Of a DNA stretch of 51,822 nt, positions 1 to 51,822 are shown in pieces. The notes under the pieces are model-generated. The model ran no database searches. It was not told where the DNA came from and saw nothing but the letters and a program-made list of their open reading frames with translations. Made by a program: the position numbers and the translations under genes. Source of the stretch: Bathymodiolus japonicus methanotrophic gill symbiont (GTDB lineage: Bacteria > Pseudomonadota > Gammaproteobacteria > Methylococcales > Methylomonadaceae); assembly GCF_019721995.1 (NCBI RefSeq), contig NZ_BLYC01000026.1, forward strand, positions 1 to 51,822, in the 5' to 3' direction. Each line of letters begins with the position of its first letter. Within the stretch, counting starts at the first letter, position 1.

Positions 1-216
1 TGCTGCCTTATCTCCAGAGCCTCGCTATATTTTTTATCCGATGGATGAATCAATTCTGGCTCTTGTGTTTTTGAAATCTCTTCAAACACGCGCATTAAAT
101 TATAGCTCATTGCAGTCAGGCGCATTTGATTTTCAAGTGAGCGGGTATTGGAAGACCAAGCTTTAGTTTCCTTGAAATTACTTTTAGTGTTATTGAATGT
201 CTTTTCAATCGTCCAT

Positions 217-512
217 CGCTGAAAATCAGGGAAACGGAGCCTAAGCGAAGTGATGATTTTTAGTCCGCGATAGCCGTAGAGCCGTTATTTTGTCGGAGTC
301 TGAGCGTTAGCGAAGGTGGAGACAAAATAAAAGGCCATCCGACACGGCGTCAAGTCATTTGGAGCCTATGTTCCGACCCCTTGTTGGGTCGGGACGAGGT
401 GACGAGGACGAATCGGGGCCGCCGGAGGCATAAGTGGTCGCGTTAAGTTTTTGCTGCTTGCTTGGGCTGGGATGCCCAAAACAAGCTTTCGCAAAAATAG
501 CGACTCCCCGAC
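217..512 (-). repeat. Structured repeat D, copy 1 (about 296 bp)
   Basis: A GC-rich non-coding repeat inserted in the IS4-1 transposase. It matches 1969-2264 in the opposite orientation with about one mismatch noticed. Read in its forward sense it starts TCGGGGAGTCGC and ends GATTTTCAGCG. It contains perfect stems: a 10-bp stem TTATTTTGTC/GACAAAATAA, a 7-bp stem CCGACCC/GGGTCGG and TGGGC/GCCCA. Its last 50 bp resemble the end of repeat C2. The uninterrupted transposase at about 40490 gives the empty site (CAAGCGATGG); no clear target duplication is seen. Mobility is inferred from the clean empty site. Confidence 0.8.
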
Positions 513-1123
513 GTTTGAAATATAGCATGGCAATGGCTCCAGGGTTAATAGTCATTGGCAAGGTTGTCACAAACCGGTAAAGTTTTCCGGTTTCTGGATC
601 ACGGTAATCCACCACGTTAAATTTGATGCCCTTGTTTTCGTACACACTGTATGCTTCAACTCCTGTATTGATCTCATGCTGGGAGTCAAAAGGGATAGAC
701 TCAACCAGAGTCGCAATTGAATTTTCTTTTAGCATTGAAATCATGTAATTAGCATGTCGTTTCTGCCGATCCCACCAGACAAAGTCGGTGACGGCTTTAT
801 CGTAGACATAGAGATGTTTCTGAGAGCTGTTATTTCCCTTGTTTTGCTTTTCAATATGATCTCGTAACACAGGTATTTCTTGATGTCTCTGAGTTCCGTT
901 TGTCACCAGACAAAGAAATCTGAGCAACCCACTTCTGAGATTCAACGCGTAAATCCCCCCGGCCGCATAAACTTTCCCCTTGCTGTTTTTTTCAGTATGG
1001 AAGGCATGATCAATAAAATGTCCATCCGCTGCTTCTCTGGTGTATTCGTCAAGTTCCGGGAATGCTTTAAGATAATCAATGCCTTGCGATAGCAGTGTTT
1101 CAGCGTGAAGATGATAGCTCTGC

Positions 1124-1383
1124 CGCTGTCAGCCCCGGACGGGCTGATAGTCTCCAGAAGGCGCAGGGAAATTTGCCAATCCGAAGTGCGCGATAGCGCG
1201 CGAGGGAGGCTAAAATTTTATCCCGAATAGCCGTAGAGCCATTTGTGGTAGCCATGACTGAGCTGCTTTGTGCTCAGTCTGTGGCGGACGCAGGGCGGCT
1301 GGAGCATCTCCTATTCGCTGCGTAGGTGAACGAATTACGGCGACAGGAGTCCCGGAATTTCGTGAGGTAGCATGGCGCGCCTG
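1124..1383 (-). repeat. Structured repeat C1, copy 1 (260 bp)
   Basis: A GC-rich repeat with nearly identical copies at 1649-1908 (inverted) and 20374-20633. Forward sense starts CAGGCGCGCCATGC and ends GGGCTGACAGCG. It contains perfect stems GACTGAGC/GCTCAGTC, GCGCG/CGCGC and CAGCCC/GGGCTG. It interrupts the transposase between its N-terminal and middle pieces. Short open frames cross it, but the coding sense is not conserved between C1 and C2, so I treat it as non-coding. Confidence 0.8.
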
Positions 1384-1648
1384 CTTGTTCGTCTATGCGA
1401 CTTCAGTGATTTAAAATACGTTGAGTGGGGAAGCAGCTGGCCATAAATCTGTTCATTGGTTTGGAGGAAATGGCGACCACTATCGACTACACTGATACAG
1501 CGTAATAACCCAAGGCGAATAAAGTCGATATCCTTCAACTCTGGGCATGAACGAGCCCACAAAGGATGACGTTCTGCTAACAGGGCACGTTCCATACTTT
1601 CATTGCAGTGTTGGTGAATATGTTCAGAGAGTGGTAGGTCTTTAAGCA

Positions 1649-1908
1649 CAGGCGCGCCATGCTACCTCACGAAATTCCGGGACTCCTGTCGCCGTAATTC
1701 GTTCACCTACGCAGCGAATAGGAGATGCTCCAGCCGCCCTGCGTCCGCCACAGACTGAGCACAAAGCAGCTCAGTCATGGCTACCACAAATGGCTCTACG
1801 GCTATTCGGGATAAAATTTTGGCCTCCCTCGCGCGCTATCGCGCACTTCGGATTGGCAAATTTCCCTGCGCCTTCTGGAGACTATCAGCCCGTCCGGGGC
1901 TGACAGCG
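1649..1908 (+). repeat. Structured repeat C1, copy 2, inverted relative to copy 1
   Basis: Nearly identical to 1124-1383 but inverted. It sits at the very 5' end of the transposase N-terminal piece, whose present GTG start codon borrows one base from the repeat. The two C1 copies enclose only about 265 bp, which makes a long inverted repeat around the transposase N-terminus. Confidence 0.8.
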
Positions 1909-2437
1909 TGGGTGATATCCGTTTATGAGGTGATTAAAACGGAAATTTTTAGAAAAATTTTTTCGGTATCGGGGAGTCGCTATTTTTGCGAAAGCTTGTT
2001 TTGGGCATCCCAGCCCAAGCAAGCAGCAAAAACTTAACGCGACCACTTATGCCTCCGGCGGCCCCGATTCGTCCTCGTCACCTCGTCCCGACCCAACAAG
2101 GGGTCGGAACATAGGCTCCAAATGACTTGACGCCGTGTCGGATGGCCTTTTATTTTGTCTCCACCTTCGCTAACGCTCAGACTCCGACAAAATAACGGCC
2201 CTACGGCTATCGCGGACTAAAAATCATCACTTCGCTTAGGCTCCGTTTCCCTGATTTTCAGCGAATGCAAGCTTTATTTGAAATTATTTGTTGTTTTTTT
2301 ACGGTGCCTACAGAGTGTCTATTTGCTGTTATAAGTGATTAAAATCAAAAAGATGGAAATATTCGAGTGGTGCTACCTTCAGGTAGGTTATAGGCTGCTT
2401 TGTTTAGGTACTTCTTCTTTCAATGGGAACACTGATG
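1909..2437 (-). mobile_element. IS4-1 left end with terminal inverted repeat, split by repeat D
   Basis: The non-coding 5' end of IS4-1: 1909-1968 and 2265-2437, interrupted by repeat D at 1969-2264. Read on the minus strand the outer end is CATCAGTGTTCCC; the right end of the other IS4-1 copy at 42261 is the inverted match (GGGAACACTGATG). The same left end, without D, occurs at 14568-14782, which gives an empty site for D (TTTTTCGGCAAATGC). The last base of the element is 2437. Confidence 0.7.
1969..2264 (+). repeat. Structured repeat D, copy 2
   Basis: Inverted copy of 217-512, inserted in the non-coding left end of IS4-1. It starts TCGGGGAGTCGC and ends GATTTTCAGCG, as copy 1 does. With the two C1 copies it forms a nested symmetric order D'-C1'-C1-D across 217-2264. 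Confidence 0.8.
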
Positions 2438-2454
2438 CCTGATATAGTAAATAG

Positions 2455-2509
2455 GGAGTAGGCTTTAGCCTACATGTTTATCAATGCTGTGTAGGCTAAA
2501 GCCTACTCC
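2455..2509. repeat. REP-like hairpin (GGCTTTAGCC type)
   Basis: An inverted repeat with two perfect 20-base arms: 2455-2474 (starts GGAGTAGGC, core GGCTTTAGCC) and its complement at 2490-2509, with a 15-base loop. It lies upstream of yebC, just outside the IS4-1 end. It shares its core style with hairpins at 4452, 5904, 6698 and 12867. It could terminate transcription entering from the IS or be a REP-type mobile palindrome. Confidence 0.7.
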
Positions 2510-2575
2510 GCATTTTTAATTTGTTTATGTTAGAATTTATCTTTTTTACCCCCCCAACCGTTATAGAGAGTAGCA

Positions 2576-3328
2576 ATGGCAGGACATAGTAAGTGGGCAA
2601 ATATTAAACACCGCAAAGCTGGGCAGGATGCTAAACGAGGTAAATTATTTACCAAGATCATTCGGGAAATTTCGGTTGCGGCAAAATCAGGTGGTGCAGA
2701 TCCAGCTAGTAACCCTAGGTTGCGCTCAGCGATTGATAAAGCTCTAGGCGCTAATATGAAGCGCGATACGATTGATAATACGATAAAAAAAGCAACTGGC
2801 GCAATGGATGGCGTTAATTATGAAGAAGTACGCTATGAAGGCTATGGCCCTGGTGGTATCGCAGTACTGGCTGACTGTTTAACTGATAATCGTAATCGTA
2901 CTGTTGCTGAAGTTCGGCATGCGTTTTCCAAGGCCGGTGGTAATCTGGGGACCGATGGTTCCGTTGCATATATGTTCAATAAGGTAGGTATTATCAGCTA
3001 TGCCTGCGGCGTTGATGAAGATGCACTTATGGAAGTTGCCTTAGAGTCGGGTGCTGAAGACGTGATTACTCATGATGATGGCTCGATAGATGTCATGACT
3101 GCATGGGAAGAATATCTAAATGTCAAAGAAGCAATGGTTGCGGCTGGTTATGAGCCTGAAGGTGGTGAAGTCACCATGCAGGCAGAAATTTTAACTCAAT
3201 TAGATGCTAAAGATGCAGAAAAAATACTGCGTCTGGTGGATGTACTCGAAGACCTGGATGATGTGCAAAGCGTTTATTCAAATGCAGATATTAGTGAAGA
3301 CGTAATGAATCAACTGGCCGATGCATAA
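2576..3328 (+). CDS. yebC: YebC/PmpR family protein (TACO1 family)
   Basis: A 250-residue protein starting [14 protein letters not shown], the signature N-terminus of the YebC/TACO1 family, and full length for it. Members are cytoplasmic; some were described as DNA-binding regulators and others as factors that relieve ribosome stalling. The GYGPGG motif near residues 88-93 is typical. ruvC follows after 3 bases and ruvA overlaps ruvC, giving yebC-ruvC-ruvA, the order found in many gammaproteobacteria. The start is fixed by the conserved N-terminus. The role in this organism is not shown by the sequence. Confidence 0.95.
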
Positions 3329-3331
3329 CAC

Positions 3332-3832
3332 GTGGCCAGAATTTTAGGCATCGACCCAGGTTCGCGCCTGACTGGATTTGGTGTAATAGACGAGACAGCC
3401 ACTGGCTATCAATATATAGCCAGTGGCTGTTTGCGTATTAAAGGTGATAATTTCCCGCTGCGCTTAAAGCAAATTTTTGCTGGCATCAGCGATATAGTAG
3501 AGCAATATCAGCCAACCGAGATGGCAATAGAGCAGGTGTTTATGCATAAGAATGCAGATTCTGCCCTGAAATTGGGCCAGGCACGTGGCGCTGCAATTTG
3601 TGCGGTACAGTTATTTGATATTCCAGTATTTGAATATGCGGCACGACAAGTAAAACAAGCGGTGGTAGGTAAAGGCTCGGCTGACAAATCACAGGTACAG
3701 CAAATGGTTAAAATTTTGCTAGGCATAAGCGGTGAATTGCAAATAGATGCCAGTGATGCGCTAGGTATTAGCCTTTGCCATGCAAATTTGCAACAAACAC
3801 AAAGACGAATAAATCAGGGCGTGCCTTCATGA
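3332..3832 (+). CDS. ruvC: Crossover junction endodeoxyribonuclease RuvC
   Basis: A 166-residue Holliday junction resolvase that cuts junctions symmetrically after RuvAB branch migration. The N-terminal ILGIDPGSRLTGFGVID carries the first catalytic aspartate; EQVF (near residues 67-70) and the C-terminal DASDALGISLCH carry further acidic residues. The start is GTG, directly after the yebC stop, and gives the family N-terminus. The stop overlaps the ruvA start (ATGA). Length is normal. Confidence 0.96.
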   Translation: MARILGIDPGSRLTGFGVIDETATGYQYIASGCLRIKGDNFPLRLKQIFAGISDIVEQYQPTEMAIEQVFMHKNADSALKLGQARGAAICAVQLFDIPVFEYAARQVKQAVVGKGSADKSQVQQMVKILLGISGELQIDASDALGISLCHANLQQTQRRINQGVPS

Positions 3833-4434
3833 TTGGATTTATACGCGGTAAGTTAGTGACTAAAACACCGCCAATACTTGTGCTGGATGTGCAAGGCGTT
3901 GGCTATGAAATCGAAGCCCCGATGACTACCTTTTATAACCTCCCTGCTATGGGGGAATCGGTACATCTGCATACGCATCTGGTGGTACGCGAAGATGCAC
4001 ATATCCTGTTTGGCTTTTCCACTGAAGCCGACCGGCTGATGTTCCGTACTCTGATTAAGGTTAATGGCGTCGGGCCAAAACTGGCTCTGACTATATTGTC
4101 CGGGCAAAGTGCAGATGAATTTCATCGCTGTATTCATGATAATGATACTGCGGCCTTAATCCGGCTGCCGGGTGTAGGGAAGAAAACTGCTGAGCGCCTG
4201 ATTATAGAAATGCGCGATAAGCTACCGGCACAGAGTTCTGCCACTAGCGATAGTAGCAATCCGGAGCAGGGCAGCGGTTTAGCAAGAAGCAGTGCGAAAC
4301 AAGAAGCTATCAGTGCCTTATGTGCTCTGGGTTATAAAGCGCAGGATGCGAGTAAAATGGTACAGAATATCGCGCAGGAAGATAAAAGCTGTGAGGATAT
4401 CATTCGTTTGGCTTTGCAGGGCAAGGCCAAGTAA
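3829..4434 (+). CDS. ruvA: Holliday junction branch migration protein RuvA
   Basis: A 201-residue protein starting MIGFIRGKLV. The OB-fold N-terminus is followed by two helix-hairpin-helix motifs (KVNGVGPKLALTIL and RLPGVGKKTAERLI) that bind the junction, and a C-terminal domain (EAISALCALGYK) that contacts RuvB. I chose the ATG at 3829, which overlaps the ruvC stop; an upstream in-frame ATG would add 18 residues absent from the family. ruvB does not follow; a hairpin and rlmD do, so ruvB must lie elsewhere. Confidence 0.96.
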   Translation: MIGFIRGKLVTKTPPILVLDVQGVGYEIEAPMTTFYNLPAMGESVHLHTHLVVREDAHILFGFSTEADRLMFRTLIKVNGVGPKLALTILSGQSADEFHRCIHDNDTAALIRLPGVGKKTAERLIIEMRDKLPAQSSATSDSSNPEQGSGLARSSAKQEAISALCALGYKAQDASKMVQNIAQEDKSCEDIIRLALQGKAK

Positions 4435-4451
4435 ATGTGAAATGCAACACT

Positions 4452-4510
4452 GTAGAGCGGACTTGAGTCCGCTAGGAACTGCAGGAATTGCGGACTCAAG
4501 TCCGCTCTAC
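4452..4510. repeat. REP-like hairpin (GGACTTGAGTCC type)
   Basis: A near-perfect inverted repeat between ruvA and rlmD. The left arm is GTAGAGCGGACTTGAGTCCGC and the right arm is its complement ending at 4510. Each arm contains its own small palindrome (GCGGACTTGAGTCCGC). It probably forms a strong hairpin that ends ruvA transcripts, and it belongs to a family dispersed through this window. Confidence 0.7.
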
Positions 4511-4546
4511 AAGTAAGCTTAATCATACAATCAGAACAAACATATA

Positions 4547-5884
4547 ATGCCACGTAGACGATACCATAAGAAAAGAAAGTTACCCGAAGGTCCGGTTAAA
4601 GTAAGCATAGAATCCCTGGCACATGATGGCAGGGGAGTGACTCATGTGGATGGCAAAGTAGTGTTTATCGATGAAGCCTTGCCCGGTGAAGAGTTGGAAT
4701 TTATTTATACCGATAGCCGTAGAGACTATGCCGAAGGTAAAGTAGAAACTCTATTCACGCGTGCGCCTGAGCGAGTTGAAGCAGAGTGCCCCCATTTTGG
4801 TCGCTGTGGTGGCTGTAGTTTTCAGCATGTCAGCGATGCAGCTCAGATTATGTTTAAGCAAGACTTATTACTAGACCAGTTTCAACGTATCGGCAAAGTT
4901 GAGGTTAACGAGATCTGGGAGCCATTAACAGGGCCGCACTGGTGCTATCGCCGCAAAGCACGGATGGGTGTTAAATATGTAGCAAAAAAAGGCCGTGTGC
5001 TGGTTGGGTTTAGAGAGCGGCGCAATCAATTCCTGGCAGAAATTGAGAGCTGTAAAGTGATGCATCCTATTATCGGTGAAAAATTAATGGACTTATCAGC
5101 CATGATAGGCCAGTTAAGTATTAAAGATAAAATCCCGCAGATTGAAGTAGCGATAGGTGATGACGATTGTGTGCTTGCTTTTCGCGTACTGGAACCCGCG
5201 ACTAATGAAGATAAGGAAATCATGCGTGCTTTTGGCCATCAGCACGATATTTCCATGTGTCTGCAATCAAAAGGCCCGGATACGATCGTGCCGATAGAGG
5301 GTGAGCCAGAAGTAATACCTACTTATTCTCTGCCAGATCAGGGTATCACCTTTCGCTTCAAGCCTGCGATGTTTACCCAGGTAAACTATGAGATTAACCG
5401 GCAAATGGTCAATCGAGTGATGCAGGAAATGGACTTTAATGAACAGGATAAAGTGCTGGACTTATTCTGTGGTCTGGGAAATTTTACCTTGCCTATCGCC
5501 ACTAAAGCAGGACATGTTGTAGGTATAGAAGGTGATCAGCCATTGGTTAATCATGCCAAAGAAAATGCCCTATTAAATAATCTTTCTAATGTCGAGTTTT
5601 TTGCAGCCGATTTAAGTAAAGATGTCAGTGATCAGGCCTGGGCAAGACAAAAATACAATAAGGTGATGCTCGACCCTTCTCGCGCAGGCGCATCTGAGGT
5701 GCTGCATAATCTGAAAAAATGGGATCCGGAATTAGTGATGTATGTCTCTTGTAATCCGTCTACCCTAGCCAGAGATGCCGGGATTTTAGTTAATGAATTA
5801 GGCTACACTTTGGTTAAAGCTGGGGTTATGGATATGTTCCCGCAAACGGGGCATGTTGAGTCGATTGCGTTATTTAAAAAATAA
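4547..5884 (+). CDS. rlmD: 23S rRNA (uracil-1939-C5)-methyltransferase RlmD
   Basis: A 445-residue SAM-dependent rRNA methyltransferase. An N-terminal TRAM domain (VKVSIESLAHDGRGV...GEELEF) is followed by the iron-sulfur cysteines in CPHFGRCGGCSFQH, a SAM-binding DLFCGLGNFTLPIA, and the catalytic cysteine in SCNPSTLARD near the C-terminus. The LDPSRAG motif is also present. These fit RlmD (RumA), which makes m5U1939 in 23S rRNA, and the length matches. Basic N-terminus MPRRRYHKKRK. Flanked by hairpin repeats on both sides, so probably transcribed alone. Confidence 0.95.
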   Translation: MPRRRYHKKRKLPEGPVKVSIESLAHDGRGVTHVDGKVVFIDEALPGEELEFIYTDSRRDYAEGKVETLFTRAPERVEAECPHFGRCGGCSFQHVSDAAQIMFKQDLLLDQFQRIGKVEVNEIWEPLTGPHWCYRRKARMGVKYVAKKGRVLVGFRERRNQFLAEIESCKVMHPIIGEKLMDLSAMIGQLSIKDKIPQIEVAIGDDDCVLAFRVLEPATNEDKEIMRAFGHQHDISMCLQSKGPDTIVPIEGEPEVIPTYSLPDQGITFRFKPAMFTQVNYEINRQMVNRVMQEMDFNEQDKVLDLFCGLGNFTLPIATKAGHVVGIEGDQPLVNHAKENALLNNLSNVEFFAADLSKDVSDQAWARQKYNKVMLDPSRAGASEVLHNLKKWDPELVMYVSCNPSTLARDAGILVNELGYTLVKAGVMDMFPQTGHVESIALFKK

Positions 5885-5903
5885 GTGAGGTAGATACACA
5901 AAC

Positions 5904-5974
5904 CGTAGGGCGTGGCTTTAGCCCGCCTTATTATAATATTCTCAGTACATGGCGGGCTAAAGCCACGCCCTACG
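5904..5974. repeat. REP-like hairpin with 24-bp arms, probable rlmD terminator
   Basis: Perfect inverted repeat: 5904-5927 (CGTAGGGCGTGGCTTTAGCC, then CGCC) and its complement at 5951-5974 around a 23-base loop. It fills the gap between rlmD and the L,D-transpeptidase. The GGCTTTAGCC core matches the hairpin at 2455. Confidence 0.75.
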
Positions 5975-5978
5975 ATCA

Positions 5979-6500
5979 ATGATTACCATGTCAAATACTC
6001 TACCCAATCGATATATCGTAGTTTGTATCGCGAAGCAGACGCTGGATATTATTGACAATAAAAAAGTTGTCAATAGCTACCGAGTCTCGACGGCTAAAAA
6101 CGGGGCGGGTGAGCGTATGGGTTCGGAATGCACACCTAGGGGCTGGCATAAAATCAGAGCCAGGATCGGTAAAGAGCAGCCCTTAAACAGTGTTTTTGTC
6201 GGGCGACGTGCGACAGGTGAAATTTATAGCGCTGAACTGAGTCAAAAATATCCCGACCGGGACTGGATCTTAACAAGAATATTGTGGCTAGGAGGTCTGG
6301 AAGCCGGGTTCAATCGCTATGGTCTGGTGGATAGTGCCTGGCGCTATATCTATATACACGGGTGCCCGGATCATTTAATGCAAGGCAAGCCCGAATCACA
6401 TGGCTGTATTAGAATACGTAATGCAGATGTGCTGGATCTATTCAATAAGGTAAAGGCAGGAGACCTGGTTCTTATTCATCTGAAGTTTCCCAATTATTGA
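5979..6500 (+). CDS. L,D-transpeptidase (YkuD domain) ending inside a MITE
   Basis: A 173-residue YkuD-domain protein. The catalytic motif is clear: H127-G128 and S140-H141-G142-C143-I-R, with C143 the nucleophile. Family members make 3-3 peptidoglycan crosslinks or attach lipoproteins to peptidoglycan. No signal peptide is visible, so export or a cytoplasmic role is unclear; short leaderless YkuD proteins exist in proteobacteria. Start is either ATG 5979 or ATG 5988; neither has a strong ribosome binding site. The last residues LKFPNY and the stop codon are encoded by the left end of MITE-A (6480 on), so the original C-terminus has been replaced. Confidence 0.85.
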   Translation: MITMSNTLPNRYIVVCIAKQTLDIIDNKKVVNSYRVSTAKNGAGERMGSECTPRGWHKIRARIGKEQPLNSVFVGRRATGEIYSAELSQKYPDRDWILTRILWLGGLEAGFNRYGLVDSAWRYIYIHGCPDHLMQGKPESHGCIRIRNADVLDLFNKVKAGDLVLIHLKFPNY

Positions 6501-6682
6501 GTAGCTGAAAGACACAATGCTGGTGTATCGAGGTTTATTTTAGGTGGTTTTGCCATGTTTATAGCAAACCCCTACTTAATTCCCCTTAGGCAATAGCATT
6601 TGAAACGAATGAAAAGACTATTTTTTCATATAGTTGTAGCATAGTTTCAATTTTACCATAAATAATTATTGGGAAACTTCAG
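6480..6682 (+). mobile_element. MITE-A copy 1 (203 bp)
   Basis: A non-autonomous element with 15-bp inverted ends CTGAAGTTTCCCAAT/ATTGGGAAACTTCAG. It is flanked by the 8-bp direct repeat TTATTCAT, taken as the target duplication. It carries no gene. Other copies are at 23919, 27916, 32732, 37970 and, truncated, 42262. Its left end supplies the last codons and stop of the upstream L,D-transpeptidase. Confidence 0.9.
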
Positions 6683-6697
6683 TTATTCATTAGTAGA

Positions 6698-6713
6698 GCG
6701 GACTTTAGTCCGC
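6698..6713. repeat. Short REP-like palindrome
   Basis: GCGGACTTTAGTCCGC, with 7-base arms, just outside MITE-A and 36 bases past the end of queG (minus strand). It resembles one arm of the 4452 hairpin and may be a REP remnant. Confidence 0.5.
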
Positions 6714-6749
6714 TAATGTGGCAGCTTCTACTATTAAAGCTGAATAAGC

Positions 6750-7802
6750 TTAACCCTCCATCCTTTGCAAACCCCACAATACATGCTCTCTGACCAGCTC
6801 AGATGAGTGCTGTACTTTAGCATTCAGTGCCTGCCTGATTGAGCTAGACGCAGGAGCATTACCCAGTGCAACCGCAATATTACGTAGCCATTGCTGATAG
6901 CCTATACGTCTTATGGCCGAACCCTCGGTTTTATGTAAGAACCCAGCTTCAGTCCAGTTAAATAATTCAATCAGATGTTGTGCATTGAGATTATGCCGAG
7001 GGCTGAAATCGGCTTCGCTGCTGATCTTCGCAAAGCGATTCCACGGGCAAATGAGCTGGCAGTCATCACAGCCATAAATACGATTGCCCATTAAAGGCCT
7101 TAAGTTTTCTGGAATTGAACCCTTTAATTCTATGGTTAAATAGGATATACATCGCCTGGCATCTACTTGATACGGTGCGACAATTGCCTGTGTGGGGCAA
7201 ATATCTATGCAGGCGGTACATTGCCCACAGTGGTTTTGACTGGGAGTATCATCCGGCAAAGCCAGGGTAGTATAAATTTCTCCCAGAAAAAACCACGAGC
7301 CCGCTTTTTTATTAATGATATTGCTGTGTTTGCCTATCCAGCCCAAACCTGCTTTTTCCGCGATGGCTTTTTCCAGTACTGGCGCAGAGTCCACAAAAGC
7401 ACGATAACCAAAGGTGCCTACTTCCAGTTCGATACGCCGGGCAAGTTTTTGTAAGCGTTTACGCAGCACTTTATGGTAATCACGTCCTAAGGCATAACGA
7501 GAAATAAACGCGGCAACCGGGTTGTTTAAGTTGGTTTCCATCGGCTCATGGGCTTCGGGTAAATAATCCATGCGCACCGAAATAATACTTACCGTGTCCG
7601 GTTGTAACAGGGCGGGGCGGCTACGCTTTAAGTCATGTTTGGACATATAGCCCATATCAGCCTGGTAGCCCTGTGCAAGCCAGTTATGCAGACGTTGCTC
7701 TGCCTGTTGTAGGTTGGTGTCGGTGATACCCACTTGCTGAAAGCCTAATTCATAACCCCATTGTTTAATTTGCAGGGAGAGTTCAATGCTTGCGGTATCC
7801 AT
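6750..7802 (-). CDS. queG: Epoxyqueuosine reductase QueG
   Basis: A 350-residue cobalamin-dependent iron-sulfur enzyme that reduces epoxyqueuosine to queuosine in tRNA, the last step of the pathway. The ferredoxin-type cysteines are visible in CGQCTACIDICPTQAI and again in CDDCQLICPWN, the two 4Fe-4S clusters. The N-terminal half has the DUF1730-type VRMDYLP region and the C-terminus HEAT-like helices (VREHVLWGLQ). Length is normal. It is divergent from nnr with a 40-bp gap, as often seen near nnr-tsaE in gammaproteobacteria. Confidence 0.95.
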   Translation of the reverse strand: MDTASIELSLQIKQWGYELGFQQVGITDTNLQQAEQRLHNWLAQGYQADMGYMSKHDLKRSRPALLQPDTVSIISVRMDYLPEAHEPMETNLNNPVAAFISRYALGRDYHKVLRKRLQKLARRIELEVGTFGYRAFVDSAPVLEKAIAEKAGLGWIGKHSNIINKKAGSWFFLGEIYTTLALPDDTPSQNHCGQCTACIDICPTQAIVAPYQVDARRCISYLTIELKGSIPENLRPLMGNRIYGCDDCQLICPWNRFAKISSEADFSPRHNLNAQHLIELFNWTEAGFLHKTEGSAIRRIGYQQWLRNIAVALGNAPASSSIRQALNAKVQHSSELVREHVLWGLQRMEG

Positions 7803-7842
7803 TCTATAATACTTTCATTTATTGATTTTAAGCCACGACCTT

Positions 7843-9306
7843 ATGCAAACTTTACCTACTCAACTGTATTCTGCACAGCAAGCCAGAGATATAGATCGTA
7901 TGGCTCAAGCTGTACCTAGTATAACAGGCTTTCAATTGATGACTAAAGCGGCAGAAGCCGGGTTCAAGGCGATACAGGATTATTACCCACAAGCCCAGAA
8001 AATATCCGTTGTGTGTGGTGCCGGTAATAATGCAGGTGATGGATATTTAATTGCTACCATCGCGCTACGCGCAGAGTATCATGTACAACTAATTTCCCTG
8101 GTGGCAGAAGATAAACTTCAAGGTGATGCAGCACGGGCAAAAGATGCCTATATAGCTGCGGGTGGCATAATAACAATCGATGTTAAATTGTTGGATAAAT
8201 CGACTGATCTGGTAGTCGATGCATTGCTAGGTACTGGATTAGATCGAGTTGTCAGCGGAAAATTTGCAGATACCATTGGCTATATTAATGCGCTGGATAT
8301 TCCTGTTCTAGCGGTTGATATACCGTCTGGCTTAAATGCAGATACGGGTAATATTATGGGTTGTGTCATAATTGCCAATTTTACCATTAGCTTTATTGTG
8401 TTAAAAAAAGGCTTATTTACGGGTCTTGCGGCAGACTATTGTGGCACGGTGATTTTTGCTGATTTAGAAGTACCAGATGCTATTGTTCAAGCACAAGCTG
8501 TGCATGAATATTTAATACAACCCGCTAAACTCGCCTGGCGAAAAGCTAGCGCGCATAAGGGGGATTTCGGACATGTGCTGGTAGTGGGTAGCGATTATGG
8601 CTATGCGGGAGCAATCCATTTAGCGGCGAGAGCTGCTTTAAATAGTGGCGCGGGGCTGGTTAGTGTGGCTACACGCAAAGCACATGCATTACAAACGCAT
8701 TTGTTTTGCCCTGAATTAATGGGACATGCCTTAGAGCAGATAGCTGATATTGACAGCCTGTGTGCTAAGGTAACGGTTCTGGTTTTAGGTCCAGGCCTCG
8801 GGCAACGTGACTGGGCGCAAAGTATCTGGCCAACTTTAATTGCTCTGGATGTACCTCGAGTGATTGATGCGGATGCGTTAAATTTACTGGCTGAATCTCC
8901 TGCCTATGCGGATAACTGGATTCTGACGCCACACCCGGGTGAAGCAGCACGTTTATTACAGTGTACTAACGCTGATATATTGCAGGATAGATATGCAGCA
9001 GTGCGAGCGATACAGCATCAATATGGTGGTATCTGCGTTTTAAAAGGTGCAGGAACTCTGGTATGTGCAGGTGCAGATGTCTATGTGAATACCACTGGCA
9101 ATCCGGGGATGGCATCAGGAGGTATGGGCGATGTTTTATCCGGCTTGATTGGCAGTTTTCTGGTACAGAAATATTCCTTGCTTGAGGCCGCGCAGCAAGG
9201 TGTATATTTACATGGTTTAGCAGCGGATATAGCAGTAGAAAAAAAGGGGCAGCGGGGCTTGCATGCCAGTGAAGTCATACAATTTTTAAGACAGGTGGTT
9301 AATTAA
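7843..9306 (+). CDS. nnr: Bifunctional NAD(P)H-hydrate epimerase / ADP-dependent NAD(P)H-hydrate dehydratase
   Basis: A 487-residue fusion that repairs hydrated NADH/NADPH. The N-terminal YjeF_N (epimerase) domain includes VVCGAGNNAGDGYLIA and VDALLGTGLDR; the C-terminal carbohydrate-kinase-like dehydratase domain includes LVLGPGLGQ, VIDADALNLLA, LTPHPGEAARLL and the signature NPGMASGGMGDVLSG. I chose ATG 7843 (MQTLPTQLYSAQQARDID) because it fits the family; a TTG at 7822 would add seven residues. tsaE begins one base after the stop, so the two are co-transcribed, the usual nnr-tsaE pairing. Confidence 0.95.
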   Translation: MQTLPTQLYSAQQARDIDRMAQAVPSITGFQLMTKAAEAGFKAIQDYYPQAQKISVVCGAGNNAGDGYLIATIALRAEYHVQLISLVAEDKLQGDAARAKDAYIAAGGIITIDVKLLDKSTDLVVDALLGTGLDRVVSGKFADTIGYINALDIPVLAVDIPSGLNADTGNIMGCVIIANFTISFIVLKKGLFTGLAADYCGTVIFADLEVPDAIVQAQAVHEYLIQPAKLAWRKASAHKGDFGHVLVVGSDYGYAGAIHLAARAALNSGAGLVSVATRKAHALQTHLFCPELMGHALEQIADIDSLCAKVTVLVLGPGLGQRDWAQSIWPTLIALDVPRVIDADALNLLAESPAYADNWILTPHPGEAARLLQCTNADILQDRYAAVRAIQHQYGGICVLKGAGTLVCAGADVYVNTTGNPGMASGGMGDVLSGLIGSFLVQKYSLLEAAQQGVYLHGLAADIAVEKKGQRGLHASEVIQFLRQVVN

Positions 9307-9307
9307 A

Positions 9308-9748
9308 GTGCAGTTTTCATTACAGTCAGCAGCAGAAACTGAAGCATTTGGTGCGAAATTATTTCATGCACTACCTGAAAAATGTGTAGTTTTTCTCAGT
9401 GGTGATTTAGGTGCCGGCAAGACGACTCTAGTTCGCGGATTTATGCGCGCAGCCGGGCATACTGGAACCGTAAAAAGCCCGACTTATAATATCGTCGAGG
9501 AATACCAGCTGCAACAGCGGTTGTTTTTTCATTTTGATTTATATCGCTTGGTCGACCCTGAAGAACTGGAGTGGATTGGTATTGCTGATTATTTGCAGGA
9601 GCAAAGTATTTGCTTTTTTGAATGGCCGGAAAAAGGCGCAGGGTATATAGGATCACCTGATGTTATTTTATCCATATCGACTACCGAAAAGGGACGTCTA
9701 CTGGAGATTGAGAAAATTCCAGCTGGCATTGAAATTGGTGATTGCTGA
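9308..9748 (+). CDS. tsaE: tRNA threonylcarbamoyladenosine biosynthesis ATPase TsaE
   Basis: A 146-residue P-loop ATPase needed with TsaB and TsaD for the t6A37 modification of ANN-decoding tRNAs. The Walker A motif GDLGAGKTT is at residues 32-40, followed by VKSPTYNIVEEY and HFDLYRL; FFEWPEKG is the typical late motif. The start is GTG, one base after the nnr stop. Full length. Confidence 0.95.
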   Translation: MQFSLQSAAETEAFGAKLFHALPEKCVVFLSGDLGAGKTTLVRGFMRAAGHTGTVKSPTYNIVEEYQLQQRLFFHFDLYRLVDPEELEWIGIADYLQEQSICFFEWPEKGAGYIGSPDVILSISTTEKGRLLEIEKIPAGIEIGDC

Positions 9749-9790
9749 TTTAACAGCTCTTGTAAATGTATTATCTGCGTGACATATTAA

Positions 9791-9819
9791 TTCAAGCAAG
9801 CAGACGCTTTTATTATAAT
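9791..9819 (+). promoter_or_regulatory. Candidate sigma-70 promoter for cti
   Basis: A perfect TATAAT at 9814-9819 with TTCAAG at 9791-9796, spacing 17, about 78 bases before the cti start. The -35 match is only 3 of 6. Inferred from consensus only. Confidence 0.4.
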
Positions 9820-9896
9820 GCTGAGAATATTACGGGAAATTAAAATATACTGTATTGTACAGATGCCCCAATAAAAACAATTATAACGGTCAAGCC

Positions 9897-12332
9897 ATGC
9901 CAAAATATATCAGTACCAAAGCTCATACCTTATTTGCTGTTGTTTTTATTATTATCAGTGGTTGTACAACCGTTTACCAAACAGTCCAATCGCCAGACTT
10001 TGAGGCTTTATATGGATCATCGGAACCTAAGCTGCGCACACTCGCAGCAGATAATTCGCTGGCTAAAGATGCCATTTCCTATCACCAGGATATTAAACCT
10101 ATTTTAGACACGAGATGTGTCGCCTGTCATGCTTGTTATGATGCGCCATGTCAATTAAAACTAGGATCCACTACCGGGTTAGACCGGGGCGCTACCAAAC
10201 AAGTTGTGTATGGTGCTAGATTAGAAGCTATCGATCCTACACGTTTGTTTATTGATGCAACATCGACAGCAGGCTGGCGGGAAAAAGACTTTTATCCAGT
10301 TCTGAATGAACGGGTAAATTCAGCTCAGGCAAATATAAATAATTCCTTGTTAGCTAAATTCTTAATATTAAAACGGGGCAACCCGCTGCCCGAGTCAGGG
10401 AAATTAGCTGATTCATTCGATCTTGGTCTGGGTCGAGAATTATCCTGCCCCACAGTAGCCGAATTCGCGGGGTTTAAACGGGATCATCCAGGGTGGGGAA
10501 TGCCCTACGCCATGCCCGGCCTATCACTAAAGCAGGAATATACCATTATGCAATGGTTACAGGAGGGTGCTAAATTTGATGCTGACCCCGTGCCATCAAA
10601 TGTTGCAGTTAAAGCAATTGCAGAGTGGGAACATTTTTTCAATCGCCAGAGTTTAAAGCAACAACTGGTTTCGCGGTATATTTTTGAACATCTGTTTCTG
10701 GGGCATATTCACTTCCAGAGACACCCCAAAAAGGAATTTTATCGCTTAGTACGCTCCACAACCCCTTCAGGTCAGGCGATTGAGGAAATAGCTACGGTAC
10801 TTCCCTATGATGCCCCTGGTGTTGCCAGGTTTTATTATCGCTTACGTCCGGTAGAAGGTGTTATCGTGGATAAGACACATTTTGTCTATGAATTCAGTGA
10901 AGAAAAAATGCAGCGGTATAAGGAATTATTCTTTACTGAGAACTATAAGGTTACAAAGCTGCCCTCATATTTGCCTCAAGTCGCAGCTAATCCATTTTCA
11001 TCATTCTCTGAGTTGCCAAGACATGCGCGCTATCATTTTTTGCTGGATGATGCCCAATATTTTATTTCTGGGTTTATTAAAGGTCCTGTATGTAGAGGGC
11101 AAATTGCTTTAAATGTAATACGTGATAGGTTCTGGGTGGTTTTCCTGGAACCGGATGGACGTAAGCAAGATACCGGAATAGCGGAGAAATTTGCACTATT
11201 TCTGAAACAGCAGGATCCTATATTAAGCCTGCCTGGTGCTGCTGGAGACAAATTAGGGGTATTTGGCTGGCGAAAATATAATAACCTTGCACAAGAATAT
11301 CTTAAAAATAAAGATAAATTTTCCAATCAATTGATAGATGAATACGGTGGTTTTGGCATCGATGATATCTGGGATGGCGATGGTCATAATCAGAATGCCG
11401 CGCTCACTATTTTCAGACACTTTGATAGTGCAACAGTGGTTGAAGGTCTAGTCGGAGAAACACCTTTAACAGGCTGGTTGTTTGATTATCCGCTGTTTGA
11501 GCGCATCCACTATTTACTGGTTGCCGGCTTTAATGTCTATGGTTCTATCGATCATCAACTTGCAACCCGGCTGTATATGGGCTTCTTACGTATGGATGGA
11601 GAAGGTGGTTTGCTTAGACTGCTACCCGCAGATCATCGGAAAAAGGTACATCAAAGTTGGTATAGGGGTATTAGCGGTGACATTGCTACTTATCTGAATA
11701 CACCTTATTACAGTGCGGGTCATGAGACGGCTGTGGTCTATAAAACGAACAACTACAAGCAGGAGTTATTTGCACAAATTAGACAGCGACTAGGTAAGGC
11801 AGTGAGTGAGAAAGAATCCATAAACCCATGTGAGCAGGAAGCCTGCATAAAGCCTAAGACAACAGCATTCCAGCAACAAGCGGATCTTGCCATGAGCAAA
11901 CTCTCTAAACTTAAAGGCGCAGAGCTAGGCTTGTTGCCGGAAATGTCCATAGTCAAGGTCACAGATAAAGACAAAAATACCAAGCTGATTTACACGTTAT
12001 TATTGAATAAGGCACTGGCAAATGTCTCATTTATGCTATCAGAAGATTTACGCAGTGAGCCTGACCTTGACACGCTAACCGTAGTACCTGGATTTTTAGG
12101 AAGTTATCCGAACTTTTTCTTTCATGTAGAAAAAGATCAGTTACAGTCATTTGTTGACGGCATTAAACATGCGCGTAACAGCGATGACAAAGAAGCATTT
12201 TACAGGCAATTTGGTATACGACGCACCAATCCGGAAATCTGGCATTATGTAGACTGGTTTAATGCAGAGCATGAAAAATACCGTGGATTACGAGCAGGCT
12301 TATTTGACTTAAATAGATACCATAATCTTTAA
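9897..12332 (+). CDS. cti: Fatty acid cis/trans isomerase, predicted lipoprotein with heme-binding motif
   Basis: An 811-residue protein matching Cti, a periplasmic heme enzyme that turns cis- into trans-unsaturated fatty acids of membrane phospholipids, a fast response to solvents and heat in pseudomonads. C74-V-A-C77-H78 is the cytochrome c-type heme site, followed by C80 and C85. The N-terminus MPKYISTKAHTLFAVVFIII then S-G-C23 looks like a lipoprotein signal peptide, suggesting membrane anchoring. I chose ATG 9897; a start at 9855 would put 14 residues before the signal. Single gene with its own candidate promoter. Usual family length is near 750-800. Confidence 0.85.
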   Translation: MPKYISTKAHTLFAVVFIIISGCTTVYQTVQSPDFEALYGSSEPKLRTLAADNSLAKDAISYHQDIKPILDTRCVACHACYDAPCQLKLGSTTGLDRGATKQVVYGARLEAIDPTRLFIDATSTAGWREKDFYPVLNERVNSAQANINNSLLAKFLILKRGNPLPESGKLADSFDLGLGRELSCPTVAEFAGFKRDHPGWGMPYAMPGLSLKQEYTIMQWLQEGAKFDADPVPSNVAVKAIAEWEHFFNRQSLKQQLVSRYIFEHLFLGHIHFQRHPKKEFYRLVRSTTPSGQAIEEIATVLPYDAPGVARFYYRLRPVEGVIVDKTHFVYEFSEEKMQRYKELFFTENYKVTKLPSYLPQVAANPFSSFSELPRHARYHFLLDDAQYFISGFIKGPVCRGQIALNVIRDRFWVVFLEPDGRKQDTGIAEKFALFLKQQDPILSLPGAAGDKLGVFGWRKYNNLAQEYLKNKDKFSNQLIDEYGGFGIDDIWDGDGHNQNAALTIFRHFDSATVVEGLVGETPLTGWLFDYPLFERIHYLLVAGFNVYGSIDHQLATRLYMGFLRMDGEGGLLRLLPADHRKKVHQSWYRGISGDIATYLNTPYYSAGHETAVVYKTNNYKQELFAQIRQRLGKAVSEKESINPCEQEACIKPKTTAFQQQADLAMSKLSKLKGAELGLLPEMSIVKVTDKDKNTKLIYTLLLNKALANVSFMLSEDLRSEPDLDTLTVVPGFLGSYPNFFFHVEKDQLQSFVDGIKHARNSDDKEAFYRQFGIRRTNPEIWHYVDWFNAEHEKYRGLRAGLFDLNRYHNL

Positions 12333-12452
12333 TTTTTTAAGCACGATGAGTCTGAACTAGAAATAATAATTGCTATACTAAACACGTTAAGCTATATTTT
12401 TTCTAGCCTCACCCAGATTAATATTTATGAAACATGATAAGGAGATTTTAAT

Positions 12453-12836
12453 ATGCAACATATTTTAAAAACAGCAGGCATGCTGTTACTTGCTGGATCT
12501 ACGCTGTCTGCTTGTGCCATGATAGAAAAAAGCAATGCAACTAGCGATGAGCAAAAGCTGGCGGCTGCCGGGTTTAAAGTTAAATTTGCAGATTCACCCG
12601 GAAAGCTGGCGCATGTTCAATCCATGAAACAGCGAGAAGTGATTAGCCATATCCAAAATGGAGCTGTTTATGATGCCTATGCGGATGCTGAATTCTGTAA
12701 ATGCCTGTATATGGGTACGCAGGAAAATTATCAGGAATATGCAAAACTCAACGTCGAGCAGCGCACGGCCGAAATGAACCGGGATGCAGCCATGGACTGG
12801 AATGCCTGGGGTGGTTGGGGCGCCTGGTATTACTAA
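12453..12836 (+). CDS. Small predicted lipoprotein, unknown function
   Basis: A 127-residue protein with a lipoprotein signal peptide (MLLLAGSTLSAC, lipid-attachment cysteine near residue 21) and a good ribosome binding site (AAGGAG, 12 bases upstream of ATG). The mature part is hydrophilic, contains EFCKCLYMG (a CxC pair) and ends in a Trp/Gly-rich tail (WNAWGGWGAWYY). I do not recognise the family. It follows cti in the same orientation after 120 bp and precedes a terminator-like hairpin, so it may be independent or co-transcribed with cti. Confidence 0.8.
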   Translation: MQHILKTAGMLLLAGSTLSACAMIEKSNATSDEQKLAAAGFKVKFADSPGKLAHVQSMKQREVISHIQNGAVYDAYADAEFCKCLYMGTQENYQEYAKLNVEQRTAEMNRDAAMDWNAWGGWGAWYY

Positions 12837-12866
12837 GTGCACATAACGACTTGAGCACATTGGGTT

Positions 12867-12888
12867 GCGGATCTTTAGTCCGCTTTTT
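12867..12888 (+). terminator. Rho-independent terminator-like hairpin
   Basis: Stem GCGGA/TCCGC around TCTTTAG followed by TTTTT, 30 bases after the lipoprotein stop. The sequence also belongs to the GGACTTTAGTCC hairpin family. Confidence 0.5.
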
Positions 12889-12903
12889 AAAATGCAGGCT
12901 AAG

Positions 12904-13133
12904 CAGGCGCGCCATGCTACCTCACGAAATTCCGGGACTCCTGTCGCCATAATTCGTTCACCTACGCAGCGGATGGGAGATGCCCTGAACGCCCTGCGTC
13001 CGCAACGACTACGCACAAAAGCCGCTTCGTCATTACTACCTCACTGACTGGACGGCTATTCGGAATGCAATTCTTGCTCCTCTCGCGTGCTGCTAGCACA
13101 CGTCGAATCAGCGAATCGCCCTGTCGCCTATCA
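12904..13133 (+). repeat. Structured repeat C2, truncated copy
   Basis: Starts CAGGCGCGCCATGC and follows repeat C2 (39447-39726) to GCCCTGTCGCCTATCA, where it is cut by the end of an IS4-type element (CTCGATGTTC at 13134). The last 50 bp of the repeat are missing. Homologous to C1 at the first 65 bp and in several internal blocks. Confidence 0.8.
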
Positions 13134-14567
13134 CTCGATGTTCAAGTTTTTCCATCCCATTGCCATCAAACTCTTACCTTCACCCAGCAGAACAATACTT
13201 TAATGATGGTGTTGGCTCTAAGCGCCCTAAATCTCTGCCAATCATATGTTTTCCTGATGGCATCAGTTGAAACACATCCTTTATTAATTCACCTAACTCT
13301 TTCAGCTTATCACCAGGATCTGGAAACTCTAGCAATGACATGATGAACTCAAGCAGTACATCCATTTGAGACTTGCGCTGTAAGCTTCCTACGGTATACG
13401 CAGGTAGTTTGCTTTCAATGCGGGCTATTTGCTCTGGGTGAAGGAGAAGGCAATGGTCAAACAAAAGACTCAGAATCAGGCCACGGCTTGATCCCTCTTC
13501 ATCTAATTGTTTGGCCTCACGCCCCCATCCTTCATAAAGCTTCCAGTCCTCAAAGAAAACCTCAATCAGCCATCTCAACGTATAGGCTTGAATAATATCT
13601 TGTGTGCGCCAAGTCAGGTCTGTCGCCACTAAATAGCGATAGTCGTTTTCACCGTCATATTTTAAGGCAATGACAAAGCGCTTTTTACTGTGAGAACTCA
13701 CCTTTAATCGTGCACTGCTGACAGTCACTTTAATCTCTTTGCCGCCACGTACACGTATTATCTGATCAATGCCTTTGTTAATCGAATTAAAGTAGCTCTC
13801 GACTGACCTTATTCTACCTCTATATTCAATTTTTTGGTTTTTACGTAATTGGCTAATCACCTGCGAGCCTCCAGATTCTTTAGCGGCTTCGTCCATAAAG
13901 GCTTTTCACCATACAGCGCATCAGCCAGTACGCCTTTAATTTTAATCAGGCTATGCGCAACTTTAAACTCTTTTAATAAGCCTAATGCAATCTCTGTTTT
14001 GGTCGGGTAGGCACTGTCACGTTCAGGCTTAATAGGCCGATCTTTTTTTGCTATACCGCTCTTTTTCAACCGTTTATCTTCTTTATTCCACTGCTTTAAG
14101 GCTGGATCCGGCATATAAAAGAAAAAACCGACAGGCACTGTAATGGATGAGGTAACTAGCAGCAATAATACTATCGTTTGTCCATTAACATACCCGCCGG
14201 AGCCTTTGTGTTTCTGCTTGTAAACCTTATAAATACGTTTTGTAGACTTAGATCGTGCTCGGTCTGATTCATCAAAGGCCAACACACCTTCAGTAATGCC
14301 ATAACGTTTTAAAATTAAGACCACACTCACCCGTAGCAAACAGTCCCAGGGTATACTTGCTTTACGAAACACCCAGGATAATGCGGCTACTTTGCAATCT
14401 CCAAGGCTTGCTCGCTCAAACTTAGCCCAGCAAACAGAGTTCATTAGCAGTATGCACGTTAAACAAGCGCCCAACCAAGCGGCTTGAATCCGTGTCAAAG
14501 CGGCTCCGGGTTTTAGCTGATTGAGCGCATCATTTAAATCGTCAATATAGCTTTGGATAAAGGTGGC
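13134..14567 (-). mobile_element. IS4-2 copy A with frameshifted transposase, 5'-truncated
   Basis: An IS with terminal repeat CTCGATGTTCAAGTTTTT at 13134. Its transposase (minus strand, stop near 13180) is split at about 13908 by loss of one A in a poly-A run: copy B at 40531-41889 reads GEKAFMDEAAKES where this copy reads GEKPLWTKP and stops. The upstream piece includes LAFDESDRARSKSTKRIY and VADALYGEK-type motifs; the downstream piece has YTLRWLIEVFFEDWKLYEG, the YREK-like region typical of IS4 transposases. The element's 5' end and the first few codons are replaced by IS4-1 sequence at 14568. Dead copy. Confidence 0.8.
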
Positions 14568-14782
14568 TGAGGTGATTAAAACGGAAATTTTTAGAAAAAT
14601 TTTTCGGCAAATGCAAGCTTTATTTGAAATTATTTGTTGTTCTTTTACGGTGCCTACAGAGTGTCTATTTCTGTTATAAGTGATTAAAATCAAAAAGATG
14701 GAAATATTCGAGTGGTGCTACCTTCAGGTAGGTTATAGGCTGCTTTGTTTAGGTACTTCTTCTTTCAATGGGAACACTGATG
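14568..14782 (-). mobile_element. IS4-1 left-end fragment (copy 3)
   Basis: A 215-bp fragment equal to 1925-1965 plus 2265-2437 without repeat D, ending in GGGAACACTGATG at 14782 (the terminal repeat read on the plus strand). No transposase codons remain. It joins IS4-2 copy A on one side and an IS66 remnant on the other. Confidence 0.7.
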
Positions 14783-14783
14783 A

Positions 14784-15191
14784 CCGCGCATTCAATGCAA
14801 GGTTCTAAACAGCCTGAATAACCACTGGGAAGGGTTAATGGTATTTGTGGCTAATCCTCAGGTGCCCATGGACAACAATATCGCCGAGCGGCGCATGCGT
14901 AATCCCGGGATGGGGCGTAAAAATTATTATGGCTCAGGGAGCCAATGGAGTGCAAAACTCGCCGCCATGATGTTTTCACTCTTTCAGACAATTCTGTTAT
15001 GGGGATTGAACCCACATCACTGGCTTCACGACTACCTGAATGCCTGTGCGAACAATGGCGGGCAGCCTCCATCAGACATCCGCCCGTTTATTCCCTGGAT
15101 GATGAGCGAGCAGCGTAAACAGCAGTTGAGCAAACCCTTGCCTGAATTGACTGCGACTCCACCCGAATCAGAACAGCCCCAACCACCATGA
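14784..15191 (+). pseudogene. IS66-family transposase (TnpC), C-terminal fragment
   Basis: The last about 135 codons of an IS66 TnpC transposase, recognisable from NNHWEGLMVFVANP, PMDNNIAERRMRNPGMGRKN, YGSGSQWSAKLAAMMFSLFQ and LLWGLNPHHW. The upstream two thirds are gone, cut at the IS4-1 end. The only intact internal ATG is at 14838. The stop overlaps the next gene's ATG (TGA/ATG at 15188), so the two were co-transcribed in the parent element. Confidence 0.85.
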
Positions 15192-16044
15192 AACGGTATT
15201 GTGGACGAAACTTTAGCAAGCAGGAACTGGAACAGACGCGGAAATTGATTGCCGAGGATGCCGGGCGCACGCGTGCCGAACTTTCGCGATTGACCTGCAG
15301 AATGCTTGACTGGTACAAGCCTGATGGAGGACTTAAAGACATGTCATGTCGTGTTGCCATGCTGCGCATGGCAGAGGATGGGCTTATCACCCTGCCGCCG
15401 CCACGGCGTAAACCACCCCCGCGACAGAAACTCTGTTTTACTGAACAAACAGCCCCCCAACCTGCTATCCTCCGACCTGTTCATGAACTTTCCGCCCTCC
15501 AGCTTTGTTCAGTGATCACCCGTGATCATTCACGGTTATGGAATGAGTACATACATCGCTACCACTACCTGGGCCATAAGCCGCTACCCGGCGCACAGCT
15601 TCGCTACTTCGTCACCCTTGACGAGCAAGTTATTGCAGCGCTCGGCTTTGGTGCTGCCGCCTGGCAAACTGCACCACGTGATCAATTTATTGGCTGGAGC
15701 CACGAACAGCGACAAAGAAACCTACCGTTAGTCGTGAACAACGCCCGTTTTCTGATGATGCCCTGGGTGAAATCCAAAAATCTCGCATCCACGTGTTATC
15801 CATGATAGTTCGTCGGCTTCCTACGCAATGGGAAGAGCGTTATGGCATACGTCCGGTGTTACTGGAAACGTTTGTTGATACCGAGCAATTTGCAGGGACT
15901 TGTTACAAAGCCGCCAACTGGATCTACGTAGGTAAAACTAAAGGGCGTGGCAAGTTAGGGCCGGCTGGCAAACAAAGTGTGCCAATCAAGGACTTATGGC
16001 TTTATCCGCTGAGCCGTCAGTTTAGAAGCCGCCTAACTCGCTGA
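15188..16044 (+). pseudogene. DUF4338 (DruA-like) protein, frameshifted
   Basis: Two overlapping frames make one protein: 15188-15805 (KRYCGRNFSKQELEQTRKLI ... RYFVTLDEQVIAALGFGAAAW ... ARFLMMPWVKSKNLAS) and 15793-16044 (LSMIVRRLPTQWEERYGIRP, then FAGTCYKAANW, GKTKGRGK, PIKDLWLYPL). One base is missing near 15790. The family is DUF4338, which includes DruA of the Druantia anti-phage system and many transposon-linked proteins; here it was coupled to IS66 tnpC, so an IS accessory role is more likely than defence. Inactive unless the shift is suppressed. Confidence 0.7.
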
Positions 16045-16112
16045 TTCTAGGTAGTATGTGTTAGCCGAATATTTACGAAAGTTGTTAGTTTTTTAGTGGC
16101 TCTGTACTAGTT

Positions 16113-16493
16113 TCAAGCAGCTTGCACAGGAATTGAATGGCTGGTGCGAACCATTTTATTTAGATCATCGAAATAAACCAGAGTGGATTGGTAATTTTTT
16201 AATTCTGCTTCATCAAGCTCAGCATACGAACAGACAATAATATAATCACCTGGGCAGGCTAGGCGTGCTGCAGCACCATTAATAGAAAAAATACCCGAGC
16301 CCTCTTCTGCTCTAATTGCATAGGTGGTAAACCGCTCACCATTATTGACATTGTATATCTGAATTTGTTCGTATTCTCTTATCCCTGAGTAATCCAGTAT
16401 ATTCCCATCAATCGCACACGAGCCTTCATAACCCAATTCAGCATGAGTTACGGTTGCCCGGTGTAATTTTGCTTTAAGCATGGTAATTTGCAT
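16113..16493 (-). CDS. panD: Aspartate 1-decarboxylase PanD
   Basis: A 126-residue pyruvoyl enzyme that makes beta-alanine for pantothenate. The self-cleavage site Gly24-Ser25 (YEGSCAID) is present, as are the [10 protein letters not shown] region and NGAAARL, the usual substrate-binding segment. Full length. It follows panC on the same strand but after a 137-bp gap with its own candidate promoter, so it may be separately controlled. Confidence 0.97.
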
Positions 16494-16530
16494 ATCAGTT
16501 TATGATCTTTGGAAATTTCAGAACTCATCA

Positions 16531-16558
16531 TTATTACAAATAATATCCTTATTGACAA
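16531..16558 (-). promoter_or_regulatory. Candidate panD promoter
   Basis: On the minus strand TTGTCA (16553-16558) and TAATAA (16531-16536), spacing 16, about 37 bases before the panD ATG. Consensus match only. Confidence 0.4.
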
Positions 16559-16630
16559 GTCATTACTTTTCTCAATTACCCAAATCTATAATATAACCCA
16601 ATGATATACATTATAATTATCTATATATCC

Positions 16631-17479
16631 CTAGAGCTCCAGATCTAACTGTATATTATCAATCAGGCGTGTATTACACAGTCGTGCAGCAGCCAGAATA
16701 ATCAGCTGCGTGTCTTTGCTTGTCGCAGCTTTTAAATCGTGCCGCCTGCATACAGTGAAATAATCAGGCTTAAAACCCTGCTCAATTAATACCTGCAAAT
16801 AGCTCTGCTCTATTTTAGCAAAGCTTGTTTGTTGCTCTAAAACCGCCTGTTTTGCCTGACAAAGCGCTTGATATAACTGCACAGCCTGTTGCCGATGCAC
16901 TTCTGATAAGTGCGTATTACGGGAGCTCATGGCCAATCCATCGGACTCGCGAAACGTTGCTACAGCTATAATATCCACCGAGCTATTCAGGTCAGTCACC
17001 ATCGCACGTATGATCATTAATTGCTGAAAGTCTTTCTCGCCAAAAAAGGCTTTATCCGGTTGGACTATATTAAATAGTTTAGTCACTACAGTTGCCACCC
17101 CATCAAAGTGTCCTGGTCGTGCTGCGCCGCAGTGCTCTTCCGAAACCTGACTAACACTAACCCTGGTGAGAATTTCTGCTGGATACATTTCTTCCCTCTC
17201 TGGCATATACAGCAGGTCGATACCTACCGACTGTAGCTTTGCCAGGTCAGCTTCTTCTGTGCGCGGGTAATTCGCAAAATCATCTTGCTCATTAAACTGC
17301 GTCGGGTTAACAAAAATACTGACCACAACCCGGTCTGCCTGCGCTTTAGCTGCCTTGACTAATTGCAAGTGCCCAGCATGCAGATTACCCATGGTAGGCA
17401 CGAATGCAATACACTCTCCCGCCATGCGCCATTGCTTAATCTGCACACGTAATGGCTTAATTTTGTTAATACAGAGCAT
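16631..17479 (-). CDS. panC: Pantothenate synthetase (pantoate-beta-alanine ligase)
   Basis: A 282-residue ATP-dependent ligase joining pantoate and beta-alanine. FVPTMGNLHAGHLQLV carries the HxGH nucleotide-binding motif; VVSIFVNPTQF, FFGEKDFQQL and the KMSKS-like AMSSRNTHLS are visible. The gene begins one base after the panB stop. Full length. Confidence 0.97.
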   Translation of the reverse strand: MLCINKIKPLRVQIKQWRMAGECIAFVPTMGNLHAGHLQLVKAAKAQADRVVVSIFVNPTQFNEQDDFANYPRTEEADLAKLQSVGIDLLYMPEREEMYPAEILTRVSVSQVSEEHCGAARPGHFDGVATVVTKLFNIVQPDKAFFGEKDFQQLMIIRAMVTDLNSSVDIIAVATFRESDGLAMSSRNTHLSEVHRQQAVQLYQALCQAKQAVLEQQTSFAKIEQSYLQVLIEQGFKPDYFTVCRRHDLKAATSKDTQLIILAAARLCNTRLIDNIQLDLEL

Positions 17480-17480
17480 C

Positions 17481-18296
17481 TTAAAAGCTGTGTTCTTGCG
17501 CGGGAAATATCTGCTCTTTTACCTCTGTCACATAAGCCTGAACTGCCCCGGCAATTGAATCTGCCTGCAACATATAGTTTTTTGTAAAGCGCGGCTTTCT
17601 ACCCTGGCTGATACCGAGCATATCGTAGACGACCAGCACCTGCCCATCGCAATGCACTCCGGCACCAATGCCAATCACCGGTATGGTCAGTTGCTCGCTA
17701 ATTTGTTGCGCCAGTGCAGCTGGAATACATTCCACTATTAACATTTGCGCGCCTGCCTGTTCAATTTTTATGGCATCAGCAAGAACCCTGGCAGCCGCTT
17801 TTTCTTCTTTGCCCTGTACGGCATATTTGCCTGATTGATTAATCAACTGGGGCAGTAGACCTAAATGCGCACACACGGGAATACCCTGTTGCACCATAAA
17901 TTCAATTATTGCAGTTTTTGCGCCTTCCAGCTTGACCATGTGCGCACCACCCTGCTGAATTAATTGGGCAGCATTTTCAGCCGCCTGCATAGCTATCGCA
18001 CAACTCATAAACGGTAAGTCTGCAATAATAAATGCCTGCTGGCACCCCCGACTGACAACCCGGGTATGATAGATCATATCCTGCATAGTTACCGGCAAAG
18101 TACTCGCCTGCCCTTGCACCACCATGCCTAAAGAATCTCCCACCAGTAGGACATCAACACCTGCCTGATCTAACAGGATAGCAAAGCTGGCATCATAAGC
18201 TGTTAAGCTGCTGATTTTCTGCCCTGCCAGTTTCATCTGCTGCAGGTCAACAATAGTTTTTTGTTTAACCCGGGAATTGTCTGCATATTGACTCAT
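17481..18296 (-). CDS. panB: 3-methyl-2-oxobutanoate hydroxymethyltransferase PanB
   Basis: A 271-residue enzyme making ketopantoate from alpha-ketoisovalerate and methylene-THF, the first step to pantoate. SLTAYDASFA, VLLVGDSLGMV, HMVKLEG, CAHLGLLPQ and IGIGAGVHCDGQVLV are family motifs. I chose ATG 18296, which overlaps the folK stop (ATGA); an upstream in-frame ATG at 18329 would add 11 residues lying inside folK. Confidence 0.96.
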   Translation of the reverse strand: MSQYADNSRVKQKTIVDLQQMKLAGQKISSLTAYDASFAILLDQAGVDVLLVGDSLGMVVQGQASTLPVTMQDMIYHTRVVSRGCQQAFIIADLPFMSCAIAMQAAENAAQLIQQGGAHMVKLEGAKTAIIEFMVQQGIPVCAHLGLLPQLINQSGKYAVQGKEEKAAARVLADAIKIEQAGAQMLIVECIPAALAQQISEQLTIPVIGIGAGVHCDGQVLVVYDMLGISQGRKPRFTKNYMLQADSIAGAVQAYVTEVKEQIFPAQEHSF

Positions 18297-18784
18297 GACG
18301 TCATTCTCACCAATCCATCTAAAGGACATGATTCAAGTAATTTAGTTATATCACCTACTCCAGGTATATTGAGCATAGGAGTAATTTCATGCAGTGGATA
18401 TAAAACAAAGGCACGTTTAGCTAGGCCATAATGCGGCACGATTAAGTCTGCCTGATCAATAATATGCTGTCCGTAGAGCAAGATATCCAGATCCAGTGCT
18501 CTTGCACTCCAGCGCTCATCTTTACGCACCCGTCCATGATCCATTTCTATTTGCTGCAAGCAGCGCAATAAATCAATCGCCGGCAAGTCTGTTGCTATTG
18601 CCATCACAGCATTCACATAATCCGGCTGATCTTGAGGCCCCATGGGAGGGCTGCAGTATAAACTTGAAAAACCCTGTTCTAATACGCTATCCAGTTTTGA
18701 AATCACCTGACGTGCGGTATGTATCTGCGCTGCCGGAGTTGCTAAATTACTACCCAGTCCTATATATACGATTTCCTTAGTCAT
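18293..18784 (-). CDS. folK: 2-amino-4-hydroxy-6-hydroxymethyldihydropteridine pyrophosphokinase
   Basis: A 163-residue HPPK of folate synthesis. Visible motifs: YIGLGSNLATPAAQI at the start, FSSLYCSPPMGPQDQPDYVNAV, and the signature RWSARALDLDILLYG, then VPHYGLAKRAFVLYPL. It overlaps pcnB by 8 bp upstream and panB by 4 bp downstream, giving a tight pcnB-folK-panB-panC operon, the order known in E. coli and relatives. Confidence 0.97.
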   Translation of the reverse strand: MTKEIVYIGLGSNLATPAAQIHTARQVISKLDSVLEQGFSSLYCSPPMGPQDQPDYVNAVMAIATDLPAIDLLRCLQQIEMDHGRVRKDERWSARALDLDILLYGQHIIDQADLIVPHYGLAKRAFVLYPLHEITPMLNIPGVGDITKLLESCPLDGLVRMTS

Positions 18785-20165
18785 TCTGCTGTTTCTTTAC
18801 TGCCGGCTTACGTCTACGTCTGCGCTTTCTAAGCGGAGCTCTGCTAATACTCGCCAGCATTTTCTTTCGCCCTGCTGCAGACGCAACCTGAAAATCTGTC
18901 CACCAGCTTGCTAGTTCGGGATCTGCTTCACCGTTTTCTGCGCGTAATAGCAGAAAATCATAAGCCGCCCTGAATTTAGGGTGGTCTAAAAGACGATAGG
19001 CACGCGTACCATTACGATGACAAAAACGGGATTGCAAGCCCCATACATCACGCATTGCCATACCAATATATTTGGGAAATGCGGTACTTTTTAGCTGTTG
19101 TGAAATAATCTGGCTGGCCGCTTGCTGATGCGCAACTGATTCGGGCATACCTTCGGCGATATTTTCCCTGGCCTGATTTTTAACCGCATCCCATAAAAAA
19201 GTAGAGATAAGAAAAAAGGGCGCAATACTCTTACCTTCAGCTATGCGCTTATCTGTATTTTCCAGAGCCCTGACAATAAAAAGCTTGGGAAATCCCTGCT
19301 CTTCACTGCTTAGGCTTTTTTCAGCAAGCGGATATAAATGTGCAAATAAATCATAATGGCGCAACATTTCAAATGTTTCTACGGCATAACCCGATAAAAA
19401 CAATTTAAGAGTCTCGTCTTGCAATCTGGCTGCCGGAATATTTGCGAGCAATCCCGCTAACTGATAAATAGGTTTACCACATTCCGGATTAATCGAAAAC
19501 CCCAGCTTTACTGCAAAACGCACCAGCCTTATCATGCGTACCGGATCTTCACGATACCGCGTTTCAGGGTCACCAATCAGGCGCATCATGCCAGCGCGAT
19601 GATCATCCATGCCACCTACATAATCAACAATAGAAAAATCTTTGATATTGTAATACAGCGCATTAACGGTAAAATCACGCCGGATCACATCCTCGTCTAT
19701 CGTGCCATAATGATTATCACGTAATAAACGGCCATCTTGGTCGGTTTTCTGCACATCCTGCACTTGCTCACTTACCCCTCGAAAGGTTGCCACTTCAATA
19801 ATTTCACAGCCAAAAAACACATGCGCCAGTCGAAACCGCCGCCCTATTAAGCGGCAATTACGAAACGCCTGTTTTACCTGTTCCGGACTCGCATTAGTTG
19901 CAACATCAAAATCTTTTGGCTCGCGTCCGAGTAATAAGTCTCGCACACACCCACCGACCAGGTAAGCATCATAGCCTTCATTTTTCAGGCGATACAGCAC
20001 CTTCAAGGCATTGCTGCTGATTTGATTGCGCGAGATATTATGTTCGGAACGTGTGTAGATTACCGGTTGCAGACCTGTTTCGGCCTTTGGCTTAGGCTTA
20101 GGCTCGACATCTTTTTGCTCAACACTTTGCGCTTTATTTATTATTTTTTTTATAAAACTTAAAAT
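18777..20165 (-). CDS. pcnB: Poly(A) polymerase I, probable AUU start
   Basis: A 462-residue enzyme that adds 3' poly(A) tails and promotes RNA decay. VGGCVRDLLLGREPKDFDVAT holds the nucleotidyltransferase aspartates, and the C-terminus is strongly basic (RAPLRKRRRRRK). The coding sense continues upstream of the first TTG (20006) through TRSEHNISRNQIS, the conserved PcnB N-terminal block, so that TTG is not the start. No ATG, GTG or TTG exists in the extension before the stop; an ATT at 20163-20165 lies 6 bases after AAGGAAG. E. coli pcnB is known to start at AUU, and this start gives 462 residues against 465 there. Confidence 0.93.
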   Translation of the reverse strand: MLSFIKKIINKAQSVEQKDVEPKPKPKAETGLQPVIYTRSEHNISRNQISSNALKVLYRLKNEGYDAYLVGGCVRDLLLGREPKDFDVATNASPEQVKQAFRNCRLIGRRFRLAHVFFGCEIIEVATFRGVSEQVQDVQKTDQDGRLLRDNHYGTIDEDVIRRDFTVNALYYNIKDFSIVDYVGGMDDHRAGMMRLIGDPETRYREDPVRMIRLVRFAVKLGFSINPECGKPIYQLAGLLANIPAARLQDETLKLFLSGYAVETFEMLRHYDLFAHLYPLAEKSLSSEEQGFPKLFIVRALENTDKRIAEGKSIAPFFLISTFLWDAVKNQARENIAEGMPESVAHQQAASQIISQQLKSTAFPKYIGMAMRDVWGLQSRFCHRNGTRAYRLLDHPKFRAAYDFLLLRAENGEADPELASWWTDFQVASAAGRKKMLASISRAPLRKRRRRRKPAVKKQQND

Positions 20166-20373
20166 TTTTCTCTTCCTTTATTATCTTACCCTAAGGTATT
20201 TTATAGACTATATTCCCGTCTATCATTTGATAACTACAGCCTGCGATCAAGGCGTTAACATAATTATAGTCTATGTTCCTCGTATCTTGGCGCAAAACAT
20301 AGCAACCCGTTGAATAAATCTTTTTTGCCAGCAACAAAATAACATATACTACAGCCATGGTACTTCACACGGT

Positions 20374-20633
20374 CGCTGTCAGCCCCGGACGGGCTGATAG
20401 TCTCCAGAAGGCGCAGGGAAATTTGCCAATCCGAAGTGCGCGATAGCGCGCGAGGTAGGCTGAAATTTTATCCCGAATAGCCGTAGAGCCATTTGTGGTA
20501 GCCATGACTGAGCTGCTTTGTGCTCAGTCTGTGGCGGACGCAGGGCGGCTGGAGCATCTCCTATTCGCTGCGTAGGTGAACGAATTACGGCGACAGGAGT
20601 CCCGGAATTTCGTGAGGTAGCATGGCGCGCCTG
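20374..20633 (-). repeat. Structured repeat C1, copy 3
   Basis: Same orientation and nearly same sequence as 1124-1383 (one or two differences seen). This copy is not inside a transposase: it lies in the intergenic stretch upstream of pcnB. The remaining bases, 20166-20373 and 20634-20908, hold no gene that I can see; a weak inverted repeat (GCTGAAA/TTTCAGC) spans about 20681-20720. Confidence 0.8.
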
Positions 20634-20908
20634 CACGACTGCGTATTTCTAGCACTGATTTTTTGCCGCGAATGGCTTTGCTGAAATAGCTAGCTAGTCT
20701 GTTTTGCGCTAGTTTCAGCGCCTAGCTAACAACAAAAAACTGCGCAACTTATAAGCACACCCATGACTACGCACCCGATATTTTTACAATAATGCTAAAT
20801 TATATAGTAGAATTATCAGCTGATATTAAAATAATCATAAAAATCAACTTTTATCACTTACTTCAAACTCCTAAGCTTTATGTAAGTGAGCTTAAAACTG
20901 GGGGAACC

Positions 20909-21088
20909 ATGCCTAAAAAAATTTTTGATGCTTTTCTAGATAATCCTTTTATAGCAGCGATAGTGATATCTGACCTTTTTATTCTGCTTTTCCATAAACC
21001 GCCTTTTATATTTTCTTTCGGCATGTTCGCTATTCTAATTGCCTACTGCTTACATCTAGGGCAAAGATTAGCCATTTTCAAAATTTAA
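20909..21088 (+). CDS. Small membrane protein, unknown
   Basis: A 59-residue protein starting MPKKIFDAFLDNPF with a purine-rich ribosome binding site (GGGGGAA) just upstream. Two hydrophobic segments (FIAAIVISDLFILLF and FSFGMFAILIAYCLHL) suggest a small inner-membrane protein. An upstream in-frame ATG at 20792 exists but lacks a ribosome binding site. The next gene begins directly at its stop, so they are probably coupled. I do not recognise the family. Confidence 0.6.
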   Translation: MPKKIFDAFLDNPFIAAIVISDLFILLFHKPPFIFSFGMFAILIAYCLHLGQRLAIFKI

Positions 21089-21559
21089 TTGGCTACGCAA
21101 CAACCTAAAGAACCTGGCTTAACTGCATCCCCTGCAAGGCCAGGTTTGTTTCGTTATATCGCTGCCATTTTTTATGACCTTATCCTGGTCATTGCAGTAC
21201 TCTTATTGACCACTGCACTGTTCCACTACCTTAATGATGGCAGTGTAAGCATTCAGTCCAGCCTACTTGCTTTTCGTCTTTATTTACTCAGTGTCAGCTT
21301 TTTATTTTATGGCTGGTTCTGGACGCATGGAGGGCAAACACTAGGCCTACGGGCATGGAAGTTACGCTTGGTGAACCATGAACAAAAAAACATCACCTGG
21401 AAACAGGCCTTAATACGCTATATTACCGCCTGTATTTCCTGGCTTTGCTTTGGTCTCGGCATACTCTGGCGCGTATGGCAAAAAGATGGTAAAACATGGC
21501 AGGATCTAAGTTCCAAATCTGATATTATTCATATCGAATCGCAGGGTAGAATAGCATAG
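21089..21559 (+). CDS. RDD family membrane protein
   Basis: A 156-residue protein with three or four hydrophobic segments. FRYIAAIFYDLILVIAVLLL carries the R and D of the RDD signature, and GGQTLGLRAWKLRLV is the second family block; LIRYITACISWL follows. RDD proteins are small integral membrane proteins of mostly unknown function, some linked to ion transport. The start is TTG, immediately after the preceding stop. Convergent with lptG after 168 bp, in which I see nothing. Confidence 0.85.
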   Translation: MATQQPKEPGLTASPARPGLFRYIAAIFYDLILVIAVLLLTTALFHYLNDGSVSIQSSLLAFRLYLLSVSFLFYGWFWTHGGQTLGLRAWKLRLVNHEQKNITWKQALIRYITACISWLCFGLGILWRVWQKDGKTWQDLSSKSDIIHIESQGRIA

Positions 21560-21727
21560 CATTTTCCACCAAAAAGTTGCAATATATTTGTTTTGTACAG
21601 TGACTTCCACAATGTTTTTTATATCTTTGCGCGTGTCATTGCCGGAAAACTCAAAAGCTATTCCAACCTACTTTAATAGAGTTTCGTAAGATGAGAAAAG
21701 AACTTTTACCCAAGTCACCGCAAGTCT

Positions 21728-22795
21728 CTAACGCAATCGGCTAATCGCATAAAAAGCGCCCATTAACACCAGGGAGCTCGGCAAGACAGCAACAAACAAG
21801 GGATTTAACCCATAAACAATCCCCATCTGACCCACCGCATTATCGATAATATTAAAACTCATACCGATTAGAATACCGACCATCATTCTCGGCCCTAATG
21901 AAATCCCACGTCCCACTCCGACAACAAATGGGGCAGAAACCAGTAACATGACCAGGGTAATAAAAGGATTAATTAATCGGGCCCAAAAGGCCAATTCATA
22001 TTTTGCTGCATCCTGCTTGTTTTCCTGCAGAAATTCGACGTACTTAGACAAGTCACTCAGTGACATATTCTCAGGATCAACCACCACCACATCGACTACT
22101 CCGGGGTCAATAACTGAAGTCCAGATAAAGTCCTTTACGCTCTCTCCTCTAACACCCTGCGGAGAAATTATAGATATATTCACATCACTAAGCAGCCAGC
22201 GCTGCTTATCCAGGTAACGCCCTCTTCTAGCATAAGTTAGCTTCTGCAGATGCCGTTGTTCATCAAGTTCATAAATAGTAATATTGGCTATATCACCTTC
22301 AGTATAAATAACCTTAGCATAAATAAATTGATTACCGTCGCGCAGCCATAAGCCCTGCTGCGTTCTGGCAACAGGCATCTGTGTTTTTGCAACACTGCGC
22401 AAGATTTTCGCCTTTTTCTCTGCATCAGGCCCGATAAACTCGCCTATCAAAAAGGAAAAAGTCACCAGTATCATGCCGGCAAACATGACTGAACGGATAA
22501 TGCCAAATACCGATACCCCTGAGACTCTCATCGCCATGAGCTCACGATGATTAGCCATCCCTCCTAAAACAAAAAGACTGCCTAACAAGGCTGCCGAGGG
22601 CATTAATTCGTATAAGTAATGCGGAATCATTAAGCCCAGATACATTAAAATATGCTTTAGGTCATAATCACCCACTCCGCGATAGTTTAATTCATCCTTG
22701 AGTGAAAACAGGTTGAATAGAGCATACAACATTAATAATGCAATCAGCGTGCCCTTTAGTACCTCTTTAATAATATAGCGATCTAATGAATTCAT
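21728..22795 (-). CDS. lptG: LPS export ABC transporter permease LptG
   Basis: A 355-residue inner-membrane subunit of the LptB2FG transporter that pulls LPS from the inner membrane to the LptCA bridge. Starts MNSLDRYIIKEVLKGTLIALL, with transmembrane helices in the N- and C-terminal thirds and a central periplasmic beta-jellyroll region; the helices near ELMAMRVSGVSVF correspond to the coupling region. Overlaps lptF by 4 bp (ATGA). Full length. Confidence 0.95.
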   Translation of the reverse strand: MNSLDRYIIKEVLKGTLIALLMLYALFNLFSLKDELNYRGVGDYDLKHILMYLGLMIPHYLYELMPSAALLGSLFVLGGMANHRELMAMRVSGVSVFGIIRSVMFAGMILVTFSFLIGEFIGPDAEKKAKILRSVAKTQMPVARTQQGLWLRDGNQFIYAKVIYTEGDIANITIYELDEQRHLQKLTYARRGRYLDKQRWLLSDVNISIISPQGVRGESVKDFIWTSVIDPGVVDVVVVDPENMSLSDLSKYVEFLQENKQDAAKYELAFWARLINPFITLVMLLVSAPFVVGVGRGISLGPRMMVGILIGMSFNIIDNAVGQMGIVYGLNPLFVAVLPSSLVLMGAFYAISRLR

Positions 22796-23898
22796 GCCCG
22801 CTTCCCTTTTAATTGCATTACTATCCAGGTCAGGCTATATAATCTGACCAATAGAATCACAATAATAAAAGCCGCAAGAAAGTAAGCACTCCAAAACCCC
22901 AGCCATGCCGAAATTTCACCTTTGACCATCCAGCTACTACTCACTTTTTCAAAATTAGCAAAACTAAAATAGATTAAAAAAGCAGCAAACAGGTTGCCAT
23001 ACACGCCGCTACGCGGGCTTACCTGCGCTAAGGGCACCGCCATAATTACCAGCACAATAATACTTAAGGGCACAGATAACCGATGATGCAGCTCACTCAA
23101 CTCTCCCAGATCCCGCGTATGCAGCAGATTTCTGGTAGCAATCCCATTTATCGGGTTAACCTGTATTCCACCACCTCCACTGTCCAGACGCATCCCATAC
23201 TCAATAAATTTTTCCAGCACGAAATCAACAGTTCCCGCATTTCCCTGCACCCGTTCTCCATTGATAAAGACAATATACAGATCCTTATTTATATTGCGCA
23301 CCTCAGCCATCTCTGCGGTCACGATGCCAACTTCATTAGCGCGTTTACTCTGCACAAAAACATCATGCATAACCTTATCTTCACTAATTTTCTCTACATA
23401 GAAAATCAGATCTCTCTTATTGTATTCACTGAATTTTCCAGCAGATATTGCCCGCACACCTATATTCTGTTGTTCTTCAAAAATAATTTGCTCGACTTTA
23501 CTAGCAGCCCAGGGTGATACATATAGGGACATCCAAGCCGCCACAAACACCACCGGAATAATAGTTTTAAACACCGCAAGATACAGCCGGCCTACCCCCG
23601 CCCCTGCAGAAGATAGTGCTGACATTTCCTGATCTCGATACATACGCCCCAATACCATCAGTACACTGACAAATACCGCAGGCACCATAAAGTTAGCACT
23701 TGCCAGCACAATTTTCAGCCCTAAAATGCTCGCGATCGCTTCAGTAGAAATCAGCCCATCTACAGCCATTTTAAGGATCTTGATAAAGTTTCTACTAACA
23801 ATAATGACCACTAAAACGATCAGCACTGAAAAGGTCGTTTTCAGTAAATCAACCATCATCATCCGATCCATGACCGAAAGAAACCTGATATTACGCAT
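22792..23898 (-). CDS. lptF: LPS export ABC transporter permease LptF
   Basis: A 368-residue partner of LptG. It has an N-terminal helix pair (LIVLVVIIVSRNFIKILKMAVDG), the SALSSAGAGVGRLYL coupling region, a central periplasmic domain and C-terminal helices (LAQVSPRSGVYGNLFAAFLIYF). Only 20 bp separate its start from MITE-A copy 2 (with nested MITE-B), so the promoter for this normally essential operon must lie inside or beyond the inserted repeats. Confidence 0.95.
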   Translation of the reverse strand: MRNIRFLSVMDRMMMVDLLKTTFSVLIVLVVIIVSRNFIKILKMAVDGLISTEAIASILGLKIVLASANFMVPAVFVSVLMVLGRMYRDQEMSALSSAGAGVGRLYLAVFKTIIPVVFVAAWMSLYVSPWAASKVEQIIFEEQQNIGVRAISAGKFSEYNKRDLIFYVEKISEDKVMHDVFVQSKRANEVGIVTAEMAEVRNINKDLYIVFINGERVQGNAGTVDFVLEKFIEYGMRLDSGGGGIQVNPINGIATRNLLHTRDLGELSELHHRLSVPLSIIVLVIMAVPLAQVSPRSGVYGNLFAAFLIYFSFANFEKVSSSWMVKGEISAWLGFWSAYFLAAFIIVILLVRLYSLTWIVMQLKGKRA

Positions 23899-23918
23899 TA
23901 TCCCTCACTTATACTAAA

Positions 23919-24306
23919 CTGAAGTTTCCCAATTATTGAGTAGCTGAAATACACAATGCTGGTGTATCGAGGTTTATTTTAGGTGGTTTTGCCATGTTGT
24001 AACTACTCAGCGTAATTTAAACTCATAACAGATTGATTTAAAATAATAATTAATGTATCTCTCTGAATTTTAGTCCGATTTTCACCCCTTTTTAAAGGTG
24101 AAAATGACTAAAGTCAGGTTAAATTAAAATATATCCATTTGATTTTAAAGTAAAAAAACACGCTGAGTAGTTACGCCATGTTTATAGCAAACCCCTACTT
24201 AATTCCCCTTAGGTAATAGCATTTGAAACGAATGAAAAGACTATTTCTTTCATATAGTTGTAGCATAGTTTCAATTTTACCATAAATAATTATTGGGAAA
24301 CTTCAG
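23919..24306 (+). mobile_element. MITE-A copy 2, split by MITE-B
   Basis: Ends CTGAAGTTTCCCAAT and ATTGGGAAACTTCAG; flanked by the 8-bp direct repeat ATACTAAA. MITE-B (23999-24174) is inserted inside it with duplication of GCCATGTT. Without MITE-B the length is about 204 bp. Confidence 0.9.
23999..24174 (+). mobile_element. MITE-B copy 1 (176 bp), nested in MITE-A
   Basis: Inverted ends GTAACTACTCAGCG/CGCTGAGTAGTTAC, 8-bp target duplication GCCATGTT read against intact MITE-A copies. No coding sequence. A GTAA terminus and 8-bp duplication are hallmarks of the IS66 family, and an IS66 remnant is at 14784. Second copy at 40102-40277. An internal inverted repeat (GGTGAAAAT region) lies at its centre. 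Confidence 0.85.
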
Positions 24307-24336
24307 ATACTAAATAGCCTCGCGCGAAATACTTAA

Positions 24337-24375
24337 ATAAAAAAGCCGTACCTTACTCTGACGCAAGATACGGCT
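24337..24375 (-). terminator. Rho-independent terminator of mtkB
   Basis: On the minus strand AGCCGTA/TACGGCT stem followed by TTTTTTATTT, 28 bases after the mtkB stop. Confidence 0.8.
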
Positions 24376-24402
24376 AATGGCTGCATGAAACAAAAATAAG
24401 GC

Positions 24403-25290
24403 TTACAATTTTGCCAGCACTTTAGCAATCGTAGCGCCCATAGACGATGGATTCGGAGCAATTGTGACACCTAAGTCCTGCAACATCTCCACCTTTTCAG
24501 CCGCGCCTTCGCCAGCCTCGGAAATAATCGCACCAGCATGTCCCATACGACGCCATTTTGGCGCCGATAAGCCGGCAATATAAGCGACCACAGGCTTACT
24601 CATGTGCTCTTTGGCAATCTTACCGGCATCAACTTCCTGCGAGCCACCAATCTCACCGATCATCAGCACCACTTTGGTATCGTCATCTTGTTCAAACTTT
24701 TCAAAGATGTCACGGTGCGAACTACCATTAATGGGATCGCCTCCGATACCTACCGAAGTTGAAATGCCGATACCCAACTCTTTCATTTGATCAGCCGCTT
24801 CATACCCCAATGTACCTGAGCGTCCTACAATACCTACCACCCCTTGCTGATAAATATGTCCAGGCATAATACCCAGCATCGCCTGCCCCGGGCTAATTGT
24901 TCCTGCACAGTTAGGCCCGGTCAGAATCATACGCTCACCTTTAGGAAATTTGCGCAAGTATTGCTTAACCTTCATCATATCCTGGGTCGGGATACCATCT
25001 GTAATCGCCACACAATATTTAATTCCTGCATCCGCTGCTTCCATAATGGAATCAGCAGCAAAGGCAGGCGGCACAAAGATAATACTCGCTTCGGCACCAA
25101 CCTGTTCCACAGACTTTCTAACAGTATTAAATACCGGCAGGCCTAAATGTGTTTGCCCCCCCTTGCCCGGTGTAATACCACCGACTACATTAGAGCCGTA
25201 ATTAATCATGTCCTGGGCGTGGAAGCTACCAATTTTTCCGGTAAAACCTTGCACAATAATACGCGTTTCCACATTAATCAAAATCGCCAT
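24403..25290 (-). CDS. mtkB: Malate-CoA ligase / succinyl-CoA synthetase alpha subunit
   Basis: A 295-residue CoA-binding subunit. VQGFTGKIGSFHAQDM is the N-terminal CoA fold, GPNCAGTISPGQAMLGIMPG follows, and the phosphorylated histidine lies in INGSSHRDIFEKF. The sequence alone does not separate malate thiokinase from succinyl-CoA synthetase; the neighbour mcl, which cleaves malyl-CoA, favours malate-CoA ligase of the serine cycle. It overlaps mtkA by one base (TAATG). Confidence 0.88.
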   Translation of the reverse strand: MAILINVETRIIVQGFTGKIGSFHAQDMINYGSNVVGGITPGKGGQTHLGLPVFNTVRKSVEQVGAEASIIFVPPAFAADSIMEAADAGIKYCVAITDGIPTQDMMKVKQYLRKFPKGERMILTGPNCAGTISPGQAMLGIMPGHIYQQGVVGIVGRSGTLGYEAADQMKELGIGISTSVGIGGDPINGSSHRDIFEKFEQDDDTKVVLMIGEIGGSQEVDAGKIAKEHMSKPVVAYIAGLSAPKWRRMGHAGAIISEAGEGAAEKVEMLQDLGVTIAPNPSSMGATIAKVLAKL

Positions 25291-26477
25291 TATGCTGCCT
25301 CTTCTTTTGCTACTTGCTCATTGCGTGCCTGCACTACTTTTTCAGCCGCTTCCGCCAAAGTTGTAGCAGTAATAATCGGTAAACCGCTATCAGCGATAAT
25401 TTTACGCCCTGCCTCTACATTCGTTCCTGACAAGCGCACAACGAGTGGAATCTGCATATCAATTTTCTTGACCGCACGCACCACGCCTTCTGCAATCCAG
25501 TCGCAGCGGTTAATACCGGCAAAAATATTCACCAGCATGGCTTTAACATTACCATCCGCCAACACTAGACGAAATGCTTTTTCAGTACGCTCAGATGATG
25601 CGCCACCGCCTACATCCAAGAAGTTCGCAGGTTCCCCACCAGCCAACTCAATCATATCCATAGTTGCCATTGCCAGGCCTGCACCATTAATCATGCAGCC
25701 GATATCACCATCCAGGCCTACATAGCTTAAACCACGATCAGCAGCAGCCATTTCGCGTGGATCTTCCTGCGTCTTATCGCGCAATTCAGATACTTTCTGG
25801 CGACGAAACAGCGCATTATCATCAAAGCCCATCTTGGCATCCAGGGCAATTAGCTCACCGCTCTTAGTAACAACCAGTGGGTTTATTTCCAACATATTGC
25901 CATCGAGTTCACACATGGCACAATAACAGCCACGAATAAACTTCACTGCATGACTGATTTGTGTAGCCTCCAGCCCTAGAGCAAACGCCATTTTACGCGC
26001 CTGGAAATCCAGCAAGCCCACGGCTGGGTCAATATGGATCTTTCTAATTGCATCGGGGTTATTCTCCGCTAGGTCTTCAATTTCCATGCCGCCTTCTGCA
26101 GAGCCTACCATGACTATACGCTCATGCGCACGATCCACCAGAAAACTAAAATACAGTTCTTTATCAATATCTGTTCCGGCTTCTATATATAAACGCGAAC
26201 ATACTTTCCCTGCGGGACCAGTCTGGTGCGTTACCATGCGTTTGCCCAACATGCTATCAGCGGCCGCCTCAACCTCTTCATGGCTAAAGCAAATTTTCAC
26301 ACCCCCCGCCTTCCCACGAGCACCGGAGTGGATCTGCGCCTTAACCGCCCAGACATTACCACCAATTTCACGGGCGCGCTGAACTGCATCCTCGGGGCTA
26401 TACGCCAGCCCACCTTCAGCAATTTTGACACCGTAACCAGCCAAGATTTCCTTCGCTTGATACTCATGAATATCCAT
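25290..26477 (-). CDS. mtkA: Malate-CoA ligase / succinyl-CoA synthetase beta subunit
   Basis: A 395-residue ATP-grasp subunit starting MDIHEYQAKEILAGYGV. WAVKAQIHSGARGKAGGVK is the nucleotide-binding segment, and LEINPLVV and FLDVGGGAS are family motifs. With mtkB it would activate malate to malyl-CoA, which Mcl splits into acetyl-CoA and glyoxylate. Ribosome binding site GAGGG. Position between mcl and mtkB supports the serine-cycle assignment. Confidence 0.88.
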   Translation of the reverse strand: MDIHEYQAKEILAGYGVKIAEGGLAYSPEDAVQRAREIGGNVWAVKAQIHSGARGKAGGVKICFSHEEVEAAADSMLGKRMVTHQTGPAGKVCSRLYIEAGTDIDKELYFSFLVDRAHERIVMVGSAEGGMEIEDLAENNPDAIRKIHIDPAVGLLDFQARKMAFALGLEATQISHAVKFIRGCYCAMCELDGNMLEINPLVVTKSGELIALDAKMGFDDNALFRRQKVSELRDKTQEDPREMAAADRGLSYVGLDGDIGCMINGAGLAMATMDMIELAGGEPANFLDVGGGASSERTEKAFRLVLADGNVKAMLVNIFAGINRCDWIAEGVVRAVKKIDMQIPLVVRLSGTNVEAGRKIIADSGLPIITATTLAEAAEKVVQARNEQVAKEEAA

Positions 26478-26512
26478 AGGACCCTCTATAAAAACGATCT
26501 AATTTATCCAAT

Positions 26513-26537
26513 AAAAAAGGCCGCAATAGCGACCTTT
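26513..26537 (-). terminator. Hairpin between mcl and mtkA
   Basis: On the minus strand GGTCGC/GCGGCC (one G-T pair) followed by TTTTTT, just after the mcl stop. It may be a partial terminator lowering mtkAB relative to mcl. Confidence 0.55.
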
Positions 26538-26554
26538 CATCAGCTCTCTATATG

Positions 26555-27505
26555 TTATGCTTTTGCAGCAATAGCCGCTGCCGTACTGACTACATTATTT
26601 GCCATTTTTTCAGAAGCAGCATCAATTAGTCGACCATCTAAAGCCGCAGCACCTTTACCCTGTGCTGCTGCCTCTTTTAAAGCTGCTAATATTCGTCGGG
26701 CTTTTTCTACTTCTGAAGCAGGTGGAGTAAATACTTCATTTGCCAGAGCTACTTGTGATGGATGAATCGCCCACTTACCTTCACAGCCAAGAGCTGCCGC
26801 TCTTCTTGCCGCATCTTTAAATCCTTCAGGGTCTTTAAAATCACCAAAAGGTCCATCGATGGCGCGCAATCCATAAGCACGACAGGCAACTGTCATGCGA
26901 CTAATCGCAAAATGCCATTGATCCCCTGGGTAGTCCGGATTTAAACCACCAATATTTGTAGTTCTTGCACGATTGGACGCGGCATAATCGGCAACGCCAA
27001 AATGTAATGCTTCCAGACGGCCGCCTATCGCTCCTTGCTTGGCAATATCTTCAACATTTGCCATACCTAGAGCTGTTTCTATTAAGCATTCAATGCCTAT
27101 TTTCTTAGTTAAACCCTGTTGCATTTCCAGCTGGTTAAGCATGGATTCAACCATATAAACATCGCTATACACACCCACTTTAGGGATCAGTATTGTATCT
27201 ATTTTATCACCACACTGCTCAAGCAAATCGACTATGTCACGCACCATATATTGCGTATCTAGACCATTAATGCGTATGGAAACAGTAATTCCATGTCCAG
27301 CCCAGTCCAGATCATTTATCGCCTGAATAACATTTTTACGCGCTTGCAATTTATCATCAGGTGCAACCGCATCTTCAAGATCAAGAAAAATAACATCTAC
27401 GCCACTTTTCAATGCTTTTTCAAACATTTCTGGATTTGACCCAGGAACAGCTAATTCACAACGATGTACGCGCTGCGCATTTGCTTCGTATAAGGTATGA
27501 CTCAT
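26555..27505 (-). CDS. mcl: Malyl-CoA lyase (HpcH/HpaI/CitE family)
   Basis: A 316-residue TIM-barrel lyase. RCELAVPGSNPEMFEKALKSGVDVIFLDLEDAVAPDDK carries the N-terminal and first metal-ligand blocks, ECLIETALGM the second, and ALHFGVADYAAS and the C-terminal KWAIHPSQ are family motifs. It would cleave malyl-CoA to acetyl-CoA and glyoxylate in the serine cycle. Clear ribosome binding site (AGGAAG). First gene of mcl-mtkA-mtkB. Confidence 0.92.
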   Translation of the reverse strand: MSHTLYEANAQRVHRCELAVPGSNPEMFEKALKSGVDVIFLDLEDAVAPDDKLQARKNVIQAINDLDWAGHGITVSIRINGLDTQYMVRDIVDLLEQCGDKIDTILIPKVGVYSDVYMVESMLNQLEMQQGLTKKIGIECLIETALGMANVEDIAKQGAIGGRLEALHFGVADYAASNRARTTNIGGLNPDYPGDQWHFAISRMTVACRAYGLRAIDGPFGDFKDPEGFKDAARRAAALGCEGKWAIHPSQVALANEVFTPPASEVEKARRILAALKEAAAQGKGAAALDGRLIDAASEKMANNVVSTAAAIAAKA

Positions 27506-27915
27506 TTAATAGCTTCCTACTTTTGTAAAATAATATTGTATTTAAGAGTACTTAATTTAAGTACTCTTGTAGCACCAGCCTTCCTAGCTTAAATTGAACA
27601 ACTCGTAATTTTACCGTGTAGCAACCTAATGTCAATTAATAGCCCCTGCAAATCATCACAGAAAGTGAAAGTGGCGGGCAAAAAAAATGCACTTGACTAG
27701 TTTGGTAGCCAAATGCATTAAGAACTCAACAAAATCATATGGAGGTAAGATTTAAATATTTAAGAGTTGCCGCTATTCTATCCAGATTAAAGTTATCTGA
27801 AAATGTGGCATATTGACGCGCGACAGTTTGTCGCACCCTATTGAATTAATAGGCTTATTATTTTCATCGCCCTCACACTACTGAGATTGCATATTAGTCA
27901 GCAACAACTACCCAT
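27506..27915. promoter_or_regulatory. Gene-free stretch upstream of mcl with a 25-bp palindrome
   Basis: No gene is visible in these 410 bases. At 27544-27568, 39 bases before the mcl start, there is a perfect inverted repeat with 11-base arms AAGAGTACTTA/TAAGTACTCTT around ATT. The place fits an operator or leader hairpin for mcl-mtkA-mtkB. The function is inferred from position only. Confidence 0.5.
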
Positions 27916-28119
27916 CTGAAGTTTCCCAATTATTGAGTAGCTGAAATACACAATGCTGGTGTATCGAGGTTTATTTTAGGTGGTTTTTCCATGTTTATAG
28001 CAAACCCCTACTTAATTCCCCTTAGGCAATAGCATTTGAAACGAATGAAAAGACTGTTTTTTTCATATAGTTGTAGCATAGTTTCAACTTTACCATAAAT
28101 AATTATTGGGAAACTTCAG
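27916..28119 (+). mobile_element. MITE-A copy 3 (204 bp)
   Basis: Full-length with both ends intact, but the flanks (CTACCCAT and TTTAATGG) do not match, so no target duplication remains. The right end supplies the TGA stop of the neighbouring minus-strand gene. Confidence 0.9.
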
Positions 28120-28943
28120 TTTAATGGTACCCAGCTACTGTAAAAAATATGATTCATTTTTTGCATAATGACCGCCACTAGCTTAACAAATAAATCCATC
28201 ACAAAATGGCACTTACTCGGCCTCACAATATCCACAAACAAGCAGTAGCGTGGCTCATCAGTTTCATTTAGGGATCGATGCTGCAAGGTATCATCAAAAA
28301 TAAACATCTTACTTTCGCACCAGTGATTTTCATGGTTGCGTACCTTAATATAAGTGTCCCTACTGGTAATATCATTAATATTGTAAAGCACTCTTAAAGT
28401 GGTGCGTAAAGGCCCAAAGTGCTCATCAGTCGACTCTTTCTTGTTAAACACGGATACGCCAATAGTACGAATATATTTAAAGTCTTTATGGAATCCCGGT
28501 ACATTATAGAAATTGTCAATATTGTTGCCATACCATTTAAAGAAGATCATGCTGCGTCTGATTTTTTCAGCACGACTGGCCAGCTCATCTACCACTTTTT
28601 CTTGCTTAACGATTTCCAGTAACTCATTAATCTCCGGCTGACATTCTTCCGGCAAGTCTTGTAACTGATAAATTTTCTTGTTGATATACGGTAACGTCAC
28701 GATATCCATTAAAATATTAAACGGTGACAAGGCCCAGGTTGGAACACCATTACCAAAGAAGTATCGATATAATAACCTACCATCTATATCGCTATTTCGA
28801 CTGACATCATAAGCGCCACAAAGCACATAAAATAACATTAATGCAGGTAAAAAATAGCTTAGTGAAAGCAAAAAAACAAACCAGATAACAGATTGAATTA
28901 AAAACTTCTTTCTTCTTTTTTCCTCAAATATTGCCTTATCCAT
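28116..28943 (-). CDS. Membrane-anchored aspartyl/asparaginyl beta-hydroxylase-like protein
   Basis: A 275-residue protein with one or two N-terminal membrane segments (LIQSVIWFVFLLSLSYFLPALMLFYVL split about residues 14-42) and a C-terminal domain like the aspartyl/asparaginyl beta-hydroxylase family, which includes the lipid A hydroxylase LpxO. DEHFGP, MFIFDDTLQHRSLNET and EPRYCLFVDIVRP carry the iron- and 2-oxoglutarate-binding H, H and R expected for the family. The gene diverges from the CYP51 gene. Its stop codon is within the end of MITE-A, so the C-terminus may be altered. Substrate unknown: lipid A, a protein or a lipid near the sterol pathway are all possible. Confidence 0.7.
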   Translation of the reverse strand: MDKAIFEEKRRKKFLIQSVIWFVFLLSLSYFLPALMLFYVLCGAYDVSRNSDIDGRLLYRYFFGNGVPTWALSPFNILMDIVTLPYINKKIYQLQDLPEECQPEINELLEIVKQEKVVDELASRAEKIRRSMIFFKWYGNNIDNFYNVPGFHKDFKYIRTIGVSVFNKKESTDEHFGPLRTTLRVLYNINDITSRDTYIKVRNHENHWCESKMFIFDDTLQHRSLNETDEPRYCLFVDIVRPSKCHFVMDLFVKLVAVIMQKMNHIFYSSWVPLN

Positions 28944-29169
28944 CGATTACCTCTATTAGTTAAGCCTGATGATCTTTTCAAAAATACCCTATATAGTATA
29001 AGGCTATTTTAAATATTGCCTATTTTTCTCTATAAGATTGTTTGTACATTATGCAAGCACAGCGTAAAATCAACAAGATTTATAATAAAAAATCTCATAA
29101 CGTGATGAAACGGCTTAGATCTTGATCTGCATCTTATCTGTTTCAAAATCCTGACCAGCGAAACCTTTT

Positions 29170-30792
29170 ATGACTGAACAGCAATCTTCGACTAGCAAAC
29201 AGCCCCCAAAAATGCCAGGCGCCCTACCTCTAATAGGTAATATGCTTAAATTCGGAAAAAATCCTTACGAGTATATGAACATGCTTAGAAGCAAGCTCGG
29301 GGAAATTGGGGAATTTCGCTTATTTCATCAGCAAATGATTCTACTCACGGGACCCGAGGGCAATGAAGCTTTCTTCCGCGCGCCAGATGCCCAGCTAGAC
29401 CAGAATGAAGCCTATAAGGTAATGACGCCTATTTTTGGTAAAGGCGTGGTATTTGATGCCCCGCCACATATTAAAGATCAGCAGCTAAAAATGCTGATGC
29501 CGGGATTGCGCGACAAACCCATGCGCACCTACTCAAAAATAATTGTTCAGGAAGTCGAAGAAGCTATTAAAGGCTGGGGAGAGACGGGCGAAATCGATTT
29601 ACTAGACTTTATGAAGCAATTGACCATTTATACTTCCAGTCATTGCTTACTGGGCAATGAATTCCGTTATGAGCTGAATGAAGAATTCTCCCAGCTATAT
29701 CATGACCTGGAAAAGGGCATGCACCCGATTGCATTTATTTTTCCCTACCTGCCTATCCCTATTTTACGCCGCCGCGACAAAGCACGCATTCGGCTACAGG
29801 AGCTGGTTACCGGGATTATCGAAAAACGCGCCAGAAAAACAGAAAAAAGCGATGATGCCTTCCAGATGCTGATTGATACGCGTTATGATGATGGTACTCC
29901 GCTCTCTCCGCATGAAATTACTGGCTTACTGATAGGTACGTTATTCGCTGGGCATCATACGACTGCAGGTACAGCCGCCTGGATTACTCTGGAACTGGCA
30001 CGCAACCCAAAAGAAATGGAGCGAGTACTGGAAGAATTTGACCAATTATACGGCCATGATGGTGAAGTAACATTTCAGTCTTTACGAGAAATTCCTATTT
30101 TCGAGCGCGTGATTAAAGAAGTATTGCGCCTGCACCCTCCGTTAATCATGCTAATTCGTAAAGTTGCCAAAGACCTGCACTTTAAGGACTATGTGATTAA
30201 AACAGGCAAATATGTCTGTGTTTCTCCTCGCGTGTCGCATCGTATTGCTGAAATCTTTCCTGACCCGGAAAAATTTGATCCCGACCGTTTTACCAAAGAA
30301 CGCCAGGAAGATGCACAGCCCTTTAGCTGGGTTGCTTTCGGTGGCGGTCGTCATAAATGTAGCGGCAATGCGTTTGCCATGTTACAGCTAAAAGCCATTT
30401 ATGCGATTCTTTTACGCCGCTATAACTTTGAATTAGTCGAATCGCCTGAAAGTTATCAAGATGATTATACGGAAATGGTGGCACAGCCGGGTTCACCTTG
30501 CATGGTACGCTATACCAAACGCACTAATATCCAGCAAGATAAGGCCGCCACAATAAATGAAAACAGCGCGGCCAACACTGAGAGCAAACCAAACTGCTTT
30601 AAAGTAGAGGTTGATTATGACTTATGCCAGGGACATGCTAACTGCATGGCGGAAGCACCGGAGATATTCCAGGTCGATGACAAAGGCTTATTAACGGTAT
30701 TACAAGAAGCGCCGGACAATACTCTGCTTAAAAAAGCCCAGGCCGCAGCAAAATACTGTCCCACCAGCGCAATAAAAATCAATCAGGACTAA
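29170..30792 (+). CDS. cyp51: Sterol 14-alpha-demethylase CYP51 fused to a ferredoxin domain
   Basis: A 540-residue fusion. Residues 1-450 form a P450: YKVMTPIFGKGVVFDAP (82-98) fits the CYP51 B'-helix signature, AGHHTT (260-265) the I-helix, E317-R320 the ExxR, and FGGGRHKCSG the heme loop with C397. After a linker rich in A/N/K (about 451-474), residues 475-540 form a ferredoxin with C486, C492 and C530, the pattern of a 3Fe-4S cluster. This architecture is known from Methylococcus capsulatus CYP51. It removes the 14-alpha methyl of lanosterol-type sterols using electrons through the fused domain. First gene of the sterol unit; the next gene starts 9 bases on. Confidence 0.95.
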   Translation: MTEQQSSTSKQPPKMPGALPLIGNMLKFGKNPYEYMNMLRSKLGEIGEFRLFHQQMILLTGPEGNEAFFRAPDAQLDQNEAYKVMTPIFGKGVVFDAPPHIKDQQLKMLMPGLRDKPMRTYSKIIVQEVEEAIKGWGETGEIDLLDFMKQLTIYTSSHCLLGNEFRYELNEEFSQLYHDLEKGMHPIAFIFPYLPIPILRRRDKARIRLQELVTGIIEKRARKTEKSDDAFQMLIDTRYDDGTPLSPHEITGLLIGTLFAGHHTTAGTAAWITLELARNPKEMERVLEEFDQLYGHDGEVTFQSLREIPIFERVIKEVLRLHPPLIMLIRKVAKDLHFKDYVIKTGKYVCVSPRVSHRIAEIFPDPEKFDPDRFTKERQEDAQPFSWVAFGGGRHKCSGNAFAMLQLKAIYAILLRRYNFELVESPESYQDDYTEMVAQPGSPCMVRYTKRTNIQQDKAATINENSAANTESKPNCFKVEVDYDLCQGHANCMAEAPEIFQVDDKGLLTVLQEAPDNTLLKKAQAAAKYCPTSAIKINQD

Positions 30793-30801
30793 GGAATCAA
30801 T

Positions 30802-31404
30802 ATGGCTGCATACCCAAGAGCAGAAATGGAAGAAATGGTGGAGCGCTGGCTAGAGGCTAATCGCCAGGCTGAAAAAGATGGCAACTGGCCAAAGCACCTT
30901 GGTGCCATGTATATCGATGATGCCGAATACCGCTGGAATATTGGCCCAAATGAAGAGTTTGTCGCGCGTAACCGAGAAGAAATTGAAAAGTGGGCTTTAG
31001 GCGAGCAAATGGAAGGCTTCGAAGAATGGAAGTATCCCTATCACCGTATTCTGATTGATGAAAAGCAGGGAGAGGTGATCGGGCTATGGACCCAGGTTTC
31101 TCCAGCTAAACGCGAAGACGGCACTCATTATACAGTCGAGGGTATTGGTGGCTCCTGGTTTCGTTATGGTGGTGACTACAAATGGGAATGGCAAAGAGAT
31201 TTCTTTGACTTAGGTAACACCAAGGCACTGTTTTTTGAACTGGCTGCGGCAGGCAAACTGGATCCCGCTGTTAAAGAAAAAATCGGCAAACTGGCAAAAG
31301 GCCACCCGCTTCCAGGTCATGAGAAAATACGCCCCGAAGCCAGCCTGCTGCAAAAGCTAAAGGGCTTTTTAATGATGGTACGTATCGCTATATTTAACAA
31401 GTAA
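30802..31404 (+). CDS. NTF2/SnoaL-like protein in the sterol operon, function unknown
   Basis: A 200-residue soluble protein with no signal peptide, ribosome binding site AAGGA, and only 9 bases after the CYP51 stop. Residues about 8-140 (MVERWLEANRQAEKDGNWPKH, LGAMYIDDAEYRWNIGP, YHRILIDEKQGEVIGLW, WFRYGGDYKWEWQRDFFD) read like the cone-shaped NTF2/SnoaL fold, also used by ketosteroid isomerase; this is a pattern judgement, not a search. The C-terminal 40 residues are basic with a hydrophobic end (LKGFLMMVRIAIFNK), perhaps membrane-touching. Its place between CYP51 and SdmA suggests a sterol isomerase, dehydratase or carrier. Confidence 0.7.
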   Translation: MAAYPRAEMEEMVERWLEANRQAEKDGNWPKHLGAMYIDDAEYRWNIGPNEEFVARNREEIEKWALGEQMEGFEEWKYPYHRILIDEKQGEVIGLWTQVSPAKREDGTHYTVEGIGGSWFRYGGDYKWEWQRDFFDLGNTKALFFELAAAGKLDPAVKEKIGKLAKGHPLPGHEKIRPEASLLQKLKGFLMMVRIAIFNK

Positions 31405-31463
31405 TTCTGTCGTTTTCTGCTACAATAACCACATAGATATTGCGTTATTATTTTTGGATTAAT

Positions 31464-32660
31464 ATGAATACTGAAGAACAACAACCTAAAAGTCGCCGCG
31501 AACAAGTGCGTGCAATTGGACAAAGCGGTAATTACTGGTATGCCATGGAAATGAGCTCCAAGCTTAAAAAAGGTAAATCTGTAGAAGTCATATTCTGGAA
31601 AAGTCCTATCGCCCTATATCGCGGTGAAGATGGCAAAGTCTTCGCCATAGAAAATCGCTGTCCACATCGCCAGTTACGCTTAACATCCGGCATCGTTCAG
31701 GGTAATGAAATCACCTGCCAATATCATGGCTGGACATTTAACGGCTGTGGCAAATGCACAGGTATTTCACACGAACTGGGCAAAGGCAAAGCTAAAGATA
31801 GCCTGCCTAATATCAAGGTTAATTCTTACCCCGTGCAGGAAAAATATGGCCTGATCTGGGTTTTCCCTGGCGATCCAGCACTGGCTGATAAAGTCCATAT
31901 CCCGGAAGTCCCTCAGCTTACACAGGAAAACCCATGGGAATTCGTGCCGCTAGATTTTACCTTAAAGGCGCACTTCAGCATGATTTTAGAAAATGTATGT
32001 GACTTTAACCATGCATTTTTACACCGTAAATTTAAGCCATTTACTGATCCTCACTTATTAGGCACCCGTCACGAAGGCGACATAATCTATGTAGATTATG
32101 AAACTGACATGAGCCAGAGTAGCGCGGTTAAAACAGCTGGCGAAAAGAAAGGTGAAGGCCTTGAAGACATGACCCTCTGGTATCACTACCCATATCAGGG
32201 CTCGAATACTGCGGATAAATATTTACACTGGTTATTTATGACTCCGATAGACGAAAAAACCACCCGCTGTTTTTTCGTGTTCCTACTCGGCCCACTGGAA
32301 ATTCCATTTATCAACAAACCAGTCCCCAAGTTTTTACGCAAAACAGTTATTCGCCTCGCTAATTTCTTCTATATCGTGCCACTGCTTAAAGAAGATGTGT
32401 TTATTCTTCAGGAAGAAATGCTCGGACAGGAACGTCATCCGCATATACAGCACCTTGAATTTAACCCCATCGTTGGTGGATTCCAGAAGCTAAGTATTAA
32501 AAAATGGAATGAGTATATCCATACAGAAGCCTTACGTAAACAAAAGCAGCTGGACTCAAAAGAGCGATACATATTCCCGGGTGCAGGACTGACTAAAAAA
32601 GAGCTACAGGAGTATAATCGAATGCTTGAGGAAAGCAAAGAGCTAGAAATGCAATCCTAA
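31464..32660 (+). CDS. sdmA: Rieske-type sterol C-4 oxygenase, SdmA-like
   Basis: A 398-residue Rieske non-heme iron oxygenase. The 2Fe-2S ligands are C66-x-H68 (CPHRQLRLTSG) and C85-x2-H88 (CQYHGW); the mononuclear iron site is D180-x2-H183-x3-H187 (CDFNHAFLH). Bacterial SdmA oxidises a C-4 methyl of sterols, after which SdmB acts. The assignment rests on these motifs and on neighbours CYP51 and the dehydrogenase at 33022. I chose ATG 31464; a TTG at 31440 would add eight residues. The gene follows the NTF2-like gene by 59 bp. Confidence 0.85.
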   Translation: MNTEEQQPKSRREQVRAIGQSGNYWYAMEMSSKLKKGKSVEVIFWKSPIALYRGEDGKVFAIENRCPHRQLRLTSGIVQGNEITCQYHGWTFNGCGKCTGISHELGKGKAKDSLPNIKVNSYPVQEKYGLIWVFPGDPALADKVHIPEVPQLTQENPWEFVPLDFTLKAHFSMILENVCDFNHAFLHRKFKPFTDPHLLGTRHEGDIIYVDYETDMSQSSAVKTAGEKKGEGLEDMTLWYHYPYQGSNTADKYLHWLFMTPIDEKTTRCFFVFLLGPLEIPFINKPVPKFLRKTVIRLANFFYIVPLLKEDVFILQEEMLGQERHPHIQHLEFNPIVGGFQKLSIKKWNEYIHTEALRKQKQLDSKERYIFPGAGLTKKELQEYNRMLEESKELEMQS

Positions 32661-32731
32661 CAGCACCAACGTCCCTGGATGAATTGCAAGTACTTTGAAG
32701 CTTCTAAGATTAGCAGAAAATACTCTATTAT

Positions 32732-32935
32732 CTGAAGTTTCCCAATTATTGAGTAGCTGAAATACACAATGCTGGTGTATCGAGGTTTATTTTAGGTGGT
32801 TTTGCCATGTTTATAGCAAACCCCTACTTAATTCCCCTTAGGCAATAGCATTTGAAACGAATGAAAAGACTATTTTTTTCATATAGTTGTAGCATAGTTT
32901 CAATTTTACCATAAATAATTATTGGGAAACTTCAG
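32732..32935 (+). mobile_element. MITE-A copy 4 (204 bp), between sdmA and sdmB
   Basis: Both ends intact, flanked by the 9-base direct repeat CTCTATTAT (8-9 bp target duplication). It lies in the gap between the Rieske and the dehydrogenase genes and may disturb their co-transcription. Confidence 0.9.
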
Positions 32936-33021
32936 CTCTATTATTTATCCATGATAAAAAACAGACTTCCTAACAACCGGGGATAGGCTATAACCTACCC
33001 CCCATACCCATCAACACAATA

Positions 33022-34011
33022 ATGACAACACTGGTAACGGGTGCTTCGGGGCATTTGGGTGCAAATCTGGTACGCACACTCTTAGATCGCGGTGAACAGG
33101 TTCGCGTGCTTATACGTAAAGGCAGTAATAATACTGCATTAGATGGTCTGAATGTAGAATATGCCTACGGCGACCTTCGAGATGAGCCTTCAATTATCAA
33201 TGCGGTCAAGAACTGTGATTATGTTTACCATCTGGCTGCATTTGTCAGCATTCGTGATGGCGAGCGTGATGAACTGTATGACGTCAATGTACTCGGCACT
33301 CGATACTTAATGCAGGCTTGCCGCCACGCAGATGTTAAACGCGTTGTACACTGCAGCTCATTCGGTGCAGTCGGCAATAACCCAGACGGAGCGTCCAATG
33401 AGAAATGGGCAGTGAGTCCTTATGAAATGACCACTGACTACGAAATTTCCAAGACCTTTGCCGAGCTGGAAGTCTATAAAGAAGTGGTACGCGGCTTGCA
33501 AGCAGTGATTGTTAACCCAAGTGGTATTGTTGGGCCCTGGGATTTCAAACCGTCCCTATTAGGTAAAACCATCATCGAATTTGCTCAGGGAAAGATGCGT
33601 GCATCGGTTCCTGGTGGATTTGACTTTACACCTGTTCAAGATGTCGTACAAGGACACCTTTTAGCCATGGAAAAAGGTATCATAGGCGAGCGCTATTTAT
33701 TAACTGGTGAGCAACATAGCCTGAGTGAAACACTAGGCTGGCTGGAAGAGTTTACCGGCGTAAAAAAACCTAAACTGGTAATTCCGACATTTATTATGCA
33801 AAAGATTGCCGTAGTTAAGGACTGGATTGAGCGCAAGTTTTTTCCTCATGTTTACCCACGCTTTAACTATCATTCTATTCGATTATTAAATTGCGGAAAA
33901 TATGGCACCCATACCCGTGCAATCAATGAGCTAGGCTTACAACCGACTCCCGTTAAAGAAGCCTATCGAGATTCTGTACTATGGTTTAGAGAACACGGTT
34001 ATATAGAATAA
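33022..34011 (+). CDS. sdmB: NAD(P)-dependent sterol dehydrogenase/decarboxylase, SdmB-like
   Basis: A 329-residue extended short-chain dehydrogenase. G7-x2-G10-x2-G13 (TGASGHLG) binds the cofactor, and S112/S113 with Y140-x3-K144 (YEISK) form the catalytic set of the 3-beta-hydroxysteroid dehydrogenase/epimerase group. In the sterol pathway SdmB would oxidise the 3-hydroxyl and allow loss of the C-4 carboxyl. HpnA-type hopanoid epimerases look similar; the CYP51-SdmA context favours SdmB. MITE-A lies upstream, so a separate promoter may be needed. Confidence 0.8.
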   Translation: MTTLVTGASGHLGANLVRTLLDRGEQVRVLIRKGSNNTALDGLNVEYAYGDLRDEPSIINAVKNCDYVYHLAAFVSIRDGERDELYDVNVLGTRYLMQACRHADVKRVVHCSSFGAVGNNPDGASNEKWAVSPYEMTTDYEISKTFAELEVYKEVVRGLQAVIVNPSGIVGPWDFKPSLLGKTIIEFAQGKMRASVPGGFDFTPVQDVVQGHLLAMEKGIIGERYLLTGEQHSLSETLGWLEEFTGVKKPKLVIPTFIMQKIAVVKDWIERKFFPHVYPRFNYHSIRLLNCGKYGTHTRAINELGLQPTPVKEAYRDSVLWFREHGYIE

Positions 34012-34019
34012 CAGAATAC

Positions 34020-35147
34020 TCAGGTATTGGTTTTGCTGCTATCCACCAGCCCTTGATAAAGTGATCTAGCTTTTTGAACGCTGGCATCAAAAGCATAGGT
34101 TTGCGCTTTTTCCAGATAGGCTGGCTTTGATGCTTTTAACTCAGCTTCATGCTCTATCCAGTAGTCCAGCTTACTGATCAGGTTTGCCAGATCACCCGCA
34201 GAAAACAAAAAGTCATCATTTAATGCAAACTGAGCTGAAGCACTGTGCTCGGCATCTGAAATCAAAGCTGGCAAGCCACAACCTATCGCTTCTAAAACAG
34301 CCATACCTTCTAACTCTATCTCTGAGGCATGAATAAATAAGTCAGCAGTATTAAACAGCGAAATCAACTTTTCCTGGCTGACGTATTCAAAAAAAGCAGG
34401 ATTAGGCAAAGTATTACCCAAATCGATCAACTCTGCTCGCAAAGCCCCCTGCCCCGTAACTACTAGCTGAATTTTATCTTTAAACCTGGATTGCTTAATC
34501 GCTTGCATCACTAATTCATGGCGCTTTTCCTTTGCTAGTCGACCAACCATTAAAATAACAAACTTATCCGCAAATTCGGCCTCTCTAACGCACTCTCTGG
34601 GGCGAAAATGCTCTGGCAGGCCATTAGATATAATTTCTACCGGCACCTGGATAGAAAATTTCTCCAGCATCTGTCTGCCAAAAACACTAGGTGACATCAC
34701 CAGGTCTGCCTTATTATAAAAAGTCTTTATAAAAAAACGATACAAAAAAGCATTCAGCCATTCGTAATCCAGACCTATATTCCACATCAGATTTTCCGGC
34801 TGCACATGAAAGCCAAAAACCACCGGCTTATGCATCTTGCGCGCGATCTTTAACGCCTGATAGCCGAGGAAAAACGGGAACTGTATATGCACTAAATCTG
34901 CATCTTTAATCACCGCAGCAAGTTTTTTATTATTTGGCCAGGCAAATAAAAAGTCCATTTCCTGCATCTGCTGCTTGGCAAATGGCACATAAAAAGCAGG
35001 AAAAACAACTTTATTCTTTTCCGCTTTACCGGTACTAGCAACGGTTAAATCATCTGTTTTTTTAAAGTAATCAATAAACCGCCTAGTTGAAACCACACCA
35101 CCTGATTTTTCTCCATCTACATTATCTGCAACAAAAACGATTTTCAA
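34020..35147 (-). CDS. Glycosyltransferase family 4
   Basis: A 375-residue GT-B glycosyltransferase. The N-terminal MKIVFVADNVDGEKSGGVVS is the acceptor-side glycine loop, VILMVGRLAKEKRHELVMQAI starts the donor domain, and EGMAVLEAIGCGLPALIS is the EX7E sugar-nucleotide motif. Ribosome binding site GGAGAG. It converges with sdmB and follows the RND transporter on the minus strand after 79 bp. The acceptor is unknown; a lipid or sterol glycoside is a guess from position, and a cell-envelope glycan is equally possible. Confidence 0.85.
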   Translation of the reverse strand: MKIVFVADNVDGEKSGGVVSTRRFIDYFKKTDDLTVASTGKAEKNKVVFPAFYVPFAKQQMQEMDFLFAWPNNKKLAAVIKDADLVHIQFPFFLGYQALKIARKMHKPVVFGFHVQPENLMWNIGLDYEWLNAFLYRFFIKTFYNKADLVMSPSVFGRQMLEKFSIQVPVEIISNGLPEHFRPRECVREAEFADKFVILMVGRLAKEKRHELVMQAIKQSRFKDKIQLVVTGQGALRAELIDLGNTLPNPAFFEYVSQEKLISLFNTADLFIHASEIELEGMAVLEAIGCGLPALISDAEHSASAQFALNDDFLFSAGDLANLISKLDYWIEHEAELKASKPAYLEKAQTYAFDASVQKARSLYQGLVDSSKTNT

Positions 35148-35226
35148 CTGATTCTCTCCAGGCAGATAATATTAACAGGGTGCTGATAGGGGTTATTTTT
35201 ACTCATAAGACTTACTCTCAATGCCG

Positions 35227-37851
35227 CTAAAGCGGTACTCGTCTAACGCTAAAGGCAGGCAAGACAACTAGTGTACAAATCAGGGTAAAAGAAATACCTA
35301 TAGCTAGCAACAGTCCCATGCTTGCAATCCCTTGGTGATTAGTAAATGCCAGACTGGTAAAGCTAAGCAGTGTGGTCAAGGAACTAAAGAACACCCCTCT
35401 CGCCGTACTGGTTTGCAGTAAGTGCTCACTGGGGCCTAAACCTGCATGCAAGCGATGCATAATATGAATCCCGCTATCAACCCCCATACCCATCAATAAT
35501 GGCAAAGCAATAATATTGGCGAAATTAAATGGATTATCCAGCAGCACATTAGTTGCGGCGGTTAGCAAGCCCGCAAGAATTAGGGGCCAGATAACTAATA
35601 GGGTATTGCGAAAGCTTTTCAGAATAATAAGTAAAACCAGAAAAATAACCAGGATTGCCGTAGTAAATGACTGAATAAACACTTCAGCTATCACATCTCC
35701 GGCAGCTAGACCAGAAACAGGAAGCCCGGTTACAGAATCATCTATACTCTGTACTTCAATAGCAAAAGCCTTCAGGTTTTCAGCTTTGTTCAAGTCATAT
35801 TTAGGGTCAATAATAATTTTATACACACCTGATGGGCTTAGCCAGTTGCTACTTATATAGTCTGGAATATCATCCAAACCAAATTCATACGCTTGTAGAC
35901 CAGTATTTAATCGCTGCATGGTATATGGGAATAAGCCCAACACGCTCGCATCAAATTGCTGGTATTTAGCTGAGGATAATTCACCACCATCGGCAAACAC
36001 AATAAACTCGGTAATATGTCGGTGTAATTTTTCTAGTAACTCTACAGATGCTTTACCTGTAGGATGCGCAAGTGCGGTGCCAATCTTTGTTTGCAGCTCC
36101 AGCAATGCCTGACGTGAGTCTGCGGCTTCTAGTGGACGATCAAAGCTATTTGATTCTGGCCCCATCACCAGACTTAAATCCTCTATGATTTCCAGCTTTT
36201 CCTGCTGATCCTTGGCAACAAAGCTTTGCAACGTAATGGTTTTATTGACTGTATCAAGTGCCTGAATTTCACTCGCTAATTTTTCTGCATTTGCTAATGA
36301 GTCACTTAATGCAATCAGTACAAAAGGAGAGCGGGTTTTCGACTTCAATAGATCTTTAAAAGCGACCACAGATTCACTATTAGGGTCTCTAAGATTTACC
36401 GGGTTTGAGTCCAGATAAACATAGTGCAATGAAAATAACGCGGAAATAGCCAGGAAAATAGATGCATAGCGAATTTTTCGTGCATGACGAAATGGAAAGC
36501 TACTCACCCAGTCGGGCAGGCTTGTTACCTGCTGATGCCTTAGCTGCTTAATTGAAAATACCTTCAGTAAGGCAGGTAATAAGGTTAATGACACAAGCAG
36601 ACCTATAAACATCCCCCCACCGGAAATTAACCCCAGCTCAGACACGCCTTCATAATCTGTCGGTATAAGGGCAAAAAAACCAATCGATGTCGTTAGTGCA
36701 CATAGAAACAGCGAAAAGCCCAGCATGATAATGCTCTTTTTTATCGCATCTTCGCTGGACATATTGTTTTCCCAGCATTCTCGAAAGGTTAAACAGATAT
36801 GTATTGCAAAATCGACACCCAGACCAATATAGAGTATCGCAAACGCAACAGATAATACATTCAGATGCCCTACCGAAATCGTAGCAAATCCCGCTGTTAG
36901 AATTAAGCCCATAATCAGCACGATCAAGGTACATAAGACCAGCTTAACCGAGCGCAAGCCAATAAATAGCACGATGATAATTAGCGACAGTGCAAGTAAT
37001 CCCGAATAGACAGTATCTTCTGCAAGCACTCGCATTTCATCCTCTTCGAGTGCCTTTTTTCCGGTTATGCGAATACTGACTTGCGGGTCTTTTGCCTGGA
37101 TCTCGCGTGCTATTTCGCGTGCAAAATTCAATGATTTTTCTACCGGCTTCATACTATTAAAGTCAGCAATTGGACGCGCACTGACTATACTGCGCAAGGT
37201 ATTTCTATCACTAGCTTGATTAAAGTCCAGTAATTTCTGCCAGGATAAAGCAAAAGGCTGTTCAAGCTGCACAGCGACTAAAGACTGTTCTATTCCTTCC
37301 AGTAAAGGATCCAGATTCATCGGCAAATTATCATCCGTATTATCTAAAGCCTTGCCCAGTATTTCCAGTAAGCCTTGCAGGTGATAGTTTTGCGATAAAT
37401 AGCCAATAAAAGGCTGAGCATCAATCAATTTAGCTGATAAATCTTCTAGTTTTTCGGGAGTCAGATAAAGAAAGCCTTGCTGCTTTAGGAAAGCATTATC
37501 ATCAGGGATATATACATACTCAAACAACTGCTGATTCGCAGCAATACGCGTCGCCAGGGTATTTGCCGCCATGCTCGTCTGCTCTGCGGTAGGTGATTCC
37601 ACAACGAAAAGAATAGTTGCAGCATCTTGCGGAAACGCATTCTCCCAGCGTATGCGGTTTTTCTGAAAGGGCAAATCCTGGGATAGCAGCGTGGATGTAT
37701 CGGTATTAACGCCTAAATTATTTATCGTGTAATGCAGGCTGGTCGCACATAAGAGCACAAAAAAAACAATCAACAGCCATGCAAAGCGAAGCACACGCGT
37801 ACTCCACCAATAAAAAAATTTATCCATTATATTTGCAGAACGCATACTCAT
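35227..37851 (-). CDS. RND-superfamily lipid transporter, HpnN/BstA-like
   Basis: An 874-residue inner-membrane protein of the MMPL/RND type: one N-terminal helix (VLRFAWLLIVFFVLLCA), a large periplasmic domain, a helix bundle (VYSGLLALSLIIIVLFIGL ... LYIGLGVDFAIHICL), a second periplasmic domain and a second bundle (LPLLMGMGVDSGIHIMHRL). GVDFAIHI and GVDSGIHI are the repeated RND motif D segments. HpnN moves hopanoids to the outer membrane, and BstA has been described for sterol transport in M. capsulatus. The sterol genes nearby favour sterol cargo, but bstB/bstC-type partners are not in the window. Start could also be 37845 or 37827. Confidence 0.8.
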   Translation of the reverse strand: MSMRSANIMDKFFYWWSTRVLRFAWLLIVFFVLLCATSLHYTINNLGVNTDTSTLLSQDLPFQKNRIRWENAFPQDAATILFVVESPTAEQTSMAANTLATRIAANQQLFEYVYIPDDNAFLKQQGFLYLTPEKLEDLSAKLIDAQPFIGYLSQNYHLQGLLEILGKALDNTDDNLPMNLDPLLEGIEQSLVAVQLEQPFALSWQKLLDFNQASDRNTLRSIVSARPIADFNSMKPVEKSLNFAREIAREIQAKDPQVSIRITGKKALEEDEMRVLAEDTVYSGLLALSLIIIVLFIGLRSVKLVLCTLIVLIMGLILTAGFATISVGHLNVLSVAFAILYIGLGVDFAIHICLTFRECWENNMSSEDAIKKSIIMLGFSLFLCALTTSIGFFALIPTDYEGVSELGLISGGGMFIGLLVSLTLLPALLKVFSIKQLRHQQVTSLPDWVSSFPFRHARKIRYASIFLAISALFSLHYVYLDSNPVNLRDPNSESVVAFKDLLKSKTRSPFVLIALSDSLANAEKLASEIQALDTVNKTITLQSFVAKDQQEKLEIIEDLSLVMGPESNSFDRPLEAADSRQALLELQTKIGTALAHPTGKASVELLEKLHRHITEFIVFADGGELSSAKYQQFDASVLGLFPYTMQRLNTGLQAYEFGLDDIPDYISSNWLSPSGVYKIIIDPKYDLNKAENLKAFAIEVQSIDDSVTGLPVSGLAAGDVIAEVFIQSFTTAILVIFLVLLIILKSFRNTLLVIWPLILAGLLTAATNVLLDNPFNFANIIALPLLMGMGVDSGIHIMHRLHAGLGPSEHLLQTSTARGVFFSSLTTLLSFTSLAFTNHQGIASMGLLLAIGISFTLICTLVVLPAFSVRRVPL

Positions 37852-37969
37852 AGTCGTTTTTGGGTAGCCTAAAGTTAGTTCACTAGATTATCCCAAGAAA
37901 TTCGATCGTACGCGACAACTAACAAGCTATTGATTCCGCGTTTAAGTATTTCTCAGGATTATTAGGCAA

Positions 37970-38173
37970 CTGAAGTTTCCCAATAATTATTTATGGTAAA
38001 ATTGAAACTATGCTACAACTATATGAAAAAAATAGTCTTTTCATTCGTTTCAAATGCTATTGCCTAAGGGGAATTACGTAGGGGTTTGCTATAAACATGG
38101 CAAAACCACCTAAAATAAACCTCGATACACCAGCATTGTGTATTTCAGCTACTCAATAATTGGGAAACTTCAG
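37970..38173 (-). mobile_element. MITE-A copy 5 (204 bp), reverse orientation
   Basis: Ends intact and flanked by the 8-bp direct repeat TTAGGCAA. It lies upstream of the RND transporter gene. Confidence 0.9.
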
Positions 38174-38223
38174 TTAGGCAATATTATACGGACAAATTTA
38201 TTTTGCTGCTCTGCACATATAAA

Positions 38224-39446
38224 ACTGAAGTTTCTTAGAAATTCATCAAGCAACCATTCGTAATAAAACGGCTACCACCGAATTTACAGGGGAGCTGCTG
38301 TATTTGGGGCAAACCCTTTCAAAATCCGGATCCAAAGCCGCTTCGGCAATGATGCGGCGGATATCTGAAAATGCGAAACTGGCTCGCCCCTTCACTTTGT
38401 GCCGACGTTCCGGATCGGTTTTTAAACGATCCGCGTAAATCCACGTCAGCGTTGTTGCCATCATACAGAAGTTCAAATGGTTGGTCACTGCCTGCGCATT
38501 TCGACACTGACTTTTCTGACTCCCTATGTCTTGCTTGAGCTCTTTGAACTCGGATTCGATTTTCCATCGCGCACCATAATACTCAATAATCTGTGTGACG
38601 GATAAACTTAGATCGGTCGTAAACAAAGCAATCCACTGTGTGCGACGAAACACCCAGACAACCTGAACGGGTCGTTTCAATGTTGTCAGCATGACAACGC
38701 GACTATAAGCCCTGACTTCACGCTGTTTTCCATAGAGATTCACGGTATACGATCGGGCCTTTTGTTGTACTGTTTTTGCCATGTCTGTGGCTGACCTCAG
38801 ACGCTGCCCGTACTTTTTATTCCGCCCCCTCTGCTTGGGTTTTCTTTTTTCTGGACGATCGTACAGTACATTATTGCACCTTAACCTAGAGAGAATATTA
38901 AACCGGCTTCCGATAGCTTTGTAAACCGGCTTCCATAGGCCATTGTTGCCAAACCAGCTATCAGTGACTGTCAATATCGGAGCGGTGGAAAAATGTTCTG
39001 CAATTGCAATCAGCATTTGAGCCGCCTGAGTCATCTTGGTCTGGAAAGGAACTACTTCCCCTCTTATCGTGGCGGTTTCTTTTTTTGCCTGAATTGTTTT
39101 TAAGGGCAGATAAAATCGGAAATCTAAAAATAAGCACGCCCAGCGACCTTTGACCTGTTTCAGCAACCCTACCGACACAATATTTTGTGCCCATGGATAT
39201 TTGCTTTGATTCGATTTGGCCGCGTGGTCAAAAATGGCTTCACAGCCGAAGATATTTTTGCCTACTTTAGTGATAATGGAGTCATCCAGTGCAACCAATA
39301 TGCGCCCATCTGTTTCAGGAGACGGAATCAGCTCCCAGATAGTTTTCCACAGCCCAGCCCACGGCAAAGTTGAAGAAGCCATGAAAGTGTAAAAGCGCTT
39401 ATTCTTGATCTCAAACCCAAACAACGTATCAAGGCAACGCCAAAGA
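38224..39446 (-). mobile_element. IS4/IS701-like element with transposase 5' end replaced by repeat C2
   Basis: The transposase frame (stop 38246) encodes about 400 residues of a DDE transposase: LVALDDSIITKVGKNIFG, LTVTDSWFGNNGLW, VVWVFRRTQWIALFTTD and YYGARWKIESEFKELKQDIG (YREK-like region). The frame continues into repeat C2 (39447 on), so the first about 39 residues of the open frame are repeat-derived and the real N-terminus is lost. The downstream end begins CTGAAGTTTC at 38224, like the MITE-A end, which makes this IS a possible parent of MITE-A. The other end is missing. Confidence 0.65.
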
Positions 39447-39726
39447 CAGGCGCGCCATGCTACCTCACGAAATTCCGGGACTCCTGTCGCCATAATTCGT
39501 TCACCTACGCAGCGGATGGGAGATGCCCTGAACGCCCTGCGTCCGCAACGACTACGCACAAAAGCCGCTTCGTCATTACTACCTCACTGGCTGGACGGCT
39601 ATTCGGAATGCAATTCTTGCTCCTCTCGCGTGCTGCTAGCACACGTCGAATCAGCGAATTGCCCTGTCGCCTATCAGGGACTAAAAATCACCACTTCGCT
39701 AAGCTCCGTTTCCATGATTTCCAGCG
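39447..39726 (+). repeat. Structured repeat C2, full-length copy (280 bp)
   Basis: Starts CAGGCGCGCCATGC and ends GATTTCCAGCG. The first 65 bp match C1 with few differences; the last 50 bp match repeat D instead. The internal hairpin GTGCT-GCT-AGCAC occupies the place of GCGCG-CTAT-CGCGC in C1. It replaces the 5' ends of both neighbouring transposase genes. Confidence 0.85.
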
Positions 39727-40101
39727 GAAGAGATAAAAGTGACGAAGATAGGTTAAAGCATTCCCGGAACTTGACGAATACACCATAGAAGCAGCGGATG
39801 GACATTTTATTGATCATGCCCGCCATACTGAAAAAAACAGCAAGGGGAAAGTTTATGCGGCCGGGGGGATTTACGCGTTGAATCTCAGAAGTGGGTTGCT
39901 CAGATTTCTTTGTCTGGTGACAAACGGAACTCAGAGACATCAAGAAATACCTGTGTTACGAAATCATATTGAAAAGCAAAACAAGGGAAATAACAGCTCT
40001 CAGAGACATCTCTATGTCTACGATAAAGCCGTCACCGACTTTGTCTGGTGGGATCGGCAGAAACGACATGCTAATTACATGATTTCAATGCTAAAAGAAA
40101 A

Positions 40102-40277
40102 GTAACTACTCAGCGTGTTTTTTAACTTTAAAATCAAATGAATATATTTTAATTTAACCTGACTTTAGTCATTTTCACCTTTAAAAAGGGGTGAAAATTG
40201 GACTAAAATTCAGAGAGATACATTAATTATTATTTTAAATCAATCTGTTATGAGTTTAAATTACGCTGAGTAGTTAC
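40102..40277 (-). mobile_element. MITE-B copy 2, nested in IS4-1
   Basis: Same 176-bp element as 23999-24174, opposite orientation, with 8-bp duplication AAAGAAAA judged against the unbroken sequence at 721-760 (read on the minus strand). Confidence 0.85.
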
Positions 40278-40530
40278 AAAGAAAATTCAATTGCGACTCT
40301 GGTTGAGTCTATCCCTTTTGACTCCCGCCATGAGATCAATACAGGGGTTGAAGCATACAGTGTGTACGAAAACAAGGGCATCAAATTTAACGTGGTGGAT
40401 TACCGTGATCCAGAAACCGGAAAACTTCACCGGTTTGTGACAACCTTGCCAATGACTATTAACCCTGGAACCATTGCCATGCTGTATTTCAAGCGATGGA
40501 CGATTGAAAAGACATTCAATAACACTAAAA

Positions 40531-41889
40531 CTCGATGTTCAAGTTTTTGATATTGAGAAGGTAAAATCAGGTATTCTGAGGTTGTTGTAATTTTATCGGT
40601 GTAAGCCCATGTTAATGAATGCCCCAGCCACCTTTATCCAAAGCTATATTGACGATTTAAATGATGCGCTCAATCAGCTAAAACCCGGAGCCGCTTTGAC
40701 ACGGATTCAAGCCGCTTGGTTGGGCACTTGTTTGGTGTGTTGGCCTTTGATGAATCAGACCGAGCACGATCTAAGTCTACAAAACGTATTTATAAGGTTT
40801 ACAAGCAGAAACACAAAGGCTCCGGCGGGTATGTTAATGGACAAACGATAGTATTATTGCTGCTAGTTACCTCATCCATTACAGTGCCTGTCGGTTTTTT
40901 CTTTTATATGCCGGATCCAGCCTTAAAGCAGTGGGATAAAGAAGATAAACGGTTGAAAAAGAGCGGTATAGCAAAAAAAGATCGGCCTATTAAGCCTGAA
41001 CGTGACAGTGCCTACCCGACCAAAACAGAGATTGCATTAGGCTTATTAAAAGAGTTTAAAGTTGCGCATAGCCTGATTAAAATTAAAGGCGTACTGGCTG
41101 ATGCGCTGTATGGTGAAAAAGCCTTTATGGACGAAGCCGCTAAAGAATCTGGAGGCTCGCAGGTGATTAGCCAATTACGTAAAAACCAAAAAATTGAATA
41201 TAGAGGTAGAATAAGGTCAGTCGAGAGCTACTTTAATTCGATTAACAAAGGCATTGATCAGATAATACGTGTACGTGGCGGCAAAGAGATTAAAGTGACT
41301 GTCAGCAGTGCACGATTAAAGGTGAGTTCTCACAGTAAAAAGCGCTTTGTCATTGCCTTAAAATATGACGGTGAAAACGACTATCGCTATTTAGTGGCGA
41401 CAGACCTGACTTGGCGCACACAAGATATTATTCAAGCCTATACGTTGAGATGGCTGATTGAGGTTTTCTTTGAGGACTGGAAGCTTTATGAAGGATGGGG
41501 GCGTGAGGCCAAACAATTAGATGAAGAGGGATCAAGCCGTGGCCTGATTCTGAGTCTTTTGTTTGACCATTGCCTTCTCCTTCACCCAGAGCAAATAGCC
41601 CGCATTGAAAGCAAACTACCTGCGTATACCGTAGGAAGCTTACAGCGCAAGTCTCAAGTGGATGTACTGCTTGAGTTCATCACGTCATTGCTAGAGTTTC
41701 CAGATCCTGGTGATAAGCTGAAAGAGTTAGGTGAATTAATAAAGGATGTGTTTCAGCTGATGCCATCAGGAAAACATATGATTGGCAGAGATTTAGGGCG
41801 CTTAGAGCCAACACCATCATTAAAGTATTGTTCTGCTGGGTGAAGGTAAGAGTTTGATGGCAATGGGATGGAAAAACTTGAACATCGAG
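40531..41889 (+). mobile_element. IS4-2 copy B, complete ends, transposase with internal deletion
   Basis: A 1359-bp element with inverted ends CTCGATGTTCAAGTTTTT and its complement, flanked by the 5-bp duplication TAAAA. The transposase starts at 40609 (MLMNAPATFIQSYIDDLNDA) but lost about 200 bp after WLGTCLV, relative to copy A, putting the rest (frame 40716-41843, AFDESDRARSKSTKRIY to the C-terminus) out of frame. Copy A has the opposite defect. YTLRWLIEVFFEDWKLYEG is the catalytic-glutamate region. Confidence 0.85.
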
Positions 41890-42261
41890 TAAAAGTAATT
41901 TCAAGGAAACTAAAGCTTGGTCTTCCAATACCCGCTCACTTGAAGATCAAATGCGCCTGACTGCAATGAGCTATAATTTAATGCGCGTGTTTGAAGAGAT
42001 TTCAAAAACACAACAGCCAGAATTGATTCATCCATCGGATAAAAAATATAGCGAGGCTCTGGAGATAAGGCAGCAACAGGCTCAAAAACGAGATCGTTTT
42101 GTGAATCCATTATTTTTCCAGGCAAGAATATCTCGTATCAGCTCGTATACCATTCGGGCAGTTCAAAACGCAATAATAACAGGAATGTCTTTACAGTGCT
42201 TTATGAGCTCTCTTGTGGCGAGGTTAGTTTCACGGCATCAATTGATAGGGGAACACTGATG

Positions 42262-42390
42262 ATGTTTATAGCAAACCCCCACTTAATTCCCCTTAGGCAA
42301 TAGCATTTGAAACGAATGAAAAGACTATTTTTTTCATATAGTTGTAGCATAGTTTCAATTTTACCATAAATAATTATTGGGAAACTTCAG
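42262..42390 (+). mobile_element. MITE-A copy 6, left part missing
   Basis: The right 129 bp of MITE-A from ATGTTTATAGC to ATTGGGAAACTTCAG, cut by the IS4-1 right end, which suggests IS4-1 inserted into a MITE-A. The following 42391-42547 has no gene; it holds an inverted repeat AAAACTATC (42489-42497)/GATAGTTTT (42532-42540). Confidence 0.85.
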
Positions 42391-42547
42391 TTTTGTTAAT
42401 GATGGCATCTTTCTTTCTTTTGGGTATTGAGTTATCATGGTTTTATTTTTCCGCCCCTTGTTTGAGTTATTATTTTTCAAATAAGGCGAAAACTATCCTG
42501 ACACGGGGGGTTAGTTCCAGCCCATCGAACTGATAGTTTTGTTCAAT

Positions 42548-42825
42548 CGCTGAAAATCATGGAAACGGAGCTTAGCGAAGTGGTGATTTTTAGTCCCTGA
42601 TAGGCGACAGGGCAATTCGCTGATTCGACGTGTGCTAGCAGCACGCGAGAGGAGCAAGAATTGCATTCCGAATAGCCGTCCAGCCAGTGAGGTAGTAATG
42701 ACGAAGCGGCTTTTGTGCGTAGTCGTTGCGGACGCAGGGCGTTCAGGGCATCTCCCATCCGCTGCGTAGGTGAACGAATTATGGCGACAGGAGTCCCAGA
42801 ATTTCGTGAGGTAGCATGGCGCACC
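42548..42825 (-). repeat. Structured repeat C2, full-length copy, reverse orientation
   Basis: Complement of 39447-39726 with few differences. It interrupts a hydrogenase maturation protease gene after about 27 codons. Confidence 0.85.
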
Positions 42826-42905
42826 TTATACTCAATCATTAAAGTCCCTATAGCATCGTCACCACGGCTTGGATTTCCATAGCCAAACACTAATACTTTT
42901 GCCAT
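42826..42905 (-). pseudogene. [NiFe]-hydrogenase maturation protease, N-terminal remnant
   Basis: The first about 27 codons (VLVFGYGNPSRGDDAIGTLMIE) match the N-terminus of HyaD/HoxW-type proteases, which clip the C-terminus of hydrogenase large subunits; GNPSRGDD carries the nickel-binding glutamate/aspartate region. Repeat C2 then interrupts the frame, and no continuation is seen on the far side. It suggests a lost or relocated hydrogenase locus. Confidence 0.65.
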
Positions 42906-43063
42906 TCTTCAAATTAACTCCATTATGACTTTTAAAAAAAAGCCCTCCCCCACCCAAGCGCATAAAACCAAATACTAGCGTACACTGAAAAGCTACAGCA
43001 TTGAAAAATGCCAACCAGTTAACACTTTAAATAAAAAAAGCATATTTACCATTAAAAATCTAT

Positions 43064-43069
43064 TATAAT
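43064..43069 (+). promoter_or_regulatory. ssrA -10 box
   Basis: A perfect TATAAT 11 bases before the first base of tmRNA. No convincing -35 box is seen. Confidence 0.5.
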
Positions 43070-43080
43070 AAAACTCCAAA

Positions 43081-43458
43081 GGGGACGACCTGGCTTCGAC
43101 GTGGGTAGCAAAACCTTAGGTGCATGTCGAGGACAGTACACCTCGTAAAATCTACTGAACTTAAAGTATTCGCAAATGACGAAAACTACTCAATGGCTTT
43201 AGCTGCTTAAACCCAGCACCATTCTCTTGGCTACATGTGCTTATGCGTGTAGAGTCTTTCGGGGCATCCAGGAGTCACTTTACATAAGATCGCGTTAAGA
43301 CCTTTGTTCGGAGTTCTGACTCGCTAAACCTAATCGAAATCGCTAAAAGTATCTTGGTTCGACGGGTAGCTTTTAGTTAAATCAAAGTGCGGAATAAACA
43401 TGTAGATCCAAAGGCGGAGTGCTCGCGGACGGGGGTTCAATTCCCCCCGTCTCCACCA
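43081..43458 (+). ncRNA. ssrA: Transfer-messenger RNA (tmRNA)
   Basis: 378 bases. The 5' end GGGGACGACCTGGCTTCGACG and 3' end GGTTCAATTCCCCCCGTCTCC-ACCA form the tRNA-like part. The tag frame at 43172-43210 reads ANDENYSMALAA then TAA. It rescues stalled ribosomes and tags proteins for proteolysis. An integrase gene follows, so its 3' end is the likely attachment site of the downstream island. Confidence 0.97.
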
Positions 43459-43486
43459 ACACAATGTTTTACAAGATTCACAAAAG

Positions 43487-43526
43487 ACCCGATACACCTT
43501 GTTAATCCTAGGTTATCGGGTTTTTT
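43487..43526 (+). terminator. Rho-independent terminator after ssrA
   Basis: Stem ACCCGATA/TATCGGGT followed by TTTTTT, 29 bases after the tmRNA 3' end. Confidence 0.85.
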
Positions 43527-43624
43527 ATTGCCTATAGAGTCCTATAAGGTTTCATAAAATCTTAGCTTTTTAGTAACATCCATAGTAACATCACCTTAAC
43601 TTCATTAGATGCGGTGTTACTAAA

Positions 43625-44896
43625 ATGGCTAGAGTTACTAAACCACTTACCAATACAGAAGTAAAACAAGCAAAACCCAAAGAAAAGGAATTTAATTTAG
43701 TTGATGGTGATGGGCTTGCTCTCAGAGTAAAACCCAACGGATCTAAATTATGGATATTTAACTACTTTAGACCCTACACAAAAAAACGTACCTCTTTAAG
43801 CTTTGGCTCATATCCCGCCATATCGTTAGCAGATGCAAGAAACAAACGCGCCACAGCAAGAGAATTACTCGCAAAAGAGATTGACCCAAAAGAACACCGC
43901 GAAGATGCCAACCGTTTAAATGATATAGCCCATAACAATACACTGGAACATATCGCCGAAAAATGGCTAGCTGTAAAAAAAACAACTGTCACTCAAAATC
44001 ATGCAACAGATACTTGGCGTTCACTAGAACTTCATATATTCCCAGAATTAGGCAAAATACCTATACATAAAATTACTGCGATAAAAACCATTGAAATCCT
44101 TGAACCTATTGCCGCCAAAGGTAGTTTAGAAACGATAAAACGCCTCTGCCAACGACTCAATGAAATAATGGTTTACGCTGTCAATACAGGCATTATTTCA
44201 AGTAACCCACTAACGGGTATAAGCAAAGCCTTTCAGTTACCCACAAAACAGCATTTACCGACCCTGAAACCTGAGCAACTCCCCTTGCTAATGAAAACAA
44301 TATCTCAAGCAAGTATCAAATTAACAACACGATGCCTTATTGAGTGGCAATTACGTACAATGGTTAGACCCAGTGAAGCAGCTGGCACACGCTGGGATGA
44401 AATTGATTTTGAAAATGGGCTTTGGAATATCCCCATAGAGCGTATGAAACAAAAGAAGGCACATACTATCCCACTAACCCCGCAATGTTTAGAATTACTA
44501 GACGTTATGCACCCTATTAGCTCTCGTAGTGAATTCATTTTTCCCTCAGATAGAAATCCAAGAACACACACCAACGCCCAAACTGCCAATATGGCACTAA
44601 AACGAATGGGATTTGACAAACAATTAGTCGCACATGGACTAAGATCACTAGCCAGCACCGTACTTAATGAAGAAGGTTTTGATGCTGATGTAATTGAAGC
44701 CGCATTAGCCCATACTGGCAAGAACGAAGTACGTAACGCTTATAACAGAGCCAACTACCTTGAGCGCAGAAAGCCTGTTATGATTTGGTGGAGTGATTAT
44801 ATTGATAAAGCTGCCACGGGCAATATGAGTTTGGCGGGAAAAAAAGGACTTAAAATAGTCGATTATGCCACATCACCTAAATTAGCCTCTGCTTGA
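43625..44896 (+). CDS. int: Tyrosine-type site-specific integrase (P4/CP4-57 type)
   Basis: A 423-residue integrase. The N-terminal DUF4102-type arm-binding domain (LTNTEVKQAKPKEKEFNLVDGDGLALRVKPNG, split about 7-38) precedes a core-binding domain and a catalytic domain with R in MVRPSEAAG, HGLRS, and the tyrosine in RNAYNRANYLERR. Such integrases commonly insert into tRNA or tmRNA 3' ends; here it begins 166 bases after ssrA and reads away from it. It converges with the second integrase, overlapping by 34 bp. No downstream copy of the ssrA 3' end (attR) is visible in the window. Confidence 0.93.
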   Translation: MARVTKPLTNTEVKQAKPKEKEFNLVDGDGLALRVKPNGSKLWIFNYFRPYTKKRTSLSFGSYPAISLADARNKRATARELLAKEIDPKEHREDANRLNDIAHNNTLEHIAEKWLAVKKTTVTQNHATDTWRSLELHIFPELGKIPIHKITAIKTIEILEPIAAKGSLETIKRLCQRLNEIMVYAVNTGIISSNPLTGISKAFQLPTKQHLPTLKPEQLPLLMKTISQASIKLTTRCLIEWQLRTMVRPSEAAGTRWDEIDFENGLWNIPIERMKQKKAHTIPLTPQCLELLDVMHPISSRSEFIFPSDRNPRTHTNAQTANMALKRMGFDKQLVAHGLRSLASTVLNEEGFDADVIEAALAHTGKNEVRNAYNRANYLERRKPVMIWWSDYIDKAATGNMSLAGKKGLKIVDYATSPKLASA

Positions 44897-45987
44897 CCTG
44901 CCAACGCTTTAATAACAGCTTGTGCAATATCATCAGCATTAGGGTTAATATTAGCAGATACGCGGGGAGCCTTTAATTGCTGAAAAATTTCCCCCTGCCG
45001 ATGTTGCTGTACTTCACCATAGCTATATAAGGTTGTTAAAACATCTTCATGCCCTAAATTCTGGCTCCAGGATTTAAACTCTTCAGGTGTTTGGCAAAGC
45101 TTTTGGCCAAGAGTAACCAGAGTTTTACGAAAACTATGCGGATTAAAATAAGGTAAATCAGATGATTCAAAAGCATCACGAAAAATTGTGCGTATAGGGG
45201 AAGCAGTACTCCAGTGCTCTTTTTTAAACCCCGATGCTTTAAAGGTTCTATCATCACCTGTAATCACATTGGTTTTAGGAAACAAGGGATCATCGTTCCC
45301 CCAAAGCAACTCCTCTCTGAGATAATGCACCCAATCAATTACAATTTTCTGAATATCATCCCCAACAGGAAAAAAGAACGTTGTAAAAGTCTTACTGAAT
45401 TTAGTTTTCACCTCTCGCGCATCCTGAAATACACTATTACCTATAATATCAACATGCTTTAATTTCATAGAAGCAATAGCACTATCCCTAGCACCTGTTA
45501 AAATACCAAAAGCAATAAGGCTACGATTGCGTCGCTCTATATCTGAATTATTTGGCATAGTCTCAATAACATGCCTAATTTGTTCCATTGTAGGAACTGG
45601 CGTTTCCCTACGCGCCGTTGCAATACGAACTTCTTTTTCTGATAAATTAAAATATTCCGTATCAGTATAATTAATACGCGACTTATACCCTGCTTGCATA
45701 GCTAACCACTGAAAAAAAGTTTTCAACTGCCTCAAGGTAGAATTTAGTGTTGCCTTACTTAATTCCTTACCTGTTTGCTGATTTTTTTGCTGGGCAAGAT
45801 GTTTTTTAAATCCTACCGCCTGCTCAAAATGAAATGTCTTAAAATCACGGTATTTTGTATAAGACTCAAAGCGACTAACTGCCTTAGCGACCGCATCAAC
45901 TGAAGCCTCATTTTGTCGCTTAGCTTCTTTAAGAAATATAAAATATTGACGCTTAATACGCTCATTATTTGCATTGTGTTTTATCAT
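44863..45987 (-). CDS. Second tyrosine-type recombinase
   Basis: A 374-residue recombinase unlike the one at 43625: an N-terminal SAM-like core-binding domain (RFESYTKYRDFKTFHFEQAVGFKKHLA region) and a catalytic domain with ARDSA (first R), HSFRK, and LGHEDVLTTLYSY (H and the nucleophilic tyrosine). It follows a helix-turn-helix/zinc-ribbon gene and alpA on the same strand. The group may be an independent recombination module. Its target is unknown. Confidence 0.9.
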   Translation of the reverse strand: MIKHNANNERIKRQYFIFLKEAKRQNEASVDAVAKAVSRFESYTKYRDFKTFHFEQAVGFKKHLAQQKNQQTGKELSKATLNSTLRQLKTFFQWLAMQAGYKSRINYTDTEYFNLSEKEVRIATARRETPVPTMEQIRHVIETMPNNSDIERRNRSLIAFGILTGARDSAIASMKLKHVDIIGNSVFQDAREVKTKFSKTFTTFFFPVGDDIQKIVIDWVHYLREELLWGNDDPLFPKTNVITGDDRTFKASGFKKEHWSTASPIRTIFRDAFESSDLPYFNPHSFRKTLVTLGQKLCQTPEEFKSWSQNLGHEDVLTTLYSYGEVQQHRQGEIFQQLKAPRVSANINPNADDIAQAVIKALAGQAEANLGDVA

Positions 45988-45996
45988 CGTTTTAAC

Positions 45997-46467
45997 TCAC
46001 TTTTTAAAGTCACTGTTTAAGAGGGGTTTAACACTCTCGTTTATGTGTTTTAGTGCCTTCGGTAATGTGATGTCTAATTTATCCTGAATTTGCTCTAATG
46101 TGGCGATATTGAAGTATTTATTGATAATCCCACCGCACGATGGACAGAGACCAATTAAACGCCCAAGTTGGTGATTTATCGGCTCATAGTCAACCATATT
46201 TTCAGCAGGAATCTTAGGCACTCGACAACGTACACAATAAATTTCAAACGGCTGACATTTCCGCTTATTGCTCTTTCTTTTTTCCTGTAAATAAATTTTT
46301 AATTCAGAACCAAGAATTAACATAGGACGTTTATTATCATTAGTTTCTAACCCTTCTTTAACCCATAAACGCACCGTGTTTTTATGGACAGAAAATAAAT
46401 TAGCGACCTCCTCCACCGTATAATTACGATGGATTTTTGCCAGATTAGGATTAAGACGCTTAGCCAT
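45997..46467 (-). CDS. Helix-turn-helix protein with CxxC zinc-ribbon-like motifs
   Basis: A 156-residue protein. Residues 16-40 (YTVEEVANLFSVHKNTVRLW) form a MerR/excisionase-like helix-turn-helix, and two cysteine pairs C78/C81 and C108/C111 look like one zinc site. The start overlaps the alpA stop by one base, and the recombinase follows after 9 bp, so alpA, this gene and the recombinase look like one unit. An excisionase-like or recombination-directing role is inferred from context. Confidence 0.75.
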   Translation of the reverse strand: MAKRLNPNLAKIHRNYTVEEVANLFSVHKNTVRLWVKEGLETNDNKRPMLILGSELKIYLQEKRKSNKRKCQPFEIYCVRCRVPKIPAENMVDYEPINHQLGRLIGLCPSCGGIINKYFNIATLEQIQDKLDITLPKALKHINESVKPLLNSDFKK

Positions 46468-46661
46468 TACTTTTCACAACGACTAGCTTTTATTTTCTCC
46501 GCTACCCAATCATCTACCTCCTCTTCTATCCAGCCAACAGCCCTGCCTCCTAGAGAAATAGGAGCAGGAAATTCATTTTTAGAAATGCGTAAATAGATAG
46601 TGCTACGTGATAAACCTGATTTATCTTTAACAATGGGAAGTCTTACTATTTTGTGTGACAT
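46467..46661 (-). CDS. AlpA-family phage regulatory protein
   Basis: A 64-residue protein with KDKSGLSRSTIYLRISKNEFP and VGWIEEEVDDWVAEK, the pattern of AlpA helix-turn-helix regulators that activate integrase or excision in prophage-like elements. It is first in the unit with the zinc-ribbon protein and recombinase. Confidence 0.9.
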   Translation of the reverse strand: MSHKIVRLPIVKDKSGLSRSTIYLRISKNEFPAPISLGGRAVGWIEEEVDDWVAEKIKASRCEK

Positions 46662-46710
46662 GTTTGGCTCTCTTAAACGATTAATGGAAAAGAGAGAATA
46701 TCTGGGCGAT

Positions 46711-46908
46711 TTGGGCGATAAAATTCCAGTTACCGCCCAATACTCAATTGGGATATTGATTACAAAACAATAAGATATAGATTTTCAAGATAGCTTTGAG
46801 TTAAGGCAAGGGAACTGAATTTAGAATAGAATTATTGAGATAAAATAAATACTACAAATAAAACAACAACTTAATAACTCATATTTTGGGCGCAAAAATT
46901 CCGCCCAA
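46711..46908. promoter_or_regulatory. Gene-free control region with two TTGGGCG inverted repeats
   Basis: Two related inverted repeats in the same orientation: 46711-46740 (TTGGGCG ... CGCCCAA, with AAAATTCC inside) and 46886-46908 (the same ends, also with AAAATTCC inside). They flank the region between alpA and the gene at 46914. They could be binding sites of AlpA or the helix-turn-helix protein; the second may also act as a terminator. Confidence 0.45.
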
Positions 46909-46913
46909 CTTTG

Positions 46914-47711
46914 TTACTTAACCATGTTTTTACGAATAGTTTCAGCGTCCCTAGCGTTGGCAATATCCATTTTAGCGATTTGAAGTGAACACCACTTATT
47001 AGATTTAGTAGGGTTCTGTTTTTTAAGCTGTACATACGCATCTTGCCAGTCCTGATACATCGTTTGAGTTTCAAGCTTACGAGCTTCACGCTTATTAGTT
47101 AATGGGATATAGCTTTTACCTTGCCTTAATGGCTCACGATTGAGCAAATCATCAATAGCATCTTGGTCAATAAAAAGCTGTTCTCCCTCAAAATATAAAA
47201 CCTCTTCAACAGGAACAGTATGCTGATTGACTTCCAGCGAGAAATCTAAACTATTCAAAGTCACCCAGCGCCGACCTCTAGCCGTTTTTAGCATACCCAA
47301 CTTAATCACAGGTTGGTTGACTGTGAAGGTAATTTTATCTTTTAACCCTAACAATCCCGCAATTACCTTAGACAGCCGATTAACATCGGCTTGCCATTGC
47401 TGTAACTGCACCAAAGGAATCTGCACCCGCCCCATTTGGCTTTGCATCTCAGCATCATCGCAAACAATAAATGCGCAACTTAAAGCAGGATCATCATGAA
47501 TAAGCGTGATAATATCCATAAAACAACGATTCTCACACGCATGACACTCAATAGACTGAGTCGCAGAAGTACGTATAAGAAGCCCTACTTTTAAGAGCAA
47601 CTCTAATGTTCCATCAGGCCAATTTTGAATAGTATTCCAGCTAATGATAATTGGCTTATTTTCTGCGCGTAGGTGCGCTAATAACTCCAGTAAAACATCA
47701 TTAAATGTCAT
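46914..47711 (-). CDS. Unrecognised island protein with a cysteine cluster
   Basis: A 265-residue soluble protein starting MTFNDVLLELLAHLRAENKP. A cluster IECHACENRCFMD (near residues 54-66) with three cysteines and a histidine suggests a metal site. The N-terminal part (GTLELLLKVGLLI) resembles a winged-helix fold by eye only. The C-terminus is basic and helical (RKLETQTMYQDWQDAYVQLK). It lies 15 bases after the gene at 47727, on the same strand, so the two are a pair. I do not recognise the family. Confidence 0.7.
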   Translation of the reverse strand: MTFNDVLLELLAHLRAENKPIIISWNTIQNWPDGTLELLLKVGLLIRTSATQSIECHACENRCFMDIITLIHDDPALSCAFIVCDDAEMQSQMGRVQIPLVQLQQWQADVNRLSKVIAGLLGLKDKITFTVNQPVIKLGMLKTARGRRWVTLNSLDFSLEVNQHTVPVEEVLYFEGEQLFIDQDAIDDLLNREPLRQGKSYIPLTNKREARKLETQTMYQDWQDAYVQLKKQNPTKSNKWCSLQIAKMDIANARDAETIRKNMVK

Positions 47712-47726
47712 AACGAATATTGGCTA

Positions 47727-48338
47727 TTAGGGTTGCGGCTCAATACCCGACTTCTCCAATATCTCACGAATTTTTAAATCATCGCCATCATGCCCTAGCG
47801 CACAGGAATTAGGGTAAGTAATATTAAAGGTGCGTGTCTTGGTGCGCCTGCCTACTGTGGGTTCAAAAATAACCTTTACACGGGTTTGAGTCACAAAATA
47901 AGCGGGTGGATTCAGCTCTTCCAATAAGACATAAACCGCTTGAGGATTATTTTTAGTATCTGCTTCTAAAGAAATACGCCGTTTACTACCATGCTTTAAT
48001 GTAAGCCGTAACTGAGTGACCGTTATCTGCTCAATACCCGATTCAGGCGCAATTTGAAAGGTAAATTCAGCATCCCCCAAAGGATCTAAATCATAAACCC
48101 TCTTATCTATCCTACCGTTACTGAGCGTTTCTAAATTAAGAATTGTTCTAGCAAATATTCTCTGCAACTCAGGTACAGCTTTGGTATTTTTAGGCGCATA
48201 AATATCTAATGACCCATCTTCTTCACAATAAACAAAAATAATTTCAAACGCTGGATGTCGGGCGCGTGTTTTTAAAGCATCGCTCTCCCACTCAACAGCC
48301 GACAAACCAAAATCTTCAGGGTAAGCAAAAAAATACTC
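47727..48338 (-). CDS. Unrecognised island protein, N-terminus cut off
   Basis: At least 192 residues, with an ATG at 48305; the same frame stays open upstream to about 48338 and reads plausibly (YKEYFFAYPEDFGLSAVEWE), so the real start is missing, lost at the junction with the HsdS fragment. The visible part (FEIIFVYCEEDGSLDIYAPK, LNLETLSNGRIDKRVYDLD) ends at GIEPQP. Paired with the 46914 gene. I do not recognise the family; a role in defence is possible only because of the island context. Confidence 0.6.
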   Translation of the reverse strand, partial: EYFFAYPEDFGLSAVEWESDALKTRARHPAFEIIFVYCEEDGSLDIYAPKNTKAVPELQRIFARTILNLETLSNGRIDKRVYDLDPLGDAEFTFQIAPESGIEQITVTQLRLTLKHGSKRRISLEADTKNNPQAVYVLLEELNPPAYFVTQTRVKVIFEPTVGRRTKTRTFNITYPNSCALGHDGDDLKIREILEKSGIEPQP

Positions 48339-48340
48339 TT

Positions 48341-48690
48341 TATACGGTAGGTATTGCTTATACGGTTAAAGATGAAACTAATATTATTACATCAGGCGCG
48401 TTACTGCATTTAACACTAAAAAATGATGATGTACGCCCTGAATATTTAACACTGGTTTTAAATAGTTTAGTTGTACAAATGCAAAGCGAACGAGATGCTG
48501 GTGGATCAATAATTAAACATTGGAAACCTTCAAAGATAGAAGAAGTACTTATTCCTATTATAGATTTAGACTTGCAAATCCAAATAGAACAAAAAATAAA
48601 GGCTTCCTTTAAACTTAAAACCGAATCAAAAAAATTACTAGACCTAGCCAAACAAGCCGTTGAAACCACCTCCTTACACACAAGTCCTAA
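48341..48690 (+). pseudogene. Type I restriction specificity subunit (HsdS), C-terminal fragment
   Basis: The frame reads VGIAYTVKDETNIITSGALL, LKNDDVRPEYLTLVLNSLVV, GGSIIKHWKPSKIEEVLIPI and IQIEQKIKASFKLKTESKKL, the last half-repeat of an HsdS target-recognition domain with its coiled-coil. No upstream half, hsdM or hsdR is present. The left junction contains a direct repeat TTATACGGT (at 48340 and 48357); the right end runs into an IS4-type element. Confidence 0.75.
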
Positions 48691-49468
48691 AATACGCCTT
48701 TTAGCTTTCTGGCCATTTGAATACCATATACGCAGTCCTGAATCCTCTGAAAACCGATCCAAATACTTTTCGCACCAGGGTCACCATCTGATTTACGCCC
48801 TAAAAAACCACCCAATGTCGCTAAATTTCTTAACACGGCATTCAGTGTAGGCACTTTTTTGGGTATCTTTTTGTCCAATAAACCATAAGATGATTTCCAT
48901 TCTAAAGGATCAAAGATTAATTCAGCAGGCAAGTCAGGACAGATGCGACCTAAGCGCATAAGATACATCACCCGCCAAGCAATAACCATGGCCATGACTA
49001 AGGCTTTTTCAATGCGCTCTTTACTGGATAATTGAAGCTTTTCAACCTTGCAGCCCACTTTCAAAATATCAAAAAACATTTCTATTTCCCAGCGACAGCG
49101 ATACCAGTCAATCAACTCACAGGCTTGATCTTCACTTTCTACCCTTCGATTGCTTAATAAGCGCCATATGAGCGGTGACTTCCCTTTAGGCGGGTTGATT
49201 TCTTTTGCCTGAACCAAAGTTACTTCAATACCTTCTTTCCCTTTTACGGGGAAAGTGCAGCGTAACACTTTAATTTCTTGCTGAACTTGTCGCGATTTTT
49301 CGCCTTTTTTTCGTGGCTTAATAAAACTAACGCGACTCATAACCTCTTGCTTATCGACGCTATCCCACAGTGTTTCATCCGCTGATAATTTACGGTTATG
49401 CCTGGCTCTTACTAGCCAGTCAGCAGGCGTATTTAACGCCTTACTTCTCTGCATAAGCTTACATATCA
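48687..49468 (-). pseudogene. IS50/Tn5-like IS4-family transposase, C-terminal half
   Basis: About 260 codons with LIWRLLSNRRVESEDQA, IDWYRCRWEIEMFFDILKVG (the YREK catalytic signature, with the glutamate) and VMAMVIAWRVMYLMRLGR, as in Tn5-like transposases. The N-terminal half is missing; an IS3 element is joined in frame at 49469, so one open frame of 592 codons (48687-50465) fuses an IS3 integrase to this domain. Confidence 0.85.
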
Positions 49469-50602
49469 CCGCTTCATTCTGCTGTTCATTAGCTAAAATA
49501 CTTTCTCTATATACATTCATTGGTTTTTTATAGTCCAGGGTTTCATGAAACCGTTGATGATTATAAAACTCAATATAGTCATCAACATCTTCTATTAACG
49601 CTCTAATTGAACCATATTCATTTAAATAAATACGCTCACATTTTGCACTTCGCCAAAACCGTTCAATACAAATATTATCCGTTGCTCGTCCTTTTCCATC
49701 CATAGAAATAGTAATGCCTTTGTTTTTTAGTCGTTGGGTATGAATTTCACTGGTGTATTGACTGCCTTGATCCGTATTAAAAATTTCAGGTGTTCCGTAG
49801 AGAGAAAGCGCTTCATCTAATACATCCATAACTAAAAAAGAATCCATTGTGTTTGATATTTTATGGGCGAGCACTGCTTTTGAGTGCCAATCAATAATCG
49901 CCGCTAAATAAACCATCCCTTCTTTGGTTTTAATATAGGTTATATCTGTACTCCAAACTTGGTTAGCGTGTGATATATCAAGATCTCTAAGCTTATAAGT
50001 ATATTTTTTATGTTCTTTTATGGGGATCGTTGTATTGACTTGTTTTACCGCTAATACGGCTTTCAAGCCCATCTGCTGCCGATAACTCGCCACCGTGTTT
50101 AAACTGACTTTAAAACCACCTTCAAGCAACTGCTGGTGTACTTTAGCCGCACCATAAATAGGGATGTCTTTAAAAATGTGATTAATCTGAGTTTTGATCT
50201 CTTCTTTCTTTTTATTCTCTCTTTTTTTGTAATAGAGATTGCTTCTATTTAATCCTAATAATGCACACTGCTGTGTTAGAGGTAGAGTGTTAAGCTTGGG
50301 CTCAATCAACTGTTTTCTATCAGATGAGTCCAAGCTTTTTAGCTTTTTTTCGAGCCACTCCTTTTCAACCGTCATTTTTCCTACGATTTTTGTGAGCATC
50401 TCATTTTGTTCTTGAGCTGCTAATAGATCCTCTTTGTAATCTTTAACGGCTTTGGAGGGCTCCATTGCTATTTCTGCATTGTCTAAGAATATTTTTTTCC
50501 AGTTTTGTAGGTTCTTAGGTGTGATGTTATTTGCACTGGCAATTTCTTGCAGTGTTTTTTCATCTTTAAAACTTCTAATACCAACTTGCTTTTAAATCAG
50601 CA
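49469..50602 (-). mobile_element. IS3-family element, inverted copy with damaged orfA
   Basis: Nearly identical to the plus-strand IS3 at 50656-51822 but inverted. Its orfA lacks the first about 14 codons and has two single-base deletions relative to the other copy; the orfB part is open from ATG 50465. It has the integrase-core aspartates (WSTDITYI, FNTDQGSQYTS) and glutamate (CIERFWRSAK). Its 3' end is fused to the Tn5-like transposase half. Confidence 0.8.
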
Positions 50603-50655
50603 CGTAGACTCTTATTCCAAATTAGTTACTATTTTGTAAAAAATTGGAGTATTAA

Positions 50656-51822
50656 ATGAGCAGAAAAAGAACGGTCTACAGTGCTGAATTTAAAAGCAAG
50701 TTGGTATTAGAAGTTTTAAAGAATGAAAAAACACTGCAAGAAATTGCCAGTGCAAATAACATCACACCTAAGAACCTACAAAACTGGAAAAAAATATTCT
50801 TAGACAATGCAGAAATAGCAATGGAGCCCTCCAAAGCCGTTAAAGATTACAAAGAGGATCTATTAGCAGCTCAAGAACAAAATGAGATGCTCACAAAAAT
50901 CGTAGGAAAAATGACGGTTGAAAAGGAGTGGCTCGAAAAAAAGCTAAAAAGCTTGGACTCATCTGATAGAAAACAGTTGATTGAGCCCAAGCTTAACACT
51001 CTACCTCTAACACAGCAGTGTGCATTATTAGGATTAAATAGAAGCAATCTCTATTACAAAAAAAGAGAGAATAAAAAGAAAGAAGAGATCAAAACTCAGA
51101 TTAATCACATTTTTAAAGACATCCCTATTTATGGTGCGGCTAAAGTACACCAGCAGTTGCTTGAAGGTGGTTTTAAAGTCAGTTTAAACACGGTGGCGAG
51201 TTATCGGCAGCAGATGGGCTTGAAAGCCGTATTAGCGGTAAAACAAGTCAATACAACGATCCCCATAAAAGAACATAAAAAATATACTTATAAGCTTAGA
51301 GATCTTGATATATCACACGCTAACCAAGTTTGGAGTACAGATATAACCTATATTAAAACCAAAGAAGGGATGGTTTATTTAGCGGCGATTATTGATTGGC
51401 ACTCAAAAGCAGTGCTCGCCCATAAAATATCAAACACAATGGATTCTTTTTTAGTTATGGATGTATTAGATGAAGCGCTTTCTCTCTACGGAACACCTGA
51501 AATTTTTAATACGGATCAAGGCAGTCAATACACCAGTGAAATTCATACCCAACGACTAAAAAACAAAGGCATTACTATTTCTATGGATGGAAAAGGACGA
51601 GCAACGGATAATATTTGTATTGAACGGTTTTGGCGAAGTGCAAAATGTGAGCGTATTTATTTAAATGAATATGGTTCAATTAGAGCGTTAATAGAAGATG
51701 TTGATGACTATATTGAGTTTTATAATCATCAACGGTTTCATGAAACCCTGGACTATAAAAAACCAATGAATGTATATAGAGAAAGTATTTTAGCTAATGA
51801 ACAGCAGAATGAAGCGGCTTAG
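50656..51822 (+). CDS. IS3-family transposase, OrfA and OrfB in one frame
   Basis: A 388-residue protein in a single frame: helix-turn-helix (MSRKRTVYSAEFKSKLVLEV, EIASANNITPKNLQNWKK, residues 1-48), a coiled-coil leucine-rich stretch (about 68-100), the HTH_21 region (IPIYGAAKVHQQLLEGG) and an rve integrase core with WSTDITYI, FNTDQGSQYTS and CIERFWRSAK (D, D, E). Most IS3 elements need a -1 frameshift to join OrfA and OrfB; here no shift is needed. Ribosome binding site TTGGAG. The window ends at the stop codon, so the right end of the IS is not seen. Confidence 0.9.
   Translation: MSRKRTVYSAEFKSKLVLEVLKNEKTLQEIASANNITPKNLQNWKKIFLDNAEIAMEPSKAVKDYKEDLLAAQEQNEMLTKIVGKMTVEKEWLEKKLKSLDSSDRKQLIEPKLNTLPLTQQCALLGLNRSNLYYKKRENKKKEEIKTQINHIFKDIPIYGAAKVHQQLLEGGFKVSLNTVASYRQQMGLKAVLAVKQVNTTIPIKEHKKYTYKLRDLDISHANQVWSTDITYIKTKEGMVYLAAIIDWHSKAVLAHKISNTMDSFLVMDVLDEALSLYGTPEIFNTDQGSQYTSEIHTQRLKNKGITISMDGKGRATDNICIERFWRSAKCERIYLNEYGSIRALIEDVDDYIEFYNHQRFHETLDYKKPMNVYRESILANEQQNEAA

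Follow-up and report, generated by a model that had tools for sequence, protein, structure and literature searches.

The repeats described here, eight copies of which lie in the window (the whole 51,822-nucleotide stretch of the Bathymodiolus japonicus methanotrophic gill symbiont that we analysed), are mobile units with exact ends. Their three types, of 295 bp (type I), 260 bp (type II) and 280 bp (type III), form one mobile, apparently gene-free superfamily of folded elements. On balance, they are probably non-autonomous transposons whose mobile form is folded single-stranded DNA and whose enzyme is provided in trans. The best reading is that they work like the IS200/IS605-derived PATEs, the palindrome-associated transposable elements of Haloquadratum that are related to IS605-type transposons (PMC3119063).

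Element types and boundaries

All eight copies listed in the original prediction are present and are 98–100% alike within each type (Table 1). Positions 216–511 and 1969–2264 are 100% identical, 39448–39726 and 42548–42826 are 99% identical, and 1113–1383 and 1649–1919 are 98% identical; the shortened type III copy at 12904 is 99% identical to the copy at 39447 over 230 bases. The boundaries of the types were read off the window sequence, with ends defined by the comparison of filled and empty sites, and we call ‘top’ the strand that reads 5′-CGCTG ... CNNN-3′. Types I, II and III correspond to the repeats previously named D, C1 and C2, whose proposed relatedness is borne out by their common modules: the CAGGCGCGCC end in types II and III, the terminal hairpin in types III and I, and a central block, ATAGCCGT (ACGGCTAT when reversed), in all three. 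They had also been described as mosaics of exchangeable modules. Common modules do exist and may have been exchanged, but the mosaic build can also reflect divergence on one common fold.

Table 1. Elements and associated features in the window.
Feature	Position	Strand	Setting or basis
Target tetranucleotide CCAT, C at −4	213..216	+	Window sequence and −4 C rule
Type I (formerly D), top strand on +	217..511	+	Within IS sequence; empty site on contig C5, gap 0
Terminal hairpin P1 (CGCTGAAAATC..GATTTTTAGT)	217..264	+	Helix 1 of the type I alignment
Type II (formerly C1), target flank CTGC, C at 1120	1124..1383	+	Sequence, self-comparison
Type II, then TGGG (fourth base G)	1649..1908	−	Sequence, self-comparison
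Type I, then AATG (fourth base G)	1969..2263	−	Empty site on contig C12, gap 0
Type III (formerly C2), 230 of 280 bp	12904..13133	−	Terminal hairpin absent where IS sequence starts
Type II, target flank CGGT, C at 20370	20374..20633	+	Sequence, self-comparison
Type III, full length, then GAAG (fourth base G)	39447..39726	−	Sequence, self-comparison
Type III, full length, target flank CAAT, C at 42544	42548..42827	+	Sequence, self-comparison

The window also contains a second repeat family of ~206 bp (at 6478, 23917, 24101, 27914, 32730 and 42185, and inverted at 37968), which is apparently unrelated to the folded elements, and a tmRNA gene at 43081–43458 (RF00023, 205.5 bits). At the contig end, a 1,103-bp perfect inverted repeat (49469–50571 and 50715–51817, with a 143-bp spacer) could result from a fold-back in the assembly or from one element present as two opposed copies.

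Copy number in the symbiont genome

The 20-base end common to types II and III has 781 matches with up to two mismatches in the 4.97-Mb genome, and the same end read backwards, as a control, has 0. BLAST identified 278 copies in 846,722 bases, a sample composed of the window plus segments of contigs C1, C4, C5 and C12 that is not random, since C5 and C12 were picked because the copies listed there lay mostly on the + strand. A large majority of these copies (243 of 278) align with the query over more than 200 bases. The elements mask 4–10% of each stretch and ~8% of the sampled bases overall (weighted mean), and extrapolation from this 847-kb sample gives an estimate of ~1,600 copies for the whole genome. 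Among 131 left ends, 117 have a right end 100–299 bp away in a pairing search limited to 60–330 bp.

Mini-copies of ~50 bp, composed of the terminal hairpin alone, were observed on contig C1 of the window's genome (G000), with right ends at 71325 (+) and 96507 (reverse-strand coordinate). They have CGCTG at both ends and a C at −4 on both sides.

Insertion sites

Both ends could be placed for 219 of the 243 copies, the remaining 24 being without a clear end or enough flank. An empty counterpart is present for 96 copies in the sample, which allowed the comparison of filled and empty sites advised in the original prediction: the join is exact, without target duplication or base loss, in 94 cases and off by one in the other two. 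IS200/IS605 elements also insert without target duplication.

These exact empty sites bear on two other explanations. Fixed regulatory modules spread by recombination, not transposition, would fit the conservation of structure reported below. They are contradicted by the 94 exact sites, and also by nested insertions and the hundreds of copies, leaving this explanation with a negligible likelihood. Deletion derivatives of ordinary IS with inverted repeats (MITEs) would be expected to occur in many copies and to be enriched in multi-copy DNA, as is the case here. However, inspection shows that neither end is an inverted repeat of the other, the empty-site comparisons reveal no target duplication and no parent element was seen, and we therefore hold such an origin to be highly improbable.

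The fourth base past the CAGCG end is a G in 216 of 219 copies, which corresponds to a C at −4 on the top strand. In the profile of 215 distinct sites, this C is present in 99%, C is rare at −5 (5%) and G is rare at −1 (3%), with no base preference in the far flank. Thus, where an IS200/IS605-like element would be expected to have a fixed target of 4–5 bases beside its left end, C at −4 alone is fixed here. The element's own 3′ tetranucleotide starts with C in 218 of 219 copies; a C at both places is expected if one enzyme cuts both.

The same rule is found elsewhere. A G at +4 is present in 81 of 83 right-end pattern matches (loci L053–L132, with some copies counted twice and 24 matches, including a chance match, from genome G210), in 55 of 55 when only distinct copies of other genomes are counted (repeats, G210 and G000 left out) and in 22 of 23 copies of G210, which belongs to another genus (counted by eye). 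C at −4 was likewise found in 59 of 62 covariance-model hits uncut by a contig end and at 16 of the 18 loci from the class search (one of the 18 from the same order).

Multi-copy DNA lies on both sides of 58% of the 219 copies, compared with 27% of 1,500 random positions in the 847-kb sample, a contrast somewhat inflated by the 35 copies of the 219 that have a neighbouring element at most 60 bp away. This supports the suspected enrichment in multi-copy DNA. The preference for transposase genes that had been proposed is probably better read as near-random insertion followed by survival in dispensable DNA, since a single C is the sole strong target requirement.

In 13 type I copies with identical interiors, the last two top-strand bases differ at constant length (TC 4, TT 4, GC 3 and AC 1 on the bottom strand; one copy abuts another element), and in types II and III the terminal dinucleotide hardly varies. 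Neither a DNA nor an RNA mechanism predicts the type I variation well.

A fold conserved on the top strand

Two alignments, one of 14 type I-like sequences and one of 13 type II/III-like sequences (A2), have 76 consensus pairs each. They contain 23 and 24 doubly changed pairs, respectively, with 95.2% and 96.2% of paired cells, values reached by 0 of 500 shuffles, with structures predicted on the same alignments as tested, which favours them. The signal collapses when the partner is slid by one to three columns, and one of the ten measures is unexceptional (further pair types in A2, 108 of 500 shuffles). Selection on structure, originally suspected from the exchange of GCGCG-CTAT-CGCGC for GTGCT-GCT-AGCAC at one hairpin, is thereby supported; that hairpin is helix 9 of A2, in which two of six pairs are doubly changed and 100% of cells pair. 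The hairpins near the ends correspond to helices 1, 10 and 11 of the type I alignment, and the ends, upon inspection, carry no terminal inverted repeats. In type II, the distal P1 hairpin is replaced and its foot is kept, GCUG pairing with UAGU (by inspection). Single-sequence DNA folds are unexceptional for type III (top z −0.5, bottom z −0.3) and were computed on the bottom strand only for types I (z −3.0) and II (z −2.7), so that the structural claim is based on the alignments.

Read on the top strand, wobble cells are G-T far more often than A-C (118:11 and 115:7 in the two alignments), indicating that the top strand is the one under selection. In 37 related sequences, GNA loops closed by two pairs occur 97 times on the top strand and 20 times on the bottom strand, and GNNA loops 91 and 31 times; mononucleotide shuffles average 50 and 50, with maxima of 68 and 64. 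GNRA loops are not enriched in these sequences (37, for a shuffled mean of 30 and maximum of 38). As the aligned sequences are related, these wobble and loop counts are not independent. GNA and GNNA loops are described as forming unusually stable DNA mini-hairpins (PMC4686876), and the loop types lean towards DNA as the folded form.

Orientation relative to GC skew

The orientation of the 243 copies follows GC skew: the ratio of − to + copies is 113:26 where the skew is positive and 25:79 where it is negative (odds ratio 13.7, Fisher p = 1.3e-19). By stretch, + and − copies number 22/91 in C1, 4/22 in C4, 45/18 in C5 and 30/3 in C12, and the eight copies of the window alone show no strand bias (4/4). 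For 174 of 219 copies, the top strand coincides with the G-rich strand. By convention, the G-rich strand is the lagging-strand template. Since orientation tracks the skew, the structured top strand probably lies on the lagging-strand template, with fork direction deduced from GC skew. The bias towards the G-rich strand is present where local ORFs run with the top strand (35 of 53) and where they run against it (54 of 63); the top strand is antisense to local frames in excess (72 of 116).

Search for a mobilizing enzyme or a parent element

In line with the earlier view that no described element has this build, the elements match no known RNA family: Rfam covariance models gave no match for the window elements or for 18 distant loci. 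Matches to tRNA, group II intron and abiF models at L252 and L253 are located outside the elements, which led us to reject a group II intron or other Rfam RNA. The linked recombinase or RNA-guided nuclease that had been envisaged was not identified in family searches, which covered Y1_Tnp and RVT_1. No transposase gene flanked by element ends was detected in the 847 kb read (17% of the genome) or at 50 Y1_Tnp loci, including 20 of the same genome.

The symbiont genome contains 22 Y1_Tnp matches, mostly fragments. Such matches were obtained in every family member searched (22 of 22, several weak and RAYT-like only) and in 15 of the 18 genomes in which the model had hits, most of which belong to other orders; Y1_Tnp was undetected in the other three, one of which, G638, has a divergent form. 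Several copy-rich genomes, among them G210, G197 and G027, have only a weak best match (E 1e-12 to 1e-6), which suggests that they lack an IS200-type TnpA. Y1_Tnp genes of other genomes were rejected as parents, 30 loci having element matches of only ~15–24 bases (L139 of G006 excepted). Y1 fragments near full elements in the symbiont genome and in G006 were rejected as well, the elements being read as insertions and the gene borders lacking element ends, as were TIRYT-like genes of G027 and G238, which have GGGGTCAG repeats instead of element ends. At L146 and L149, RAYT-like genes are framed by GGGGTCAG/CTGACCCC, in agreement with the published TIRYT repeat consensus (PMC6006769).

RAYT-like genes occur in many of these genomes. 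Together with the terminal hairpin and the hundreds of copies in the symbiont, this would suit REP/REPIN-type repeats moved by TnpA_REP (RAYT), which are high-copy hairpin DNA whose movement in trans is attributed to a Y1 enzyme (PMC8266576, PMC3116915). However, the consensus lacks the GTAG motif with paired REP hairpins, the inspected RAYT-like loci are not bordered by these ends, the element is a multi-helix unit of 260–310 bp (~280 nt), and cutting would follow CNNN instead of the C|T described for TnpA_REP (PMC8266576). We consider membership in this group quite unlikely.

Longer, gene-bearing copies were not seen in G210, in which 23 of 23 copies are short. A total of 28 left and 20 right ends of the 847-kb sample have no partner within 330 bp; the 12 possible long pairs (up to 6 kb) all enclose further element ends, and a clean long element is therefore not among them. 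Among 63 model hits, 36 have one of the 3′-end motifs 204–298 bases in and 27 have none of the motifs, so that the hits could include a gene-bearing copy.

The elements might also be retroposons, with the top strand transcribed and the folded RNA copied into DNA at the fork by a reverse transcriptase acting in trans. Alu, which uses LINE enzymes in trans, provides the model. A covarying fold over the whole length, G-T (G-U) pairs on one strand and type I terminal dinucleotides that vary beside identical interiors, as if the start of the cDNA were imprecise, would all be compatible with this scenario. RVT_1 matches, which it calls for, were found in 17 of 17 genomes checked; this ubiquity makes them uninformative, and those of the symbiont (best E 1.6e-19) and G210 (3.9e-22) are only weaker ones. 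On the other hand, joins are exact at both ends, C is at −4 at the target and at the element end, the loops are of DNA type with GNRA unenriched, and long matches prevail (243 of 278 above 200 bases) with few clean one-end truncations among the unpaired ends. Retroposition is thus an unlikely origin.

Distribution in other genomes and replicons

A type III query matched 85 of 311 genomes of the order (E up to 1e-5, the symbiont included), many of these matches being confined to the 60-base terminal module. The end pattern is present in 25 of 25 near-complete genomes picked from these positives, with 0 matches for the reversed control. A model of the first 142 positions detected 36 of 369 genomes drawn from the class (the symbiont included), spread over 29 of 272 genera, and 33 of these genomes lie outside the order; L259 and L260 look divergent and start differently from CGCTG. 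Among the matches listed, the exact end pattern occurs in Methylotuvimicrobium buryatense 5G, several Methylomonas, a Crenothrix MAG and several Bathymodiolus methanotrophic symbionts. Also among the matches listed, it was observed in contigs labelled as Bathymodiolus heckerae thiotrophic symbiont and Rhodospirillales (L220 and L223), either through transfer or through mis-binning.

Separate plasmid searches matched 4, 4 and 2 methanotroph records, AP023241 among them; further plasmid searches gave no matches, and one distant query had no match in phage records. In a viral-contig collection, we observed the end pattern in five stretches of three contigs (L231–L235), one of which, of 55.8 kb, has three matches. 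No description of these elements was found in the open-access literature searched.

Proposed mechanism and comparison with known elements

If the elements transpose as single-stranded DNA, the replication fork would expose the lagging-strand template, on which the top strand (5′-CGCTG hairpin ... CNNN-3′) would fold. An enzyme encoded at another place in the genome, in all likelihood an HUH tyrosine enzyme related to IS200/IS605 TnpA or TnpA_REP, would cut after CNNN at the 3′ end of the element and at CNNN^ of a new single-stranded target, and the cut ends would be joined with no base gained or lost. Mechanism, rather than demonstration, points to a Y1-type enzyme as the most likely mover.

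The elements resemble PATEs, as described for Haloquadratum, in their non-coding length, near-terminal palindromes, absence of terminal inverted repeats and of target duplication, and occurrence within other mobile elements (PMC3119063). They differ from them in the covarying fold over the whole length, a target that needs one C, a far higher copy number (278 in 847 kb), gammaproteobacterial hosts and the absence of an IS605-type relative with the same ends in the 847 kb read or at the 50 Y1 loci. With IS200/IS605 elements such as IS608 and ISDra2, which are described as using the lagging-strand template and as having terminal hairpins and a tetranucleotide beside the left end, they share the probable template strand, the hairpins and related motifs at target and element end (PMC6006769). 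In contrast to these, no tnpA is present in the copies read and the target is reduced to one strong base; a single base separates the cut from the hairpin foot at the CGCTG end, which leaves no four-base guide there. Orphan HEARO/IscB-type RNA elements are structured mobile units without an ORF; the elements described here are likewise structured, mobile and apparently ORF-free, but differ in having no Rfam match.

The whole-length structure exceeds what IS200/IS605 ends need, and this counts against the single-strand DNA transposition that we favour. The elements are PATE-like, yet such a fold is outside the PATE definition, and there is a real chance of something more distinct. Tentatively, and as a less probable possibility, they could represent a separate class of mobile element present in many gammaproteobacterial lineages, in which the whole ~280-nt strand would be a conserved folded nucleic acid able to recruit the machinery of the replication fork or an unrecognised enzyme, without a protein-coding partner element.

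Biological significance

The 4.97-Mb genome of the B. japonicus methanotrophic symbiont is described as consisting of more than 20% insertion sequences, with most transposase genes disrupted (PMC8788690). The elements would account for part of this unusual state. As a seemingly gene-free element occupying 8% of the bases sampled, it provides a bacterial parallel to the bursts known from non-autonomous transposons. One carrier, Methylotuvimicrobium buryatense, can be grown and is genetically workable, which makes the mechanism testable, and the fold could serve as a natural model of a selected single-stranded DNA structure.
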